NCBI RefSeq assembly: GCF_000522985.1 | Contig: NZ_CP007128.1 | Location: 3,952,220 to 4,016,219 of the forward strand | DNA: 64,000 nt | DNA from: Gemmatirosa kalamazoonensis | GTDB lineage: Bacteria > Gemmatimonadota > Gemmatimonadetes > Gemmatimonadales > Gemmatimonadaceae | Direction of reading: 5' to 3' | Shown: positions 1 to 64,000 of the stretch, one piece after another | Layout of the letters: every line of letters starts with the position of its first letter | How positions within the stretch are numbered: the first letter of the stretch is position 1 | The notes under the pieces: generated by a model | Seen by the model: the letters and a program-made list of their open reading frames with translations, nothing else | Databases searched by the model: none | What the model was told of the DNA's origin: nothing | Translations under genes and position numbers: made by a program

Positions 1-1243
1 TGAGCGGCAGCACCGTCCACGGATCCGTCTCCGTCTGCTTCATGCCGAGGGAGATCTTCTCCTCCTCCGGATCGACCTTCAGCACCACCGCCTCGATCGT
101 CTCGCCGATGGAGACGAGCTTCGACGGGTGCCTAACGTTCCGCGTCCACGACATCTCGGAGATGTGGACGAGGCCCTCGATCCCGGGCTCCAGCTCGATG
201 AACGCGCCGTAGTTCGTGATCGAGACGACCTTGCCCTGCACCCGCGTGCCGACGGGATACTTCTGGACCACGTCCTTCCACGGGTACGCCTGGAGCTGCT
301 TGAGGCCGAGCGAGATGCGCTCGCGCTCCCAGTCGATGTCCAGGACCTTCACCTCGAGCTCCTGCCCGATCTGGACCATCTCGCTGGGGTGCGAGATGCG
401 CCCCCACGACATGTCCGTGATGTGGAGCAGGCCGTCGACGCCGCCGAGGTCGATGAAGGCGCCGAAGTCCGTGATGTTCTTCACCACGCCCTTCCGCACC
501 TGATCCTTCTCGAGCTCCTTCATCAGCTTCTCGCGCTTGCCGGCGCGCTCCTGCTCGAGGATCACTCGGCGGGAGACGACGATGTTGCGGCGGCGCTTGT
601 TCAGCTTGATGATCTTGAACTCGTAGCGCTGGCCGAGCAGCTCGTCGATGTTCGGCACGCGGCGGAGCGCGATCTGCGAGCCCGGGAGGAACGCGTCGAC
701 GCCCATGAGGTCGACGACCACGCCGCCCTTGATCTTCTTGACGAGCGTGCCCTCGACGGGCTGGTCGTTCTCGTAGGCGAGACGGATGCGCTCCCAGACG
801 CGCATGAAGTCCGCCTTCTTCTTCGAGAGGACGACGGAGCCTTCCTGGTCCTCGAGGTGCTCCAGGAGAACCTCGACCTCGTCGCCAGGCTTGAGGTCGG
901 GCATGTCCTTGAACTCCTCGAGCGGCACGGTCCCCTCGGACTTGAAGCCGATGTCGAGGACGACCATGTTCTCGCGGATCTCGAGGACCTTGGACTTCAC
1001 GATCTCCCCCTCCTCGATGGAGGCGAGGGTACCGTTGTACATGTCCATCATCGCCTCGAACTCGTCCGACGAGTACTCGTCCTCGTCGTAGAGCTCGGGG
1101 CGGCGGTTCGCGAGGGGACGCAGAACGCTCTTCTGCTTGTCGCGCTTCTGGCGCTCGGTCAGCGCCGTCGGGGTGGTCGACGCGTCGAAGTCAGCGTCGA
1201 GCGTGGGGTTCTCGAGCTCGGCCATACCGGAGGGGGTCTCCAT
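1..1243 (-). CDS. rpsA: 30S ribosomal protein S1 (3' end beyond window)
   Basis: Ribosomal protein S1 binds mRNA on the small subunit and helps initiation on structured messages. About 414 codons are visible; the C-terminal part lies beyond base 1. The protein has an acidic N-terminal tail (residues 1-70), then four S1/OB repeats. The first two are the divergent ribosome-binding type (KSKVLEIRENMVVLDIGF, then EGTLVKKIKGGVVVDL). The next two are canonical RNA-binding repeats with ITDFGAFIDL and ITNYGAFIEL cores, each ending in HI[TS][DE]MSW. A fifth repeat is probably cut off. I chose the ATG at 1243 (METPSGMAELENP); an in-frame ATG at 1225 is an alternative, and neither has a strong ribosome-binding site. 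The gene follows its own promoter and a leader of about 100 nt. The octamer CGTTAGGC lies inside it (V-R codons). Confidence 0.96.
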   Translation of the reverse strand, partial: METPSGMAELENPTLDADFDASTTPTALTERQKRDKQKSVLRPLANRRPELYDEDEYSSDEFEAMMDMYNGTLASIEEGEIVKSKVLEIRENMVVLDIGFKSEGTVPLEEFKDMPDLKPGDEVEVLLEHLEDQEGSVVLSKKKADFMRVWERIRLAYENDQPVEGTLVKKIKGGVVVDLMGVDAFLPGSQIALRRVPNIDELLGQRYEFKIIKLNKRRRNIVVSRRVILEQERAGKREKLMKELEKDQVRKGVVKNITDFGAFIDLGGVDGLLHITDMSWGRISHPSEMVQIGQELEVKVLDIDWERERISLGLKQLQAYPWKDVVQKYPVGTRVQGKVVSITNYGAFIELEPGIEGLVHISEMSWTRNVRHPSKLVSIGETIEAVVLKVDPEEEKISLGMKQTETDPWTVLPL

Positions 1244-1346
1244 GATCGCGGAGTTTAGGCTCGCCGCGCCGAGTCATGGGGTGGTGGATCACACGACAGG
1301 CCCCGGCAGCCGGATGCCGCCTGGGGCGAGCGAGTGCGAACCCACC

Positions 1347-1375
1347 AGTTTAGACAGGTAAGTCGCGAGAGTCAA
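1347..1375 (-). promoter_or_regulatory. Predicted rpsA promoter
   Basis: On the minus strand TTGACT (1375-1370), a 17-base spacer and TAAACT (1352-1347) form a sigma-70-like promoter. Predicted transcription starts near 1340, giving a leader of about 97 nt before rpsA. Part of the leader (about 1300-1327) can fold into a GC-rich hairpin. Autoregulation of rpsA through its leader is known in other bacteria; here it is only possible. The remaining 1376-1412 up to the cmk stop shows nothing else. Confidence 0.6.
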
Positions 1376-1412
1376 CCGGCGCCGCACACCGAAGTTGCGC
1401 CGCCATCGCGAG

Positions 1413-2129
1413 TTACGCGCTCTCTCCCGAGCCCCCGACTCGTGCCTCGCCGGCGTCCGCCGCGTCCGACGCCAGCACCCGCGACCGCGCCCGCGCCAGC
1501 GCCACGATGCGGTCCACCTGCTCCGCCTGCGTGAGGAACGTCGTGTCGATCAACACGGCGTCGCGCGCCTGCACCGTCTGGGTCGCGTCCTTGGAGTCGC
1601 GCAGGACGAGGTGCTCGGTCTCCTCCGCGATCTCGTCCTCCTGCGGGTGCCGGCCGAGCCGCTGGATGAGCCGACGGCGGGCCCGCTCCCACGGGTCGGC
1701 GACGAGGAAGATCTTCAGCGGCGCTTCCGGGAAGACGACGGTCCCGATGTCGCGGCCGTCGACCACGACGTCGTGAGAGCCCCCCGCCGCCCGGACGCGC
1801 TCGTTCACCCACGTCCGCACCGACCCGAGCTGCGCGACTCGCGAGACGTTGCGCGTGACGTCCGTGCCGCGGATCGCCTCCCCGACCGCCGCCCCGTCGA
1901 CGAGCGGCTCGAACCCGGCCGCGGTCGGCGACAGCGCCACGCGCTCGGCGAGCGCTCGCACCGCCTCCTCCCGCCAGCCGGCGGGGTCGCCGGCCTCGCT
2001 GAGCGCGAGCCACGTCACGGCGCGGTACAGCGCCCCCGAGTCGACGTGCCGGAAGCCGAGCCGCTCGGCCACCCATCGCGCGGTCGACGACTTGCCCGAC
2101 GCCGCCGGTCCGTCGATCGCGACCACCAT
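1413..2129 (-). CDS. cmk: Cytidylate kinase
   Basis: Phosphorylates CMP/dCMP to the diphosphates with ATP in the cytoplasm (pyrimidine salvage and mRNA turnover). It is 238 aa, normal for the family. The P-loop GPAASGKSS is at residues 7-15, followed by the typical RHVDSGALYRAVT nucleotide-binding segment. VVDGRDIGTVVFPEA lies mid-protein and carries the family RDIGT signature, and the arginine-rich lid segment WERARRRLIQR follows. The ATG at 2129 is eight bases after the aroA stop, so it is probably co-transcribed with the aroA/dap block. The order aroA-cmk-rpsA is common in bacteria. The C-terminus has a short Ala/Gly/Asp-rich tail of no known function. Confidence 0.95.
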   Translation of the reverse strand: MVVAIDGPAASGKSSTARWVAERLGFRHVDSGALYRAVTWLALSEAGDPAGWREEAVRALAERVALSPTAAGFEPLVDGAAVGEAIRGTDVTRNVSRVAQLGSVRTWVNERVRAAGGSHDVVVDGRDIGTVVFPEAPLKIFLVADPWERARRRLIQRLGRHPQEDEIAEETEHLVLRDSKDATQTVQARDAVLIDTTFLTQAEQVDRIVALARARSRVLASDAADAGEARVGGSGESA

Positions 2130-2137
2130 GTGCGACG

Positions 2138-3394
2138 TCACCGGACGGCGCCGTCCAGGTCGCGCCAGAACGTCGGGAACGACACGTCCACGCACGCCGG
2201 GTCGTCGACCTCGATCTCGTTCCCCGGCAGCGCGCCGAGGACGCCGAACGCCATCGCGAGGCGGTGGTCGCCGTGCGTCGTGACGCGGCCCTTCAGCGAC
2301 GCGCGATTGCCGCGCACCACGAAGCCGTCCGGCAGCTCGTCCGCGTCGGCTCCGAGCGCGCGCAGGTTGCCGACGACGGCCGCGATGCGATCGCTCTCCT
2401 TCACGCGCAGCTCCTCGGCCCCGCGCACGACGGTCTCGCCCTCGGCGCGCGTGGCGAGGCACGCGAGCATCGGCAGCTCGTCGATCAGCGACGGCACCTC
2501 GGCTGGTGCGATCTCGGTGGAGCGCAGCTCGCCAGGCGACACGGCGAGCGTGCCGACGGTCTCCCCGCCCTCCGTGCGCTCGTCGTCGACGTCGATGCGC
2601 ACGCCCATGCGCGCGAGCGCGAAGAAGAAGCCGGTGCGCGTCGGATTCAGGCACACGTCGGGCAGCGTCAGCGTGCCCTCCGTCGCGAGCGCCGCGAGGG
2701 CGACGAAGAACGCGGCGGACGACGGGTCGCCGGGCACCGCGACGTCGAGTGCGGGAAGGCCCTGCACGGGCCACAACAGCACGGCGTCGTCGTTCACCCA
2801 GACCTCCGCGCCGCGCGCGGCGAGCATGCGCTCGGTGTGGTCGCGGGAGCGCGTCGGCTCGCGCACCACGACCTCGACGCCCGCGCACACGCCGGCGAGC
2901 AGGATGGCGCTCTTCACCTGCGCGCTCGACTTCTCGTTGTGCCACTCCACCTTCTCGAGCTCCGTGCCGTGCACGACCATCGGCAGCCGCTCGCCGGTCG
3001 AGAGCTCGAACGACGCGCCCATGGCCGAGAGCGGCCGGGCGACGCGCCCCATCGGCCGCTTGCTCAGGCTCTCGTCGCCGACGAAGCGCGACGCGAACGG
3101 CTGCGCGGCGCACACCCCGGCCATCAGCCGCGCCGTCGTGCCGCTGTTGCCGCAGTCGAGGTCGCGCACCGGCGCGCGGAGACCGCGCAGCCCGTGCCCG
3201 GTCACGACGAAGTCGGCCGACAGCTCGGGCATGTCCGCGCCTAACGCGCGCAGCACGCCCGCCGTGGACCGCACGTCGGCGGAGTCGAGGATGCGCGTGA
3301 TGCGCGACGGGCCGTCGCCGAGCGCGGCGAACATGAGCGCGCGGTGACTGATCGACTTGTCACCCGGGACGCGTACGCTGCCGGTGACCTTCAT
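2138..3394 (-). CDS. aroA: 3-phosphoshikimate 1-carboxyvinyltransferase (EPSP synthase)
   Basis: Sixth step of the shikimate pathway: joins shikimate-3-phosphate and PEP to make EPSP. It is 418 aa, close to the usual 425-440. Visible signatures are VPGDKSISHRALM at the N-terminus (residues 9-21), DCGNSGTTARLMAG near residue 90, the ELRVKESDRIAA segment with the R-KESDR active-site cluster, and GDHRLAMAFGVLG near the C-terminus. The ATG at 3394 overlaps the dapD stop by four bases (ATGA), so its translation is coupled to the lysine block. It contains one copy of the octamer (Leu-Gly with a TTA codon, 3239-3245). Confidence 0.96.
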   Translation of the reverse strand: MKVTGSVRVPGDKSISHRALMFAALGDGPSRITRILDSADVRSTAGVLRALGADMPELSADFVVTGHGLRGLRAPVRDLDCGNSGTTARLMAGVCAAQPFASRFVGDESLSKRPMGRVARPLSAMGASFELSTGERLPMVVHGTELEKVEWHNEKSSAQVKSAILLAGVCAGVEVVVREPTRSRDHTERMLAARGAEVWVNDDAVLLWPVQGLPALDVAVPGDPSSAAFFVALAALATEGTLTLPDVCLNPTRTGFFFALARMGVRIDVDDERTEGGETVGTLAVSPGELRSTEIAPAEVPSLIDELPMLACLATRAEGETVVRGAEELRVKESDRIAAVVGNLRALGADADELPDGFVVRGNRASLKGRVTTHGDHRLAMAFGVLGALPGNEIEVDDPACVDVSFPTFWRDLDGAVR

Positions 3395-4257
3395 CGCAGC
3401 CACGCCTCGAGCGCGGTCGAGAGATCCGTCTTCTCGTCGCGGTACTTCACGATGATCGGCGTCTGCAGCGACAGGCCCTGCGCCTCCGCCCATCCGCCGG
3501 TGATGCGCCGCGCGCCCGGCACCACGACCGCACCCTCGGGGATCTCGAGCGGCGCGTCGGCGGTCCCACGGTACACGGTCTCGCGCTCCAGATCGAACAC
3601 CGGCGTGCCGCGCGTGAGCACCACGCCGGCGGCGAGCACCGCACGGCGCCGGACGACGGTGCCCTCGTAGACGCCGCAGTTGCCGCCGACGATCGCGTCG
3701 TCCTCGACGACGACGGGCGACGCGTTCACCGGCTCCAGCACACCGCCGATCTGCGCGGCGGCGCTCAGGTGCACGCGCTCGCCGATCTGCGCGCACGAGC
3801 CGACGAGCGCGTGCGAGTCGACCATCGTGCCGGCGCCGACGTACGCGCCGACGTTGATGTACATCGGCGGCATGCAGACGACCCCCGACGCGATGTACGT
3901 CCCGCGGCGGATCGACGACCCGCCCGGGACCACGCGCACTCCCGACTCGATGCGCAGCGTGCGCGGCGGCACGGTGTGCTTGTCGAAGAACGTGAACGCC
4001 GCATGCGAGCCGCCGCCGGCCGGTGACATGTCGGCGACCTTGCCGAGCCGGAACGCGAGCAGGATGCCGCGCTTCACCCACGGCACGGCGTGCCAGCGGC
4101 CGTCGGCATCGCGCTCGGCGGCGCGGACGTGCCCCTGCTCCAGCGCCGTGAGCAGCTGGTCGACGGCCATGCCGGCGTTCGGCGAGAACGGCGCACCGGG
4201 CTCCTTCGGCTCGGCGGCGAGGATGCGCTGCTCCAGGTCCTTGCGGTCGATCGTCAC
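3391..4257 (-). CDS. dapD: 2,3,4,5-tetrahydropyridine-2,6-dicarboxylate N-succinyltransferase
   Basis: Transfers succinyl from succinyl-CoA to tetrahydrodipicolinate in the succinylase branch of diaminopimelate/lysine synthesis. It is 288 aa. The N-terminal helical part includes the DapD-type segment VPWVKRGILLAFRLG. The middle is a left-handed beta-helix of hexapeptide repeats (GTYIASGVVCMPPMYINVG, GAGTMVDSHALVGSCAQIG), followed by EDDAIVGGNCGVYEGTVV. The match is to the enteric-type DapD rather than the acetyl-transferring DapH. The GTG start at 4257 overlaps the dapA stop by four bases (GTGA), and its stop overlaps the aroA start. Presence of dapD implies a succinyl-DAP aminotransferase and desuccinylase in the cell. 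A candidate for the latter is at 8470-9462. Confidence 0.93.
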   Translation of the reverse strand: MTIDRKDLEQRILAAEPKEPGAPFSPNAGMAVDQLLTALEQGHVRAAERDADGRWHAVPWVKRGILLAFRLGKVADMSPAGGGSHAAFTFFDKHTVPPRTLRIESGVRVVPGGSSIRRGTYIASGVVCMPPMYINVGAYVGAGTMVDSHALVGSCAQIGERVHLSAAAQIGGVLEPVNASPVVVEDDAIVGGNCGVYEGTVVRRRAVLAAGVVLTRGTPVFDLERETVYRGTADAPLEIPEGAVVVPGARRITGGWAEAQGLSLQTPIIVKYRDEKTDLSTALEAWLR

Positions 4258-5195
4258 GCCGCCGCTCCCGCGCGACCGGTGCGCTGCGCGTCGCCGGGCG
4301 CGTGCTGGAACGCGCCGGCCGATTCGAGCGCGGCGCGCACGGCCGCACGGTACGCGTCCGCGAGCGGCACGAGAGGCAGCCGCAGCACGTCTTCCATGAG
4401 TCCGAGCATCGAGAGTGCAGCCTTGAGGGGGATCGGATTCGATTCGACGAACGCGGCGCTCGTCCACGCCGCGAGACGCGCGTCGACGTCGCGCGCCGCG
4501 GCGAAGTCGCCGGCGAGCGCACGCTCGCACAGGTCGGCGACCAGCCGCGGCGTCGCGTTCGACGTGACGGAGACGACGCCGTCGCCGCCGGCGGCCATGA
4601 TGCCTAACGTGATGGCGTCCTCGCCGGAGAGGACGATGAAGCCCGGCGGGCGGTTGCGCAGGATCTCCTGCACCTGCGCGAGGTTCCCCGACGCCTCCTT
4701 CACCGCGACGATGTTGGGCACCTCGGCGAGGCGCAGCGTCGTTCTCGCCTCGACGTTGCTGCCCGTCCGGCCGGGGACGTTGTACAGCACGATCGGCAGG
4801 TCGACGGCGTCGGCGACGGCGCGGAAGTGGGCCTCGATGCCGCGCTGCGGCGGCTTGCTGTACGCGGGAGAGACGTGCAGCAGGTGCGTGGCGCCGGCGG
4901 CGCGCATCTCGCGCGAGAGCGCGATGGCCTTCTGCGTATCGTTCACGCCCGCGCCGGCCACGATCGGCACGCGGCCGCCCGCCTCGTCGACGACGATCTC
5001 CACGACGCGCCGCTGCTCGGCGACCGTCATCGTCGCCGCCTCGCCCGTGGACCCGCACGGCACGAGGAAGTGGACGCCCTGCTCGAGCTGCCAGCGCACG
5101 AAGCGACGCAGCGCCGGCTCGTCGACGTCGCCGCCGCGCGTGAACGGTGTCGCGAGCGCCGTACCGACGCCGCGGAGCACGTTGGTCTGCGTCAT
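4254..5195 (-). CDS. dapA: 4-hydroxy-tetrahydrodipicolinate synthase
   Basis: Condenses pyruvate with aspartate semialdehyde, the first committed step to DAP/lysine. It is 313 aa and a TIM barrel of the DapA/NAL family. The pyruvate-carboxylate motif GSTGEA is at residues 48-53, the tyrosine relay is in VLYNVPGRTG (about residue 138), and the Schiff-base lysine is in IVAVKEASGN (about residue 162). A GGDGVVSVTSN segment follows. The ATG at 5195 is preceded by CTGGAGGG, a good ribosome-binding site, and overlaps the dapB stop by four bases. It carries one copy of the octamer as Leu-Gly (4602-4608). The C-terminus has an Ala/Gly-rich extension of about 15 residues. Confidence 0.95.
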   Translation of the reverse strand: MTQTNVLRGVGTALATPFTRGGDVDEPALRRFVRWQLEQGVHFLVPCGSTGEAATMTVAEQRRVVEIVVDEAGGRVPIVAGAGVNDTQKAIALSREMRAAGATHLLHVSPAYSKPPQRGIEAHFRAVADAVDLPIVLYNVPGRTGSNVEARTTLRLAEVPNIVAVKEASGNLAQVQEILRNRPPGFIVLSGEDAITLGIMAAGGDGVVSVTSNATPRLVADLCERALAGDFAAARDVDARLAAWTSAAFVESNPIPLKAALSMLGLMEDVLRLPLVPLADAYRAAVRAALESAGAFQHAPGDAQRTGRAGAAA

Positions 5196-5911
5196 GGCCG
5201 GAGCCCTCCAGTTGACTGGTCGCTCGCCGGCGCGAGCACGTCGCTCATCGTGTACACGCCGGGCTCGCGCCGCGCGGCGAGCCAGCGCGCCGCGGCGAGC
5301 GCCCCCTCGGCGAACACGCGACGGTCGCGCGCGTCGTGCTCGATGCGGAGCTGCTCGAACGGACCATCGAAGACGAGCGTGTGCGTACCGGGGACGTGGC
5401 CGACCCGAACGCTCGTCGTCGGAATCTCGCGGCCGAGCGTCGCCGTCGCGGCGCGCGCGATGGCGATCGCCGTGCCGGACGGCGCGTCCTTCTTCTGCGT
5501 GTGGTGCGTCTCCACGAGATGCACGTCCATGCCCGAGTCGCGGAGCAGGCGCCCCGCCTCGGCGGCGAGCCGGATCATCGCGTTCACGCCGAGGGAGAAG
5601 TTGGCCGCCCAGAGCATGCGGCCATCGGCGTCGCGGACGTCGCGCTCGAGCGCCGGGAGCTGGTCGTACCAGCCCGTCGTGCCGACGACCACGGGCACGC
5701 CGCCGGCGAGGCACGCGCGCACGTTAGGCACCGCGGCGGCCGGCTCGGTGAAGTCGATGGCGACGTCAGCGCCGCCGAGAGCCGCGGCGTCCACACGATC
5801 GTCCCGGTCGAGCCGTGCCACGATCTCGGCGCCGCGCTCAGCGGCCAGCGCATCGATCGTGCGGCCCATCTTGCCCATGCCGACGAGCGCGACGCGCAGC
5901 GGGGCGGTCAC
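5192..5911 (-). CDS. dapB: 4-hydroxy-tetrahydrodipicolinate reductase
   Basis: NAD(P)H-dependent reduction of the DapA product. It is 239 aa, slightly short for the family (about 245-270). The N-terminal Rossmann motif is VALVGMGKMGRTI (residues 7-19), with IDFTEPAAA after the nucleotide site and GTTGWYDQ near residue 79. The substrate-binding signature ETHHTQKKDAPSGTA, with the catalytic HH and the Lys, is near residue 134. The GTG start at 5911 overlaps the lysC stop (GTGA) and the 3' end overlaps the dapA start (ATGA), so it is translationally coupled on both sides. One octamer copy encodes Pro-Asn (5723-5729). Confidence 0.95.
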   Translation of the reverse strand: MTAPLRVALVGMGKMGRTIDALAAERGAEIVARLDRDDRVDAAALGGADVAIDFTEPAAAVPNVRACLAGGVPVVVGTTGWYDQLPALERDVRDADGRMLWAANFSLGVNAMIRLAAEAGRLLRDSGMDVHLVETHHTQKKDAPSGTAIAIARAATATLGREIPTTSVRVGHVPGTHTLVFDGPFEQLRIEHDARDRRVFAEGALAAARWLAARREPGVYTMSDVLAPASDQSTGGLRP

Positions 5912-7266
5912 GTCGCGCCCTCCCCGAAGAACGCGTCGTGCAGCCGCTGCATGGCCGGGCCGACGTGCTCCCCGTCGACGACGAGGGTGAGGTTGATGCC
6001 CGTGGCGCTGAGCGACGCCATGTGCACGCGCAGGTCGCCGAGCGCGCCGAACGCGCGGGCGAGCGCGACGCCGTTGTCGCTGAGCCCCGCGCCGACGATC
6101 GACACGATCCCGCGCTCCCGCTCCACCGACACGTCGCCGAGCGGCGTGAGGTCGCCGAGCAGCTCGTCGAGGTTGGACGGGTCGTCGAGCGTGACGGACA
6201 GCGACACCTCGGACGTGGCGATGACGTCCACCGACGTGCGATGCCGCTCGAAGATCTCGAACACGGTCTTCATGAACCCCGAGGCGAGCAGCATGCGCGT
6301 GGAGCGCAGCTTCACCACCGTCGTCGCGCTCTTCGCGGCGATCGCGCTCACCGGGCGGCGCGGTGCGTCCGACGTGATGAGCGTGCCCTTCCCCTCCGGC
6401 CGCCGCGAGTTGTAGATGTACACCGGGATGCCGCGCCTAACGGCGGGGGCGATCGTGCTCGGGTGCAGCACCTTTGCGCCGAACGACGCCAGCTCCGACG
6501 CCTCGTCGAACCGGATCCGCTCGATGAGACGCGCATCGGGCACCACACGCGGATCGGCCGTGAGCATGCCGTCGACGTCGGTCCAGATCTCGATGACGTC
6601 CGCCTGCAGCGCCGCGCCGACGAGCGACGCACTGTAGTCCGAGCCGCCGCGACCGAGGGTCGTCGTGATGCCGTCGGGCGTCGCGCCGATGAAGCCACCC
6701 ATGATCGGCACGCGTCCCTCGCGCAGGTGCGGCTGCAGATGCGCGCGCGCCGCCTCGGCGATCCGGTCGGCGTCCGGCTCCGCCTTGCAGAAGTGATCGT
6801 CCGTGATCATCACGCGCCGCGCGTCCACCAGCTCGGCCGGAATGTCGCGCGCGCGGAACGCCGCGGTCACGAGATGCGACGAGAGGATCTCGCCGTACGC
6901 CGCGATCGTGTCGAGGCTGCGCGGCGTGAGAAAGCCGAGCACCGAGATCGCCTCGGCGAGCCGCGCGAGCTCGTCGAACATCGCCCCGAGCTCGCCCGAC
7001 AGCTCGGTGGCCGCCTGCGCGTCGGGCACGAGCGCCGTCACCGCGTTCAGGTGACGCTCGCGCAGCGCTTCCACGGCACGCGCGGCGCCGATGAGCTGAC
7101 CGCGCGACGCCTGCTCCGCCAGCGCGAGCAGCGCGTTCGTCGCGCCGCCCATCGCGGAGACGACGATCACGGGGCGGCCGGGGAGGCGCCCGCGCACGAT
7201 CGACGCCGCGCGCTCGATCGCCTCCGCGTCGCCGACCGAAGTGCCGCCGAACTTGACGACGATCAA
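5908..7266 (-). CDS. lysC: Aspartate kinase
   Basis: Phosphorylates aspartate, the first step of the aspartate family (Lys, Thr, Met). It is 452 aa and monofunctional. The N-terminal kinase domain shows VKFGGTSVG at residues 4-12, an SAMGGATNALL segment, and GRGGSDYSASLVGAAL in the aspartate/ATP site. The C-terminal third carries two ACT-type segments (VVKLRSTRM... and VSIVGAGLSDNGVALARAF), which suggests feedback control by lysine or threonine; that is inferred from the family. The only start consistent with the conserved N-terminus is TTG at 7266, seven bases after the asd stop. There is no homoserine dehydrogenase fusion. One octamer copy encodes Val-Arg (6435-6441). Confidence 0.95.
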   Translation of the reverse strand: MIVVKFGGTSVGDAEAIERAASIVRGRLPGRPVIVVSAMGGATNALLALAEQASRGQLIGAARAVEALRERHLNAVTALVPDAQAATELSGELGAMFDELARLAEAISVLGFLTPRSLDTIAAYGEILSSHLVTAAFRARDIPAELVDARRVMITDDHFCKAEPDADRIAEAARAHLQPHLREGRVPIMGGFIGATPDGITTTLGRGGSDYSASLVGAALQADVIEIWTDVDGMLTADPRVVPDARLIERIRFDEASELASFGAKVLHPSTIAPAVRRGIPVYIYNSRRPEGKGTLITSDAPRRPVSAIAAKSATTVVKLRSTRMLLASGFMKTVFEIFERHRTSVDVIATSEVSLSVTLDDPSNLDELLGDLTPLGDVSVERERGIVSIVGAGLSDNGVALARAFGALGDLRVHMASLSATGINLTLVVDGEHVGPAMQRLHDAFFGEGAT

Positions 7267-7273
7267 GGCGCGC

Positions 7274-8416
7274 TCACCCCGCGAGCGCCGCGGCGGCCAC
7301 CGCCCCGTGCGCGCGCGACGGCGCGCCGAGCGCGATCTCGGCGTTCAGAATGGAGCCGCCGGCGGCGCCGCGAATCGTGTTGTGGCCGCTCGCGACGAGT
7401 CGGATGTCGAGCAGGTGGTCCGCGCGCACGCGACCGACGGTGACGCTCATGCCGTCGCCCGCCATCACGTCGCGCCGCGGCTGCGGGCGATCGGGCGCGT
7501 CGCTCACGACGATGGGGCGCTCGGGCGCGCTCGGCATGTCGCGCGTGAGCTCCGAGCCGCGCCACTCACGCAGCACCTCGAGCACCTCGTCGACGCTCGG
7601 CCTCCGCTCGAAGCCTAACGACATGCACACGGTGTGGCCGTGCTCCACCGGCACGCGGTTCGTGTGCGCCGTGACGACGAACGGCGCGTGCGCGATGCGC
7701 TCGCCGTCGACGCGGCCGAGGATCTTCTGCAGCTCCGTCTCGACCTTCGGCTCCTCGTCGGCGATGTACGGGATGACGTTGCCGAGGATGTCGAGCGACG
7801 GCACGCCGGGATAGCCGGCTCCGGAGACCGCCTGCATCGTGGCGAGGAACGCCTTCGACAGACCGAACGCCTCGTGCAGCGGCGCGAGCGGCAGCGACGC
7901 GACGGTCACCGAGCAGTTCGCGTTCGTGACGATGGCGCCGTCCCACCCGCGCGCGCGGCGCTGCGCCTCGACGATCGCGAGGTGATCGCCGTTGATCTCG
8001 GGCACGACCAGCGGCACGTCGGGCGCCATGCGGAAGTTCTTCGCGTTGCTGAATACGAGCTTGCCGGCCGCGGCGAACGCGGGCTCGATGGTGCCGGCAG
8101 CGGACGAGTCGAGCGCCGAGAACACGATCGTCGAGCGCACCGCCGAGGGATCGCACGGCAACACCTCGCGGTCGCGCAGCGCGTCGGGCATGACGCCCTC
8201 GATCCAGCGCGTGACCTCGGCGTAGCGCTTGCCGGCCGAGCGCTCGGAGGCGGCGAGCTCCACGACCTCGAACCACGGATGGTCGGCGAGCAGTCGCGCG
8301 AAGGTCTGGCCGACCGCGCCGGTGGCGCCGAGGATCGCGACCGGCCAGCGCGAGAACGACTCGCCCGTCGGAACGAGCGAAGCGAGCGGCGGGACGTGCG
8401 GCGTCGGTCGGGGCAT
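7274..8416 (-). CDS. asd: Aspartate-semialdehyde dehydrogenase (archaeal/fungal-type)
   Basis: Reduces aspartyl phosphate to the semialdehyde with NADPH. It is 380 aa. The Rossmann motif VAILGATGAVGQTFARLL is near residue 25, the catalytic cysteine is in TNANCSVTV, and the general-base histidine is in the VEHGHTVCMSLGF region. The alignment pattern resembles the family found in archaea, fungi and many bacteria rather than enteric Asd. I chose the ATG at 8416 (MPRPTPHVPP); the first ~20 residues are proline-rich and poorly conserved, so a later start is possible. It sits between lysC and a deacylase in the lysine block. It contains one octamer as Leu-Gly (7613-7619), and another copy lies in the gap upstream (8435-8441). 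Confidence 0.92.
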   Translation of the reverse strand: MPRPTPHVPPLASLVPTGESFSRWPVAILGATGAVGQTFARLLADHPWFEVVELAASERSAGKRYAEVTRWIEGVMPDALRDREVLPCDPSAVRSTIVFSALDSSAAGTIEPAFAAAGKLVFSNAKNFRMAPDVPLVVPEINGDHLAIVEAQRRARGWDGAIVTNANCSVTVASLPLAPLHEAFGLSKAFLATMQAVSGAGYPGVPSLDILGNVIPYIADEEPKVETELQKILGRVDGERIAHAPFVVTAHTNRVPVEHGHTVCMSLGFERRPSVDEVLEVLREWRGSELTRDMPSAPERPIVVSDAPDRPQPRRDVMAGDGMSVTVGRVRADHLLDIRLVASGHNTIRGAAGGSILNAEIALGAPSRAHGAVAAAALAG

Positions 8417-8469
8417 GGGAGGAGACTCGAAGGTGTTAGGCGGCGCAGGCGTCGCGCACGAGACGTCGA

Positions 8470-9462
8470 TCACGACAACAGCGCGCGCACGATGCGCTCG
8501 TACGCGTCGACGCTCGCGCGCAGCTCGTCGACGGCGATGAACTCGTCCGGCGTGTGCGCCACATGGATCGACCCGGGGCCGAAGAGCAGCGGCGTGCCCC
8601 AGCGGGCGAGCAGCGGGATGTCGCTCGTGTACGCGACGGGGGCGATCTCGAAGCCGTCGATGGTGTGGAAGTACTGTGCCGGGATGTGCGAGCCCCACTC
8701 CAGCTCCGCCGTCCCGCGTGCCCACTCGGTGAGCTGCTCCTTCAACGGGTCCACCGGACCGACGAGGCGGAACATGACCTCCGCTTCCGCATGCGCCGGG
8801 ACGATGTTCGCCTCCGTGCCGCCGCGCACCACGCCGATGTTGTACGTGGTGTTGCCGAGCACCGGGTCGCTCGGCAACGGCAGCGAGCGCAGCGTCGGCA
8901 GCAGATCGAGCAGCGGCTCGATCGCCGAGCGCCCGAGGTGCGCGTACGCGGAGTGCGCCTCGCGGCCGCGCGTGCGCACCGTGACGCGCAGCGATCCCTT
9001 CGCGCCGCTCGCGAGCTTGCTCTCCGTCGGCTCGCCGTTCACGAGGAAGCGGCTCGTCGCCGGGAGATGGTTCGCGGCGCGCGCGCCGTCCGATCCCTTC
9101 TCCTCGCCGACGACGAACAGCAGATCGACGCGCTGCTCGCCCGCTGCGACGAGACGGTCCGCGGCGGAGAGCATCGCGGCGGCGATGCCCTTCGCGTCGC
9201 ACGCGCCGCGGCCATACAGGCGCGAGCCCTCGAGGCGCGGCGGATAGTACGGCGGCACGGTGTCGAGATGCGTCGAGAGCGTGACGCCACCGCCGGAGCG
9301 CGTCGCCCACACATTGCCGCGCCCGGGCGAGACTTCCTGCACGGTGACGCTCCAGCCGCGGCGCACGAGCCAGCGTGAGACGAAGTCGACGGCGTGTCCC
9401 TCGCCGCCGGAGGACGATTGTATGGCGAGCAGCTCGGCCGCGAGCGCGACGACGTCGGTCAT
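8470..9462 (-). CDS. M20-family metal-dependent deacylase (probable DapE-like or ArgE-like)
   Basis: Two-metal M20 hydrolase that removes an acyl group from an amino-acid amine. It is 330 aa, shorter than typical DapE (about 375). Zinc-site residues are visible: His65 in STHLDTVP, bridging Asp89 in GRGACDAKG, the Glu120-Glu121 pair in VVGEEKGSD, Glu144 in VNGEP, and a C-terminal His in GPGSIHVAHTPDE. A small dimerisation domain lies in between (GREAHSAYAHLGRSA). Its place at the head of the lysine block beside dapD suggests succinyl-DAP desuccinylase activity. Acetylornithine deacetylase or LysK-type activity cannot be excluded from sequence. The ATG at 9462 follows an intergenic region with two hairpins. 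Confidence 0.75.
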   Translation of the reverse strand: MTDVVALAAELLAIQSSSGGEGHAVDFVSRWLVRRGWSVTVQEVSPGRGNVWATRSGGGVTLSTHLDTVPPYYPPRLEGSRLYGRGACDAKGIAAAMLSAADRLVAAGEQRVDLLFVVGEEKGSDGARAANHLPATSRFLVNGEPTESKLASGAKGSLRVTVRTRGREAHSAYAHLGRSAIEPLLDLLPTLRSLPLPSDPVLGNTTYNIGVVRGGTEANIVPAHAEAEVMFRLVGPVDPLKEQLTEWARGTAELEWGSHIPAQYFHTIDGFEIAPVAYTSDIPLLARWGTPLLFGPGSIHVAHTPDEFIAVDELRASVDAYERIVRALLS

Positions 9463-9477
9463 GGCGGTATTGTAATC

Positions 9478-9538
9478 GGGGCCGCGTGCGCGATGCCACG
9501 CACGCGGCCCCGCCGTCGCGTCGCCGCGGTGACGCGAC
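9478..9538 (-). terminator. Two consecutive GC-rich hairpins (probable terminator)
   Basis: Just after the stop of the 9549-10064 gene (minus strand) lie two perfect inverted repeats. The first to be transcribed is GTCGCGTC/GACGCGAC (9515-9522 with 9531-9538). The second is a 13-bp stem (9478-9490 with 9499-9511) around an 8-base loop. Neither has a clear U tract. They separate the helical-protein gene from the M20 deacylase gene. Confidence 0.6.
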
Positions 9539-9548
9539 GATCAGCGCG

Positions 9549-10064
9549 TCAGACCGACGGACGCGTCTCCGTGGACAGCTCCGCGCCGCCGCTGCCGCGC
9601 ACGTGCTCCACGAACATCTGCTGCGCGAGACGGTTCGCCTCCTTCGCGTAGTCGTCGTGGTGCCGCTCGCCCATCTCGCCGATCTCGGCGAGCCGCGTGT
9701 CGCCGAGCGCGCGGCCGGCCTCGCGGAACGTCTTGAACGTGTCCTCGGACTGCCGGGACGTGACGATGTCGCCGACGAGCCGCAGGAAGTCGCTCTCGCG
9801 TGCCGCGTCGGCGAGGTCGCGCGCGACGCCGAGCACGGTGCCGATGGCCTTCTTGCCGGCGCCGAGCTCCGCGCCGATGGAGCGCTGATAGTCCTCGAGC
9901 ATGCGCTGGTGCTCGCGCGCCCGCGGGATGAATCGGCTGCAGAGGTCGCGATACCGGGCGTCCTCGGCCTGAGTCTCGTGATCCTCCAGGTTCTGGAGGA
10001 ATGTCCGATGCTGCATCACCGCGTTGTTGATCTGGCTCCGCAGAAAGTCCTGACCGCTCTCCAT
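9549..10064 (-). CDS. Hypothetical all-helical protein, 171 aa
   Basis: I do not recognise this family with confidence. The protein has no signal peptide or membrane segment and is predicted to be almost entirely alpha-helical. Several long amphipathic segments are rich in Gln, Glu, Arg and Asp, with repeated histidine and acidic residues (MQHRTFLQNLEDHETQ, REHQRMLEDYQRS, EMGERHHDDYAKE). That layout would fit a ferritin-like or DUF892/DUF2383-like helical bundle, but no clear di-iron ExxH pair can be assigned. The ATG at 10064 (MESGQDFLRS) has GAGGGTGGG just upstream, which is why I chose it over upstream in-frame starts. It is a single gene with hairpins after its stop, transcribed away from the H1-like gene. 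Confidence 0.6.
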   Translation of the reverse strand: MESGQDFLRSQINNAVMQHRTFLQNLEDHETQAEDARYRDLCSRFIPRAREHQRMLEDYQRSIGAELGAGKKAIGTVLGVARDLADAARESDFLRLVGDIVTSRQSEDTFKTFREAGRALGDTRLAEIGEMGERHHDDYAKEANRLAQQMFVEHVRGSGGAELSTETRPSV

Positions 10065-10367
10065 GCCCACCCTCACCGTCAGAGATTCGTGCCGCTTACC
10101 GGATGGATCAGAGGGTGCAGGAGGCAGGCCACCCACCGCGCCGGGGAGCTCGACCGAACGTCGCCGGCGGGTCGGGGTAGCAGGTCGCCCGGCCGCCGGC
10201 CCGGGTGCCGCGGCGCGGCCCGAGAGCCATCCGTAACGCATTGTAAATAAACGGCTTACGAGCCTTCACCGAGACCGTCTTCGATGTTGACAGCGGCGAG
10301 AGCTTCGGGTAATTTTCGGGCACGGCAAAGTGCCCGAGCGATCGACCATAAAGCGAGAGGAAGCCGC
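10065..10367. other. Divergent intergenic region, 303 bp
   Basis: Lies between the 171-aa helical protein (minus) and the H1-like gene (plus). The left part (10065-10235) is GC-rich with no recognised site. At 10240-10262 there is an unusually AT-rich stretch (TTGTAAATAAACGG). The right part holds the promoter and leader hairpin of the H1-like gene, listed separately. Confidence 0.6.
10287..10315 (+). promoter_or_regulatory. Predicted promoter of the H1-like/Rad52-like pair
   Basis: A consensus TTGACA (10287-10292), a 17-base spacer and TAATTT (10310-10315) predict transcription from about 10322. A perfect 6-bp hairpin GGGCAC/GTGCCC (10318-10323 with 10330-10335) would lie at the extreme 5' end of the transcript, about 30 nt before the start codon. 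Such a 5' hairpin may stabilise the mRNA; that is inference. Confidence 0.65.
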
Positions 10368-11054
10368 GTGGCGGGGACCAAGAGAGGAGTGAAGCGCCAG
10401 GCGGCAGCACCGGCCCCGAAGCCGGCCGCCCCGAAGTCGGCCGCCCCGAAGACGGGGGCCGAGCGGCCGGTGACGAAGACGGGCGGGACGAAGGCCGCGA
10501 CGACGACGAAGGCGGCGACGACCAAGACGGCGGCGACGAAGGCGACCGCGACCAAGCCGGCGCCGCCGACGAAGGTGGCCCCACTGGCGAAGCCGGCGAG
10601 CCGGAATGGCAACGGGCACGCGCCGACGGCCAGCCGGACGCAGCCCAAGCCCCCGCCGCGCACGAAGGCGGCCGTCGTCCCGGTGGCGAAGGCGCCGGTG
10701 AAGAAGGCCGCGCCGACGAAGCGGGCCGCGAAGCCGGCGGTCCGCGGCGGTCGCACGGCCACGAACGGGGCGCGACGGAAGCCGGCGAAGGCCGGGAAGC
10801 CAAGCAAGCCGGCACCGCCGATCGTCCGGGTGGTGAAGGTCCGGCAGCTCGACCCGCTCGTGAAGTGCGGCCCGGCGACCTCCGTCGAGCAGCTCTTCCG
10901 GGTGGACGAGGAGGCGAACGGGCACATGACGGTCCACCTCGTCTTCCTCGACCGACACGGGTGGTACTGCGTGCACGGCCCGCGCTGCGCGGCCGTGGCC
11001 GACGTGCACTCGCACAACCGCACACCGCACGGGGCGCGCGCCGGAGGGCGCTAG
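10368..11054 (+). CDS. Histone H1-like Lys/Ala/Pro-rich protein with a conserved-looking C-terminal domain
   Basis: About 228 aa. Residues 1-150 are low-complexity and very basic, built from K, A, P and T with repeated TKAA, PKPAAPKSAAPK and TKRAAKPA units, like eukaryotic H1 tails and bacterial H1-like proteins (HctB, AlgP, HupB tails). The last ~70 residues are different in kind: ordinary composition, a run beginning VRVVKVRQLDPLVKCGP, then VEQLFRVDEEANGHMTVHLVF, DRHGWYCVHGPRC and VHSHNR. The Cys/His spacing could bind a metal, but I cannot name the domain. The GTG at 10368 is preceded by GAGAGGAAG. It lies 62 bp ahead of the Rad52-like gene and shares the promoter at 10287. It probably binds DNA through the basic part; the role of the C-terminal domain is unknown. 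Confidence 0.75.
   Translation: MAGTKRGVKRQAAAPAPKPAAPKSAAPKTGAERPVTKTGGTKAATTTKAATTKTAATKATATKPAPPTKVAPLAKPASRNGNGHAPTASRTQPKPPPRTKAAVVPVAKAPVKKAAPTKRAAKPAVRGGRTATNGARRKPAKAGKPSKPAPPIVRVVKVRQLDPLVKCGPATSVEQLFRVDEEANGHMTVHLVFLDRHGWYCVHGPRCAAVADVHSHNRTPHGARAGGR
10420..10570 (+). repeat. Low-complexity coding repeats in the H1-like gene
   Basis: Tandem short units such as GCCCCGAAGTCGGCC and GCGACGACGAAGGCG repeat with small variations and encode P-K-[AS]-A and A-T-[TK]-K repeats. Such tracts are prone to length change by slippage, so the copy number may vary between strains. Confidence 0.55.
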
Positions 11055-11116
11055 GCGTGCCGCCGTAACCGACCAGGCGCCAACCAATTCACTGGACGAA
11101 ACCGGACGGACGAGAG

Positions 11117-11986
11117 ATGATCGCGAGACACGAGACACAATTGGACAAGACGAACATCTGGTCGGCGCTGGCGGCCTCGCTGCCGGCGGGGGTGGTCTCC
11201 TGGCGGCAGGACGGGCGCTCGGTGCAGCGGGACGGGCGGTGGTACGCGCGCTTCGTCGCGTACATCGACGCGAACACGGTGCGCGAGCGGCTCGACGCGG
11301 TGGTGCCCGGCGAGTGGGACCTCACGCTCGACCTGCTCCCGCCGCTGGCGGCGCAGGACGAAGACGGGCACGTCTGCTCGTTCAAGGCGCGGCTGCAGAT
11401 CCTCGGCGTGATCCGCGAGGACGTGGGCACGGGGCGCGACTACAAGTCGGCGGCCACGGACGCGTTCAAGCGCGCCGCGGTGCGCTTCGGCATCGGCCAC
11501 GAGCTCTACGCGCTGGAGCCGAACTGGGTGGAGGTCGACGGCGATGGGCGGTACGCGAAGCCGGTCGAGGATCCGCAGGCGGCGTACGATCGCCGCACCA
11601 CGCGCCGCAACGGCAATGGGCGTCCGAGCGAGGGACGTCCGAGCGACGTGCCGGTCGCCTCGGCGGTGTCGGTGGAGGAGCACGAGCCCCGCGCGGAGCC
11701 GGCGGCGAACGGCAACCGCCCCGCCACGGCGATGGCGACGGACCCGGACGCGGTGAGCTGCCCGAAGTGCGGCGGCCGGATGTGGGACAACCGGCTCAGC
11801 AAGCGCAACCCGAAGGCGCCGGACTTCAAGTGCCGCGACCGGAGCTGCGACGGCGTCGTGTGGCCGCCGCGTGACGGCAAGGCCAAGGGCGGCGCGCCGG
11901 CGACGGTGCCGGCCGACGAGCCGGACGAGATCGCGTTCGACAGCTCGCCGCTCGGCGCGACGGCGGACGACGAGATCCCGTTCTGA
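11117..11986 (+). CDS. Rad52/DdrA-family single-strand annealing protein with zinc ribbon and SSB-like C-terminal tip
   Basis: It is 289 aa. Residues 15-145 match the Rad52/22 annealing fold; the hallmark is KSAATDAFKRAAVRFGIGHELY at about 110-131, preceded by a beta-rich core (ARFVAYIDANTVRERLD, SFKARLQILG). A disordered linker follows (150-210). A C4 zinc ribbon (CPKCGGRMWDN then FKCRDRSC) is near 215-245. The protein ends in DDEIPF, almost identical to the DDDIPF tip that lets SSB recruit repair proteins. Family knowledge: Rad52, DdrA and phage annealing proteins pair complementary single strands. The tail suggests it acts at SSB-type interaction hubs. It is downstream of the H1-like gene on the same strand, with no phage genes nearby. 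The ATG at 11117 has GACGAGAG directly before it. Confidence 0.8.
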   Translation: MIARHETQLDKTNIWSALAASLPAGVVSWRQDGRSVQRDGRWYARFVAYIDANTVRERLDAVVPGEWDLTLDLLPPLAAQDEDGHVCSFKARLQILGVIREDVGTGRDYKSAATDAFKRAAVRFGIGHELYALEPNWVEVDGDGRYAKPVEDPQAAYDRRTTRRNGNGRPSEGRPSDVPVASAVSVEEHEPRAEPAANGNRPATAMATDPDAVSCPKCGGRMWDNRLSKRNPKAPDFKCRDRSCDGVVWPPRDGKAKGGAPATVPADEPDEIAFDSSPLGATADDEIPF

Positions 11987-12020
11987 GCCTGACGCGTTAG
12001 GCAGCCGTTAGGCGTCAGGC

Positions 12021-12055
12021 GAAGCGGCCCGGCAACTTGGTTGCCGGGCCGCTTC
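12021..12055. terminator. 16-bp perfect hairpin between convergent transcripts
   Basis: GAAGCGGCCCGGCAAC (12021-12036), a 3-base loop, then the exact complement (12040-12055). It lies downstream of the Rad52-like gene on the plus strand and of tRNA-Leu on the minus strand, so it can terminate both. It has no U tract on either side. Copies of the motif flank it: GTTAGGC at 11996 and 12007 and GCCTAAC at 12069. Confidence 0.75.
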
Positions 12056-12084
12056 GTGGCTAACCAGTGCCTAACGCCCAACGA

Positions 12085-12165
12085 TGCCCGGGGCGGGATT
12101 CGAACCCGCAACCCTTTCGGGAGAGGTTTTTAAGACCCCCGTGTATGCCATTCCACCACCCGGGC
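12085..12165 (-). tRNA. tRNA-Leu (anticodon UAA)
   Basis: An 81-nt cloverleaf with acceptor stem GCCCGGG/CCCGGGC and discriminator A. The anticodon loop CTTAAAA gives anticodon TAA, and there is a long variable arm (TCTCCCGAAAGGGT) as expected for a class II leucine tRNA. The T-arm GTTCGAATC is canonical. CCA is not encoded. It reads UUA and UUG, codons that are rare in this GC-rich sequence but occur inside the over-represented octamer. Confidence 0.95.
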
Positions 12166-12380
12166 GGTTCGCGCACATGCAGTGCTCGCGCATGCATCTT
12201 CCTAACGCGATGCGCCGGCTTCTGACTATGACAGTGCGGACGGAGCGGGCGCAAGTTCTCGAGACCACGCCCGCGGCGCCGTCGTCGATGTGATCGAGGC
12301 CCATCGACGGGCACTGCGGCACGCCAAGCGAGGAGCCGGCGCTCGTCCGACCATGGGTCCGAGGGTCCGAATGAAACGAC

Positions 12381-12409
12381 GCGGGGCCGGCAGCAGTTGC
12401 CGGCCCCGC
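12381..12409 (-). terminator. Hairpin after tRNA-Gly
   Basis: A perfect 12-bp stem (GCGGGGCCGGCA at 12381-12392 with its complement at 12398-12409) around a 5-base loop, 18 bases past the 3' end of tRNA-Gly on the minus strand. It is probably its terminator. The rest of 12166-12380 holds no recognised site apart from a CCTAACG motif variant at 12201-12207. Confidence 0.65.
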
Positions 12410-12427
12410 GTTCGCGTTCGCATCAAG

Positions 12428-12500
12428 AGCGGGAAACGGGACTCGAACCCGCGACCCCAACCTTGGCAAGGTTGTGCTCTACCAACTGAGCTATTCCCGC
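12428..12500 (-). tRNA. tRNA-Gly (anticodon GCC)
   Basis: A 73-nt cloverleaf with acceptor GCGGGAA/TTCCCGC and discriminator T. The D-arm is AGCTCAGTTGGTAGAGC, the anticodon stem-loop CAACC-TTGCCAA-GGTTG gives anticodon GCC, and the T-arm is GGGTTCGAGTCCC. CCA is not encoded. It reads GGC/GGU. Confidence 0.95.
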
Positions 12501-12560
12501 GCGACGTACCCCGGAGTATAGCCGCCCCACGCGATCGGTTCAAGCCGCCGAGCCGGTCCG

Positions 12561-14345
12561 TCAGGGGGCGACGCCGAGGACATGCACCGCGTACCAGACC
12601 ATGTACGCGACGAGCCCCGACAGCGACGCGTCGCCGCCGTTCGCGACGGCCTTGCCCTCGGGACCGACGATCTCCGCCGCCACCCCGTTGTCGAGCGGCG
12701 CGCGGCGCAGCCACTGCAGCACCTGCGGCGCGTCCGGACCGAGCAGCCGCGCGCACTGCTGGGCGAGCGACGTCGGCGTGGCGCCGAGGCCCCGCGCGGT
12801 GCGCCGGTACGTCGAGTCGGTGCGATCGACGGCCTCGTACAGCGGCAGCCAGAGCGACGACGCGAGCGGGTCGTCCTCCATCGCGCGGGCGCCCTTGAGG
12901 TCCACCGCCGACGCGAGCCCCGTCTTCCCGTCCCGCTCCGACGCGAAGTGCCGCAGCAGCGCCGCGCGCACCGCCTCGGGGTCCTGCACCTCGCGCGCGG
13001 TCTCCTCGTCGAGCGTGCGGCGGAAGACCTCGAGCGCCTGCGCGACCACCGCGTTGCCGTGCAGCGTGAACGGGTGCGTGACGGCGGCGCCGGAAAGCGT
13101 CACTTCCGTCGAGTAGAGCGGCACGTTCTCGTCGCGCCGCGCCGCGATGTCGTCGCTCGAGAGATAGAGCGTGTCGGCGACCGCCGGCTCGTCGACGATC
13201 TGATCGTCGCCGGTCTCGCGAATGTAGCGGTCCGTGGCGAGCGCGTATGCCGCCGCCCCCTCGAGCGAGAAGCCCGGCTCGAACAGCGTGCCGTCGACGT
13301 AGTGCACGCCCTGCCCCGGCGCGTAGCCGTGCAGCTCGCACGTGCGCAGCAGCAGCTCGCGCGCGAGCGGCGCGTCGCCGAGCTGCACGGCCGGGAGCGT
13401 CCACATGAGCGCCTCCCAGTCGCGCACCGTGATCCCGCGCGCGTGCCACGGCACGCGCGTGCGCACTGGGTAGTAGTGCGCGTCGTCGAGCGCGCGCGCG
13501 CAGCCGTAGAAGTACGCGAAGATGAGGTTCCGGTTCACGATGCGGTCGATCGCGTCGTTGCCGGTCACCTGCTCGAGCGCGCGGAGCGCCTCGCGCGTCG
13601 CGGCGAGCAGGTCGCGCCAGCCGCGGCGGCGCATCGCCGCCACCGTCGCTTCCGCGCCGTCGCGCTCGGGGCCCGCCGCGAGATAGAACGCGACCTGCCG
13701 CGTCGTGCCGCGCTCCACCGACAGCGTCCGGCGCACCGAGAAGCGCGGCGCCTCGCCGTCGTGCACGTCGACGGCGGCCGGGCCGTCCGCGCCTAACGCG
13801 AACGCGACGACGCCGGGAAGCGCGGTGCCCTCGAGCACGACCACCTCGTTCGCGCCGACGGACGCGCGGTGCGTGTCGGGGAACGGACGCGCGGAGCGGA
13901 CGCGCATCTGGCGATGTCCCAGCGTGCCCTCGAGCGCGATGTCGATGCTCACCGTCTCGGCCCCGCGGTTCTCCACCGAGATCGTGTACACGGCCCCCGA
14001 CAGATCCGTGTCGCGGCCGTGCGGCGCGAACACCGAGCCGCGCACGACGAGCGATCCGCTCGTGCAGGTGAACGTCGGCAGCCACTGCACCGCGCGCTCC
14101 CACGCGATCCCCTCCGCCGCGAGCTCGCGCAGCGTGCCGTCGACGCGCAGCGACGGCCGCAGCAGCGGCTCGCCGCGCCCCTCCACGAACTCCGCGCCGC
14201 CGGCGAACTCGATCGCGGCGCGCGCGCCGCGGTGCAGCACGCCGGCGGCCCAGATCGCACCGTCGGCGGGATGGATGCACGGCAGTGCGAGCCAGTGGTT
14301 GCCGGTCACCTGCCAGGGGATCTGCGGGGGCGGAGTGGTGTTCAC
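12561..14345 (-). CDS. Glycoside-hydrolase-like protein, (alpha/alpha)6-barrel type
   Basis: About 594 aa, no signal peptide seen, so probably cytoplasmic. Residues 1-240 look like a beta-sandwich (many short beta segments, e.g. VYTISVENRGAETVSIDIAL). Residues 260-594 have the repeated helical-hairpin pattern of six-hairpin glycosidases such as glycogen-debranching-type or GH15-like enzymes. Charged or aromatic stretches VRDWEALMWTLPA, GYAPGQGVHYVDGTLFEPGFSLEG and THPFTLHGNAVVA could line an active site. I cannot assign a CAZy family or substrate. I chose the GTG at 14345 (VNTTPPPQIPWQ); an upstream in-frame ATG at 14423 would add an unconvincing Thr/Pro/His-rich leader. It is a single gene, divergent from the outer-membrane protein at 14514. 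Confidence 0.6.
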   Translation of the reverse strand: MNTTPPPQIPWQVTGNHWLALPCIHPADGAIWAAGVLHRGARAAIEFAGGAEFVEGRGEPLLRPSLRVDGTLRELAAEGIAWERAVQWLPTFTCTSGSLVVRGSVFAPHGRDTDLSGAVYTISVENRGAETVSIDIALEGTLGHRQMRVRSARPFPDTHRASVGANEVVVLEGTALPGVVAFALGADGPAAVDVHDGEAPRFSVRRTLSVERGTTRQVAFYLAAGPERDGAEATVAAMRRRGWRDLLAATREALRALEQVTGNDAIDRIVNRNLIFAYFYGCARALDDAHYYPVRTRVPWHARGITVRDWEALMWTLPAVQLGDAPLARELLLRTCELHGYAPGQGVHYVDGTLFEPGFSLEGAAAYALATDRYIRETGDDQIVDEPAVADTLYLSSDDIAARRDENVPLYSTEVTLSGAAVTHPFTLHGNAVVAQALEVFRRTLDEETAREVQDPEAVRAALLRHFASERDGKTGLASAVDLKGARAMEDDPLASSLWLPLYEAVDRTDSTYRRTARGLGATPTSLAQQCARLLGPDAPQVLQWLRRAPLDNGVAAEIVGPEGKAVANGGDASLSGLVAYMVWYAVHVLGVAP

Positions 14346-14405
14346 GTGTGCGTGCGGTGCGTGCGTGCAGGGCCGACGATGCGTGCGCGTGGCGGGTCCC
14401 GTCGG

Positions 14406-14434
14406 TTGACGTGCTCCGACCACGCCGCTAATCT
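14406..14434 (+). promoter_or_regulatory. Predicted promoter of the 14514 gene
   Basis: TTGACG (14406-14411), a 17-base spacer and TAATCT (14429-14434) match the pattern seen at other starts in this window. The predicted leader (about 14441-14513) holds a perfect 7-bp hairpin GCCCGGC/GCCGGGC (14446-14452 with 14456-14462). Confidence 0.6.
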
Positions 14435-14513
14435 AGCGGGCTACCGCCCGGCCCCGCCGGGCAGTGCGCACGGCGTTGCGCCACAAGGACTTACGGACTC
14501 AGAGGTACGACAC

Positions 14514-16304
14514 ATGGCGCGACGGCGTGGAGGCGCGGCACCCGCGGCCGGGGCGGTCGCCGGCGGGGTGCTCGCCGCGCAGCTCGCGCTTGCCGCGCAG
14601 CTCGCGGTCGCCGCGCCGCTCGCGGCCCAGCGCTCGGTCGCCGGCGGATTCGACGACGCGTCGCTGCCGGTGCGCGGCGAGGCGCGCCTCCGGTTCGGCG
14701 TCCTGTTCGAGGCGACGTCGGAGCAGTTCGGCGGCGTCTCCGGCGCGGACGGCAGCACGCGCGTCCCGCTCGGCGCGCGCTTCTCGTTCGACTCGGCGGC
14801 GTTCGGCGCGTCGCACTTCGCGCTCGTCGGCGTGGCCGAGCGCGCGCTGCGCGACAGCGTCGGCGTGACCAGCGGGCTCACGCTCGGCGTGGCGAACACC
14901 GGCCTGCGCACGCTCGTCACGCGCATCCCGTTCCAGCTCGACGTCGGCCTAACGCGGCGGCTCGCGATCAGTGCGATGCTGCCCGTCGTGCGCACGGAGT
15001 CGTCGGTGAACCTCGTCGTGAACCCGGGCGGCACGACCGGGAACCTCGGGTTCAACCCGGCCAACGGCGCGACGGCGCCGAGCGGGAGCTCGGCCGCCGC
15101 GCAGCAGAACGCGCTCGTGCAGAAGCAGCTCGGCGCCGCGGCGAGCGCGCTCGAGTCGGCCCTCGCGACGTGTCCCGCCGTCGCCGGCCCCACGACGACG
15201 CCCCAGTGTGCGGCGGTCATCGCGAACCGCGCCGGCGCGACACAGCTCGCGCGCTCGGCACGCGCGGTCGCGAGCGGGCTCGCGCAGGTGTACGGCGCGG
15301 GCACCACCGCGCAGCCGGGCGGGCCGTTCGTGCCGATCCAGGGCACGGCGCCGCAGCGCGCGGTCGAGGCCCGCATCCGATCGTTAGGCACCGCGTTCGC
15401 CGCGTTCGACGTCAACGACCTCGCCACGCCCGCGCTCCCCGCCGCGGCGACGGCGCGCATCGCCGCCGCGGGGCTCCAGCGGGTCCTCACCGAGGACCGC
15501 TTCGGCGTCGCGTCCGACTCGGTGAAGGGCGTCACCGTGCAGGGCACCGGCGACGTGGAGCTCGCCGCGCACGTGATGTGGCTCGACACGTTCGGCGGGC
15601 CGCGCGACCCGGTGCGCTCTGGCGTCCGCGTGCGCAGCACGATCGGCGCCGGGTACCGCCTCGCGACGGGGAGCGAGGCGTTCCCGTCGTTCGTCTTCTT
15701 CGTGCCGACGGGCAGCGGACCCGCCCTGCTCTTCCGCTCCGCCACCGACGTGTCGATCGGCCGTCGCGCGTGGGTCAGCGCCGTGGCGCGCGTGGAGTCG
15801 CCGCTCGCGCACGACGTCGAGGTGCGCGTGCCGCTGTTCCCTGGTGAGCTGTTCGCGCCCGGCGAGCGCGCACTGACCGCGCAGCGCACGAGCGGTCGCA
15901 CGGTGTCGGTGGAGATCACGCCGCGGTGGGCGCCCAACGACGCGTTCTCGCTCGCCGCACAGTACGCGCTGCGCTCGCGCAGCGACGACAAGTACGTGGG
16001 CACGCTGAGCACGACCGACGCGACCGGCGCCGACGAGCTCGTCGACGCGTCGCTGCTCGGCGTCGGCACGGGCGCGCGCGCGCAGCTCGCCGGCTTCGGG
16101 ATCACGTACTCCACGCTCGGCGCGTTCGCCCGCGGTCATTCCTGGCTGCCGGCGGAGGTGAGCTACCTGCATACCTCCACGTTCGGCGGCAGCGGCGGCG
16201 TCGTGCCGCGCACGCGCTACGATCAGCTCGTGATCCGCGTGTACGCTCAGATCTTCGGCACCAGCCCGCGGCGGCCGGCGCCGGCCCGCGCGCCCCGCCG
16301 TTAG
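14514..16304 (+). CDS. Probable outer-membrane beta-barrel protein of unknown function
   Basis: It is 596 aa. A signal peptide is clear: MARRRGG, then a long Ala/Leu stretch with internal LAAQ repeats, and likely cleavage after about residue 40 (PLAAQ). The mature part alternates polar and hydrophobic residues in beta-hairpin fashion (LRFGVLFEATSEQFGG, VRSTIGAGYRLATGS, SVEITPRWAPNDAFSLAAQYALRSRS). An Ala-rich insert at about 180-300 has two cysteines. The last strand ends QLVIRVYAQIFG before a Pro/Arg tail, so it lacks a terminal aromatic as written. I do not recognise a named family. An AGAGGT ribosome-binding site precedes the ATG. Its TAG stop is inside a GTTAGGC motif and lies three bases from the recN stop on the other strand. 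Confidence 0.65.
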   Translation: MARRRGGAAPAAGAVAGGVLAAQLALAAQLAVAAPLAAQRSVAGGFDDASLPVRGEARLRFGVLFEATSEQFGGVSGADGSTRVPLGARFSFDSAAFGASHFALVGVAERALRDSVGVTSGLTLGVANTGLRTLVTRIPFQLDVGLTRRLAISAMLPVVRTESSVNLVVNPGGTTGNLGFNPANGATAPSGSSAAAQQNALVQKQLGAAASALESALATCPAVAGPTTTPQCAAVIANRAGATQLARSARAVASGLAQVYGAGTTAQPGGPFVPIQGTAPQRAVEARIRSLGTAFAAFDVNDLATPALPAAATARIAAAGLQRVLTEDRFGVASDSVKGVTVQGTGDVELAAHVMWLDTFGGPRDPVRSGVRVRSTIGAGYRLATGSEAFPSFVFFVPTGSGPALLFRSATDVSIGRRAWVSAVARVESPLAHDVEVRVPLFPGELFAPGERALTAQRTSGRTVSVEITPRWAPNDAFSLAAQYALRSRSDDKYVGTLSTTDATGADELVDASLLGVGTGARAQLAGFGITYSTLGAFARGHSWLPAEVSYLHTSTFGGSGGVVPRTRYDQLVIRVYAQIFGTSPRRPAPARAPRR

Positions 16305-16307
16305 GCG

Positions 16308-18047
16308 CTAGCGGCGTCGCCGCGGCGCGGCAGCGGCGAGCGACGGCTCTGGCGCTGCGGGCTTCTGCAGCTTCGCCGTGTCCACCGCGGCAGTGTCGAG
16401 CAGCTCGCGGGCGTGGGCGCGGCTCACCTGGCTCTCCGGATCGCCGCCGAGCATGCGCGCCACCTCGACGACCCGCTCGTCGCCGGCGAGCACGCGGACG
16501 TCGGCCGTCGTGACGCCGCCCTTCGCGCCCTTCGCGACGAGGATGTGGTGATGCGCGCGTGCGGCGAGCTGCGGCAGGTGCGAGATCGCGAACACCTGAT
16601 GGTGCTGCGCGACGCGCCGCATGGTCTCGCCGACCATGAGCCCGACGCGGCCGCCGATCCCCGCGTCCACCTCGTCGAAGACGAGCGTCGGCACGCCGTC
16701 GAGCCGCGCGAGGATCGTCTTCAGCGCGAGCATCACGCGCGACAGCTCGCCGCCCGACGCGACGCGCGCGAGCGGCCGCGCGTCGTGCCCGAGGTTCAGC
16801 GCGACGCGGAACTCCACGTCCTCGGCGCCGGTCGCCGCCGGCTCGCCGCGCGGCGGCAGCTCCACGCGTAGACGGCCGTCCGCCATGCCGAGGTCCGGCA
16901 GCACCGCCTCCACCGCGGCCGACAGCCGCTCCGCGGCGGCGCGCCGCATCTCCGAGAGCGTTGCCGCCTCGGCGACGAGCTCCTCGCGCGCGGCGGCCTC
17001 GCGCTGCTCCAGCGACTTGAGGTCGAAGCCCGCGGAGTCGACGAGGTCGAGCTCCTCGCGCGCCGTCCGGCCGGTCTCGATCACCTCACCCAGCCCGGGG
17101 CCGTACTTCTTGCACAGCCGGAACAGCAGGTCGCGGCGGCGCTGCACTTCCTCGAGCCGATCGGGATCGAGCTCCACGCGTCCCTCGTACTCCTCGAGCT
17201 CGCGCGACAGCTCCTCGAGCGAGTAGAACGCGCCGTCGTACAGCTCCTGCAGGCGGCCTAACGACGGGTCGATGCGCTGCAGCGAGCCGAGCGCCTTGTG
17301 GAGCTGCGCGAGCGCGGCGAGCACCGCGTCCTCGCTGCCCTCGAGCAGCTCGTGCGCACCGCCGGCGAGCGACCGCAGCTCCTCGGCGTGCTCCAGCCGC
17401 CGTGCCTCCTCCTCGAGCCGGTCGTCCTCGCCGATCGTTAGGCGGGCGCCCTCGATCTCCTGCACGACGTGGCGCAGGTAGTCGGCGCGCCGCTCCGCCT
17501 CGGCGCGTCGGCGGGCGAGCGTGCGCATCTCGTCGCGCAGCGTGTGCAGCGTGTCGGCGGCGGTGCGCACGCGCTCCGCCTGCGCGGTGGCGCCGCCGAA
17601 CGCGTCGAGGATACGCCGCTGCGAGTCGCCGTCGAGCAGCGTCTGCGCCTCGTGCTGGCCGTGCAGGTTCACGAGCAGCCGCCCGACCTCGGCGAGCACG
17701 CCCGCCGTGACGGTGGTGCCGTTGATCCACGCGCGCGCGCGTCCGCCGGCGGCGATCTCGCGCTTCAGCACGACCGTCTGCTCCTCGACCTCCACGCCAC
17801 GCTCGTCGAGCAGCCGCGCGAGATCCGGCCGGTCCGTGGTGTCGAACACACCCTCGACCGATGCCCGGTCGGTGCCGGTGCGGATCAGGTCCGCGCTCGC
17901 GCGCTCGCCGAGCAGCAGGCCGAGCGCGCCGACGATGATCGACTTGCCCGCACCGGTCTCGCCGGACAGCACGTTGAACCCACGCGCCAGCGGCAGCGTG
18001 AGCGACTCGATGATGGCGAAGTTCTTGATCCGGAGCTCGGTCAGCAT
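16308..18047 (-). CDS. recN: DNA repair protein RecN
   Basis: SMC-like ATPase that gathers broken DNA ends during double-strand-break repair. It is 579 aa, normal length. Walker A is GETGAGKS at residues 29-36, with LRIKNFAIIESLTL before it. A long coiled-coil region (about 150-380) surrounds the hinge. The signature SGGELSRVMLALKTIL and Walker B TLVFDEVDAGIGG lie in the C-terminal third, followed by VFAISHLPQLAARAHHHILV. The C-terminus ends in a Lys/Pro/Arg-rich tail. The ATG at 18047 is preferred over an upstream ATG. Two octamer copies lie inside (17256 and 17437). Its stop faces that of the outer-membrane protein gene. Confidence 0.95.
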   Translation of the reverse strand: MLTELRIKNFAIIESLTLPLARGFNVLSGETGAGKSIIVGALGLLLGERASADLIRTGTDRASVEGVFDTTDRPDLARLLDERGVEVEEQTVVLKREIAAGGRARAWINGTTVTAGVLAEVGRLLVNLHGQHEAQTLLDGDSQRRILDAFGGATAQAERVRTAADTLHTLRDEMRTLARRRAEAERRADYLRHVVQEIEGARLTIGEDDRLEEEARRLEHAEELRSLAGGAHELLEGSEDAVLAALAQLHKALGSLQRIDPSLGRLQELYDGAFYSLEELSRELEEYEGRVELDPDRLEEVQRRRDLLFRLCKKYGPGLGEVIETGRTAREELDLVDSAGFDLKSLEQREAAAREELVAEAATLSEMRRAAAERLSAAVEAVLPDLGMADGRLRVELPPRGEPAATGAEDVEFRVALNLGHDARPLARVASGGELSRVMLALKTILARLDGVPTLVFDEVDAGIGGRVGLMVGETMRRVAQHHQVFAISHLPQLAARAHHHILVAKGAKGGVTTADVRVLAGDERVVEVARMLGGDPESQVSRAHARELLDTAAVDTAKLQKPAAPEPSLAAAAPRRRR

Positions 18048-18135
18048 GCAGCGAGAGTACGTTCGCGGGAATCCATGGCAATACCCCGTCGACGCGGTGG
18101 GGCTCCGCGCGGACGCAGTCGCCGTCGAGGGCGCG

Positions 18136-19038
18136 TCAGGCGACTTCGTCGCGGTCGGCGAGTCCGCCCCAGCCCAGCTTGTGGCGCAGGCGCGCGAAGA
18201 ACGTCGTCCCGGGAAAGCGGACGACGAGCACCGGACGCTGCGCGCGGCGCACGACGAGCGACTCGGCCGAGGCGAAGTTCGTTCCCACCTGGCCGTCGAC
18301 CGTCACGAGCAGCTCCTCCGGCCCGTCGCGTCCGCGCACGCGCACCTCCGCCGACGCGGGGAGCACGAGGGGACGGATGGCGAGGGTGTGCGGCGAGACC
18401 GGCGTGACGACGATGGACTCGACCGTCGGCACGACGACGGGACCGCCCGCCGAGAGCGAGTACGCCGTCGACCCCGTCGGCGTGGAGATGACGACGCCGT
18501 CCGCACCGTAGGCGCCGATCGGCTCCCCGTCGATCCACACGTCGAAACGCACGACGCGCGCGAAGCCGCCCTTGTGCAGCACGACGTCGTTCAGCGACCG
18601 CCAGTGCAGCCGCTCCGTGCCACCGGGATCCACCGCGCTCGCGTGCAGCGCCATGCGCGGCTCGGCGTAGTAGTCGCCGGCGGCGAGTCGGCGCAGCGCG
18701 TCGTCGAGCTCATTCGGCCCGCAGCTTGTGAGGAAGCCGAGCCGCCCCAGGTTCACGCCGAGGATCGGCACCTGCCGCTCGCCGACGAGACGCGCGCCGC
18801 GCAACAGCGTCCCGTCACCGCCGAGCGTGAGCAGCGCGTCGAGCGGCGTGTCGTCCGTTAGGCGCGCGACCGCGTCGGGCGCGAAGTCGGCGAGCTCCGG
18901 CTCGAACGCGAGCTCGAAGCCGAGCTGCGGCGACAGGTCGAGCAGCGTGCGCATGATCGCCGGGAGGTCCGCGTAGCCGCGATGCCCCACGACGCCCAGG
19001 CGCAGCGCGGCCTTCCGCTCTTCACCCACCGGGGTCAC
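18136..19038 (-). CDS. nadK: NAD kinase
   Basis: Makes NADP from NAD using ATP or polyphosphate. It is 300 aa. The diacylglycerol-kinase-like GGDGT motif is at residues 73-77, followed by VPILGVNLGRLGFLT. The conserved LNDVVLHKG is mid-protein, then the family signature GADGVVISTPTGSTAYSLSAGGP, here broken by no substitution. The GTG start at 19038 lies 13 bases after the dxs stop. It precedes recN by 88 bp, as in many bacteria where nadK and recN are neighbours. One octamer copy lies at 18857-18863 (Leu-Thr). Confidence 0.95.
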   Translation of the reverse strand: MTPVGEERKAALRLGVVGHRGYADLPAIMRTLLDLSPQLGFELAFEPELADFAPDAVARLTDDTPLDALLTLGGDGTLLRGARLVGERQVPILGVNLGRLGFLTSCGPNELDDALRRLAAGDYYAEPRMALHASAVDPGGTERLHWRSLNDVVLHKGGFARVVRFDVWIDGEPIGAYGADGVVISTPTGSTAYSLSAGGPVVVPTVESIVVTPVSPHTLAIRPLVLPASAEVRVRGRDGPEELLVTVDGQVGTNFASAESLVVRRAQRPVLVVRFPGTTFFARLRHKLGWGGLADRDEVA

Positions 19039-19051
19039 GCGCGCTCACCCG

Positions 19052-20929
19052 TCAGCCGGCGACCGCTTCGCTCTCGTGCAGCGCGCGCACGCGCTCCGCG
19101 ATCCCCGCCGCATCGAGCCCGCAGCGTGCCAGCTGGCGCGCGCGCGGCGCCGCGACGATGATGCGGTCGGGCACTCCGTGCGCGACCACGCGCACCGTCG
19201 GCTCGAGCTGCGCGACGACGTTCGCCATGTACGCGCCGAAGCCGTTCACGACCGTGCCTTCCTCGACGACGAGGAGCTGACGGTGCTCGGCGAGCAGCGC
19301 CGCGAGCGTGACCTCGTCGTACGGCTTCAGGAAGCGGCAGTTCACGACGGTGACGTCGAGCCCCTCGGACGCGAGCGTGTCGGCCGCGGCGAGGGCGGGC
19401 TGCACCATGGTGCCCACCGCGAGCACGGCGACCTCCTTGCCGCGGCGCAGCACGTCCCACGTGCCGTACGGCGTCGCATCGATTTGCGCCGTCGGCGGCA
19501 CCGCGTCGGGCACGGTGGCGCGCGGGTAGCGCACGCAGAACGGGCCGTCGTGCAGCGTGGCGGAGCGCAGCAGCGCCAGCAGCTCACGGCCGTCGCACGG
19601 CGCCGTCACCGTCATGCCGGGAACGGCGAGCATGTACGCGATGTCGTACAGTCCCATGTGCGTCTCGCCGTCCTCGCCGACGAGCCCCGCGCGGTCCATC
19701 GCGAGCACCACCGGCAGCTTCTGGATCGCGACGTCGTGGATCACGTTGTCGTACGCGCGCTGCAGGAACGTGGAGTAGATCGCGACGACCGGCCTGACGC
19801 CGCGCGTCGCGAGCCCCGCCGCGAAGGTCACCGCGTGCCCCTCCGCTATGCCGACGTCGAAGAAGCGCTGCGGGTGCGCCTTCGCGAACTCCTCGGTGCC
19901 CGTGCCGCTCGGCATCGCCGCCGTGATCGCGACGACGCGCGGGTCGATCGCGCCGAGCTCCGTGAGGCCGCGGCCGAACACCTTCGTGTACGTCGGGCCG
20001 GCCGACGACACCGCGATCTGCTTGCCCGTCGCCGGATCGTGGCCCGCCGGCAGCGCGTGCCACTTCTCGCCGTGCTCGCCGGCCGGGAAGCCCTTTCCCT
20101 TCTGCGTGACGACGTGCACGAGGCGCGGACCGGTCATCTCGCGCACCGCCGTGAACGTGTCGACGAGCAGGTCGACGTCGTGGCCGTCGATCGGGCCGAA
20201 GTAGCGGAAGCCGAGCTCCTCGAACAGCACGCCCGGCGTGAAGAACGCCTTCGCGCTCTCCTCCCACCGGCGCAGCAGCGTGCCCGCGACGCCGGCGTTG
20301 TCGGCGATCTCGCCGAGCTTCCGGCGCACGCGGTTGTACAGGGGGTTGCGCTGGATCGACGTGAGGTACTTGTGCATCGCGCCCACGTTAGGCGCGATCG
20401 ACATCTCGTTGTCGTTCAGCACGACGACGACGTCGCGCTCCGAGTGGCCCGCGTTGTTCAGCCCCTCGTACGCGAGGCCGCAGGACAGCGCGCCGTCGCC
20501 GATGATCGCGGCGACCTTGAACGACTCGCCGTTCAGGTCACGCGCCGCCGCGATGCCGAGCGCCGCGGAGATCGACGTCGCGGCGTGACCTGCGCCGAAC
20601 GTGTCGTACTCGCTCTCGGACCGCTTCAGGAAGCCGGAGATGCCGCTCTCCTGCCGCAGCGTCTCCATGCGCGTGTTGCGGCCGGTGAGCAGCTTGTGCG
20701 GGTACCCCTGGTGGCCGACGTCCCACACGAGCTGATCGCGCGGCGTGTCGAACGCGGCGTGGAGGGCGATCGTCAGCTCCACGACACCGAGCCCGGCGCC
20801 GATGTGGCCTCCCGTCTGGGAGCACACCGCGATGAGGCGCTCACGCATCTCCGCCGGGAGCGCGCGGAGCTCCTCCCGCGTCAGGCGCCGGAGGTCCGCC
20901 GGAGAGTCGATCCGATCGAGTAGGGACAT
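19052..20929 (-). CDS. dxs: 1-deoxy-D-xylulose-5-phosphate synthase
   Basis: Thiamine-diphosphate enzyme that condenses pyruvate and glyceraldehyde-3-phosphate, the entry to the MEP isoprenoid pathway. It is 625 aa, normal. The N-terminus is ELRALPAEMRERLI with GGHIGAGLGVVELTIALH. The ThDP motif is GDGALSCGLAYEGLNNAG through LNDNEMSIAPNVGA, and the transketolase pyrimidine domain includes MPSGTGTEEFAKAHPQRFFDVGIAEGHAVTFAAG (split here by the usual spacing). It is next to ispA, the downstream prenyl synthase, which fits isoprenoid supply. The ATG at 20929 has no strong ribosome-binding site. One octamer copy encodes Pro-Asn in the ThDP motif (20387-20393). Confidence 0.96.
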   Translation of the reverse strand: MSLLDRIDSPADLRRLTREELRALPAEMRERLIAVCSQTGGHIGAGLGVVELTIALHAAFDTPRDQLVWDVGHQGYPHKLLTGRNTRMETLRQESGISGFLKRSESEYDTFGAGHAATSISAALGIAAARDLNGESFKVAAIIGDGALSCGLAYEGLNNAGHSERDVVVVLNDNEMSIAPNVGAMHKYLTSIQRNPLYNRVRRKLGEIADNAGVAGTLLRRWEESAKAFFTPGVLFEELGFRYFGPIDGHDVDLLVDTFTAVREMTGPRLVHVVTQKGKGFPAGEHGEKWHALPAGHDPATGKQIAVSSAGPTYTKVFGRGLTELGAIDPRVVAITAAMPSGTGTEEFAKAHPQRFFDVGIAEGHAVTFAAGLATRGVRPVVAIYSTFLQRAYDNVIHDVAIQKLPVVLAMDRAGLVGEDGETHMGLYDIAYMLAVPGMTVTAPCDGRELLALLRSATLHDGPFCVRYPRATVPDAVPPTAQIDATPYGTWDVLRRGKEVAVLAVGTMVQPALAAADTLASEGLDVTVVNCRFLKPYDEVTLAALLAEHRQLLVVEEGTVVNGFGAYMANVVAQLEPTVRVVAHGVPDRIIVAAPRARQLARCGLDAAGIAERVRALHESEAVAG

Positions 20930-20978
20930 GGCTGGAATCTACAGGAGCCGGCGCGACGACAGCAGCGCCCGCCGCGGG

Positions 20979-21899
20979 TCACGATCGCCGGCTGATGCTG
21001 AACCGGGCGAGGTGCTCGAGCGTCACGGTCAGCAGCCCTTCGCCGGCCAGCGCCTTGCACGCCTCGTCGACGAGCGCCTCGGCCCTCGCCCGCGCGCCGT
21101 GCACGCCGAGCAGCGCGGGATACGTGCTCTTGCCGAGCGCCACGTCGCGGCCGGCGGTCTTTCCCAGCTCGTCCGTCGTCGCCGTCACGTCCAGCACGTC
21201 GTCGACGATCTGGAACGCGAGGCCCACGCGCTGGCCGTAGCCCTCCAGCGCGTCCAGCACCGCCCGCGACGCGCCCGCGGCGATGCCTCCCACGATCACG
21301 GCGGCGGTGATGAGCGCGCCGGTCTTCGCCGCGTGGATGCGCTCCAGCTCCAGGAGCGACAGTGCGCGCCCCTCGGCCTCGAGGTCGAGGAGCTGCCCAC
21401 CGATCATCCCGCCGGCGCCGGACGCGCGCATGAGCGCGCGGACGATCTCACCCACGGCCGCTCGCGCGATCCCGAGCGCCGTCGCGGCGTCGCTGGCGGC
21501 GCGGGCGGCGAGCGGCACCATCGCCAGCCCCGCCGCGGTTGCCGCGCGTACGCCGTACACGCGGTGCACCGTCGGCCGACCGCGACGGACGTCGTCGTCG
21601 TCCATGCACGGCAGGTCGTCGTGCACGAGCGAGTACGCGTGCACCACCTCCACCGCCGCGGCGAGCGCGCTCGCGTCGCCGTCGCCGCCGGCCGCCTCGT
21701 ACGCCGCGAGCGCGAGGATCGGCCGGAGGCGCTTGCCCTCGCCGAGCAGGCTGTAACGGATCGCGTCGGCCGTCGTCGGCTCCACGCCGTCGAGGTAGCG
21801 CGCGCAGCACGCCGCGAGCGCGTCGTCCACTCGGCGGCGCCAGGCGGCGAGGTGCTCCGCCGTCGTGTCGGAGCGCGACGCGGTCGCGGCGCGCGCCAC
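20979..21899 (-). CDS. ispA: Polyprenyl synthetase (farnesyl/geranylgeranyl diphosphate synthase)
   Basis: Chain elongation of allylic diphosphates with IPP to short-chain prenyl diphosphates. It is 306 aa and all-helical. The first aspartate-rich motif is DDLPCMDDDDVRRGRPTVH (a DDxxxxD bacterial type with an insertion), about residue 92. The second is VDDVLDVT, about residue 225, with KTGALITAAV between them. GKRLRPIL binds IPP. Chain length (C15 or C20) cannot be fixed from sequence alone. The GTG start at 21899 abuts the xseB stop with no gap. The xseA-xseB-ispA-dxs order is common. Confidence 0.92.
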   Translation of the reverse strand: MARAATASRSDTTAEHLAAWRRRVDDALAACCARYLDGVEPTTADAIRYSLLGEGKRLRPILALAAYEAAGGDGDASALAAAVEVVHAYSLVHDDLPCMDDDDVRRGRPTVHRVYGVRAATAAGLAMVPLAARAASDAATALGIARAAVGEIVRALMRASGAGGMIGGQLLDLEAEGRALSLLELERIHAAKTGALITAAVIVGGIAAGASRAVLDALEGYGQRVGLAFQIVDDVLDVTATTDELGKTAGRDVALGKSTYPALLGVHGARARAEALVDEACKALAGEGLLTVTLEHLARFSISRRS

Positions 21900-22112
21900 T
21901 CAGCGCTCCAGCGGGGGGAGCTCGAACGTGCCGTCGGAGCGCTCGACGAGGAGCTTCACCTGCTGCTCCACCCGCGCCAGCTCGCCGCTCGCCTCGCGGA
22001 GCCGCTCGATCCCCTCCTCGAACAACCGCAGCGCGCGATCGAGCTCCAGCGCGTCGCCTCCCAGCTCGTCGACGATCTCCTCGAGTCGCTCGAGGTTCTC
22101 CTCGAACGTCAC
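21900..22112 (-). CDS. xseB: Exodeoxyribonuclease VII small subunit
   Basis: A 70-aa helical small subunit that binds XseA to form exonuclease VII, which degrades single-stranded DNA. The pattern FEENLERLEEIVDEL at the start and LDRALRLFEEGIERLREA in the middle is the family signature. The GTG at 22112 overlaps the xseA stop by four bases (GTGA), and the stop is directly followed by the ispA start. Size and position between xseA and ispA support the call. Confidence 0.93.
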   Translation of the reverse strand: MTFEENLERLEEIVDELGGDALELDRALRLFEEGIERLREASGELARVEQQVKLLVERSDGTFELPPLER

Positions 22113-23449
22113 GAGTCCCTCGGCAGCGTCGTGGCGCGCACCGCGCCGTCGGAGACGCGCAGCTCGAACTCGCCGGCCGCGGAGAGGTCGCTCACCCGGC
22201 TCAGCGTGCGCCCGTCGCTCGCGCGCGCGACGGCGTAGCCGCGCGCGAGCGTCGCGAGCGGGCTGAGGGCGTGCAGCCGGCCCGCCGCGGTCTCGATGCG
22301 AGCGCGACGACGCTCGGTCGCGCGCTCGCTCACCTGCACCAGCTCCGCGCGCACCCGTTGCAGCCGCTCTCGCGCGTCGGATGCCGCGCGCTGCGCCGCG
22401 GCGGAGAGCGCGTCGCGCAGCGCGACGAACTCCGCGGCGAGATGGCTCCGCACCGGCACCGCGGTCTCCGCGGCGACCGACGGCGTGGCGGCGCGCACGT
22501 CGGCGACGAGATCGCAGATCGTGACGTCCACCTCGTGGCCCACGGCGGAGATCACCGGCACCGGACACGCCGCGATCGCGCGCGCGAGGTCCTCGTCGTT
22601 GAACGCCCAGAGATCCTCGCGCGCGCCGCCGCCACGTCCGATGATGACGACGTCCGCACCGCCCCACCGCGCGACACGCTCCACGGCGTCGCACAGCTCC
22701 TCGGCGGCGCCCTCACCCTGCACCTTCGCGGGCACGAGGACGACCTCCACGCTCGGGCAGCGGCGCCGAACGACGGCGACGATGTCGTGCAGCGCCGCGC
22801 CGTCGGGGCTCGTGATCACCGCGACGCGGCGCGGCAGGCGCGGGAGCGCGCGCTTGCGCGCCGGATCGAGCAGGCCGTCCGCCTCGAGGCGCGCGCGCGT
22901 GCGATCGAGCGCCTTGCGCCACAGGCCATCGCCCTGGGCGTCGAGCGTGCGCACGACGAACTGCAGATCGCCACGCGCCGCGTAGACGCTCGGCTGGCCT
23001 AACGCCACGACCTGCATGCCGTCGTCGGGCGGAGCCGGCAGACGGCGCGCGTCGCGTCCCCAGATCACACAGCGGATCTGCGCGGTCTCGTCGCGCAGGC
23101 AGAAGTACCAGTGCCCGTTGCGGTGCGCCTTGAAGTCGCTGACCTCGCCGCGCACCCAGAGCGGCATGAACGCGCCCTCGAGCACCTCCTTCGCGGTGAG
23201 CGTCAGCGTCGACACCGCGACGGCCGATGCGGGCGACGCGCCGGGGATCACCCCGTCGTACGGGTCCGCGTCGACGCGGGCGTACGGATCGACCGGCGCC
23301 ATCGCCTCGACCGGCGTCGTGGGCTCGATCTGCCGAGCCGCGGTCGCGCGACGGCTGGTCGACCCGGCGCGACGCGGCGGCTCGAGCACCGGGTCCACCG
23401 CGAACAGGTCGAGCGTGTCCGGCGCCGGCGCTGGCTTGCGCGGGCTCAC
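22109..23449 (-). CDS. xseA: Exodeoxyribonuclease VII large subunit
   Basis: Catalytic subunit of the single-strand exonuclease. It is 446 aa. A Pro/Ala-rich N-terminal extension (about 70 residues) precedes the OB domain ([20 protein letters not shown]). The catalytic domain follows with [17 protein letters not shown], the [16 protein letters not shown] loop and [21 protein letters not shown] coiled-coil region then precedes the C-terminal [11 protein letters not shown] segment. The GTG start at 23449 overlaps the folD stop (GTGA). One octamer copy (22997-23003) encodes Leu-Gly. Confidence 0.94.
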
Positions 23450-24333
23450 GCGCCGGCCGCCCGGCGCGCCGCGCGCACCGTGTTCTCGAGCAGCATCGCG
23501 CGCGTCATCGGGCCCACGCCGCCGGGTACCGGCGTGATCGCCGACGCGACCTGGCGCACGGCCTCGAAGTCGACGTCGCCGACGAGACGCGTGCCGCTCT
23601 TCGTCGTGGGGTCGTCGATGCGGTTCATGCCGACGTCGATCACGACGGCGCCGGGCTTCACCATGTCGCCCGTCACGAACCGCGCGCGGCCGATCGCCGC
23701 GACGATCACGTCGGCGCGGCGCGTGTGCGCGGCGAGGTCGCGCGTGCGGCTGTGGCACACCGTCACGGTGGCATCCACGCCGGGCTGCACGAGCAGCGCC
23801 GCCATCGGCTTGCCGACGATGTTGCTGCGCCCGATGATGACCACCTCGGCGCCGCGCAGATCCACGCCCGCCTCGCGCAGCATCACCATCACGCCGGCAG
23901 GTGTGCACGGCGCGAAGCCGCTGTCCTCGCCGATGTACGTCTTGCCGACGTTCACCGGATGGAAGCCGTCGACGTCCTTCTCGGGCGCGATGCGCGCGAT
24001 GACCGCGGCTGGATCGATCTGCTTCGGCACCGGCATCTGCACGAGGATGCCGTGCACCGCGGGATCTCCGTTCAGCCGGTCGACCACCGCGAGCAGCTCA
24101 TCCTGCGACGTCGAGGCGGGCATGCGGATCTGCTCGCCGCGCATGCCGACTTCCTGGCAGTCCTTCGTCTTGTGGTGCACGTAGACCGCGCTCGCCGGAT
24201 CGTCGCCGACGAGCACGACCGAGAGGCCGGGCGTGACGCCGCGCGCCTTCAGCTCGGCTACCTCGCCGGCGACCCGCTCGCGCACGCGCCGCGCGAGCGC
24301 CGCGCCGTCGAGCAGGCGCGCCTCCATCGCCAT
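23446..24333 (-). CDS. folD: Bifunctional methylenetetrahydrofolate dehydrogenase/cyclohydrolase
   Basis: Interconverts 5,10-methylene-, methenyl- and 10-formyl-THF with NADP. It is about 295 aa. The first signature with its catalytic lysine appears as [14 protein letters not shown] (about residue 50). [13 protein letters not shown] and the second signature, NADP loop [14 protein letters not shown], follow, then DVGMNRI and the terminal [18 protein letters not shown]. The ATG at 24333 starts one base after the rny stop region; an ATG at 24345 would overlap rny by 11 bases, and one at 24327 is also possible. The stop overlaps the xseA start. Confidence 0.94.
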
Positions 24334-24334
24334 C

Positions 24335-25936
24335 TCAGCGTGCAAAGTCCACCGCCCGCGTCTCTCGGATCACCACGACCTTGATCTGCCCCGGATACTG
24401 CAGCTCGGCCTCGATGCGGCGGGCGATCTCCTCGCTCAGCGCCGTCATGCGCACGTCGTCCACCTCCTCGGGCGTGACGACGACGCGCACCTCGCGACCG
24501 GCCTGGATCGCGAAGACGCGATCTACACCGCGATAGCTCGATGCGATCCGCTCCAGCCCCTCGAGGCGCTTCACGTACGTCTCGAACGCCTCGCGCCGCG
24601 CGCCGGGCCGCGAGCCGCTGATCGCGTCGGCCGCCTGCACGAGCACGGAGATCTCGCTCTCGTGCGGCACGTCGTCGTGGTGCGCGGCGATCGCGTTCAC
24701 GACGAGCGGGTGCTCGCCGTACTTCGTCGCCACCTCTACGCCGAGCTGCACGTGCGTGCCCTCGTGCTCGTGCGTGAGCACCTTGCCGACGTCGTGCAGC
24801 AGCGCGCCGCGCTTCGCCATCGGCACGTCGAGGCCGAGCTCCGCGGCCATGATGCCGGCGAGCCACGCGACCTCCTTCGAGTGCTGCAGGATGTTCTGCC
24901 CGTAGCTCGTGCGCCACTTCATGCGCCCGATGAGGCGGATCAGCTCCGGGTGCAGTCCGTTGACGCCGGTCTCGTACGCCGCCTGCTCGCCGACCTCGAG
25001 GATGTTCTGGTCGACTTCCTTCTTCGCCTTGTTGACGACCTCCTCGATGCGCCCGGGATGGATGCGCCCGTCGGCGACGAGCTTCTCCAGCGCGAGCCGC
25101 GCCACCTCGCGGCGCACCGGGTCGAAGCACGACACGACGACGGTGTCCGGCGTGTCGTCGATGATGACGTCGACACCCGTCGCGAGCTCGAACGCGCGGA
25201 TGTTGCGCCCCTCGCGGCCGATGATGCGGCCCTTCATCTCGTCGTTCGGCAGCGACACGGCGGACACCGTCGTCTCGGCCGTGTGCTCGGCGGCGATGCG
25301 CTGCACGGCGAGCGCGACGATCTTCTTCGCCTCGCGCTCGGCGTTGCGGCGCGCCGACTCCCGGATCTCGCGGATGCGGCTCGCCGCGTCGGCCTGCGCG
25401 GCCTCCTCGATGCGGCGCATCAGCTCGTTCTTCGCCTCCTGCGCGGAGAGCCCCGCGAGCTCCTCGAGCCGTCGCGTCGCCTCGCCCTCGAGGCGATCGA
25501 CCTCGCCCTGGCGCTCCTCGACGGTCTTCTCGCGTCGACCGAGCTCGCTCGCCCGACGGCCGAGCTCGCGGTCGCGCTGATCGAGCGTCTCGCTCTTGCG
25601 ATCGAGCTGCGTCTCGCGCTCCTGCAGGCGGCGCTCCTCGCGCTCGACCTCCTCGCGGCGGCGGCGCACCTCCCCTTCCTGCGTCTCGCGCAGGCGGAGC
25701 AGCTCTTCCTTGCCGCTGACGACGGCGCTCTTGCGGAGTCCCTCGGCGTCGCGCTCGGCCTCGGACCGGATGCGCTGGGCGGACTCCTCGGCGGAGGCCT
25801 TCGCGGCGCGCTGCCGCTCGAGCTCCTCCGTCCGACCCACCTTCACCCCGGAGCCCCGGCCCACCGCAAACGCCGCCACCCCGACGACGACACAAGCGAG
25901 AAGTCCCAGCAGAGCCGGGATCAGTTGTGAACTCAT
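24335..25936 (-). CDS. rny: Ribonuclease Y
   Basis: Membrane-anchored endoribonuclease that starts mRNA decay. It is 533 aa. One N-terminal transmembrane helix (residues 4-24, [19 protein letters not shown]) is followed by a very long charged coiled coil (about 35-195). Next come a KH domain ([20 protein letters not shown]) and an HD domain with the metal-binding pair in [13 protein letters not shown] and the AHHDD segment. The ATG at 25936 is chosen because the transmembrane helix starts right after it. It is separated from zapA by a 229-bp gap, a neighbourhood also seen in other phyla. Confidence 0.94.
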
Positions 25937-26140
25937 GTCGGATCTATGCTCCACCGCGACGCACGCAGCGCGCGGACCGAGGAAGGACGGGCTCCCGACG
26001 GACGGATCCGACAAGGACCGCGGGGCTCGGTGCTGGCCACGCGCGATTCCCGGTCGGAGCGCCTAACTGCAATCCGCGCTTGCACCTACGGGACAGCGAG
26101 CACCGCCGGCAAAGCTACCGCGCAGTGTGTCGGCGCGCAA

Positions 26141-26162
26141 CGGCGGCCGGCCGAGGCCGCCG
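26141..26162 (-). terminator. Hairpin after zapA
   Basis: CGGCGGCC/GGCCGCCG (26141-26148 with 26155-26162) with a 6-base loop, three bases past the zapA stop on the minus strand. It is probably the end of the infC-to-zapA transcript. The rest of the 229-bp gap to rny holds a GCCTAAC motif (26060-26066) but no promoter I can defend. Confidence 0.5.
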
Positions 26163-26165
26163 GTC

Positions 26166-26498
26166 CTAGACCGCGTCGGTCCGCTTCACTGGCGGCAGCC
26201 AGCGCTTCACCTCGGCGCTCAGCTCCTGCATCGACTGCGTCATCCGCTCGGCGTCAGCGCGCGCCCGGAACAGCTCGTCCGTGATCTGCAGCGCCGCCAG
26301 GATCGCCGCCTTGTGCGTCTCCACCACCGAACCCGTGGCGAGCACCCGCCGGATGATGCCGTCCACGTGCGCCGCGACCTCGCGAGTGTGCGCGGCGCTC
26401 GCCTCGGTTCGGATCATGTAGTCGTCCCCGAGGATCGAGACGCGCACCGAGTTGCGCCGCTCGCCGCCGGCCGCGCCGGCTTCACCGTCAGCGCTCAC
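26166..26498 (-). CDS. zapA: Cell division protein ZapA
   Basis: Small FtsZ-ring-associated protein that bundles FtsZ filaments. It is 110 aa. The N-terminal globular part has NSVRVSILGDDYMIRTEAS, followed by HTREVAAHVDGIIRRVL. The family-typical helix is THKAAILAALQITDELFRARADAE, and the C-terminus is a coiled coil. The GTG at 26498 follows a strong GGAGGAG ribosome-binding site and overlaps the preceding coiled-coil gene by 11 bases. Confidence 0.88.
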   Translation of the reverse strand: MSADGEAGAAGGERRNSVRVSILGDDYMIRTEASAAHTREVAAHVDGIIRRVLATGSVVETHKAAILAALQITDELFRARADAERMTQSMQELSAEVKRWLPPVKRTDAV

Positions 26499-26775
26499 CC
26501 GCTCCTCCCTCCTGCTGCCGCAGGAACCGCAGTCGCTCGGCCATCTGCCTGGTCCGCTCGGCCGCATCGTCGAGGCGGGCGCGCAGCTCGCCGTTCTCCC
26601 GCTCCAGCTCGGCCAGCCGCGAGGCCAGCGACTCGCGCGTCGGCGCGGTGTCGCCGTGGCCGGTGTGCTCCATCGCGTCCCGCCACCGTCGCTCGGCCTC
26701 GAGCGCCCGCCGACGGAAGAACGCCAGCTCCTCGCCCAGGCTGCGGACGAGGCGTTCCAGCTCCGAGAAGGCCAT
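26488..26775 (-). CDS. Small coiled-coil protein (possible ZapB-like partner)
   Basis: It is 95 aa and nearly all coiled coil: a first helix MAFSELERLVRSLGEELAFF, a polar break (HTGHGDTAPTRES), then a heptad-rich helix LASRLAELERENGELRARL to the end. I chose the ATG at 26775, one base after the pheT stop, rather than an upstream in-frame ATG inside pheT. Family assignment is not possible from sequence alone. The position directly before zapA and the ZapB-like size and architecture make a divisome coiled-coil role plausible (inference). Confidence 0.65.
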   Translation of the reverse strand: MAFSELERLVRSLGEELAFFRRRALEAERRWRDAMEHTGHGDTAPTRESLASRLAELERENGELRARLDDAAERTRQMAERLRFLRQQEGGAGER

Positions 26776-26776
26776 C

Positions 26777-29230
26777 TCAGGACGCGCGTTGCCGGACACC
26801 GAGCTCCCCCTCGAGTGCGCGGAGCAGCTTCGTGCGCCGCCCCTCGACTTCCTTGTCGCGCAGCGTGCGCTGCGGGTCGCGCAGCGTCAGCCGCCACGCG
26901 AGGCTTCGGGTCCCCGCCGGGACGTCCCCGCCCCGGAACACGTCGAACAGCACGAGCTGCTCGAGCAGCTCGCCGACCGCGACGCGGATGACCTCCTCCA
27001 CGCGGCTCGCCGGCGTCGCGTCCGGTACCAGCAGCGCGAGGTCGAACACCACCGCGGGCGTCGTCGGCAGCTCGCGATACTGGACGTGCGACACGCGCGC
27101 GATCGGCGGCACCGAGCCCCAGGCGTTCGATCCCGGCTCGGCCACGACGGCCGACTGCACGCGCATCAATTCGAGCTCCACACCGAACGGCTGCGCCGCC
27201 CAGGGCGGCAGGTCGAGGCGCACGCGCCGCACCGTGCCGCGCGACTCGCCGTCGACGTCGATGCGCCACAGCACGTCGTCCTCGCCGACCGGCACGAGGT
27301 CCACACGGTGTCCCGGATGGCCCGCCGCGGCGACGCGCTCCGCGATCGCCTTCGCGTCCCACTCGTCGAACGCCGGCGGGTGCGGCTCGGAGAAGTGCAC
27401 CGGCCGCCGCGCGCCCATGATCAGGACCCCGACGTGCATCCGCTCGTCGGGGAGGGACGGGTGCACGCTTTCGTCGGGCCGCTCGCCGTGCGGGCGGAAG
27501 ACATGGCCGATCTCGAACAGCCGCACGTCGCCGTGCATGCGCGCGAGATTGTGCTCGGCACGCCGCGCGAGCGTCTCGAGCACCTCGCGCCGCAGGTGCG
27601 GCTCGTCCTCGGCGAGCGGGTTCTGCACGCGCACGTGGGCGTCGTCGCCCGCCACGAACGGCAGCGGACGCGCCTCGAGCAGACCCGCGCCGACGAGCTC
27701 CGCGCGCACGCGGTCGGCGAGCAGGAACATCGGATCGTCGGGCACGCGCCCCGGACGGAACGGCCGGATCTCGGTCGGCAGCGCGTCGAAGCCGACGAGG
27801 CGCGCGACCTCCTCGATCAGATCCGCCTCGCGCTCCACGTCCTGTCGCCACGTGGGCGGCGACACCGTCCACGCGCCCTCTCCGCTGCGCGCGACGTCGA
27901 AGCCGATCGCGCGCAGCAACCGCTCCACGTCGGCGTCGGCGACCGGGGCGCCGAGCACGCGCGCGAGGCGCGCGGCACGCAGCGGCACCGCCGGCAGCGC
28001 ACCGGGTGCGCGCCCGACGTCGATGACTCCCTCCACCGCCCCGCCGGCGAGCGACACGATCAGCCCGGCGCCCGCCGCGAGCAGCTCCAGCGTCGCGGCG
28101 CGGTCGACGCCGCGCTCGAAGCGATAGCTCGCGTCGGTCGAGACGTTCGCGAGCATGCGTCCGCGGCGCACGCGCCGCGGATCGAAGTACGCGACCTCCA
28201 GCAGCACGTCGGTCGTGCCCTCGGAGACCTCGGAGCCCTGCCCGCCGATGACGCCGGCGATCGCCTCCGCGCGCTCGGCGCCGGCGATCGCGAGCACGTC
28301 CGGCGACAGCGCCCGCTCGACGCCGTCGAGCGTGACGAGCTTCTCGCCGGCGCGCGCGCGCCGCACGACGACGCGGTCGCCGAGCTTCGCGAGGTCGAAC
28401 GCGTGCATCGGCTGGCCGAGGCCGTGGAGGCAGTAGTTCGTCGCGTCGACCACGTTGTTGATCGAGCGCGCGCCGACGGCCGCGAGGCGCTGGACGAGCC
28501 ACTCCGGGCTCGGGCCGACGCGCACGCCGCGAATCACCGCCGCGCAGTAACGCGGGCACCCCTCGGTGTCATCGATGCGCACCGTGACGCCAGCGGCCGA
28601 CGCCTCCTTCGGGTCGCGCGCGGCGCTCGCTACGTCGGCGTGGCGCCCGAGCTCCGGCGGGTCGACGATCGCGACGCCGGTGAGCGCCGCGACCTCGCGC
28701 GCGACGCCTCGCTGCGACAGCAGGTCCGGCCTGTTAGGCAGCACGTCGAGGTCGAGGCGCGTGTCGCCCGTGGGCAGCACGTCGACGAGCGGCGTCCCGG
28801 GCGCCGCCTCGGTCGCCAGCTCGAGGATGCCCTCGTGGTCCTCGCCGAGCCCGAGCTCCATCGCGGAGCACAGCATGCCGGCCGACGTGAAGCCGCGGAT
28901 CTTCCGCCGCTCGATCGTGATGCCGCCCTTGCCCGGGATCACCGTGCCGACGCGCGCGAGCGGGTACTTCGCACCGACCGCCACGTTAGGCGCGCCGCAC
29001 ACGACCTCCAGCAGCTGACCGCTGCCGTCGTCCACCCGATTGAACGACAGTCGCGTCTCCGGGATCCGCTCGCTGTGCACCACCTGACCGACGACGAACG
29101 GGGCGAGATCCGAGCGCAGCGACTCGAGGCCGTCGAGCGTGGCCACGTGTGCGCTCAGCAGCTCGCCGAGCTGCTTCGGCGTGAGCGTGTGCGGGACGAA
29201 GGCGCGAACCCAGTCGTACGAGACGTTCAT
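26777..29230 (-). CDS. pheT: Phenylalanyl-tRNA synthetase beta subunit
   Basis: Beta subunit of the (alphabeta)2 enzyme that charges tRNA-Phe. It is 817 aa. In order: MNVSYDWVRAFVP start, EMAP/tRNA-binding-like domain (VVGQVVHSERIPETRLS, CGAPNVAVGAKYPLA), and the B3/4 editing domain (NNVVDATNYCLHGLGQPMHAFD). These are followed by B5 (TDASYRFERGVDRAATLELL), the catalytic-like core, and the anticodon-binding FDX-ACB domain at the end (VFDLALLVPDATPASRVEEVI). The ATG at 29230 overlaps the pheS stop by one base (TGATG). It contains two octamer copies (28733 and 28985). Confidence 0.96.
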   Translation of the reverse strand: MNVSYDWVRAFVPHTLTPKQLGELLSAHVATLDGLESLRSDLAPFVVGQVVHSERIPETRLSFNRVDDGSGQLLEVVCGAPNVAVGAKYPLARVGTVIPGKGGITIERRKIRGFTSAGMLCSAMELGLGEDHEGILELATEAAPGTPLVDVLPTGDTRLDLDVLPNRPDLLSQRGVAREVAALTGVAIVDPPELGRHADVASAARDPKEASAAGVTVRIDDTEGCPRYCAAVIRGVRVGPSPEWLVQRLAAVGARSINNVVDATNYCLHGLGQPMHAFDLAKLGDRVVVRRARAGEKLVTLDGVERALSPDVLAIAGAERAEAIAGVIGGQGSEVSEGTTDVLLEVAYFDPRRVRRGRMLANVSTDASYRFERGVDRAATLELLAAGAGLIVSLAGGAVEGVIDVGRAPGALPAVPLRAARLARVLGAPVADADVERLLRAIGFDVARSGEGAWTVSPPTWRQDVEREADLIEEVARLVGFDALPTEIRPFRPGRVPDDPMFLLADRVRAELVGAGLLEARPLPFVAGDDAHVRVQNPLAEDEPHLRREVLETLARRAEHNLARMHGDVRLFEIGHVFRPHGERPDESVHPSLPDERMHVGVLIMGARRPVHFSEPHPPAFDEWDAKAIAERVAAAGHPGHRVDLVPVGEDDVLWRIDVDGESRGTVRRVRLDLPPWAAQPFGVELELMRVQSAVVAEPGSNAWGSVPPIARVSHVQYRELPTTPAVVFDLALLVPDATPASRVEEVIRVAVGELLEQLVLFDVFRGGDVPAGTRSLAWRLTLRDPQRTLRDKEVEGRRTKLLRALEGELGVRQRAS

Positions 29231-30258
29231 CAGGCGAACTGCTCCAGGAAGCGGACGTCGGAATCGTACAGCAGTCGAATGTCGGGAAGCCCGAAGCGCA
29301 GCATGGCGATGCGTCCGGGCCCCATGCCGAACGCCCAGCCGGTGTAGCGCTCGCTGTCGACGCCGGCCGCCTCGAGCACCGCGGGGTGCACCATGCCCGA
29401 GCCGAGGATCTCCATCCAGCCGGTACCCTTGCAGCCCGCGCAGCCGCTGCCGCCGCACAGCAGACACTGCACGTCCATCTCCGCCGACGGCTCGGTGAAC
29501 GGAAAGAAGCTCGGGCGGAAGCGCGTCACCGCGCTGCCGAAGAAGCGGCGTGCGAACTCGGAGAGCGTCGACTTGAGGTCGACGAACGAGATCCCCTCGT
29601 CGACGGCGAGCCCCTCGATCTGCATGAACGCCGGCGCGTGCGACGGATCGAAGAAGTCGCGCCGGTACACGTTGCCGGGAATGAGCACGCGCACCGGGGG
29701 CTCGAAGCGCTGCAGCGTGCGCGTCTGCACCGGCGACGTGTGCGTGCGCAGCAGCGCGTCCTGGCCGAGGTAGAGCGTGTCGTGCAGCTCCATGGCCGGA
29801 TGGTCGGCCGGGAAGTTGAGCGACCCGAAGTTGTACCACGGCGTCTCCGCCTCCGGCCCCGCCGCGACGGTGAACCCGAGCTCGCGGAAGATGCCGACGA
29901 TCTCGTCGACGACCTGGGTGACGGGATGTCGCGCGCCGCGCCACGCCTCGCGCGCCGGGAGCGAGAGGTCGACGCGCTCGCCGGCGCCCTTCGCCGCCGC
30001 CTGCCGCTGCTGGAACTCGGCGAGCGCGGGATCGATGACCGCGGTCTTGAGGTGATTGAACGCCTGGCCGGCGTCGCGCCGGTTGTCGTGCGGGAGCTTG
30101 CCGAGCGCACGCTGCAGCGCCGTGAGGCGATCGGCGATCGCGGCGTTCAAGCGGCCTTTGACGGCGTCGAGACGCTCTCCCGGATCGGCGGCGCCAAGGA
30201 TGTCGCGGGCTTCCTCTCCGATCCGTCGTGCTTCCGTCGTGAATTCGTCGAGCGTCAT
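29230..30258 (-). CDS. pheS: Phenylalanyl-tRNA synthetase alpha subunit
   Basis: Catalytic subunit. It is 342 aa, normal. A helical N-terminal coiled coil (1-90) leads to class II motifs: GARHPVTQVVDEIVGIFRELGF, then the motif-2 region GNVYRRDFFDPSHAPAFMQIEGLAVDEG, and motif 3 GWAFGMGPGRIAMLRFG near the end. CLLCGGSGCAGCKGTGW is a cysteine-rich loop of the bacterial type. The ATG at 30258 follows an 85-bp gap with a hairpin after rplT. It is part of the infC-rpmI-rplT-pheST arrangement. Confidence 0.96.
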   Translation of the reverse strand: MTLDEFTTEARRIGEEARDILGAADPGERLDAVKGRLNAAIADRLTALQRALGKLPHDNRRDAGQAFNHLKTAVIDPALAEFQQRQAAAKGAGERVDLSLPAREAWRGARHPVTQVVDEIVGIFRELGFTVAAGPEAETPWYNFGSLNFPADHPAMELHDTLYLGQDALLRTHTSPVQTRTLQRFEPPVRVLIPGNVYRRDFFDPSHAPAFMQIEGLAVDEGISFVDLKSTLSEFARRFFGSAVTRFRPSFFPFTEPSAEMDVQCLLCGGSGCAGCKGTGWMEILGSGMVHPAVLEAAGVDSERYTGWAFGMGPGRIAMLRFGLPDIRLLYDSDVRFLEQFA

Positions 30259-30282
30259 ACGAACAGGGATGGCAGAAACGCC

Positions 30283-30325
30283 GCGCGGCGGCAGCGGACC
30301 GGGTAAGGTCGCACTGCCGCCGCGC
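30283..30325 (-). terminator. Hairpin between rplT and pheS (terminator or attenuator)
   Basis: A 12-bp perfect stem (30283-30294 with 30314-30325) and a 19-base loop, followed on the minus strand by GTTTCTG. It lies after the rplT stop and 25 bases before the pheS start. pheST is controlled by attenuation in some bacteria; here I see no Phe-rich leader peptide, so partial termination is the simpler reading. Confidence 0.5.
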
Positions 30326-30343
30326 AGATGGTAGACCGAGCGA

Positions 30344-30718
30344 TCAGGCCGCCGAGACGTCGTTGTCGCGCGCGGTGCGCACCTGGTCGGCGATCGCGCC
30401 GAACGCCTGCGGATCGCGCACGGCGATGTCCGCGAGCACCTTCCGGTCGATCTCGATGCCGGCCTTCTTCAGCCCGTCGATGAACGTGCTGTAGTTCATG
30501 CCGTGCTGGTTCGCCGCGGCGTTGATGCGGATGATCCAGAGGCGGCGGAACTCACGCTTCTTGTTCTTGCGGTCGCGGTAGGCGTAGCGCCAGCCGCGCT
30601 CCACCGTCTCCTTGGCCGCCTTCCAGAGCTTGGACCGGCCGCCGTACGCACCCTTGGCGGCTTCCATCACCTGCTTCTTGCGCTTCAGGCGCGTGACGTT
30701 CGAGCGAGCGCGAGGCAT
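30344..30718 (-). CDS. rplT: 50S ribosomal protein L20
   Basis: Early-assembly 23S rRNA-binding protein, and in many bacteria a repressor of its own operon. It is 124 aa. The N-terminal basic stretch [33 protein letters not shown] and [19 protein letters not shown] match L20 throughout. A GGGAGGAAT ribosome-binding site precedes the ATG at 30718. It is 16 bases downstream of rpmI. Confidence 0.97.
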
Positions 30719-30734
30719 AGTCGATTCCTCCCGG

Positions 30735-30932
30735 TTATGCCTGGATCAGGCGCTTGAGAACCTTGGCCTCGCCGTTCGTCCCCACCGTCGTGTTGCGGCG
30801 GAGATTGCGCTTCCGCTTCGGCGACATCTTGGTCAGGATGTGGCTCTTGTAGGCCTTCGCACGCTTCACCTTCCCGGTACCAGTCACCGAGAAGCGCTTC
30901 GCGGCGCCCTTGTGGGTCTTCATCTTCGGCAT
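30735..30932 (-). CDS. rpmI: 50S ribosomal protein L35
   Basis: A 65-aa basic protein of the large subunit. [36 protein letters not shown] and the ending VLKRLIQA are typical of L35. It sits between infC and rplT in the standard order. A GGGAGCGG stretch precedes the ATG at 30932. Confidence 0.97.
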
Positions 30933-30948
30933 ACGTGCACCCGCTCCC

Positions 30949-31467
30949 TTAAGACTTCGGGGTGAGAATCATGGTCATGGCCTTGCCTTCGAGCCGGGCA
31001 TCGGCCTCGATCTTGGCGAGGTCCTGCAGCTCCTGCGCGACGCGATCGACGACCTGCTTCCCGAGCTCGGGGTGCGAGATCTGACGGCCGCGGAACATCA
31101 GGGTGACCTTGACCTTGTTGCCTTCCTCGAGGAACCGCCGAGCGTGACGCGTCTTGGTCTCGAAGTCGTGCTCGTCGATGCCAGGTCGGAACTTCACTTC
31201 CTTGAGCTGGATGACGTGCTGCTTCTTCTTGGCCTGCCGCGCCTGCTTCGCCTGCTCGAACTTGAACTTCCCGTAGTCCATGATGCGGGCGACGGGCGGG
31301 CGAGCCATGGGGGCGACCTCCACGAGGTCGAGTCCCTGCTCTTCGGCGATGGCGAGGGCCCGCTCGACTTCGAGAATGCCGAGCTGGCTACCGTCGGAAC
31401 CGATGACCCGGATCGGGCTGATCCGGATCTGCCGATTGACGCGGACGCGCTTGGTCGAGTCCTGAAT
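30949..31467 (-). CDS. infC: Translation initiation factor IF-3 (probable AUU start)
   Basis: Binds the 30S subunit, checks start-codon pairing and blocks early 50S joining. It is 172 aa from the start I favour. The N-domain is [22 protein letters not shown], with [20 protein letters not shown] at the linker and [21 protein letters not shown] leading the C-domain. No ATG, and no GTG with a ribosome-binding site, lies before the conserved region. At 31467 ATT ([12 protein letters not shown]) is preceded at proper distance by GAGGAA. An AUU start is the known basis of IF-3 autoregulation in Escherichia coli. A TTG 33 bases upstream is the alternative. A ~200-nt leader precedes the gene. Confidence 0.92.
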
Positions 31468-31673
31468 GGCTGGAGTTCCTCGAGAAGGTGACAAGAAAAG
31501 CGCGGCCTCCCTTGGGAGCCCGCGCGGCGCACGCGCGCCGCGCCGAGGCCTCCGGCCACCGGCTGACACGCGTCGAACTTCGGGACTCCTGCAGCACCTG
31601 CACCCGTTGCGTCGGGCGAGGGCCAGAGGGTGGGGGCACGACAGGCGCCCCGCTTCGCTGGTTGTGAGGCGGA
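31468..31673 (-). promoter_or_regulatory. Structured leader of the infC-rpmI-rplT operon
   Basis: From the predicted start near 31667 to the infC start is about 200 nt of untranslated RNA. It holds a perfect 9-bp hairpin (GCGCGGCGC at 31522-31530 with GCGCCGCGC at 31535-31543) and a weaker one beside it (31504-31520). Leaders of this operon bind L20 in several phyla. I cannot align this one to a known L20 leader class, so regulation is inferred from length and position. Confidence 0.45.
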
Positions 31674-31702
31674 AACCTAGTCAGGGCAAGAGCATAGGTC
31701 AA
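31674..31702 (-). promoter_or_regulatory. Predicted infC operon promoter
   Basis: On the minus strand TTGACC (31702-31697), 17 bases, TAGGTT (31679-31674). It lies in the gap between the MBL-hydrolase stop and infC, the only place a promoter for this ribosomal operon can be. Confidence 0.6.
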
Positions 31703-31722
31703 CCGCCGAGTGCGTCGCGCCG

Positions 31723-32667
31723 TCAGATGACCGGCTGCACCCGCCCGGTCTCCGGCCCGGCGCCGCTCGGATGCTTCACCTTGTCGCCGAGGACGGAGAC
31801 CAGGCCGTAGGCCTTGCCGTCGTGGGCGACGCGGTCCCACGCGACGTTCGCGTCGTGCTCGAACACGAGCAGCCAACCCTCTTCCCTGGCGCGTCTTAGG
31901 AGCCACCGCTTGCTCTCCAGCGTGACCAGCGGCTCGACGTCGTAGCCCATGATCCACGGGAGCGGCAGGTGGGCCGCGGTCGGGCACACGTCGCCGAGGA
32001 AGCAGGCCACCTCGCCGTCGCTCTCGATCAGGACGCTCTGGTGGAACGGCGTATGGCCGGGCGTCGGGAGCGTCACGATGCCCGGGAGCAGCTCCACCTC
32101 GCCGACCACCTCGTCGATCACGCCGGCGTCGACGAGCGGCTGGAAGTTCGGCGCGAGGTAGCTGGCCGCCGTCCGCTCGTTGGTCTTCGTCGCGTAGTGC
32201 AGCTCCCCATTCTGGACCACGTAGCGCGCGCTCGGGAACGACGGCCGGACGGCGCCGCTCTCGTCGCGGTACGTGTTGCCGCCGGCGTGGTCGAAGTGGA
32301 GGTGCGTGTTCACCACGAGCCCCACGTCCTCCGGGCGCATGCCGAGCTGGGTGAGCCCGTCCTCGAGCAGCGTGCGGCCGTTCGCGCCGGCGTTCTCGAC
32401 GCCGTAGATCTCGTGGAACTTGGCGTCCTCCTTGTTCCCCGCGCCGGTATCGATGAGGACGAGCCCCTGCGGGTGCTCGATGACCAGGCACCGCATGCCG
32501 AGCTGGATGCGGTTGCGCTCGTCCGGCGCGATGCGCCGCTCCCAGAGCGGCTTCGGGACGACGCCGAACATCGCGCCGCCGTCCAGGCGCTGGCCGCCGG
32601 CCTGGATCGCGTGGATGGTGAGGCGGCCCAACCGGCGCGTCTCGACCAGCGGCGTCGGAGCGGTCAT
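31723..32667 (-). CDS. MBL-fold metallo-hydrolase
   Basis: It is 314 aa. Metallo-beta-lactamase fold with the zinc motif VVNTHLHFDHAGG (HxHxDH) near residue 130, an earlier LVIEHPQGLVLIDTGAGN, then TLPTPGHTPFHQSVLIE (third metal-site His), VACFLGDVCPTAAHL (Asp ligand) and FEHDANVAWDRV. The overall pattern is that of quorum-quenching-lactonase-like or uncharacterised hydrolases. The substrate cannot be read from sequence, and there is no signal peptide. The ATG at 32667 overlaps the exonuclease stop by four bases (ATGA), so the two are translated together; a functional link is not evident. Confidence 0.8.
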   Translation of the reverse strand: MTAPTPLVETRRLGRLTIHAIQAGGQRLDGGAMFGVVPKPLWERRIAPDERNRIQLGMRCLVIEHPQGLVLIDTGAGNKEDAKFHEIYGVENAGANGRTLLEDGLTQLGMRPEDVGLVVNTHLHFDHAGGNTYRDESGAVRPSFPSARYVVQNGELHYATKTNERTAASYLAPNFQPLVDAGVIDEVVGEVELLPGIVTLPTPGHTPFHQSVLIESDGEVACFLGDVCPTAAHLPLPWIMGYDVEPLVTLESKRWLLRRAREEGWLLVFEHDANVAWDRVAHDGKAYGLVSVLGDKVKHPSGAGPETGRVQPVI

Positions 32668-33779
32668 GCGGTCGTGTCCTTGTCGACGGGGGTGGGCATG
32701 GCGGCGCGGCGGCGACGTCGGGCGGCTCCGGTGCCGCCGGACAGCCACCGATCGAGCTCGCCCCAGGTCGTGATGCCGCGGTCGCGCGCGTCGTGGAGCA
32801 GGCGCACGAGACAGTGGGCGGTGGCCACGGCGTCGCCCGCTGCGGAGTGCCGCCACGGCCGGTCGCGCCCGTGGCGTTCCTCGAAGTACGACTCGGCGAA
32901 CCGGTCGGCGCCGTAGAAGTCCGCCACGTGGCCGAGCGACCGACTGCGGAGCTGCGGCAGGAGCTTCCGCGCCAGGCGGACGGTGCACAGCCGACGGCCC
33001 TCGAGCCGGCGACCGCTGGCGCGCTCGATCTCGTGCGTCACGAACCGCCAGTCGAACGTCACGTTGTGGGCGACGAACACGTGGCCGGTGAGCGCGGACA
33101 TGACGTCCTCGCACACCTCGCCGAAGCGCGGCTTGTCGCGCACCATCTCGTGTGTGATGCCGGTGAGCCGCATGATCGCCGGCGGGATCGACCGCTCGGG
33201 GTTCACGAGCGTCTCGTAGACGTCGCGCACCTCGCCGCCCTCCACCACCACGGCCGCGATCTCGGTGATGCGGTGCCCGCGCGTCGGAGCGCCGCCGGTC
33301 GTCTCGACGTCGACAACCACGTACGACAGGTCGAGCAGTCGCTCGTCGTCGCCGGGGGATGCGCGGAGCAGCGTGTCGGACACGCGATCCAGCACCCGTC
33401 GGGACGGACGCGCGGGCGGCGCGGCGACGGGCTCCTCCTGGCGTCGCGCCTCGCGCGCGGCGCGCCACTCCTCGAAGCTCGGCGCCGGGGGGGCGGCGTC
33501 GCGCAGCGGGCCCCCGGCCTCGCGCGGCTGCTGTCCACGTGCGGCGATGGTCCAGCGGCCGTCCGGGAGCTGCTGGAACTCGGCGAACGGTCCGAGCAGC
33601 TCGAGCGCCACGCGCTCGGCGAGCGGCTCGGGCAGGCCCGGGATCTGGCAGACGGAGGAGACGAGCACCGACGACGTCGCCGGGCCACCGGCGAGGAAGT
33701 CGCGGGCCCGCTCGACGAGCAGCGTATCGACCGGTCGGCTGGAGACGCCTCGCGTCACGGGCGAGGGAGAGTGCGGCAT
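32664..33779 (-). CDS. DnaQ-like 3'-5' exonuclease (DEDDh)
   Basis: It is 371 aa. Residues 1-150 form an uncharacterised N-terminal region, possibly winged-helix-like, plus a Pro/Ala/Arg-rich linker. Residues 160-340 are an RNase-T/DnaQ domain: Exo I VVVDVETTGGAPT (DxE), Exo II HVFVAHNVTFDWRFV (NxxFD-like), and Exo III HSAAGDAVATAHCL (HxxxxD). The nearest relatives by pattern are Pol III epsilon and the PolC/DinG-type exonuclease domain. Proofreading and repair or RNA trimming are both possible. The ATG at 33779 (MPHSPSPVTRG) is chosen; no good ribosome-binding site is visible. Divergent from rex. Confidence 0.8.
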   Translation of the reverse strand: MPHSPSPVTRGVSSRPVDTLLVERARDFLAGGPATSSVLVSSVCQIPGLPEPLAERVALELLGPFAEFQQLPDGRWTIAARGQQPREAGGPLRDAAPPAPSFEEWRAAREARRQEEPVAAPPARPSRRVLDRVSDTLLRASPGDDERLLDLSYVVVDVETTGGAPTRGHRITEIAAVVVEGGEVRDVYETLVNPERSIPPAIMRLTGITHEMVRDKPRFGEVCEDVMSALTGHVFVAHNVTFDWRFVTHEIERASGRRLEGRRLCTVRLARKLLPQLRSRSLGHVADFYGADRFAESYFEERHGRDRPWRHSAAGDAVATAHCLVRLLHDARDRGITTWGELDRWLSGGTGAARRRRRAAMPTPVDKDTTA

Positions 33780-33990
33780 GAACGACGACGGGACTGCGAA
33801 GGGCCGACAGGATGCGAAGGGAGCGTCATACCCGCGTCGGGGAAGAACGGGCCGACCGCCGCGCCGCGACCATCCATCGTCACGCCGCACGCCCGAAGAT
33901 AACGCTGCGCGTCGCGCGGCGGTTGGGGCCCCGCATGCGCAAGAATCGTTCGGTGCCGAAGGACCCTACCCCTCCGCCGAGTCCGTGGGC

Positions 33991-34012
33991 TATCTTGTGA
34001 ACGAATTCACAA
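33991..34012 (+). promoter_or_regulatory. Rex operator overlapping the rex promoter
   Basis: TTGTGAACGAATTCACAA at 33995-34012 is a perfect inverted repeat matching the Rex-box consensus TTGTGAAnnnnTTCACAA. It overlaps a possible -10 (TATCTT, 33991-33996) and ends 14 bases before the rex GTG. Rex would therefore repress its own gene when NADH is low, which is known for the family. I see no second copy in the window. Confidence 0.9.
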
Positions 34013-34026
34013 GGTCATCGCCTCCC

Positions 34027-34653
34027 GTGAAGCGCATCGCCGAGTCGACCGTCCGACGCCTCTCCGTCTACATGCGGTACCTGGAGGAGCTGACCGCACG
34101 GGGAATCGCCACCACTTCGAGCGACGAGCTGGCGGAGCACAGCGGCACCACGCCGGCTCAAGTCCGGAAGGACCTCTCGTTCTTCGGCTCGTTCGGGAAG
34201 CGGGGCCTCGGCTACTCCGTCCACGAGCTGCTCGACCGCATCCGGCGCATCCTCGGGCTCGGCCGCGAGTGGAAGGTCGTCATCATCGGCGCCGGGAAGA
34301 TCGGGAGCGCGCTGAGCACCTATCGCGGCTTCACGACGCGCGGCTTCTGCGTCGTCGGCGTGTACGACAAGGACCCGCAGAAGATCGGCCGCCGGTGGGA
34401 CGGGCACCTCGTGCGCGACGTCACCGTGTTCGAGTCGGACGCCGCGGAGCTGCGGCCGGACATCGCGGTGCTCGCGATCCCCGCCGAGAACGTGCAGTCG
34501 GAGGTCGACCGCATCGTGCGCGCGGGGATCAAGGCGATCCTGAACTTCGCGCCCGGCCGGCTGCAGGTGCCCGCGGGTGTGACGCTGAAGACCGTGAACA
34601 TGGCGATGGAGCTCGAGGGGCTCTCGTTCGCCCTCACGAACCGCGACGCCTAA
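34027..34653 (+). CDS. rex: Redox-sensing transcriptional repressor Rex
   Basis: Binds Rex boxes when NADH/NAD is low and releases DNA on NADH binding. It is 208 aa. The N-terminal winged helix is STVRRLSVYMRYLEEL with the recognition region TTPAQVRKDLSFFGSFGKRGLGY. The Rossmann domain has VVIIGAGKIGSAL at about 85-97, and a swapped C-terminal helix (LKTVNMAMELEGLSFALT) gives the dimer. The GTG at 34027 lies directly after the perfect operator; upstream in-frame GTGs would place the operator inside the coding region and are rejected. The TAA stop and the TAG stop of rsmA on the other strand overlap within one GCCTAAC motif. Confidence 0.96.
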   Translation: MKRIAESTVRRLSVYMRYLEELTARGIATTSSDELAEHSGTTPAQVRKDLSFFGSFGKRGLGYSVHELLDRIRRILGLGREWKVVIIGAGKIGSALSTYRGFTTRGFCVVGVYDKDPQKIGRRWDGHLVRDVTVFESDAAELRPDIAVLAIPAENVQSEVDRIVRAGIKAILNFAPGRLQVPAGVTLKTVNMAMELEGLSFALTNRDA

Positions 34654-35471
34654 CGCGCGCGCAGCGCGGCGACGACGCGCGCGAAGTCCTCGGGTGACAG
34701 CGTCTCGGGGCGCGCTTCCGGATCGACGCGCGATGCCGCGAGCACGGCGTCGGCCTCCTCGACGGACAGACTCGCCACGGTGCGCAGCACGCGCCGCATC
34801 TGCTTCCGCCGCAGGCCGAACGCGGCGATGACGAACGCGCGGTAGCGCTCCTCGACGTCGGCCGGCACGACGGGATCGTCGCGCGGCACGAGGCGGATGA
34901 CGGCGGAATCGACCTGCGGCGGCGGCGAGAACGCGCCCGGGGGGACGCGGAACAGCACCTCGGCGCGCGCGAAGCCCTGCACGTTCACCGACAGCGCGCC
35001 GTACTCCTTGCTCCCGGGCGCGGCGACGACACGCTGCGCGACCTCGAGCTGCACGAGGTACACGGCGCGCGACGGACGCGGCGGCCGCAGCGCGTGGAAG
35101 AGGATCGGCGTCGTGATGTAGTACGGCACGTTGCCGACGAGAGCGTACGGCCCGTCGGCGAGCGCACCGAGGTCCGTCTCCAGCACGTCCGCCTCGACGA
35201 TGCGCACGTTCGGTCGCGTGGCGTAGCGCTCGCGCAGTAGCGCGGCGAGATCGCGATCGAGCTCGATGGCGACGAGGCGCCGCGCGCGGTCGACCAGCAG
35301 ATCCGTCAGCGCGCCGCGTCCGGGTCCGATCTCGAGCACCGTCTCGGTGCCGCCGAGATCGAGCGCGCCGGCGATGCGCTCCAGCGCCGAGCGGTCGCGC
35401 AGGAAGTGCTGGCCGAAGCGCTTGCGCGCGCGCGGATAGCCGCCGTCGCGCGTCGGCCGGGCGCGGCTCAC
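34650..35471 (-). CDS. rsmA: 16S rRNA (adenine-1518/1519) dimethyltransferase
   Basis: Dimethylates two adenines in helix 45 of 16S rRNA (KsgA). It is 273 aa. KRFGQHFLRDRSALERIA at the N-terminus, the SAM site VLEIGPGRGALTDLLV, acidic AIELDRDL, and the catalytic NVPYYITTPILFHAL (NLPY-type) are all present. The C-terminal helical domain has FGLRRKQMRRVLR. The GTG at 35471 overlaps the phosphatase stop (GTGA). It converges with rex, and the stop codons overlap. Confidence 0.95.
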   Translation of the reverse strand: MSRARPTRDGGYPRARKRFGQHFLRDRSALERIAGALDLGGTETVLEIGPGRGALTDLLVDRARRLVAIELDRDLAALLRERYATRPNVRIVEADVLETDLGALADGPYALVGNVPYYITTPILFHALRPPRPSRAVYLVQLEVAQRVVAAPGSKEYGALSVNVQGFARAEVLFRVPPGAFSPPPQVDSAVIRLVPRDDPVVPADVEERYRAFVIAAFGLRRKQMRRVLRTVASLSVEEADAVLAASRVDPEARPETLSPEDFARVVAALRAR

Positions 35472-37087
35472 GTCGCGCTCTGCACCACGACGACGGTGAG
35501 ATCGTCGCGCTGCGGCGCGTCGCCGACGTGCGCGTCGAGCCGGTCGAGGATGCGGCGCAGCACCTCGTCGGGCTCCTCGCGCACCGACGCACGCGCCGCG
35601 TCGACGACGGCGTCCTCGCCGAGTCGCGCGCCGTCGCGGTCGCGTGCGTCGCTCACACCGTCGGTGAACAGCAGCAGCACGTCGGAGCCGCGACGCCACG
35701 GCACCGCGCGCGTCGCCGGCGGCTCGTCCACCATGCCTAACGGCGGCGCGGTGGCGACGAGCCGCTCCACCTCGCCGCCCGGGCGCAGCACGAACGCGTG
35801 CGGGTGACCGGCATTCGCGTAGCGCAGCTCACCGCGCTCGGGGTCGACCACCGCGTAGAGCGTGGAGATGAACATCTCGGTGCTCGTGAGCTCCTCGCGC
35901 AGCGAGTGCAGCACGGCGCCGAGCGTCTCGCCGGGATCCTCCGACGACTGCGCGTGGATGGCCGACGCGCTCATGGCGAGCGCCATGATGAGCGCCGCGC
36001 GGTAACCGTGCCCCGACACGTCGCCGATCATCACGCCCGTGCCGCGGTCGCCGACGCGGAAGAGATGATAGAAGTCGCCGGCGACGCTCTCCGCGGGCAC
36101 CACGCGCGCGGCGACGCGCGCCGCCGGCGCGACCGCGTTCACGGACGGCAGGAGCTTCATCTGCAGGTCGTGCGCGAGCGCCATCTCGTGCGACAGCCGC
36201 TGCTGCTGCAGCGACGCACGCACCAGCCGCGCGTTCTGGATCGCGGCGGCGATCTGCGACGCGATGGCCGCGACGAGCTTGAGGTCTCCCGCCGTGAACG
36301 CGTGCCGCCCGCGGCGCCCGGAGAGGTTCACGACGCCGAGCGGCTCGCCGCCCTCGGGAGTGCTCCAGAGAATCGGCACGGACAGCATCTCGCCGTGCCG
36401 GTACGCGGCCTCGCCGGCGCTCGGAGTGGCGGTGCGCTCGGCGATGATCGGGTGCAGCGTGCGGAAGACCGTGGCGGACACGCTCGCCTCGTCGCCGACG
36501 GCGATCGGCGGCACCGTCTCGGGGGCGGTGCCGAGCACGGCGACGGCCTGCAGGGTGCCGGTGACGCGATCGAGCAGCAGGATCGAGCCGCGCGACGCGC
36601 CGACCGTCTCCGACACCTCGGTGAGGATCGTCGACGCGGTCTCCTCCAACGTGACGGCGCGGCCGAGGATCTCGCTGATCGTGTAGAGGAGGTTGATCTC
36701 CTCGTAGCGCTCGGCGAGCTCGATCGCCGCCTGCTCCACCTCGGTGCTCGACGCGAGATGCCGTCCGACGACGTGCGTGAGCAGATCGGCGTGGACCTCG
36801 AGCGGTGTGCGGTCGTCGGCGCACGGGCCGGCGACGACGTAGGTGCGCGCGATGCCGGCGATGGGTGCCACGATGAGCGGCCCGTCGGCCGACTCGGTCG
36901 CGAGCGGCTCCGTCGTGGTCGGGAACGCGGCCGGGGGCGCGGGCCCGGCGAACGATGCCGCGCGCAGCTCCGGCGGGTCGGCGGGACCGGCGGGGGTGCG
37001 CCACACGCTGACGTGACAGCCGGTCGCCGCGTGGAACGCGCGCAGGAGGGCGTCGAGCCCTGCCGCCCGCCCGCCCGCCGCCGCCAT
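35468..37087 (-). CDS. GAF-domain PP2C/SpoIIE-type serine phosphatase
   Basis: It is 539 aa. The N-terminal ~120 residues are of unknown fold. Then comes a GAF domain (about 145-290: ERYEEINLLYTISEILGRA..., SVPILWSTPEGGEPLGVVNLS). A short coiled linker (LQQQRLSHEMALAHDLQMKLLP) leads to the SpoIIE/RsbU phosphatase domain with metal-site VAGDFYHLFRVGD, MIGDVSGHG and LLLFTDGVSDARD near the end. Such enzymes dephosphorylate STAS antagonists and start partner switching. The following genes encode a kinase-type anti-sigma protein and a STAS protein, so all parts are together. The ATG at 37087 lies two bases after the kinase stop. Confidence 0.9.
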   Translation of the reverse strand: MAAAGGRAAGLDALLRAFHAATGCHVSVWRTPAGPADPPELRAASFAGPAPPAAFPTTTEPLATESADGPLIVAPIAGIARTYVVAGPCADDRTPLEVHADLLTHVVGRHLASSTEVEQAAIELAERYEEINLLYTISEILGRAVTLEETASTILTEVSETVGASRGSILLLDRVTGTLQAVAVLGTAPETVPPIAVGDEASVSATVFRTLHPIIAERTATPSAGEAAYRHGEMLSVPILWSTPEGGEPLGVVNLSGRRGRHAFTAGDLKLVAAIASQIAAAIQNARLVRASLQQQRLSHEMALAHDLQMKLLPSVNAVAPAARVAARVVPAESVAGDFYHLFRVGDRGTGVMIGDVSGHGYRAALIMALAMSASAIHAQSSEDPGETLGAVLHSLREELTSTEMFISTLYAVVDPERGELRYANAGHPHAFVLRPGGEVERLVATAPPLGMVDEPPATRAVPWRRGSDVLLLFTDGVSDARDRDGARLGEDAVVDAARASVREEPDEVLRRILDRLDAHVGDAPQRDDLTVVVVQSAT

Positions 37088-37089
37088 CG

Positions 37090-37581
37090 TCAGCCGCTCC
37101 TCGGGCGCTGGAGCGTCAGACGTACGACCGTGCCGGGCGCGCCGGCATCGACGCGTTCGACACGGTCCATCAGCTTGCGCATCAGGAACAGCCCGCGCCC
37201 GTCCTCGCGGTCGAGCCACTCCGCGGAGCTCGGGTCGGGCTCGTACGCCTCGATGTCGAAGCCCTTCCCCTCGTCCTGCACCTCGAGGACGATCGCCTGC
37301 GCGTCCATCGCGGCACGCACGCGCACGTGCTTGTCGGCGTCGTCGTTGTTGCCGCGCAGGATCGCGTTCGACAACGCCTCGGTGAGCGCGACGGGCACGT
37401 TCAGCGCGCACACGCGGCGCGGATAGTGGAACTCCGCGCACTGCCGCGCGACGAGATCCACGATGCGCTCGATGTAGCGGACGTCGCTCGGAAAGTCGAT
37501 GTCGAACGTCAGCCGCATCGCGTCGGGCGTGGGTGCTGAAGGATCGGACCCGTTCGCGTCGCGGTCGCTCGTACCGATCAT
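37090..37581 (-). CDS. RsbW/SpoIIAB-like anti-sigma serine kinase
   Basis: A 163-aa GHKL ATPase: N-box VALTEALSNAILRGNN, G1 VQDEGKGFDIE, and G2 DGRGLFLMRKLMD. Family members phosphorylate a STAS antagonist and bind a sigma factor or another target. The first ~20 residues are a polar leader, so the start could be the downstream ATG (MRLTFDIDF). It is adjacent to the SpoIIE phosphatase and followed upstream in the transcript by the STAS gene. No sigma factor is encoded in the window. Confidence 0.88.
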   Translation of the reverse strand: MIGTSDRDANGSDPSAPTPDAMRLTFDIDFPSDVRYIERIVDLVARQCAEFHYPRRVCALNVPVALTEALSNAILRGNNDDADKHVRVRAAMDAQAIVLEVQDEGKGFDIEAYEPDPSSAEWLDREDGRGLFLMRKLMDRVERVDAGAPGTVVRLTLQRPRSG

Positions 37582-37619
37582 CGTGCGGAGGTGCGCGCCG
37601 CGGGCCCCGGGGCGGTCGA

Positions 37620-37952
37620 TCAGAAGCTCGCGAGGCCGCGCTCGCGGGAATCCGCGATCTGGAACAGCGTGTCGAGCTTCGTGAGCTCGAACAGCGTCTT
37701 CAGGTCGTCGTTCAGGTTGGCCAGCCGCAGCTCGCCGCCCTGCTCGCGGATCTTCTTGGAGAGCGAGACGAGCACGCCGAGCCCCGAGCTGTCGATGTAG
37801 CCCGTGCGGCTGAAGTCGATCAGGAACTTGCGCTCGCCGCGCTCCAGCTCGTCGAGCACCTTCTGCTTCAGCTCCTGCCTGTTGCCGACGATGAGCTGTC
37901 CCTCCACGTCCACCACGAGAACGTCGCCTTGCCGATGCATCGAGAAGCTCAT
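37620..37952 (-). CDS. STAS-domain anti-anti-sigma factor
   Basis: It is 110 aa, SpoIIAA/RsbV type. SMHRQGDVLVVDVEGQLI begins the beta sheet, and IDFSRTGYIDSSGLGVLVSL holds the phosphorylatable serine (Ser55/56 in DSSGLG). FELTKLDTLFQIADS ends the fold. GGAG lies nine bases before the ATG at 37952. It is the switch partner for the kinase and phosphatase genes just downstream in the same direction. Confidence 0.92.
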   Translation of the reverse strand: MSFSMHRQGDVLVVDVEGQLIVGNRQELKQKVLDELERGERKFLIDFSRTGYIDSSGLGVLVSLSKKIREQGGELRLANLNDDLKTLFELTKLDTLFQIADSRERGLASF

Positions 37953-37986
37953 GGGTCGGTCTCCGAATCGATCGCGAGAAATACGG

Positions 37987-39003
37987 TCAGTTGGCCGCGG
38001 CCTGCAGTGCGGTGATCGCGGCGACGTTGATAATGTCCTCGGCGACGGCGCCGCGCGAGAGATCGCTGCACGGTCGTGCGAGGCCCTGAATGATGGGTCC
38101 CACCGCGGCCGCGCCGGCGATCCGCTGCACCAGCTTGTACCCGATGTTGCCGGCGTCGAGCGAGGGAAAGACCAGCACGTTCGCCTGCCCCGCCACCGGG
38201 CTTCCGGGCGCCTTCCGCTCGCCCACCGTGCGGACGAGCGCGGCATCGCCTTGCAATTCTCCGTCCACTGCGAGCGTCGGCTCCAGCTCGCGCACGCGGG
38301 CGAGCGCTGCGCGCACCAGATCGATGCTCGGCCCGCTCCCGCTGCCGCGCGTGCCGAACGAGAGCAACGCGACGCGCGGCTCGTCGCCGACGATGCGCCG
38401 CCGGTCGCGCGCCGCCGCCACCGCGATGTCGGCGAGCTGCTCGGCGCTCGGGTACGGCACGACGGCGCAGTCGGTGAACGTGAGGACTTCGGGGCCCTTG
38501 CCGCGGAAGTCGGCCACGACCATGTAGAACGCGCTCGACACCGTGCGCACGCCGGCGCCGGGGCCGACGAGCCAGAGCGCGGCGCGGAGCACGTCCGCCG
38601 TCGTGTGCGCGGCCCCGGCGACGCAGCCGTCGACGTCCCCGCGCGCGACGAGCGTGTCGGCGACGTAGAGCGCCCGGCCAGCGAGCGGCTCGGCGGCGTC
38701 GCGCGTGAGCCCCTTCGCGGCCCGACGCTCGAGCAGGCGCTCCACGACCGCGCCGCGGACCATGGGATCCCTGGCGTCGACGGTCTCGGCGCCGGCGCGC
38801 TCCAGCTCGCGGAGCACGTGCTCTGCCGGTCGCTCGTCGTCGGCGTGGCCGAGCACCAGCACCGGGCGCACGACCTCCTGCTCGAGCAGCGTGCGCACGG
38901 CATCGGTGGTGCGCGCGTCGCCCATCTCGGCGAACGCCACGCGCTTGCGCAGCAGGCGCGCGCGGACGCGCGCCGTCGAGAGAAAGTCGGAGCCGCCGCT
39001 CAC
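37987..39003 (-). CDS. pta: Phosphate acetyltransferase (PTA/PTB family)
   Basis: Interconverts acetyl-CoA and acetyl phosphate. It is 338 aa, the short form without the N-terminal regulatory domains of enteric Pta. Typical segments include [57 protein letters not shown] (usually SFSTKGS), [11 protein letters not shown] and [20 protein letters not shown]. Phosphate butyryltransferase cannot be fully excluded. The GTG at 39003 overlaps the coaD stop (GTGA). No ackA is next to it. Confidence 0.88.
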
Positions 39004-39476
39004 CGCGCGAACCGCGCGCGCAGCGCCGCGGCGACCATCGGGCGGACGAGCGCGCTCACGTCGCCACCGTTGCGCGCGATCTCGCGCACGAACGTGGAGC
39101 TCACGTGCGCGACCTCGCCGCCCGGCACGAGGAACACCGTCTCCGCCTCGGGCACGAGCAGTCGATTGTGCCGCGCCATCACGGTCTCGTAGTCGAAGTC
39201 GACGACGCCGCGCACGCCGCGCACGAGAACGCTCGCGCCCACGTCGCGCGCGAGGTCGGCGAGCAGCCCGTCGAACGCGCGCACCTCGACGCGGTCGCTG
39301 CCGACGACGGCGCGCAGCATCTCGGCCCGCTCGTCGAGCGAGAACAGCGGCGACTTGCCGGAGTTCACCGCGACGGCGACGACGAGGCGATCGACGACAC
39401 GCAGCGCGCGCGTGACGATGTCCTCATGACCGAGCGTCACGGGATCGAAGCTGCCGGCGTAGAGTCCGACGCGCAT
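39000..39476 (-). CDS. coaD: Phosphopantetheine adenylyltransferase
   Basis: Penultimate step of coenzyme A synthesis. It is 158 aa. The nucleotidyltransferase motif [15 protein letters not shown] (TxGH at 14-17) starts the protein. [29 protein letters not shown] and [18 protein letters not shown] complete the family pattern. The ATG at 39476 overlaps the rsmD stop by one base. The rsmD-coaD pairing is widespread. Confidence 0.96.
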
Positions 39477-39997
39477 CAGTCGCGGCGGCGGTAGAACGTG
39501 ATCGACGTGAGACCGTAACGGCGCCGCTCCCCTCCTTCCGGCAGACGCGTCGACGACGCGTGCTCGACACCGAGCACGTCGGCGAACGGCACCTCGAGCC
39601 AGCGCTCGGCGAGGCGCACCGCGGCGTCGAGCGCGTACGGCGGGTCGGCGAACGCGACGTCGTACGCGCGCGCCGGCAGGTCCGCGACGAACCGCAGCCC
39701 GTCCGCGCGATGCACGCGCGCCGCGGCGCCGGCGCCGAGCCCCTCGACGTTGCGGGTGATGAGGCGCAGCGACGTCGGGGCGGAGTCGACGAAGTCGACG
39801 CTCTCCGCGCCGCGCGACAGCGCCTCGAGCCCGAGCGCGCCGGAGCCGGCGAACAGGTCGAGCACGCGCGCGCCGGGCAGGTCGCGCGCGACGATGCTCA
39901 TCCACGCCTCGCGGATCTTGTCGGTCGTCGGGCGCACCCGATCGTCGTCGGGCGTCTCGATCTGACGGCCGCGCCAGCGGCCCGCGACGATGCGCAC
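39476..39997 (-). CDS. rsmD: 16S rRNA (guanine-966-N2)-methyltransferase
   Basis: It is 173 aa. MRIVAGRWRGRQIETP start, VRPTTDKIREAWMSI, SAM motif VLDLFAGSGALGLEALSRGA, and the catalytic DVAFADPPYALD (DPPY). The GTG at 39997 lies four bases after the recJ stop; the upstream bases include a GTTAGGC copy that overlaps that stop. Confidence 0.95.
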   Translation of the reverse strand: MRIVAGRWRGRQIETPDDDRVRPTTDKIREAWMSIVARDLPGARVLDLFAGSGALGLEALSRGAESVDFVDSAPTSLRLITRNVEGLGAGAAARVHRADGLRFVADLPARAYDVAFADPPYALDAAVRLAERWLEVPFADVLGVEHASSTRLPEGGERRRYGLTSITFYRRRD

Positions 39998-40001
39998 GCC
40001 G

Positions 40002-41776
40002 TTAGGCCTTCGCCGCGGGCGCCACGTCGAGGAGCCGCGCCTGCAGGCGGCTCTCGCCGCGGTACTCGTCGCGCTCCAGGCGGTACGCGACGTCGACCCG
40101 CTCCACGCCCTCGAGCAGCGGAGCCCGCGACGCGAGCCCCCATCCGATCGCGTCGGCCGGGCCGGTCGTCGTGTCGAAGCGCAGGCGCAGCCCGTCCTCG
40201 CCGACGAAGCGCGGGCGTGCGGCGAGCTTCACACCGCGCGACGCGAGCACGGGCGCGGCGTTGCCGACGCCGAACGGCTCGAAGTGCCGCAGCAGCGACT
40301 CCAGCTCCGCGTTCGCCTCGTCGATCGGCAGCTCGAGATCGATGCGCAGCTCGGGAACGAGATCGTCGGGCGTGAGCCGCGCGCGCGCGCGACGTCGTTG
40401 AATCGCTCGGCGAACGCGGGCAGCTTCGCCGCGTCGAGCGTGACGCCGGCCGCGGCGCGGTGCCCGCCGAAGCGCTGGAACAGCCCCGCGGCGTCGCACT
40501 CGGAGAGCGCCGCGTGCAGGTCGAACGCGGGAATGGAGCGGCCGCTTCCCTTGCCCACGCCGCCCTCGACGGCGACGAGCACCGCGGGGCGCGCGGTGTC
40601 CTCGACGACGCGCGACGCGACGATGCCGATGACGCCGGGGTGCCATCCTTCGGCGTGGAGCACGATGCCGTACGTCGAATCGAGATCGAGCGCATCGATC
40701 TGTCGGCGCGCGTCGACGAGCGTCGCGCGGTCGATGTCCTGCCGACGGCGGTTCAGCTCCTCCAGCTCGCGGGCGATCGTGTTCGCCTCGTGCTCGTCGT
40801 CGGTGGTGAGCAGCTCCACCCCGCGCAGCGCGTGCGCGAGCCGCCCCACCGCGTTCAGCCGCGGCGCGAGGATGAAGCCGACCCGCCCCGCGGTGAGCGG
40901 TTTCGCGTCGAGCCCCGTGGCGCGCACGAGCGCGCGCAGGCCGGGCAGCGTGGACTCGGCGAGCATGCGCAGGCCGTAGCGCGCGAGCACGCGATTCTCG
41001 CCGCGCAGCGGCGCGATGTCCGCGATGGTCGCGAGCGCCACGAGATCGAGCAGCCGCAGCACGGCGTTCTCGTTGCCGCCGAGCACGCGCGTGACCGCGA
41101 GCGCGAGCTTGTACGCGACGCCGACCGCCGCGAGCCCGCGATCGGCGTCGGGGTACGTGCTGTCCGGCAGGTTCGGGTTCAGGACCGCGAGACACGACGG
41201 CAGCCCGTGACTCCGACCGGGCAGGTGGTGGTCGCTGATGATGACGTCGATGCCCGCCGCGCATAGATCCGAGACCGGGCGGAGCGCGCTCGTGCCGCAG
41301 TCGCACGTGACGACCACCGTCGCGCGCGCCTCGATCGCGGCGCGCACGCCGGCGTCGGTGAGGTCGTAGCCGTCGCTCACGCGGTGCGGGATGAACGGCA
41401 CGACACGGGCACCGTGCGCGCGCAGCACGCGCGTGAGCAGCGCCGTGGAGCACATGCCGTCGACGTCGTAGTCGCCGTGCACGAGCACTGTCTCGCCGAC
41501 GCGGCAGGCGCGCGCGAGGCGCTCGGCCGCGACCTCGACGCCGGCGAGACGGTCGGGCTGGTGGAGCTGCTCGAGCCGCGGGCGGAGGAAGCGGCGCGCG
41601 TCGTCGGGGAGCGCGTGGCCGCGCGCGGCGATGAGGCGCGCGATGGTGTGCGGCAGCCGCAGCTCGGCCTCGATGCGATCGACGATCGCGGCGTCGGGCG
41701 CCGTCGCGTAGACCCAGCGAGGCTGCGGCCGGATGCGCAGCCGAGGGGCGACGGTTGGCACGGCGAGGCTCGTCAC
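40002..41776 (-). pseudogene. recJ: Single-stranded-DNA exonuclease RecJ, frameshifted at a (CG)7 tract
   Basis: 5'-3' single-strand exonuclease of recombination and mismatch repair. The N-terminal ~460 codons are intact: VLVHGDYDVDGMCSTALL, VTCDCGTS, DVIISDHHLPG (DHH) and the DHHA1 part with GKGSGRSIPAFDLHAAL and FGGHRAAAGVTL. Just after ERFNDVARAR the frame breaks in a (CG)7 run (40378-40391). The expected C-terminal OB domain (RLTPDDLVPELRIDLELP ... GVGNAAPVL) continues in another frame to the stop at 40002. Removing one CG restores a full-length protein of about 590 aa. Either a sequencing or assembly slip, a real mutation, or slippage-controlled expression is possible. The start GTG at 41776 (VTSLAVPTVAP) is a choice among several. 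Confidence 0.88.
40378..40391. repeat. (CG)7 dinucleotide tract inside recJ
   Basis: Fourteen bases of alternating C and G at the exact point where recJ changes frame. Six units would keep the frame; seven break it. Alternating CG tracts are known to slip and to form Z-DNA. Confidence 0.85.
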
Positions 41777-41860
41777 GCTGCGCAATCTAGACCTCGCCAG
41801 AGGGGCGAACAAGCGCGCGCGAACGCGCACCCATCGCCCCGTACGCACGCACCGCCGCGC

Positions 41861-42565
41861 TCAGGACTCGGCGTAGAGCAGCACGCCGCACGACTCGCAC
41901 ACGTCCACGAGGTCGCCCGACGCGAGCGCCGCGCGACGCTGCGTCGGCACGGCCGTGTCGCAGTTGGAGCACGACGTGCCGCGCAGCGCGAACACCGACC
42001 GCTGGCGCCGTCGCGACCGCACGCGGTCGTAGCGCTGGAGCGTGCGTGGATCCACGTGGCGGGCCGCCTCCTGCCGCCGGCCGCGTGCCTCGCCGATCTC
42101 CGCCTCGAGCTTGCCGCGCGCCGCCTCGAGCTCCTGCCGCACCGCGGCCTGACGCTCGTCGAGCTCCGCGAGGTTGAGCTCCGCGGCGGTGTCGGAGTCG
42201 CGCAGCGTCGAGAGCCGGTGGTTCACCGCGGAGAGCTCGTTCTCGACGTCGGCGAGCGCGCGCCGCGAGATGTCGACCTGCGCGGACGCGGCGTTCGCCT
42301 CGCGGACCTTGTGCACGTGGTCCATCGCGGCGATCGCGCGCGCGTTCAGCCGCCGGAAGTCGTCGGCCCGCGACGACAGCTCGCGCTGTCGCTGCTCCTC
42401 GCGCTCGATCGCCGCGCGCGTGGTCGATCGCTGTCGCTCGGCCGCGACGCGCTCGGCGTCGAGCGCGGCGAAGCGCGGCTTCAGCGCGTCCATGCGCGTC
42501 TCGAGCTGCGAGAGCTCGTCGTCGCGGTCCTGCAGGGTGAGCAGCGCCTGGAGGTGCGGCTTCAC
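41861..42565 (-). CDS. Coiled-coil protein with C4 zinc ribbon (DUF164/YbgI-like CT398 family)
   Basis: It is 234 aa. Residues 1-180 are a long antiparallel coiled coil (LLTLQDRDDELSQLETRMD through LEAEIGEARGRRQEAARHV). The C-terminal zinc ribbon has CSNC and, about 20 residues on, CESC. This layout is that of the bacterial coiled-coil plus zinc-ribbon family found widely next to dnaG or rpoD. Structural work on related proteins suggests binding to nucleic acids or secretion components, but the function here is unknown. It lies 37 bases after dnaG and 84 bp before the recJ start region. Confidence 0.8.
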   Translation of the reverse strand: MKPHLQALLTLQDRDDELSQLETRMDALKPRFAALDAERVAAERQRSTTRAAIEREEQRQRELSSRADDFRRLNARAIAAMDHVHKVREANAASAQVDISRRALADVENELSAVNHRLSTLRDSDTAAELNLAELDERQAAVRQELEAARGKLEAEIGEARGRRQEAARHVDPRTLQRYDRVRSRRRQRSVFALRGTSCSNCDTAVPTQRRAALASGDLVDVCESCGVLLYAES

Positions 42566-42602
42566 ACGTCTTGCTCCTGAACGGTTGAGGTTCGGATGTC
42601 GG

Positions 42603-44549
42603 TCAGCTCTGCATGAGCGCCGCGCGGTCCGCGTTGAGCTGCTGCTTTCGGGCCACCAGCGCGTCCTTCTCCGCGTCGGACAGCGGGTGCTCGGGATCCA
42701 TCAGCATCGCGTTCACGCGGTCGCGCTCCTCGTCGATCGCGCGCAGCTGCAGCCGGCGGAGCCACGCGCGCACCTGCGTGCCCGGGTTCGGCAGCGGCTC
42801 GGCGACGAGCTGGTTCACGATGTCGATCTCGCTCGACGTGAGCCCGTCGGCGAGCGCCTCGAGCGACGCGTCCGCGGTCAGCAGCAGCCTCTCGAAGATC
42901 CGACGGTACACCGGATGGTGGAAGTGCTCCGGGCCCCATCGCTCGACGACGATCTCCACCTGGCCGTGGTCCTGAAGCATGGCCTGCACGAGCCCCTTCT
43001 CCGCCGCGGTCACGCGCGCCGACGGCGACACGCGCGCGACGGCGTGCGAGCTCGCCCAGTCGTCGGTGCGACGGAAGCCGCGGCGCCGCTCGCCGCCACG
43101 GTCGCGGCCGCGGAAGCGCTCACGGTCGAACGCCTCGGGCGGCCGGCGCGGCTCGACGAACACGACCCCGTCCGGCGGGCCGTCCTCGCGCATCGGCGCG
43201 CGGTCCACCCGCTCGTTGCGTGCCGCACCCGGCGCCGCGACGCTCGCCCCGCGGCCGCGGGCGCGCGGATCCGGCGCCGCGAGCTCGCGCACGAGCACGT
43301 CGCGGTCGACGCCGGAGACCTCGGCGAGGCGCGCGATGTAGATGTCGCGCGTGACGGCGTCGGCCGTCGCGCGGAGCGTCGGGAGCAGGCGGTCGATGGC
43401 GCGCCGCTTCTTGTGCAGCTCGTCGAACCACCCGCGCCGCTGCAGCTCGAGGATCTGTCGATCGAAGATGTCGATCGCGTGCGCCAGCTGCGCCTCGAGC
43501 CCCTTCGCGCCGTGCGCGCGCACGAACGTGTCCGGGTCCTCGCCCTCGGGCAGCGACGCGACGCGCGCCGAGACGCCCTGCTCGAGCAGCTGCAGCCCGG
43601 CGCGGAACGTCGCCTTCAGCCCGGCCTCGTCGCTGTCGTAGAGCAGGAACACGTTCTTCGTGAGCTTCGCGAGCAGCGCGGCCTGCTGCTCCGTGAGCGC
43701 GGTGCCTAACGGCGCGATGGTCTCCTCGACGCCGGCGAGAACGAGACGGATCGCGTCGAAGTATCCCTCGACGACGAGCGCGCGGTCGGCCTTGCGCACG
43801 GCGTGGCGCGCCGACGACATGCCGTACAGCAGCCGTCCCTTGATGAAGATCTCGGACTCCGCGGAGTTCAGGTACTTCGGCTCTCCGTCGCCGAGCACGC
43901 GGCCGCCGAAGCCGACGTGGCGCCCCGAGGCATCGTGGATGGGGATCATGAGCCGTCCCCAGAACCGCGAGCGCGGCTCGTCCTGCCCCTCGCGCTGCAC
44001 GAGCAGCCCCGCGGCGAGCAGGCGCGCGTCGTCGTAGCCCATCGCGTTGAGGTGTGTCCGCAGGCGCGCGCCGTCGCGCGGCGCGTACCCGAGCTCGAAG
44101 CGGTCGGCCGCGGGCTTGTCGATGTCGCGCGACGCGAGATAGTCGCGCGCGGGCTTCGCCTCGTCCTCCGTCCACAGCACGTCGCGGAAGTACGACGCGG
44201 CGGCGGCGTTCGCCTCCCACAGCGGCTCGCGCGGATCGGCCGCCTGCTCGCCGCGGCGCTCCTCCTTCACCTCGATGCCCGAGCGCGCGGCGACGTACCG
44301 CACCGCTTCCGCGAAGTCGAGGCCGAGGCGCTCGCGCACGAAGCTGATCGCGTCGCCGCTCACGCCGCACTTGAAGCAGTGATACTGGCCGCGGCGCGGC
44401 GAGACGGAGAAGTTCGGGTTCTTGCCGCCGTGGAACGGGCACGGACCGCGGAAGTCCGCGCCGGCGCGACGCAGCTTCACGTGCTCGCCGATGATCTCGA
44501 CGATGTCGGCGGACTCGCGAACGCGGTCGATCGTCTCGGCGGAGATCAT
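42603..44549 (-). CDS. dnaG: DNA primase
   Basis: Makes RNA primers for lagging-strand synthesis. It is 648 aa. The CHC2 zinc finger is Cys37, His40, Cys58, Cys61 (CPFH ... CFKC). The TOPRIM core shows ALVVEGYFDAIRLVLAG and VFLLYDSDEAGLKATFRAGL. A linker rich in Arg/Gly (about 440-500) precedes the C-terminal helicase-binding domain. The ATG at 44549 overlaps the mutS2 stop (ATGA). No rpoD follows in the window, unlike the classical rpsU-dnaG-rpoD operon. One octamer copy is at 43704. Confidence 0.96.
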   Translation of the reverse strand: MISAETIDRVRESADIVEIIGEHVKLRRAGADFRGPCPFHGGKNPNFSVSPRRGQYHCFKCGVSGDAISFVRERLGLDFAEAVRYVAARSGIEVKEERRGEQAADPREPLWEANAAAASYFRDVLWTEDEAKPARDYLASRDIDKPAADRFELGYAPRDGARLRTHLNAMGYDDARLLAAGLLVQREGQDEPRSRFWGRLMIPIHDASGRHVGFGGRVLGDGEPKYLNSAESEIFIKGRLLYGMSSARHAVRKADRALVVEGYFDAIRLVLAGVEETIAPLGTALTEQQAALLAKLTKNVFLLYDSDEAGLKATFRAGLQLLEQGVSARVASLPEGEDPDTFVRAHGAKGLEAQLAHAIDIFDRQILELQRRGWFDELHKKRRAIDRLLPTLRATADAVTRDIYIARLAEVSGVDRDVLVRELAAPDPRARGRGASVAAPGAARNERVDRAPMREDGPPDGVVFVEPRRPPEAFDRERFRGRDRGGERRRGFRRTDDWASSHAVARVSPSARVTAAEKGLVQAMLQDHGQVEIVVERWGPEHFHHPVYRRIFERLLLTADASLEALADGLTSSEIDIVNQLVAEPLPNPGTQVRAWLRRLQLRAIDEERDRVNAMLMDPEHPLSDAEKDALVARKQQLNADRAALMQS

Positions 44550-46960
44550 TCGAGATCCACGACGCTGACGCCGGAGCCGCCCTCGTTCCACAGGCCGAGC
44601 CGGAAGCCCTTCACGCGCGTGTCCTTGCGCAGCAGCTCGGCGACCCGCTCGCGGAGCGCGCCCGTGCCCTTGCCGTGAATGATCCGCACCGACCGCAGAT
44701 CCGCGCGCACGGCCTGGTCCAGCTCCGCGAGCAGATAGTCGTCCACCTCGTCGACGCGCATGCCGCGCAGATCGATCTCGGTGTTCGCGTGCACCTCGGG
44801 CGCGTCGCCCATCATCGGCACGACGATCTCCGGCTTCGCGCGCTGCTGCGACGTGCGCACGAGCGTGCGGAGCGGCACAGTGAGCTTCATGACACCGACG
44901 GCGACGACGCCCTCCTTGCCGCGCACCTCGAGCAGCGTGCCGACCTTGCCGCCGAGCGTGCCCACCTCCACCGCGTCGCCGACCTGCGGCGGCTCGTGCA
45001 CCGCGCGGCGCGGCTTGTCGCCGTTGGCGCTGCGCGCGCGGCGCTCGACGTTCCGCTCCTCCCGGTCCAGCCGCTCGAGCTGCTCGTTCTGCCGCGCCGC
45101 GAGCTCCTCGATCTTGCGACGCGACTCGCGCGCCTTCTCCTCGACCACGTCTTCCGCCGTCGTGCGCAGCTCCTTCAACGTGCGGTCGATCTCCTTCCGC
45201 GCGTCGAGCAGGAACCGGCGCGCCTCCTGGCGCGCCTCCTTCTCCACCTGCCGCTCGCGGTCGCGCACCGCCTTCTCGCGCTCGGCGAGCCGCTGCGCGC
45301 GCGCGCGGCCGCTGTCCACGAGCTCCTCGGCGAGCCGCTCGCGATCGGCGAGCGCCTTCTCGCGCGCCTCGAGATCGGCGAGCAGCCGGTCGACGTCGCG
45401 CTCGCCCTGCGGTACGCGCTCGATGGCGCGCTCCACGATGTGCTCCGGCATCTTGAGACGCCGCGCGATGGCGATGCCGTACGAGCGTCCGGGCACACCC
45501 TTCAGCAGCCGGTACGTCGGCGCGAGCGCGGCGGAGTCGAACTGCAGCGACGCGTTCACGACGCCAGGCACCTCCGCGGCGAGCTCCTTCAGCGCGCCGA
45601 GGTGCGTCGTGGCGACGGTCGTGGTGCCGCGGCGCGTGAGCTCCTCGAGGACCGCGCCGCCTAACGCCGCGCCCTCGAGCGGATCGGTGCCCGACCCCAG
45701 CTCGTCGATCAGCACGAGCGACGCGTGCGTGGCCGACCCGACGATCTCGGTGAGGTTCTTCAGATGCGCGCTGAACGTCGAGAGGCTCGCCTGGATCGAC
45801 TGCTCGTCGCCCACGTCGGCGAAGAAGTCGTCGAACACGGCGACGCGGCTCTCCTCGGCCACCGGCGCGGGGATGCCGCTCTGGGCGAGCAGCGAGATGA
45901 GCGCGAGCGCCTTCAGCAGCACCGTCTTGCCGCCGGTGTTCGGGCCGGAGACGAGCAGCGTGCGCTCGTCGGGCGCCATCGCGAGATCGAACGGCACGAC
46001 GTCGACGCCCTGCGCGAGCAGCAGCGGGTGGCGCCCGTCGCGAATCGTGAAGCCGTCCTGCGCGTCGACGAGGTCGAACGGCGAGCACTCGTAGTCCTTC
46101 GCGAACCGCGCGCGCGCGTAGAGCGTGTCCAGCTCGACGAGCGCGTCGAGCGCGTCGAGCATCGGCTCGCGCAGCGGGCGGATCTCCTCGGTGAGCTCGC
46201 GCAGGATGCGGTCGATCTCGCGCAGCTCCTCGGCCTCCAGCTCGCGGATGCGGTTCCCGAACTCCACCGCCGCGGGCGGCTCGACGAACAGCGTGGCGCC
46301 GGTGCTCGACGTGTCGTGCACGATGCCGCCGACGGTGGTCCGCGCGTGCGCGCGCACGGGGATGACGTAGCGTCCGTTGCGCACGGTGACCGACATGTCA
46401 TTCACCTGCTGGTGCGGCTCGAGTCGCGACATGAGCCGCTCGAGCAGCGCGACGAGCTCGCCCTGCGAGGAGCGCAGCTCGCGCCGGATCTGCCGCAGCC
46501 GCGGGCTCGCGTCGTCGCGCACGGCGCCGTCCTCCGCGATCGCGCGCTCGATCGCCTCCTCGCTGCGCTTCGCGCTCACGAGGCGCTGCAGCAGGTGCGA
46601 GAGCACCGCCGTGATCACCGCCGGCCGCTTCGGATCGGTCAGCGACTCGCGCGTGCGCCGCGACGACCGAAGCAGCACCGCGCCGCCGAGCAGCTCCGCG
46701 GCGCTCCACGACGTGCCGGCGACGCGGAGCTTCGCGAGCGCGTCGACCAGGTCGGGGGCGGGCTCGGGGCCCCAGCCCAGCTCCGACTCGACGAGCGCCC
46801 GCGTGGCGGCGACGCGCCGGTGCTCGGCCGCGAGCGCGGTGAGATCGGTCTGCGGCTGCAGCGCGCGGAGGCGGCGCGCGCCGAGTGACGAGGTGGCACG
46901 CTCGGCGACGACGGCGAGAACGCGGGGATACTCGAGGACGGACAGCGCGTGCGAGTTCAT
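44546..46960 (-). CDS. mutS2: Endonuclease MutS2
   Basis: MutS-like ATPase that suppresses homologous recombination or rescues collided ribosomes, depending on the species studied. It is 804 aa. The N-terminal helical domain includes YVIPVRAHARTTVGGIVHDTS, then Walker A SGPNTGGKTVLLKAL, Walker B LVLIDELGSGTDPLEG and the TTVATTHLGALKELA switch. A long coiled coil follows, then a KOW-like segment (VGDAVEVGTLGGKVGTLLEV) and the C-terminal Smr nuclease domain (IDLRGMRVDEVDDYL, IIHGKGTGALRERV). All domains are present. One octamer copy is at 45659. Confidence 0.96.
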   Translation of the reverse strand: MNSHALSVLEYPRVLAVVAERATSSLGARRLRALQPQTDLTALAAEHRRVAATRALVESELGWGPEPAPDLVDALAKLRVAGTSWSAAELLGGAVLLRSSRRTRESLTDPKRPAVITAVLSHLLQRLVSAKRSEEAIERAIAEDGAVRDDASPRLRQIRRELRSSQGELVALLERLMSRLEPHQQVNDMSVTVRNGRYVIPVRAHARTTVGGIVHDTSSTGATLFVEPPAAVEFGNRIRELEAEELREIDRILRELTEEIRPLREPMLDALDALVELDTLYARARFAKDYECSPFDLVDAQDGFTIRDGRHPLLLAQGVDVVPFDLAMAPDERTLLVSGPNTGGKTVLLKALALISLLAQSGIPAPVAEESRVAVFDDFFADVGDEQSIQASLSTFSAHLKNLTEIVGSATHASLVLIDELGSGTDPLEGAALGGAVLEELTRRGTTTVATTHLGALKELAAEVPGVVNASLQFDSAALAPTYRLLKGVPGRSYGIAIARRLKMPEHIVERAIERVPQGERDVDRLLADLEAREKALADRERLAEELVDSGRARAQRLAEREKAVRDRERQVEKEARQEARRFLLDARKEIDRTLKELRTTAEDVVEEKARESRRKIEELAARQNEQLERLDREERNVERRARSANGDKPRRAVHEPPQVGDAVEVGTLGGKVGTLLEVRGKEGVVAVGVMKLTVPLRTLVRTSQQRAKPEIVVPMMGDAPEVHANTEIDLRGMRVDEVDDYLLAELDQAVRADLRSVRIIHGKGTGALRERVAELLRKDTRVKGFRLGLWNEGGSGVSVVDLE

Positions 46961-47044
46961 ACGTCCTTCATTCTACCCGAAACTCATGGCGGCGGTGCCG
47001 GAACGAATGGTGTTCATGACGCGTGGGCTCCCGCCTCGTCCCCC

Positions 47045-47494
47045 TCACCCGGTGCTCTGGCGGGCCAGCTCCTCGCGCGCGATCGCGTTGATCGTCCCGC
47101 CTTCCGCGCGCCCCTTGAACTGCGGCATGACCTTCCCCATCACCGCGCCGATGTTCGTCGCGCCGCCCTGGATCGCGGCGCGCACGGCGGCGCGCAACTC
47201 CGCGTCGTCCACCTGCGCCGGCAGGTAGCGCTCGAGCATCGTCCCCTCGGCCCGCTCCTTCTCAGCGAGGTCCGCGCGGCCGGCCTTGTCGTACATCTCG
47301 ACGGCCTCGCGGCGGCGCTTGATCGCCTTGCGCACGACGTCCACGACGTCGTCGTCCACGAGCTCGCGGCGCAGCTCGATCTCGCGGTTGCGCGCCTCGG
47401 CGATCGTCGTGCCGAGGACGAGGGTGAGCGACTTGTCCTGCGCCTTGCGGGCGGCGGTGAGGTCGCCCTGGAGTCGATCGAGGAGCGCGGCCAT
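47045..47494 (-). CDS. GatB/YqeY domain protein
   Basis: It is 149 aa. The YqeY fold resembles the tail of GatB, the amidotransferase B subunit, and may act on tRNA-dependent amidation or tRNA binding. Signatures are LLDRLQGDLTAARKAQDK, TLVLGTTIAEARNREIELRREL, RREAVEMYDKAGRADLAEKE and GKVMPQFKGRAEGG near the end. The ATG at 47494 is 16 bases after the HIT-protein stop. An 84-bp gap separates it from mutS2 and holds no recognised site. Confidence 0.9.
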   Translation of the reverse strand: MAALLDRLQGDLTAARKAQDKSLTLVLGTTIAEARNREIELRRELVDDDVVDVVRKAIKRRREAVEMYDKAGRADLAEKERAEGTMLERYLPAQVDDAELRAAVRAAIQGGATNIGAVMGKVMPQFKGRAEGGTINAIAREELARQSTG

Positions 47495-47510
47495 GGTCGT
47501 GAGAGTGGTG

Positions 47511-47852
47511 TCAGCCCGGCGGCCAGTGGAACTTGCGGCCGCCCATGACGTGCACGTGCAGGTGGAACACCGACTGTTGGGCGTCGGGCCCGGTGTTGAC
47601 GACGGTGCGCCACCCCGAATCGGCGATGCCTTCCTGACGGGCGACGTCCGCGGCAAAGCGCATGACCTTCCCGAGCAGCGCCTCGTCGGTCGCCTCGTTC
47701 AGCGACGCGACGTGGGCGCGCGGGATCACCAGCAGGTGCGTCGGCGCCTTCGGGTCGATGTCGCGGAACGCGACGCAGTCGTCGCTCTCGGCGACGAGCT
47801 TGGCCGGGATCTCGCCGCGCACGATGCGGCAGAACAGACAGTCGGCGCTCAT
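47511..47852 (-). CDS. HIT-family nucleotide hydrolase/transferase
   Basis: It is 113 aa. CLFCRIVRGEIPAKLVAES at the start, IPRAHVASLNEATDE, and the histidine triad HLHVHVMGGRKFHWPPG near the end. It is an HinT-type purine-nucleotide phosphoramidase by family. The ATG at 47852 overlaps the rsmE stop by four bases (ATGA). The position beside a YqeY gene is common in bacteria. Confidence 0.92.
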   Translation of the reverse strand: MSADCLFCRIVRGEIPAKLVAESDDCVAFRDIDPKAPTHLLVIPRAHVASLNEATDEALLGKVMRFAADVARQEGIADSGWRTVVNTGPDAQQSVFHLHVHVMGGRKFHWPPG

Positions 47853-48634
47853 GCGGAGTGGCTCTCGGTGGTCGCGCGTCGGACGCTCCGGTCGGCCGAC
47901 GCGCGCGCGAGCGCGACACCGACGATGGCGGCGGTCTCGAAGCGGAGGATGTTGCCCGGCAGGCGCGCACGATGGAAGCCCGCCGCCTCCAGCTCGTCGA
48001 GCTCGCGCGGCTCGATGCCGCCCTCGGGGCCCACCGCGACGCACACCGGCGCGCCCGGCGCGATCTCGTCCAGCGGCGCACCGTCGGGGTCGAGCACGAG
48101 CCGCGACGCCTCCGGAAGCGCGCGGATGGCGCGGTCGAGCGGCGCGTCGGGGTAGAGCTCCGGCAGCCACGCCCCCTCGCTCTGCACGAGCGCGGCGATC
48201 ATGCGGGCGCGCACCTTCGCCTGGAACCCCGTCCCCTCCCCGCGCGGCCCCACGGAGCGCGAGCGCCGCCAGAGCACTGGACGCCAGCTCGCGACGCCGA
48301 GCTCCGCGGCCTTCTCGGCGAGCCAGAGCATGCGATCGCGGTCGGCGACGGGCGTGAGGAGGTGCACGGCGGGCGGCGGCGCGACGTGCGACACCTCGCC
48401 GAGCTCCACGACGGCGTGCGACTTCGCGAGCCGCACGAGGCGACCGCCGGCCGAGCCCCCGGCGCCGTCGCGCAGCGCGAGCGCGTCGCCGACGTCGAGC
48501 CGCCGGACGCGCATGTGATGCGCCGCGTCCTCGCCGAGCGTCACGAGCGCACCCGCGACGAGCGGATCGGGCGCGAAGAACGTGGCGACCGTGTGGGCGC
48601 CGGCGCGGCCCGCGGACGCGGCGTCGTCGCTCAC
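47849..48634 (-). CDS. rsmE: 16S rRNA (uracil-1498-N3)-methyltransferase
   Basis: It is 261 aa. An N-terminal PUA-like part (HHMRVRRLDVGDALALRDG) is followed by a SPOUT knot with VAVGPEGGIEPRELDELEAAGF and LPGNILRFETAAIVGVALA, the two family signatures. The GTG at 48634 overlaps the prmA stop (GTGA). The dnaJ-prmA-rsmE order is widely conserved. Confidence 0.94.
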   Translation of the reverse strand: MSDDAASAGRAGAHTVATFFAPDPLVAGALVTLGEDAAHHMRVRRLDVGDALALRDGAGGSAGGRLVRLAKSHAVVELGEVSHVAPPPAVHLLTPVADRDRMLWLAEKAAELGVASWRPVLWRRSRSVGPRGEGTGFQAKVRARMIAALVQSEGAWLPELYPDAPLDRAIRALPEASRLVLDPDGAPLDEIAPGAPVCVAVGPEGGIEPRELDELEAAGFHRARLPGNILRFETAAIVGVALARASADRSVRRATTESHSA

Positions 48635-49470
48635 GCGCGGCGCACCGTCGCCGACCACCACGCGTCCTCCACGTCCTCGTGCGACACCGCGAGGCCGTAC
48701 CCGCGCACGGCGGCGATCATCTTCTCGCGCTCCTCGCGCAGGATGCCGGCGAGGATCGCGACGCCGTCCGCTGGCAGTGCGGCGCTCATCGCGGGCAGCA
48801 GCGACACGAGCACGCTCGAGATGATGTTCGCGAGGATCACGCGCACCGGCGCGACGAGCGGCAGCAGCAGATGCGCGTCGCCCTGCGTCACGCGCACGAC
48901 GTCGGCGACGCCGTTGCGCCTAACGTTCTCCTCGGCGTTGCCGATCGCCTCGGGGTCGAACTCGATCGCGATGACGCGTGCCGCGCCGAGCTTCGCCGCG
49001 GCGATGGAGAGCACGGCGCTGCCGGCGCCGAGGTCCGCCACGAAGTCGCCCGCGCGAATCTCCGACTGCATGAGCCGCAGCACGCCGCGCGTCGTCGGAT
49101 GATCGCCGGTGCCGAACGCCATGCCGGGGTCGATGACGATCGTGCGCGCGGGGTCGCGTCCATCGGCGAGCCACGTCGGCACGACGGCGAGCGCGCCCAG
49201 CTCGTGCGGCTTCAGCAGCGTCTTCCAGTTCTCGGTCCAGTCGACCGGCTCGGCCGCGGCGATGCTGACGTCCGCCGACGCATCGGCGGCGAGCACGGCG
49301 TCGCGCACGGCCGCAACGTCGCAGTCGGGCGGGAACTGCGTGACGAGCGTCTCGCCGTCCTCGTGCAGCGCCTGCGAGCCGGCCGCGAACAGCGCGGCGA
49401 CGACGGCCTCACGGGCCTCGTCGCCGCCGCGCGGCCGCACGCGGACCGCGAACCACGGCGCGTCGCTCAC
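48631..49470 (-). CDS. prmA: Ribosomal protein L11 methyltransferase
   Basis: It is 279 aa. The N-terminal substrate-binding domain ([20 protein letters not shown]) is followed by [18 protein letters not shown]. The SAM domain has [42 protein letters not shown] (here GAGS for the usual GTGS) and [16 protein letters not shown] (NI motif). The GTG at 49470 overlaps the dnaJ stop (GTGA). One octamer copy is at 48918 (Val-Arg). Confidence 0.94.
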
Positions 49471-50621
49471 GCGCCGAGCGCTTCCTTCATCTTGGACCAG
49501 AAGCCCTTGGAGCGGTTCTGCTGCTGCGGCAGCCCGCGCTGCAGCTCCGCGAGCTCGCGGATCAGCTCCTCCTCGCGCGGCGACAGCCGCTCGGGCGTCC
49601 ACAGCTGGACGCGCACGTGCAGGTCGCCCACGCCGGTCGCGTTCACGCGCGGCAGCCCGCGTCCCTTGAGATGGAAGACCTGGCCGCTGTGCGTCCCCGC
49701 CGGCACGCGCAGCGACAGCTCGCCGGTGATGCCGGGCACGGTGACGTCGGCGCCGAGCACGAGCTGCGGGTACGAGACGAGCACCTCGCAGTACAGGTCC
49801 TCGCCGTCGCGCTCGAAGCGCGGGTCGTCGTCGACCTCGAACAGCACGAGCACGTCGCCGCGCGGGCCACCGCGCGACCCGACGTTCCCCTGGCCGCGGA
49901 GCGTCATGTACTGCCCGGTCGCGACGCCGGCGGGCACGGAGATCTTCACCGTGCGATCGGCGCGCACGCGCCCCTCGCCCCGGCACTTCTTGCACGGCGA
50001 CGCGATGACCTGCCCCTCGCCGGCGCACGTCGGACAGGGCGCGACGCTGACGAACTGGCCGAAGAACGAGCGCTGCGCGCGACGCACCTCGCCGGTGCCC
50101 GCGCACGTGGTGCACGTCGTGGCCTTGGACCCCGGCTCCGCGCCCTGCCCCTCGCAGCGGTCGCACGGATCGAGGAGCTTCAGCGTGACGGTCTTCTCGA
50201 CGCCGGTCGCGACCTCGGAGAGGGTCAGCGGCAGCGAGAACTTCACGTCCGAGCCGGTGCGCGGCCCGTTCGACTGGCGTCCGCCGGCCGCGGCGCCGAA
50301 CAGGTCGCCGAGCCCGCCCATGCCGCCGAAGTCGCGCATGAAGATGTTCAGCGCCTCGGACAGGTCCACGTGGTGGAACCCGCCCGCGGGCCCGCCGCCG
50401 CCGCGCAGCCCGGCCTCGCCGTAACGGTCGTACGCGGCGCGCTTCTGCGGATCGCGCAGCACGTCGTACGCCTCGGTGATCAGCTTGAACTTCTCCTCGG
50501 CTTCCTTCGCGCCCCCATTGCGGTCGGGATGGTACTGCATCGCGAGCTTGCGATACGCCTTCTTGATGTCGTCGTCGCTCGCATCACGCGCAACGCCTAA
50601 CGTGCTGTAAAAATCGGCCAT
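49467..50621 (-). CDS. dnaJ: Chaperone protein DnaJ
   Basis: J-domain co-chaperone of DnaK. It is 384 aa. The J domain has HPD at residues 31-33. The Gly/Phe region holds [11 protein letters not shown]. Four zinc-finger repeats follow ([32 protein letters not shown]), then two beta-rich C-terminal domains. It is full-length type I DnaJ. The ATG at 50621 lies after a 156-bp gap filled with inverted repeats. grpE and dnaK are absent from between hrcA and dnaJ. One octamer copy (50595) encodes Leu-Gly at residues 8-9. Confidence 0.96.
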
Positions 50622-50649
50622 GGTACCGAGGGAGGAGCGATCCTGAAGC

Positions 50650-50776
50650 GGCGGCGCTGGTGAGGCGGCGCTGGAGCGGCGGCTCTGATCCGGCGGCGCT
50701 GATACCACGCGTTATCAGTGCCGCCGTATCGGAGCCGTCCCATCAGTGCCGACGGATCAGCGCCGCCGCACCAGAG
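50650..50776 (-). repeat. Multi-unit palindrome between hrcA and dnaJ
   Basis: Four imperfect copies of GGCGGCGCTGAT run on the plus strand at about 50650-50703. They are followed by about four inverted copies (ATCAGTGCCGCC and variants) at about 50713-50768. The inner 13-bp arms (50692-50704 with 50713-50725) differ by one G-U-type pair around an 8-base loop, and outer units also pair. In the hrcA-dnaJ transcript this would form one long stem-loop or alternative hairpins. It has no clear U tract after it. Confidence 0.7.
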
Positions 50777-50777
50777 A

Positions 50778-51836
50778 TCAGTGTAGCAGGTCGGAGATGA
50801 GGCGCGAGGTGTGGCTCACGAGCGAGATGACCTTCTCGTACGGCATCCGGGTGGGCCCGATGACGCCGATGACGCCGGTGAGCGCGCCGGCGCGGTACTC
50901 CGCGGTCACGACGGTGAACGGCTCGAGGCGCGGATCCCCGTGCTCGGCGCCGATGGTGATCGAGAGGCCCGTGTGGGAGCCCGCACCCCGGCGGCGCAGC
51001 AGCGCACCGAGCTCCTCCGGCGTCTCGGTCAGCTCGAGCAGACGGCGCATGCGGTCGCCGCTCGCGAACTCCGGCTGATCGGCGAGCAGCGACGCCTGGC
51101 CGAGGACGACGTCGCGCGCATCCGCGGCCGCGGCGTCGAACAGCCGGGCGCCGCCGGCGACGAAGATGTTCAGGAGCTCGTCCCCGCCGGCCGCCGCGGC
51201 GTCGCGCAGCCGCTCGGACAGCGAGTCGCGCACGTCCGACAGGCGGACACCCGCCAGCCGCTCGTTCAGCACCCGGGCGACCTCGAAGACGGCGTCGTCG
51301 GCGATCTCACCGGGAACCTCGACGAAGATCGTCCGGATGCCGCCGCTGTCGAGCGTGAGCACCATCAGCAGCCGGTCGCTCGACAGTCGCACGAGGTCGA
51401 GGCGCCGGAGCACCGCCTCCTCGAACCGCGGCCCGACGGCCACGCCCAGCTCCTGGGTGAGGACCCCGAGGCTCTGCGCGGCGCGGCGCAGGATCGCCTC
51501 GATCGTCGACCCCCCGGCCACGATCTCCTCGGCCAGCCGCGCGCCCTCCGCCCCCGCCACGAGCGCGCGCCGACCCATCGACTCGGCGATGAGATGGTCG
51601 ACGTACAGCCGGTACGCCTTGTGGGTGGGCACGCGGCCGGCCGACGTGTGCGGGTGCGACAGGAAGCCCTTGTCCTCCAGGTCGCTCATCGTGTTGCGGA
51701 TCGTGGCCGGCGACACGCCGAGCCCGAACCGCCGCGAGATGGTGCGCGAGCCCGCAGGCTCCGCCGTGGCGACGTAGCTCTGGATGACCGCCGCGAGGAC
51801 GCGGCGCTCGCGGTCCGTGAGCTCCTGAGACGACAT
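50778..51836 (-). CDS. hrcA: Heat-inducible transcription repressor HrcA
   Basis: Repressor of class I heat-shock genes that binds CIRCE elements and is folded by GroE. It is 352 aa. The N-terminal winged helix is LTDRERRVLAAVIQSYVATAEPAGSRTI (positions 6-33) with LGVSPATIRNTMSDLEDKGFL. Then come HPHTSAGRVPTHKAYRLYVD and a GAF-like dimerisation domain (LVRLSSDRLLMVLTLDSG). The ATG at 51836 has no ribosome-binding site and lies about where the predicted transcript begins. I find no CIRCE (TTAGCACTC-N9-GAGTGCTAA) in the window. Confidence 0.95.
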   Translation of the reverse strand: MSSQELTDRERRVLAAVIQSYVATAEPAGSRTISRRFGLGVSPATIRNTMSDLEDKGFLSHPHTSAGRVPTHKAYRLYVDHLIAESMGRRALVAGAEGARLAEEIVAGGSTIEAILRRAAQSLGVLTQELGVAVGPRFEEAVLRRLDLVRLSSDRLLMVLTLDSGGIRTIFVEVPGEIADDAVFEVARVLNERLAGVRLSDVRDSLSERLRDAAAAGGDELLNIFVAGGARLFDAAAADARDVVLGQASLLADQPEFASGDRMRRLLELTETPEELGALLRRRGAGSHTGLSITIGAEHGDPRLEPFTVVTAEYRAGALTGVIGVIGPTRMPYEKVISLVSHTSRLISDLLH

Positions 51837-51843
51837 AAGTTAC

Positions 51844-51873
51844 GGAATATCAGCGACTTCGGAGTACTGTCAA
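51844..51873 (-). promoter_or_regulatory. Predicted hrcA promoter (possibly leaderless)
   Basis: On the minus strand TTGACA (51873-51868), 18 bases, TATTCC (51849-51844). The -35 lies inside the 3' end of hemW. A start site 6-8 bases after the -10 would coincide with the hrcA ATG, giving a leaderless mRNA. The -10 is a weak match. Confidence 0.45.
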
Positions 51874-52998
51874 GTCTGCCGCGAGGGCGTCCAGCCGCAG
51901 CCAGCCGGCGGCCGTGAGCCGCAGCCGGGCGCCATCCAGCGTGGCCCAACCCTGGTCGATCCAGGGCGCGACCCGCGCCGCCTCGCCCGGCTCCAGCACC
52001 AGCCCATCGGTGGTTCGGAGGCCGAGGTAGACCGATTCGGCCGCCCGGTCCGCCGGCTGCAGCTGCTCCTGCCCGGCCACCGGGTCGCACCCCGTCTCGA
52101 GCTGGCGCACCCACTCGGCGTAGGCGGCCGCGTTCCACCGCCGAACGCCGCCGTCGAAGCCGTGCGCCGCGGGACCGAGCCCCACGTAGGGTACGCCGCG
52201 CCAGTAGCTCGAGTTGTGGCGCGAGCGCCGCCCGGGACGGCCGAAGTTCGACACCTCGTAGTGCTCGAAGCCGGCGGCGCCCATCGTCTCGTGGGCGCGG
52301 AGGAACTCGTCGGCGTACCGGTCCTCGTCGGCCTCGGCCACCGTCCCGCGCTCGTGCCACCGGCCGAGCGGCGTGCCCGGCTCGATGGTCAGGCCGTACA
52401 ACGACAGGTGGTCGGGCGCGAGGGCGAGGGCGTGCGCGAGGTCGCGGTCCCAGTCGCGCTCGAGCGCCGTGGGCACGGCGAAGATCAAGTCGAGCGACAG
52501 GTTCCCGATGCCCGCGCCGCGGAGCGCGTCGACCGCGCGGCCCACCTGCTCGACGTCGTGCGTGCGGTGCATCCAGCGCAGCACGTCGCGGTCGAACGAC
52601 TGGCTGCCGAGCGACACTCGGTTCACGCCAGCGTCGCGCCAGGCCCGCGCCGCGTCGGCCGAGACGTCGTCGGGGTTCGCCTCGATCGTGACTTCGGCGT
52701 CGGGCGCGAGCGGGAACCAGTCGCGCACCGCGTCGAGCGCCGCGGCCACGCCCGCGCCACCCAGCCGCGACGGCGTTCCTCCACCGAGGTAGAGCGTGTC
52801 GAGCGGCTCGAGCCCGGCGTGGGCGGGCTCCCCGAACCTCACCGCGAGCTCCTTCCGCAGGGCGTCGACGTACTCGTTCACCGGCACGACGCGACGGACG
52901 GCGATGGCGAAGTCGCAGTACGAGCAGCGGCGAGCGCAGAACGGGACGTGGACGTAGACGTGGCGGGCGGGCACGCGCGGCGGGACGACCAGGGCCAT
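51850..52998 (-). CDS. hemW: HemW-type radical SAM protein (heme chaperone)
   Basis: It is 382 aa. The radical-SAM cysteines are 21, 25 and 28 (CARRCSYCDF), within VYVHVPFC. LYLGGGTPSRL, VTIEANPDDV, VSLGSQSFDRDVLRWMHR and SLYGLTIEPGTPL follow, with NSSYWRGVPYVGLGPAAHGF in the second half. HemW has been shown to insert heme rather than act as coproporphyrinogen dehydrogenase; the family is often misnamed HemN. The ATG at 52998 is preferred. Directly before hrcA, a common order. Confidence 0.93.
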   Translation of the reverse strand: MALVVPPRVPARHVYVHVPFCARRCSYCDFAIAVRRVVPVNEYVDALRKELAVRFGEPAHAGLEPLDTLYLGGGTPSRLGGAGVAAALDAVRDWFPLAPDAEVTIEANPDDVSADAARAWRDAGVNRVSLGSQSFDRDVLRWMHRTHDVEQVGRAVDALRGAGIGNLSLDLIFAVPTALERDWDRDLAHALALAPDHLSLYGLTIEPGTPLGRWHERGTVAEADEDRYADEFLRAHETMGAAGFEHYEVSNFGRPGRRSRHNSSYWRGVPYVGLGPAAHGFDGGVRRWNAAAYAEWVRQLETGCDPVAGQEQLQPADRAAESVYLGLRTTDGLVLEPGEAARVAPWIDQGWATLDGARLRLTAAGWLRLDALAADLTVLRSR

Positions 52999-53032
52999 GA
53001 CGCTCAGTCTACCCCGGCGAACGGCTTTCGAC

Positions 53033-54169
53033 TCAGCCGCGGGCGATCGACCCGTCGAACGCCGTGCGCAGCCGGCCGAGCGCCTCGAGCGCGCCGACCG
53101 CGGCAGCGCAGGCCCGGACGTCGAGGTGCGCGCGTGCCGAGAGCTCGTCGAGGTCGCGGGCCGGCTCGGCGAGCGCGGCCCAGATGCGGCGGCCAGCGTC
53201 GTCCATGCCCGGCGGCTCGTCGGCCAGACCAGGTCCACGGCCCACGTAGCCCGCCTCGACGCCGACGAGCGCCAGCAGGTCGCGCGGCTCGGCGATCACG
53301 GCGGCGCCGTCGCGAAGCAGCGCGTTGGAGCCGGCGGCCTGCGCGACGTCCACCGCGCCCGGCACTGCGCCGACGTCGCGGCCGAGGTCTAGCGCGACGC
53401 CGGCGGTGATCAGCGCGCCGCTCTTCGGGCCCGCTTCGACCACGACCGTCGCGCGCGAGATCGCGGCGACGATGCGGTTGCGGCGCGGAAACGCGCCCGC
53501 CGACGGCGCCGTTCCCGGCGGCAGCTCGGAGAGCACGAGCCCGTCGCGGACGATGCGCGCGTGCAGGCCGCGCTCGGTGCGCGGGTACGGAACGTCGGCG
53601 CCGCTGCCCAGCACGGCGATGGTCCCGCCGCGCTCGCGCAGCGCGCCCTCGTGCGTCGCCGCGTCGATGCCGCGGGCCATCCCGCTCACGACGATCACCC
53701 CGGCGCTCGAGGCGGCGCGGCCGAGCGCCTCGGCGACCCGCAGCCCGTACGTCGTGGCCGAGCGCGTGCCGACGATGCCGACGCGCACGCGCTCGGGCGC
53801 GAGCAGCGCGACGTCGCCGAGCGCCCAGAGCGCCGGCGGCGGGTCGGGGAGCTGCGTGAGCGACGTCGGGTAGTCCGCGTCGCCGAGCAGCAGCAGCGCG
53901 ATGCCGGCTCGGTGCGCGTTCGCGAGCGCGACGTCGGCCGCATCGAGCGCGCGCTCGCGCTGCGCGACACCCACGCGGCGCGCCAGGCTCGCATCCGCAC
54001 CGCCGTCGGCGAGCGCCCAACGGCGGTACGTGACCGGCCCGACGCGGTCGACGAGCGACAGCGCGAGCGCGGCGCGCCGGTCCGCGCTCGGCGGGACGCG
54101 CTGCTCGCCCGCGTCGGTCGGGAGCGCGGAGGCCTGCGGAGGGGCGGCCGGCGACTCGGCGGAACGCAT
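53033..54169 (-). CDS. dprA: DNA-processing protein DprA
   Basis: Loads RecA on incoming single strands in natural transformation. It is 378 aa. An N-terminal helical region and linker precede the Rossmann-like domain: VGIVGTRSATTYGLRVAEAL, VVSGMARGIDAATHEGAL, TIAVLGSGADVPYP, the PPGTAPSAGAFPRRNRI loop and VVEAGPKSGALITAGVAL. A C-terminal winged-helix segment (DDAGRRIWAAL ... DLDELSARAHL) is present. The ATG at 54169 is five bases after the obgE stop; an ATG 75 bases upstream would overlap obgE. Presence alone does not prove competence. Confidence 0.94.
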   Translation of the reverse strand: MRSAESPAAPPQASALPTDAGEQRVPPSADRRAALALSLVDRVGPVTYRRWALADGGADASLARRVGVAQRERALDAADVALANAHRAGIALLLLGDADYPTSLTQLPDPPPALWALGDVALLAPERVRVGIVGTRSATTYGLRVAEALGRAASSAGVIVVSGMARGIDAATHEGALRERGGTIAVLGSGADVPYPRTERGLHARIVRDGLVLSELPPGTAPSAGAFPRRNRIVAAISRATVVVEAGPKSGALITAGVALDLGRDVGAVPGAVDVAQAAGSNALLRDGAAVIAEPRDLLALVGVEAGYVGRGPGLADEPPGMDDAGRRIWAALAEPARDLDELSARAHLDVRACAAAVGALEALGRLRTAFDGSIARG

Positions 54170-54174
54170 CGCGC

Positions 54175-55194
54175 CTACGGCAGCTCCGCGTCCTCCGTCG
54201 GGCGCTCCACCGATCGGCGCAGCGCGAGCAGCTCGGTCCACCACGCGGCGAGCATCGCGTCGAGCCCGGTGCGGCCGGCGGCGCTCACGGCCACCGTCGC
54301 GAACGCGTCGGGCGCCTCGATCGGCGGCACGTACTCCTCGCCGAGCAGGTCGAGCTTCGTGAACACCACGCAGTGCGGCTTCGTCGCGAGCTCCTCGGAG
54401 TACGCGCCGATCTCGGCGCGGAGCTGGTCGTACTCCGCCTGCCAGTCCATCGCGTCGATCGGGATGAGGAACGCGAGCACGCGCGTGCGCTCGATGTGCC
54501 GCAGGAACTGGAGGCCGAGCCCCTTCCCCTCGTGCGCGCCCTCGATGATCCCCGGGATGTCGGCGACGACGAACGTGCGATGCCCGCTGAGCTGCACGAC
54601 GCCGAGGTTCGGCTCGATCGTCGTGAATGGATAGTCGGCGATCTTCGGCCGCGCGGCGGAGATCACCGACAGCAGCGTCGACTTGCCCGCGTTAGGCTGC
54701 CCGACGAGACCGACGTCGGCGATGAGCTTGAGCTCGAGCTCCAGCGACCGCACCTCGCCCTCGTCGCCCGGCTCCCACTCCCGCGGCGCCTGGTGCGTCG
54801 CGGTCGCGAACTTCGCGTTGCCGCGTCCTCCGCGGCCGCCCTTCGCGACGATGATCTCCTGGCCGTGCTCGACGACCTCGCCGAGGAACTCGTTCGTCTC
54901 CGCGTCGCGCAGGACCGTACCGGGCGGCACGGGCAGCACGACGTCGGCGCCCGAGCGGCCGCTCTTGTTGGAGCCCGAGCCGTGGTCGCCGCGCTCCGCC
55001 TTCCACGAGTCGCGGTAGGTGTAGTCGAGCAGCGTGCCGAGGTTGCGGTCGGCGCGCACGATCACGTCGCCGCCGCGCCCACCGTCGCCGCCGTCCGGAC
55101 CACCCATGGGGACGAACTTCTCGCGCCGGAACGAGCTCGCGCCCGACCCGCCGGTCCCCGCTTCCACGCGCACGACGACACGATCGATGAACAT
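54175..55194 (-). CDS. obgE: GTPase Obg/CgtA
   Basis: Essential ribosome-assembly and stress GTPase. It is 339 aa. The glycine-rich Obg fold covers residues 1-158 (FVPMGGPDGGDGGRGGDVIV). G1 is GQPNAGKS at 165-172, followed by the switch region with TTIEPN, G3 DIPGIIEGAHEGKGLGLQF, and NKxD-like VVFTKLDLL. The P-loop Pro-Asn codons carry an octamer copy (54691). AGGA precedes the ATG at 55194. Confidence 0.96.
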   Translation of the reverse strand: MFIDRVVVRVEAGTGGSGASSFRREKFVPMGGPDGGDGGRGGDVIVRADRNLGTLLDYTYRDSWKAERGDHGSGSNKSGRSGADVVLPVPPGTVLRDAETNEFLGEVVEHGQEIIVAKGGRGGRGNAKFATATHQAPREWEPGDEGEVRSLELELKLIADVGLVGQPNAGKSTLLSVISAARPKIADYPFTTIEPNLGVVQLSGHRTFVVADIPGIIEGAHEGKGLGLQFLRHIERTRVLAFLIPIDAMDWQAEYDQLRAEIGAYSEELATKPHCVVFTKLDLLGEEYVPPIEAPDAFATVAVSAAGRTGLDAMLAAWWTELLALRRSVERPTEDAELP

Positions 55195-55200
55195 GAGGTC

Positions 55201-55926
55201 CTAGTCGGTTTCTTGTGCGCGCGCGCTCAGGTGGCCGCCGACGCGCCTCCACAGCCGCTCCGCGCGTTCGACGTCGCGCCCCGGGAGCACGTCGCGCAGC
55301 GCGGCGAGCGTCGCATCCAGCTCCCCACGCGTGGCGCCGGCGTTCAGCGCGCCGTGCAGGTGCGAGTGCAACTGACGCTCCTGCCGCAGCGCCGCGCACG
55401 CGGCGACGATGCACAGCTCGCGACGCTTCAGGTCGAGCGCGCTCCGCGCGAGCACCTTGCCGTACCCCTCCACGATCATCCACTCGTCGAGCGCGGGATG
55501 CAGCTCGGCGATGTTGTGCCGCAGGCGCTCGTAGAAGCGGCCATACACCGTGGCGCAGGTGACCTCGCCGCGCGCGCGCCACGCCGCGGTGTCGTCGCGT
55601 GCCGCATCCTCGTCGCGCGGCGGCGCCTTGCGGCCGGACGCTCGGCGCCACTCGCGCATCGCGTTCAGCGCGCGCGGCAGGCCGGCGAACAGGTACGATT
55701 GCAGGATCAGCTCCTCCACCGTCTCGGGATCGGAGACGCGCGTCGCCGACAGCAGCTCCGTGCGGAGCTCGGGCTCGTCGGCCGTGCAGATCACGGCGCT
55801 GAGCCGCACCAGGCGGCGCGTGTCGTCGTCGAGCGCGGCCACGATGCGCGACGCGGTGCCGGGCTCCGGTGCCGATTCATCGCGCGTGGTGTCCTGCCAT
55901 TGCGGCGTCGCCGAGTCGTCGCTCAC
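55201..55926 (-). CDS. Carboxymuconolactone-decarboxylase-like protein
   Basis: It is 241 aa. An all-helical core like the AhpD/CMD fold: VEELILQSYLFAGLPRALNAMREWR, then LDLKRRELCIVAACAALRQ, then QLHSHLHGALNAGATRGELDATL, with the family E..C..H pattern. Both the peroxidase-like and decarboxylase-like branches share this core. Only a single Cys (in ELCIVAACAAL, plus another three residues on) is visible, so peroxidase activity is uncertain. The GTG at 55926 overlaps the asparaginase stop (GTGA). The substrate is unknown. Confidence 0.75.
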   Translation of the reverse strand: MSDDSATPQWQDTTRDESAPEPGTASRIVAALDDDTRRLVRLSAVICTADEPELRTELLSATRVSDPETVEELILQSYLFAGLPRALNAMREWRRASGRKAPPRDEDAARDDTAAWRARGEVTCATVYGRFYERLRHNIAELHPALDEWMIVEGYGKVLARSALDLKRRELCIVAACAALRQERQLHSHLHGALNAGATRGELDATLAALRDVLPGRDVERAERLWRRVGGHLSARAQETD

Positions 55927-56909
55927 GACGCGAGCGTGACGTCGCCGACGATCTCGCCCCGCGTGTTGCGCACGGGCCGATCGAAGAACTCCGCGAGCCG
56001 CGGCGGCAGCGCGTGCGGCAGCGCGCCGAGGCACTGCAGCAGCCGCAGCACCGCCGGGAACTGCGCGCGCGGGGAGCCGTCCTCCACCTTCAGGGCGACG
56101 CCGATGCCGCGGTCGAGCAGCGCGACGGAGTGCACGCCCTCGGCGCCGATCTTCGCGACCACGCCGCCGTCGGTCTCCTCCATCAGCACCGTGTCGAAGC
56201 GGTCGGTGCCGCCGACGAGGAACGGGCGCGTGCGCATGGCGTGCGCGACGCGCGACGGCACGTCGTCGCCGCGCAGCACGGCGCCGGCGAGGCGCGAGTA
56301 CGCACGCGCCATCGCCTCGAGCGACATCCCGTAGACGACGACGCCGCAGCCGTCGACCGCGCGCAGCAGCGACGACGGCGCAACGCCGGTCCACCGCGCG
56401 ACCTCCTCGGTGCAGGCGCGCTGCACGGGATGCTCGTCGCGCTCGTAGCCCTCGGTCGACCACCCCTCGGTGCGCGCGCGCGCGAGCATCGCGGCGTGCT
56501 TGCCCGAGCAGTTGTTGTGCAGCCGGGTGGCGCGGATGCCGGACTCGCGGAGCAGCCGCGCGCCGCGCGGCGCGAGCGGGTCGTGCGGCCCGCAGGCGAG
56601 GTCGCCTTCCTCGAGATCGAGATCGCGCAGCATCGCGTGCACGATGGCGACGTGCTCCGGCTCCCCGCCGTGCGAGCCGCACGCGACCGCGAGCTGGTCG
56701 TCGCCCCACCCCGCGCGGTCGAAGCCGCCGCTCGCGACGAGCGGCATGACCTGGAACGGCTTCGCGCACGACCGCCAGAACGTGACGAGCGACGGATCGC
56801 CGGCGACGCCGACGAGCCGATCGTCGCCGACCACCGCGGCGTGCACGCGGTGCCTGGACTCGACCGCGCCACCGCGCGTGGCGACGACGTCGAGGTGGAA
56901 GGTGCGCAT
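55923..56909 (-). CDS. Asparaginase (asparaginase II / Rhizobium-type)
   Basis: It is 328 aa. RSCAKPFQVMPLVASGG near residue 48, CGSHGGEPEHVAIVHAML, the signature LHNNCSGKHAAMLARAR, and GVHSVALLDRGIGVALKVEDG all match the thermolabile-asparaginase family (Asparaginase_II), unrelated to the enteric enzymes. The family has an essential Ser-Lys pair and often binds zinc. The ATG at 56909 lies 15 bases beyond the T run of a strong terminator, so it needs a promoter inside that short gap or read-through. Confidence 0.85.
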   Translation of the reverse strand: MRTFHLDVVATRGGAVESRHRVHAAVVGDDRLVGVAGDPSLVTFWRSCAKPFQVMPLVASGGFDRAGWGDDQLAVACGSHGGEPEHVAIVHAMLRDLDLEEGDLACGPHDPLAPRGARLLRESGIRATRLHNNCSGKHAAMLARARTEGWSTEGYERDEHPVQRACTEEVARWTGVAPSSLLRAVDGCGVVVYGMSLEAMARAYSRLAGAVLRGDDVPSRVAHAMRTRPFLVGGTDRFDTVLMEETDGGVVAKIGAEGVHSVALLDRGIGVALKVEDGSPRAQFPAVLRLLQCLGALPHALPPRLAEFFDRPVRNTRGEIVGDVTLAS

Positions 56910-56920
56910 GGGGGAAACCT

Positions 56921-56997
56921 AAAAGGGCAGGAGGGCAAGAGGGCAGGAGGGCAGGAGCTTTCCCTTCCCCGCTCCTGCCCTCCTGCCCTCCTGCCCT
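56921..56997 (-). terminator. Strong intrinsic terminator built from repeated octamers
   Basis: A 27-bp stem with one mismatch (56932-56958 with 56971-56997) and a 12-base pyrimidine loop. The left arm is a tandem array of GGGCAGGA-like units and the right arm the complement. On the minus strand the hairpin is followed by TTTT. It starts inside the mlaD stop codon. Confidence 0.85.
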
Positions 56998-57973
56998 AGA
57001 AGACCTTGATCAGACCCTTCGTGTACTTCTGCGGATTGCGGCGCACGTCCTCGAGGATCGCGTTCAGGTCGGAGAGGGCCTTGTTGAGGTTGTCGTACGT
57101 CGCCTGGTCGTTCAGCAGGCGTGGAACGAGGCCGTTGCCACGCGTCATCAGCTTCGCGACGGAATCGGCGGTCGCGGTGATGCTCACGAGGCGCACGTAC
57201 AGCGAGTCGTCGTGCAGCAGCTTGCCGACCGTGCCCTCCGAGCGCGACACCTGGCCGACGAGCGTGTCGAGCGACGCGGTGGTGCGCGTGAGCGTGTTGT
57301 AGAGCGCGGGGTCGGTCATGAGACGGCCGATCGTGCCGTTCGGGTTCTGCATCCCGACGAGCAGCCGGTTCGTGCGCTCAAGCGTGCCCACGAGCTGGTC
57401 GTACAGCCCGCGGTTCGTGACGAGCTGGCCGACGGTGCCCTCGCCCTTCACGATGCCGCCGGTGATGCCGCGCAGGTCGTGCGTGAGGCCCACCACGTCG
57501 CCCACCGCGCCGGACGCCTGCTGGATGATCGTCTCGTACTCCACCGTCGGCGCGACGACGATCGTGTCGCGATTGCGCAGCGCGCTCGCGCGCATGGTGC
57601 CCGGCGAGATGTCGAACACGCGGTCGCCGAGCAGACCCTGCGTGCGCAGCCGCGCGCGCGAGTCGGCGCGCACCTGCTGCTGCACCTTCTGGTCGAGCTG
57701 CACGACGATGCGGAGGTTGCGCGTCGTGTCGTTGTCGATCGGCAGGAAGTCGATCGACGACACCGAGCCGACGAGCTGCCCGGCGACGGTCACCGCGCCG
57801 CCGACGCGGAGGCCGTTCGCGCTCGGCACGAACGCGATCAGCTCGTACTTCTTGCCGAGCAGGTTCGCCGCCTTCGCGAGCTTGTAGCCGCCGAACAGCA
57901 GCACCGCGAGCGCGACGAAGACCACCGCCACGACTCGCACATGCTCCCAGGTGATGAAGGTGCCGCGTTTCAT
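56996..57973 (-). CDS. mlaD: MCE/MlaD-family lipid-transport protein
   Basis: Substrate-binding ring of the Mla-type phospholipid transporter, anchored in the inner membrane. It is 325 aa. An N-terminal transmembrane helix (residues 13-33, VVAVVFVALAVLLFGGYKLA) is followed by the MCE domain (YELIAFVPSANGLRVGGAVTVAGQLVGSV) with LRTQGLLGDRVFDISPG. A long helical C-terminal part has repeated GTVGQLVTN, GTIGRLMTD, GTVGKLLHD units, each followed by LY. The ATG at 57973 is 21 bases after the mlaF stop. Confidence 0.9.
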   Translation of the reverse strand: MKRGTFITWEHVRVVAVVFVALAVLLFGGYKLAKAANLLGKKYELIAFVPSANGLRVGGAVTVAGQLVGSVSSIDFLPIDNDTTRNLRIVVQLDQKVQQQVRADSRARLRTQGLLGDRVFDISPGTMRASALRNRDTIVVAPTVEYETIIQQASGAVGDVVGLTHDLRGITGGIVKGEGTVGQLVTNRGLYDQLVGTLERTNRLLVGMQNPNGTIGRLMTDPALYNTLTRTTASLDTLVGQVSRSEGTVGKLLHDDSLYVRLVSITATADSVAKLMTRGNGLVPRLLNDQATYDNLNKALSDLNAILEDVRRNPQKYTKGLIKVF

Positions 57974-57994
57974 GTCGCGCGCTCGCTGGTGAAC

Positions 57995-58927
57995 CTAGAA
58001 GCCGCCAAGGAAGTCCTGGATGTACTTGTCGTCGCTCGCCGCCATCTCCTCGGGCGACCCGAAGAAGCGGATGTGCCGCTCGGCGAGCAGCGCGACGAAC
58101 GTCGCCATGCGAAACGCCGAGCGGATGTCGTGCGACACGACGATGCTGGTGACGCCCAGCTCGCGCTGCAGCTTGATGATGAGCCGAGTGATGGTGGCCG
58201 TCGTGAGCGGGTCGAGCCCCGACGTCGGCTCGTCGTAGAGCATCAGCTCCGGGTCGTTCGCGATCGCGCGCGCGATGCCGACGCGCTTGCGCATGCCGCC
58301 GGAGAGCGACGACGGCAGCAGCTCCATGATCTCGTCCGGGTTCAGGTCGACGAACTGGAGCTTCTGCCTGACCCGCCGCTCGATCTCGTCCTCGTCGTAA
58401 TCGGTGTGCTCGCGCAGCGGGTACGCGACGTTCTCGAAGATGCTCATGGAGTCGAACAGCGCGGCGCCCTGGAACACCATTCCCATCTTCTGGCGCACCC
58501 GGAGCGCGTCGCCGAACGACAGCTGCGTGATGTCCTCGCCGCCGACGTAGACGCGCCCGGAGTCGGGGACGAGGAGCCGCAGGATGAGCTTCAGCGTGGT
58601 GGACTTTCCGGTGCCCGACTCGCCGACGACGACGATCGTCTCGCCCTTCTTCGCGAGGAACGACACGTCCTCGAGGATCACGCGATCGTCGAACGCGAGG
58701 TGCACGCGCTCCAGCTCGATCACCGCGCCCGGCGCGGGGCCCGGGTCCTCCGCGCGCGGCCGCTCCTCGGCGGCGGCGCCGCTCGCGAGCTCGTCGCGGA
58801 TGGCCCGGCGCGCGCGGACGTCGGCAGGGGTGCGGCGGTCGGCGGCGCGGCGGTCGCCGGTCTCGGGCAACGCCTCGTCGGTGGGGCGCTCGGTCGTCGT
58901 CGGGTCGGAGTCGCGGGGTCCGGTCAC
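57995..58927 (-). CDS. mlaF: Mla-type ABC transporter ATP-binding protein
   Basis: It is 310 aa. A polar Arg/Asp-rich N-terminal extension (1-68) is unusual. The ATPase domain then has Walker A GESGTGKST (102-110), the Q-loop MVFQGAALFDSMSI, signature LSGGMRKRVGIARAIA, Walker B LMLYDEPTSGLDP and H-loop VSHD. The GTG at 58927 overlaps the mlaE stop. The extension could be an artefact if translation begins at a later GTG/TTG near residue 66. Confidence 0.93.
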   Translation of the reverse strand: MTGPRDSDPTTTERPTDEALPETGDRRAADRRTPADVRARRAIRDELASGAAAEERPRAEDPGPAPGAVIELERVHLAFDDRVILEDVSFLAKKGETIVVVGESGTGKSTTLKLILRLLVPDSGRVYVGGEDITQLSFGDALRVRQKMGMVFQGAALFDSMSIFENVAYPLREHTDYDEDEIERRVRQKLQFVDLNPDEIMELLPSSLSGGMRKRVGIARAIANDPELMLYDEPTSGLDPLTTATITRLIIKLQRELGVTSIVVSHDIRSAFRMATFVALLAERHIRFFGSPEEMAASDDKYIQDFLGGF

Positions 58928-59787
58928 GTGCCGAGGAGCGAGAGCAGGATCTGCGTGAGGAAGTAGTCCGACACCAGGATCGCGATGCTCGACGTCACCA
59001 CGGTGCGCGTGGTCGCGACGCCGACGCCCTCCGTGCCGCCGCTCGTCGCGAGCCCCTGGTAGCAGGCCGTCGTGGCGATGATCCCGCCGAACACGATCGG
59101 CTTCACGAGTCCCTGGATGAAGTCGTTCGGGACGATGCCGAACGTGAACCCGTTGCCGCGCAGCTGCTCCCACACCGTCTGCCAGTAGAACGACGTCGGC
59201 AGTCCGACGTAGAGCCGCGCGATGAGGTTCCCGCCGAGGATGCCCACGAGGTCGTTGATGACCGTCAGCACGGGCAGCATGATGACCCCCGCGAGCACCC
59301 GCGGCGTGACGAGCTTCTTGATCGGATCGGTGCCGAGGGTGTTCAGCGCGTCGATCTGCTCGGTGACGCGCATGGAGCCGATCTGCGCGGCGACGCCGGA
59401 GCCGACGCGCCCGGCGACCATGAGCCCCGCGAGCACGGGACCCAGCTCGCGCACCATCGACGCCGAGACGAGGCTGCCGATGTACTGCGTCGCGCCGAAC
59501 GTGCGGAGCTGCACGGACGACTGGAGCGCGAGCACCATCCCGGTGAAGAACCCGGTGAGCAGCACGATGCCGAGCGACTGGACCCCCATCGCGTCCATCT
59601 GCTGCACCAGATCGCCGGCGTAGAACGGGCGGGCGAAGATGAAGCGCAGCGCGTTGAAGACGAGCGCGAGATAGCTCTGGACGCCGGCGACCTTGGCCTT
59701 GGCGGCGGCGTTCAAGCGGGCGGCGAACGCGGGCAATCGATCCGTTGTGAGGGCGGAGGCGGTGCTGCTCGGCCGCCAGGGTGGCAA
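58924..59787 (-). CDS. mlaE: Mla-type ABC transporter permease
   Basis: It is up to 287 aa. Four to six hydrophobic segments (GIVLLTGFFTGMVLALQSS, VLAGLMVAGRVGSGVAAQIG, VLAGVIMLPVLTVINDLVGIL, TSSIAILVSDYFLTQILLSLL) and the family ELGPVLAGLMVAGRVG / MRVTEQIDALN core are present. There is no ATG near the 5' end. TTG at 59787, 59736 or 59715 could start it; the shorter ones fit the usual ~260 aa better. It is divergent from the heptose-kinase gene. Confidence 0.88.
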   Translation of the reverse strand: MPPWRPSSTASALTTDRLPAFAARLNAAAKAKVAGVQSYLALVFNALRFIFARPFYAGDLVQQMDAMGVQSLGIVLLTGFFTGMVLALQSSVQLRTFGATQYIGSLVSASMVRELGPVLAGLMVAGRVGSGVAAQIGSMRVTEQIDALNTLGTDPIKKLVTPRVLAGVIMLPVLTVINDLVGILGGNLIARLYVGLPTSFYWQTVWEQLRGNGFTFGIVPNDFIQGLVKPIVFGGIIATTACYQGLATSGGTEGVGVATTRTVVTSSIAILVSDYFLTQILLSLLGT

Positions 59788-59846
59788 GCGCCGTGCCGTC
59801 TGCCGGGCCGAGGCGTTTGGTGCCGAACTGCTTGTCGCGCCACGAG

Positions 59847-59875
59847 TTGACCCGCCTCCGCGGGCCGGCTAGCCT
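59847..59875 (+). promoter_or_regulatory. Predicted promoter of the heptose-kinase gene (leaderless)
   Basis: TTGACC (59847-59852), 17 bases, TAGCCT (59870-59875). A start near 59882 would be at or just before the ATG at 59884, and no ribosome-binding site precedes that ATG, which fits a leaderless mRNA. Confidence 0.55.
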
Positions 59876-59883
59876 TTCCGCCC

Positions 59884-60894
59884 ATGCCGAGCTCCCTGCC
59901 CCGCGAGCGACTCCTCGCGCTGCTCTCCGCCGCCGCCACCCAGCGCGTCGCGATCGTCGGCGACGCCATGCTCGACGTGTATCTGCGCGGCGACGTGGAC
60001 CGCATCTCGCCGGAGGCGCCGGTCCCGGTCGTGCGCGTGCGCGAGCGCAAGGACGCCCTCGGCGGCGCGGCCAACGTGGCGCAGAACGTCGCCGCGCTCG
60101 GCGCCGGGTGCGCGCTCGTCGCGGCGGTCGGCGGCGACGTGGCCGGCGACCGGCTGCGCGAGATGCTGCGGGCGATCGGCGCCGACCCGGACGCGGTCGT
60201 TCCCGTCGCGCGGCCGACGACGACGAAGACGCGCGTGCTCGCCCGGTCGCAGCAGGTGGTGCGCTTCGACGAGGAGGACGACAGCGATCTGCCCGCGTCG
60301 GACGTGGACCGTGTGCTGGCGGCGATCGGGCGCGCGATGGAGGGCGCGACGGCGGTGGTCCTCGAGGACTACAACAAGGGGGTCCTCGTGCCGCGCGTGA
60401 TCACCGAGACGATCCGCATGGCGGGCGAGCGCGGGCTGCCGGTCGTCGTCGACCCGAAGTACCGCAACTTCTTCGTGTACCGGGGCGCGACGGTGTTCAA
60501 GCCGAACCGCCGCGAGCTCGAGGCGGCGCTCGGTGCGGCGGTCGATCTCGCCCACCCCGAGGCGCTGCCCGCGACGCTCGCGCGGCTCGGCGTCGAGCAC
60601 CTGCTGCTCACGCTCGGCGAGCAGGGGATGGCGCTCATCTCGGCCGACGGCACGACGGTGCGCGTGCCGACGACGGCGCGCGAGGTGTACGACGTGGTGG
60701 GCGCGGGCGACACGGTCACGGCGTATCTCGCGGTCATGCTCGGCGCCGGCGCGACGGCGCGCGAGGCGGCGATCGTGGCGAACTTCGCGGCCGGCGTGGA
60801 GGTGGCGAAGCTCGGCGCGGCGACCGTGAGCCCCGAGGAAGTCGTGGAGGCGTACGACCACTATCTCTCCACGCAACACGGCGTACATTCCTGA
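59884..60894 (+). CDS. D-glycero-beta-D-manno-heptose-7-phosphate kinase (HldE kinase domain, RfaE-like)
   Basis: A 336-aa PfkB-family sugar kinase. It shows VAIVGDAMLDVYLRGDVDRISPEAPVPVVRV at the start (spaced as in HldE), LGGAANVAQNVAALGA, NKGVLVPRVI, and VVDPKYRNFFVYRGATVFKPN. The ATP-site motif DVVGAGDTVTAYLAVML has the catalytic Asp. The C-terminal adenylyltransferase domain of bifunctional HldE is absent, so another gene must supply it. It suggests ADP-heptose synthesis for LPS or a related glycan. Its stop is followed after four bases by a tRNA. Confidence 0.88.
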   Translation: MPSSLPRERLLALLSAAATQRVAIVGDAMLDVYLRGDVDRISPEAPVPVVRVRERKDALGGAANVAQNVAALGAGCALVAAVGGDVAGDRLREMLRAIGADPDAVVPVARPTTTKTRVLARSQQVVRFDEEDDSDLPASDVDRVLAAIGRAMEGATAVVLEDYNKGVLVPRVITETIRMAGERGLPVVVDPKYRNFFVYRGATVFKPNRRELEAALGAAVDLAHPEALPATLARLGVEHLLLTLGEQGMALISADGTTVRVPTTAREVYDVVGAGDTVTAYLAVMLGAGATAREAAIVANFAAGVEVAKLGAATVSPEEVVEAYDHYLSTQHGVHS

Positions 60895-60898
60895 GCGC

Positions 60899-60970
60899 GG
60901 GCCTTTAGCTCAGCGGTAGAGCAACGGACTCATAATCCGTAGTGCGTGGGTTCGAATCCCACAGGGCCCA
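60899..60970 (+). tRNA. tRNA with anticodon CAU (Met elongator or Ile2)
   Basis: A 72-nt cloverleaf. Acceptor GGGCCTT/AGGGCCC, discriminator A, D-arm AGCTCAGCGGTAGAGC, anticodon stem-loop ACGGA-CTCATAA-TCCGT, T-arm GTGGGTTCGAATCCCAC. CCA is not encoded. It is not an initiator: acceptor position 1 pairs and the three GC pairs of the initiator anticodon stem are missing. Whether it is Met or lysidine-modified Ile2 cannot be decided by sequence alone. Confidence 0.93.
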
Positions 60971-61011
60971 CTCGGGCGCCGAGCCCTTCCATCGCCCCGC
61001 GTCGATGGTTA

Positions 61012-61040
61012 TTGTTCGGTCCCTCGTCGTGAGCTAAGTC
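61012..61040 (+). promoter_or_regulatory. Possible tRNA-Val promoter
   Basis: TTGTTC (61012-61017), 17 bases, TAAGTC (61035-61040), ending 11 bases before the tRNA. It is weaker than the other promoters listed. Co-transcription with the upstream tRNA is an alternative. Confidence 0.35.
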
Positions 61041-61050
61041 GCGACGGGAC

Positions 61051-61124
61051 GGGCGTGTAGCTCAGCTGGTTAGAGCGCTGCTTTCACACAGCAGAGGTCC
61101 GGGGTTCGAGTCCCTGCACGCCCA
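61051..61124 (+). tRNA. tRNA-Val (anticodon CAC)
   Basis: A 74-nt cloverleaf. Acceptor GGGCGTG/CACGCCC, discriminator A, D-arm AGCTCAGCTGGTTAGAGC, anticodon stem-loop CTGCT-TTCACAC-AGCAG, T-arm CGGGGTTCGAGTCCCTG. CCA is not encoded. It reads GUG. Confidence 0.95.
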
Positions 61125-61165
61125 CTGCACGAGTCGGTACCCAGCAGTTCCGCTCCACAGAGTCG

Positions 61166-63772
61166 ATGCAACTTCGTGCCTCGTGGCCGCTGCTTACTGC
61201 CGCGGCCCTTTCTTTTTTCTGTGCTCGCGCCACCGCGGCCCAGGTCCCGGTTCGGCCGACCCCGGAACAGGCGCAGGAGCTGCTCCGCACGCGCCCCGAC
61301 CTCCTGCAGCAGCTGCAGCAGCGGCTGCGCGCGAGCGGCCTGACGCCCGATCAGATCCGGGCCCGGCTCCGCGCCGAGGGGTACCCGGAGACGCTGCTCG
61401 ACGCGTATCTGCCGGGCGGACGGTCCGGCGGCACCGCGGACACGGCGACGACCGGCACGCTGCTCGACGCCATGCGGGCGCTCGGCGTGACCGACTCCAC
61501 CGACGACGTGCAGATCCGCGAGGCGCTCGGGCTCGCGGCGGACACGGTGCCCGCGGACTCGGATCGCGTGCGCTCGCGGCGTGACCTGGAGCGGCTGCGG
61601 CTCGACGAGGACACGACGCGCGGCGGCGACTCCACGTTCATGCTCCGAGACCGCCGCCGCGACCGCGCCGACAGCATCGCCCGCGCGGCGAAGCGCGACA
61701 GCGGGCTGGTGATCTTCGGGCTCGACCTGTTCGCGGGCCGCACGTCGCAGTTCGAGGCCAACCTCGCGGGGCCCGTCGACGCGAACTACCGCCTCGGACC
61801 CGGCGACCGGCTGGTGCTCATCCTCACCGGCGACGTCGAGGGCGCGTACACGCTCGACGTCACGCGCGAGGGGTTCGTCGTCGTGCCGCGCGTCGGACAG
61901 CTGTACGTCGCGAACCTCACGCTCGGCCAGCTCGACGACCTGCTGCTGTCGCGACTGCGACGCGCGTACTCCGGCATCGGACGCGACGCGTCGGCCAGGA
62001 CGCGGTTCTCGGTGAGCGTGGCGCGGCTGCGCACGAATCAGGTGTCGGTCGTGGGCGACGTCGTGCGCCCCGGGAGCTACCGCGTGTCGAGCGCCGGAAC
62101 GGCGCTCAGCGCGCTGTACGCCGCCGGCGGACCCACGGAGACGGGGAGCCTGCGCCGCATCCTCATCCGCCGCGGCGCGCGCGTGGTCGACACGCTCGAC
62201 GTGTACGACTACCTGCTCCGCGGCGACGCGAGCCACGACCCGCGGCTCGAGACGGGCGACGTGATCTTCGTGCCGCCGCACGGTCCGCAGGTTCGCGTCG
62301 TGGGCGAGGTGCTGCGGCCGGCGACGTACGAGCTGAAGCCGGGCGAGACGCTCGCTCAGCTCGTGTCCGCGGCGGGCGGGCTGCGGCCGACCGCGGCGCA
62401 GCGATCGGTCCAGGTCGAGCGCGTGCTGCCGCCCGGAGAGCGCGGCGAGGCCGGGCGCGACCGCGTCGTGATCACGGTCCCGTTCGGCGCGTCGGGGACA
62501 CTGCCGGCGTACGCGATGCAGCCGGGCGACGTGGTGCGCGTGTCCGCGATCGCGAAGCGGGTGCGCAACCGCGTCACGGTCGAGGGGAACGTGTGGTCGC
62601 CGGGATCGCAGGGCTTCGCGCCCGGCGCGCGCCTCTCGGACGCGATCCGCGCCGCCGGCGGCCTGAAGCCGGACACGTACCTCGGCGAGGTGCTGATCGG
62701 CCGGCTGCGTCCGGACTCGACGCGCGTGCAGCTCCGCGCCACGCTGCGCGACACGACGGGCGCGGTGGTGAACGACGTCCCGCTGCAGGAGGACGACGAG
62801 ATCCACGTCTTCTCGGTGACCGAGTTCCGCCCGGAGCGCTACGTCGCGATCAGCGGCGCGGTGCGAAACGGCGGCCGCTTCAAGTACCGCGAGGGGATCA
62901 CGGCGCGCGACCTGGTGCTGCTGGCCGGCGGGCTCGAGGAAGGCGCGCTGCTGAACGAGGCCGAGATCGCGCGGCTGCCGGAGAACCGCGCGAACGGCGT
63001 CACCGCGCGCACGTTCCGCGTGCCGCTCGACTCGAGCTACCTGTTCGAGCGCGGCGCGAACGGCCGCTTCGTCGGCCCACCGGGGCTGCCGGCGCCGAGC
63101 GGGCCGACGCCCGAGGTCGTGCTGCAGCCGTACGACAACGTGCTGATCCTGCGTCAGCCGGACTTCGCCTTGCAGCGCAACGTGTTCCTCGGCGGCGAGG
63201 TGCGGTACCCCGGTCGCTACGCGCTGCGCACGAAGTCCGAGCGCCTAACGGATCTCATCGCGCGCGCGGGCGGGCTCACGTCGGAGTCGAACCCCGAGGG
63301 CGTGGAGTTCTACCGCACGCGCAGCCGCACGGGACGTGTCGGTGTGGATCTGCCGGCGGCGCTGCGCGACCCGCGCCACCGCGACAACCTGCTGCTCGTC
63401 GACGGCGACTCGATCCTGATCCCGCCGTTCAACGTGATCGTCACGGTCACCGGCGCGGTGAACCAGCCTTCGGCGCTGCCGTACGTCCGCGGCCAGAGCA
63501 TCGACTACTACATCCGGGCGGCGGGCGGCGGCAGCCGCACGGCCGACGTGTCGCGCGCGTACGTCATCCAGCCGAGCGGGAAGCTGGAGGCGGTGCAGCG
63601 ACGCCGCTTCTTCCCCGACGGGCTGCCGTCGCCGCGGCCCGGCGCGCACGTCGTGGTGCCGGAGAAGGCGCCGAACGACGGACAGAACATCGTCCAGGCG
63701 CTGACGCTGTTCGCGCAGGTCGGCGGCACGATCGCCGCGCTCGTGGCCGCGATCGTGACGCTGAAGCGCTGA
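61166..63772 (+). CDS. Large polysaccharide-export protein with Poly_export and several SLBB domains
   Basis: It is 868 aa. A signal peptide (residues 1-25, LLTAAALSFFCARATAAQ) comes first, then a Gln/Arg-rich helical region with LRTRPDLLQQLQQRLRASGLT, like a UBA-type helix. The Poly_export domain follows (YRLGPGDRLVLILTGDVEG, VPRVGQLYVANLTLGQL), then about five or six SLBB beta-grasp repeats, each opening with a VxGxVxxPG-type strand and an AGG turn (VVGDVVRPGSY, VVGEVLRPATY, VEGNVWSPGSQ, ISGAVRNGGRF, LGGEVRYPGRY, VTGAVNQPSAL). A C-terminal hydrophobic helix (IVQALTLFAQVGGTIAALVA) probably spans the outer membrane as in Wza. It may form the outer-membrane exit for capsule or exopolysaccharide. 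No lipobox cysteine is seen. An octamer copy is at 63243. Confidence 0.88.
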   Translation: MQLRASWPLLTAAALSFFCARATAAQVPVRPTPEQAQELLRTRPDLLQQLQQRLRASGLTPDQIRARLRAEGYPETLLDAYLPGGRSGGTADTATTGTLLDAMRALGVTDSTDDVQIREALGLAADTVPADSDRVRSRRDLERLRLDEDTTRGGDSTFMLRDRRRDRADSIARAAKRDSGLVIFGLDLFAGRTSQFEANLAGPVDANYRLGPGDRLVLILTGDVEGAYTLDVTREGFVVVPRVGQLYVANLTLGQLDDLLLSRLRRAYSGIGRDASARTRFSVSVARLRTNQVSVVGDVVRPGSYRVSSAGTALSALYAAGGPTETGSLRRILIRRGARVVDTLDVYDYLLRGDASHDPRLETGDVIFVPPHGPQVRVVGEVLRPATYELKPGETLAQLVSAAGGLRPTAAQRSVQVERVLPPGERGEAGRDRVVITVPFGASGTLPAYAMQPGDVVRVSAIAKRVRNRVTVEGNVWSPGSQGFAPGARLSDAIRAAGGLKPDTYLGEVLIGRLRPDSTRVQLRATLRDTTGAVVNDVPLQEDDEIHVFSVTEFRPERYVAISGAVRNGGRFKYREGITARDLVLLAGGLEEGALLNEAEIARLPENRANGVTARTFRVPLDSSYLFERGANGRFVGPPGLPAPSGPTPEVVLQPYDNVLILRQPDFALQRNVFLGGEVRYPGRYALRTKSERLTDLIARAGGLTSESNPEGVEFYRTRSRTGRVGVDLPAALRDPRHRDNLLLVDGDSILIPPFNVIVTVTGAVNQPSALPYVRGQSIDYYIRAAGGGSRTADVSRAYVIQPSGKLEAVQRRRFFPDGLPSPRPGAHVVVPEKAPNDGQNIVQALTLFAQVGGTIAALVAAIVTLKR

Positions 63773-63784
63773 CCGCCTAACGGG

Positions 63785-64000
63785 TCAGCGCGTCCGCCGC
63801 GGTCGGAGACCAAGCCGGATCTGGAAGTTCGGCACGTCGCGGCGGAAGTCGCGATTGAGCTCGTACTCGGCGAGCGCGCCGACGACGACGTCCGCGCGCG
63901 CGCGGAACAGCGTGGCGTCGGCGCGCAGCCGGTACACGACGTCGTAGCCCGACTCGGGCGGCCCCTCGGCGAACGCGGGGGTCTGGCGGATGAAGCGCTC
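63785..64000 (-). CDS. 3' end of a probable outer-membrane beta-barrel protein
   Basis: Seventy-one codons are visible; the gene continues past the window. The alternation of polar and hydrophobic residues in YDVVYRLRADATLF, ADVVVGALAEYELNRDF and VPNFQIRLGLRPRR is that of transmembrane beta strands. The position beside the SLBB exporter suggests a capsule-assembly or export barrel, but the visible part is too short to name. It converges with the SLBB gene 12 bases away, with a GCCTAACG copy in the gap. Confidence 0.55.
   Translation of the reverse strand, partial: ERFIRQTPAFAEGPPESGYDVVYRLRADATLFRARADVVVGALAEYELNRDFRRDVPNFQIRLGLRPRRTR

Follow-up and report, generated by a model that had tools for sequence, protein, structure and literature searches.

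A chromosomal Rad52-type annealing protein of Gemmatirosa kalamazoonensis carries a zinc ribbon and an SSB-type tip that recur together on unrelated annealing proteins

The window analyzed here, a stretch of 64,000 nucleotides on a 5.3 Mb contig of the 7.48 Mb genome of Gemmatirosa kalamazoonensis, encodes a Rad52-type single-strand annealing protein that ends in a C4 zinc ribbon followed by a short acidic tip like that of bacterial SSB. Ribbon and tip form a portable cassette, which in Gemmatimonadota and viruses has repeatedly become joined to annealing proteins unrelated to one another (Rad52, ERF, RecT, and Sak4-like). We establish the anatomy of the protein, the conservation and specificity of its tip, and the portability of the cassette, and with moderate confidence we propose that the protein is an annealase with its own SSB-type docking tip, which would hold SSB partners such as RecO where SSB has been displaced, while the ribbon would contribute a further contact to nucleic acid. 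No description of the cassette was found in the largely open-access literature searched. The features of the gene and its upstream neighbor are as follows.

10284..11054, + strand: histone-H1-like protein rich in Lys/Ala, encoded upstream; its C-terminal domain (HLVFLDRHGWYCVHGPRCAAV) is conserved; conserved neighbor
11117..11986, + strand: whole gene, chromosomal Rad52-type single-strand annealing protein with ribbon-tip cassette, 289 aa; ATG start, end ...ATADDEIPF
11135..11611, + strand: Rad52-fold annealing core, residues 7-165; based on PF04098, phrog_1097, AlphaFold2 pLDDT, and superposition on RAD52, Mgm101, and phage Sak
11612..11752, + strand: linker 1, residues 166-212, disordered and weakly conserved; pLDDT mostly <50, variable in the alignment
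11753..11866, + strand: C4 zinc ribbon, residues 213-250 (C215, C218, C239, C244); based on the alignment, pLDDT of about 80, and recurrence on other cores
11867..11965, + strand: linker 2, residues 251-283, disordered; pLDDT mostly <50
11966..11983, + strand: SSB-type C-terminal tip DDEIPF, residues 284-289; based on conservation and genome-wide specificity

The annealing gene at 11117-11986 is chromosomal rather than part of a prophage, because its neighborhood, from lysC, asd, and argE through to recN, is conserved across related genomes, which gene content and a scan for the ribbon place in the Gemmatimonadota. The order lysC, asd, argE, H1-like gene, annealing gene is kept in all eight related genomes compared, and within the stretches fetched from them a glycosidase-like gene is present in seven, an outer-membrane-like gene in six, and recN in six. 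Across the family, 29 of 99 genomes match the query with an E-value no higher than 1e-3, ribbon-only matches included. The H1-like gene, whose product has the motif YCVHGxxC in its conserved C-terminal domain, ends 62 bp upstream of the annealing gene, and the two are probably co-transcribed. We considered the H1-like gene as an obligate partner and rejected this; it is also found in genomes that do not have the annealing gene, and it is best described as a neighbor since it is present in 52 of the 99 genomes, compared to 29 for the annealing gene or ribbon.

The sequence-only reading had called the product an annealing protein, and this was borne out by both family assignment and structure. 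Residues 14-138 match PF04098 (Rad52_Rad22) with an E-value of 3.7e-10 and 40.4 bits against a curated cut-off of 20.3, and the nearest virus family for residues 16-144 is phrog_1097, an Erf-like annealing protein (E 1.3e-17). An AlphaFold2 model made from 16 homologues is confident over the core (about residues 7-165, pLDDT about 90), and its superposition on human RAD52 gives Z 11.7 and an rmsd of 3.4 over 128 aligned residues at 25% identity, unrelated entries scoring far lower. Superposition on Mgm101 (Z 10.2) and phage Sak (Z 9.5), together with a Foldseek match (E 4e-6), also supports a Rad52 fold. The protein has no match to the RecT/Red-beta family (PF03837) or the SSB OB fold (PF00436), a search of NCBIfam gave no match, and the whole protein matched none of the solved structures. 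Among annotated phages, it matched 12 records by its core alone. The genome also encodes a second Rad52 paralogue, which has neither ribbon nor tip. While the core fold and family thus agree with human RAD52, yeast Mgm101, and phage Sak, the window protein differs in being chromosomal in these bacteria and in that the ribbon and tip take the position held in RAD52 by its RPA/Rad51-binding tail and in Sak by its C-terminal domain.

A C4 zinc ribbon had also been read from the letters, between the core and the tip and joined through a disordered linker, and the alignment and the AlphaFold2 pLDDT agree with this layout: the ribbon is modeled at a pLDDT of about 80, and the linkers and tip are disordered. 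The four cysteines (C215-x2-C218-x20-C239-x4-C244) are invariant across the aligned ribbons, which share the signature CPKCGGxMWDNRxxKRNPxAPDFKCxxxxCDGVxWP, and the two knuckles and four cysteines of a topoisomerase-type C4 ribbon are all present. It resembles the C-terminal ribbons of type IA topoisomerases (PF01396) but falls below the Pfam cut-off and has a distinctive MWDNR...NPxAPDFKC motif. In the search against PF01396, the window protein was not among the matches, and a double-ribbon protein of the same genome (described below) reached 16.5 bits against the curated 32. Our ribbon profile does pick up topoisomerase I of relatives at its C-terminal ribbons, though weakly (E about 4e-4), and this resemblance is the one ground for suggesting that the ribbon may contact ssDNA. 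In relatives, topoisomerase I ribbons resembling the one studied here (L384, L385, L386) read FxACANETCDFVVWN.

The C-terminal DDEIPF was originally likened to the tip of SSB, and the comparison is apt because the SSB of this genome, its sole PF00436 match and encoded elsewhere, ends in DSDDDLPF. The window protein shares with bacterial SSB a tip of this kind on a disordered linker, but it has no OB fold. Conservation of the tip in orthologues had been named beforehand as the test that could overturn the idea, and the tip survived it. Among 34 non-redundant homologues (31 bacterial and three viral; all alignments and trees were built from metagenome-derived sequences), 28 end in [DE]x0-3[ILVM]PF, including 27 of the 31 bacterial ones, against a chance expectation of 0.0125 of 34 when the final 40 residues of every homologue are shuffled. 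The shortness of the motif is the only point in favor of a chance resemblance to SSB, and these counts, together with the genome-wide specificity described below, refute that explanation, to which we assign next to no probability. Within the tip, conservation is highest at the terminal hydrophobic-Pro-Phe rather than at the acids, and several tips have just one or two acidic residues (TDQVPF, NDPLPF, KELPF). Codons within the tip differ between homologues (ATC, ATT, CTG, CTA, or GTT; CCG, CCC, CCT, or CCA; TTC or TTT) with the residues constant, and the linkers on both sides diverge.

Six of the 34 homologues lack the tip. Among them is one clade (L027/L115 type) in which it is dispensable, as these proteins stop directly after the ribbon; other tipless ends are QADLTI and AAAMAS, along with DGFAF and LAEGY in virus relatives. 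Two virus contigs (L298:3001-3774 and L299:3004-3774) encode close relatives in which a different domain (VMPFGKFKGTSMGEL...) takes the place of the ribbon; the first of these ends in DDLDLPF and the second in DDGFAF. Such losses, and the absence of the tip from several viral ribbon proteins, could suggest that the tip is a functionless relic inherited along with a ribbon that does the work. We regard this as very improbable, since the flanking linkers diverge freely around a tip that is maintained with different codons, and since the L298 phage relative has exchanged its ribbon and still ends in an SSB-like tip.

To gain insight into how specific the tip is, we used the pattern GANGANNTNCCNTTYTRR, that is, [DE][DE]xPF followed by a stop or Trp. 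The 7.48 Mb genome contains only five sites at which [DE][DE]xPF is followed by a stop, namely SSB, the window protein, the double-ribbon protein, and a RecT protein encoded twice. We extended the search to 12 additional genomes that have the annealing gene and 10 selected for lacking it, which gave 39 more sites, five of which read into Trp and were discarded. Over the 23 genomes there are thus 39 real ends: 22 belong to SSB (one from a broken frame), 15 to ribbon proteins, and two to other proteins. SSB apart, tip and ribbon are therefore closely linked in this family. In the 10 genomes without the annealing gene, the 10 real ends belong to SSB every time, and a reversed control pattern gave one site in the genome of G. 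kalamazoonensis, two in the 12 genomes, and two in the 10. Given that hardly any proteins other than SSB and ribbon proteins bear the tip in these 23 genomes, we favor the proposal that it docks SSB partners. The sequence-only reading had called the protein an SSB mimic or competitor that recruits partners by itself; this restricted distribution supports the direction of that idea, but “competitor” is no better supported than “co-recruiter”. The two exceptions are a small prophage gene in one genome (G015) and a DinB-type-like frame in another (L413, G042) that ends in SADELPF, probably by chance. The prophage-like region on contig C2 of G015 (L048:3263-7898, - strand) contains the annealing core of the host in two degenerate copies, with one frame ending in ELALPF, and the small gene next to these copies ends in GADDDLPF.

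The larger finding, absent from the sequence-only reading, is that the cassette is common to unrelated annealing proteins. The same genome encodes a RecT/Bet protein on contig 3 (PF03837, 2.5e-29; TIGR01913 above cut-off) that has the ribbon and ends in DDDIPF, and a stand-alone double-ribbon protein (L002:1477-2007, + strand) that matches no known family and ends in DDEDLPF. The latter occurs in about a dozen relatives, is modeled with a pLDDT of 60, and has an SSB-like tip in all 11 aligned members, a sample picked among frames ending in PF. A Sak4-like ATPase of a relative (L040; PF13479, 1.2e-17) has the ribbon and ends in DGEIPF, and an ERF protein (PF04404, 1.4e-25) has the ribbon and ends in DEDLPF. 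Ribbon carriers in IMG/VR include many ERF proteins as well as additional Rad52 and RecT proteins and members of families whose function is unknown. Rad52 and ERF cores, which have been assigned to one fold superfamily (PMC9870868), show no sequence similarity in a profile comparison (E 0.28). The RecT gene (L003:1174-2514, - strand) is present in two copies, at about 7 kb and 60 kb of contig C3 of this genome (G000) and 53,060 bp apart. Starting at about base 357 of the contig, the stretches bearing them do not differ across the 17.6 kb compared; either a large region is directly duplicated, or the start of the contig contains an artefact of assembly.

To examine the link between ribbon and tip, we gathered ERF proteins from IMG/VR by ribbon or by core and reduced them at 70% identity. 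A loosely defined tip is present on 14 of 19 with the ribbon and on three of 44 without it (Fisher p 1.6e-7, with the proteins counted being related to one another). In a tree built from core columns only, ribbon-plus-tip falls in clades of 18 and four and one outlier, requiring at least two well-supported changes (three by parsimony), and a ribbon without a tip appears three times singly. Because at least two well-supported clades have both elements, ERF must have acquired these jointly on two or more occasions, and joint acquisition also took place on RecT, Rad52, and the Sak4-like ATPase. The association has exceptions, as ribbon proteins without a tip also occur (L140, L146, L157, L161, L171, and L172). 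Viral RecT proteins without the ribbon lack an SSB-like tip in most of some 70 distinct ends. A comparable shuffling of one module among unrelated annealing proteins is known from Firmicutes phages, in which a C-terminal HTH domain occurs across Sak4, RecT, and Erf/Sak3/Rad52 (PMC8093625), but that module is a helical DNA-binding domain, and here it is a zinc ribbon and SSB tip in other hosts.

Portability also bears on autoinhibition, in which the acidic tip would fold back into the basic groove for DNA, either on its own core or on the adjacent subunit of a ring, and damp non-specific annealing, much as the tail of SSB competes with ssDNA for SSB. There is a precedent in Hfq, whose RNA annealing is restrained by a disordered acidic C-terminal tip (PMC6561178), and the long flexible linkers predicted here would permit a fold-back. 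We nevertheless consider this explanation unlikely, as conservation is strongest in the hydrophobic-Pro-Phe and some tips have one or two acids, the same tip is found on unrelated cores and on a double-ribbon protein with no annealing core, and it matches the tip that SSB has in these genomes.

For the docking proposal, the fold of the core suggests that it would bind and anneal ssDNA as a ring or filament. The ribbon, which is of the kind that type IA topoisomerases have at their C-terminus, may add an ssDNA contact or fix the position of the tail. The free [ILV]PF tip on its flexible linker would dock in pockets that normally take the SSB tail, with RecO as the first candidate, and at places from which the annealase has displaced SSB, it would itself supply the docking signal in many copies, keeping repair partners at the site. 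RecO is encoded in the G. kalamazoonensis genome, and in the crystal structure of RecO with the SSB tail, the pocket shows Pro and Phe alone (PMC7913777), the most conserved tip residues among the window homologues.

Phage annealing proteins act on phage replication intermediates, and this would fit a second possibility, that the tip and ribbon target a replication protein (e.g., DnaG, PriA, a clamp-loader subunit, or a helicase) for annealing at the fork, with RecO-type repair partners beside the point. The cassette is widespread on viral annealing proteins, and SSB-type tips bind many replication as well as repair proteins (PMC7913777). None of our results favors a replication over a repair partner, and recN lies nearby in most of the sampled relatives, a weak piece of context; we judge a replication target to be improbable.

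The docking proposal also differs from what has been described previously, as known annealing proteins meet SSB-tail biology as the receptor. Annealing by phage HK620 Sak4 requires the C-terminal six residues of the cognate SSB (PMC5928155), and the C-terminus of Red-beta binds SSB (PMC9870868); the window protein carries the ligand instead. In both Red-beta and the window protein, an annealing core is joined to the SSB-tail network by its C-terminus, but the Red-beta annealase binds an SSB tail and the window annealase bears one itself. The RecT of this genome also has the ribbon-tip cassette. Likewise, annealing in HK620 is tied to the SSB hexapeptide through two separate proteins, whereas the Sak4-like protein noted above combines tip and ATPase in one chain.

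SSB is usually regarded as the sole bearer of the tail that organizes bacterial DNA repair. Here, a chromosomal gene and its virus relatives place an SSB-type tail on annealing proteins that are predicted to take the place of SSB on DNA. If the tip works as proposed, it would explain how partners stay at the site once SSB is displaced, and it would offer a route to designing annealing proteins that are less reliant on matching the host SSB. A broader proposal, which we put forward tentatively, is that a lineage-specific “SSB-tip cassette” belonging to Gemmatimonadota and the viruses that infect them may make any annealing protein (Rad52, ERF, RecT, or Sak4-like) an interaction hub in addition to SSB, the double-ribbon protein being a free adaptor, and that it may mark unrecognized recombination proteins in phrog_11717, phrog_22961, and phrog_16191.

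With regard to viral carriers, the 44 aa ribbon had no tblastn match among annotated phages and plasmids, and its viral form had none among phages even at E 10; named phage records are thus uninformative about the cassette. The NPxAPDFKC form was found in 33 stretches among 84,980 genomes, all of them Gemmatimonadota bar one chance archaeal match. Because of this confinement, the viruses bearing this form probably infect Gemmatimonadota. We also considered whether ribbon-tip annealing proteins replace a phage SSB gene, and we dropped this idea: an SSB was detected at just one viral ribbon locus, but SSB lies within 1.5 kb of ERF at none of 19 loci with the ribbon and five of 44 without it, a non-significant difference (p 0.31), and the SSB model was built from nine Gemmatimonadota sequences. 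As a sequence signature, the cassette can be used to discover new viral annealing proteins. A phrog_11717-like profile aligned with the window family within the ribbon only and did not align with ERF. Members of phrog_11717, phrog_22961, phrog_16191, and phrog_10048 are possibly unrecognized recombination proteins. The ribbon-sharing phage families of unknown function (L145, L148, and L166 in phrog_11717; L147 in phrog_22961; L159 in phrog_16191; L160 and L171 in phrog_10048) have an SSB-like end in most cases.
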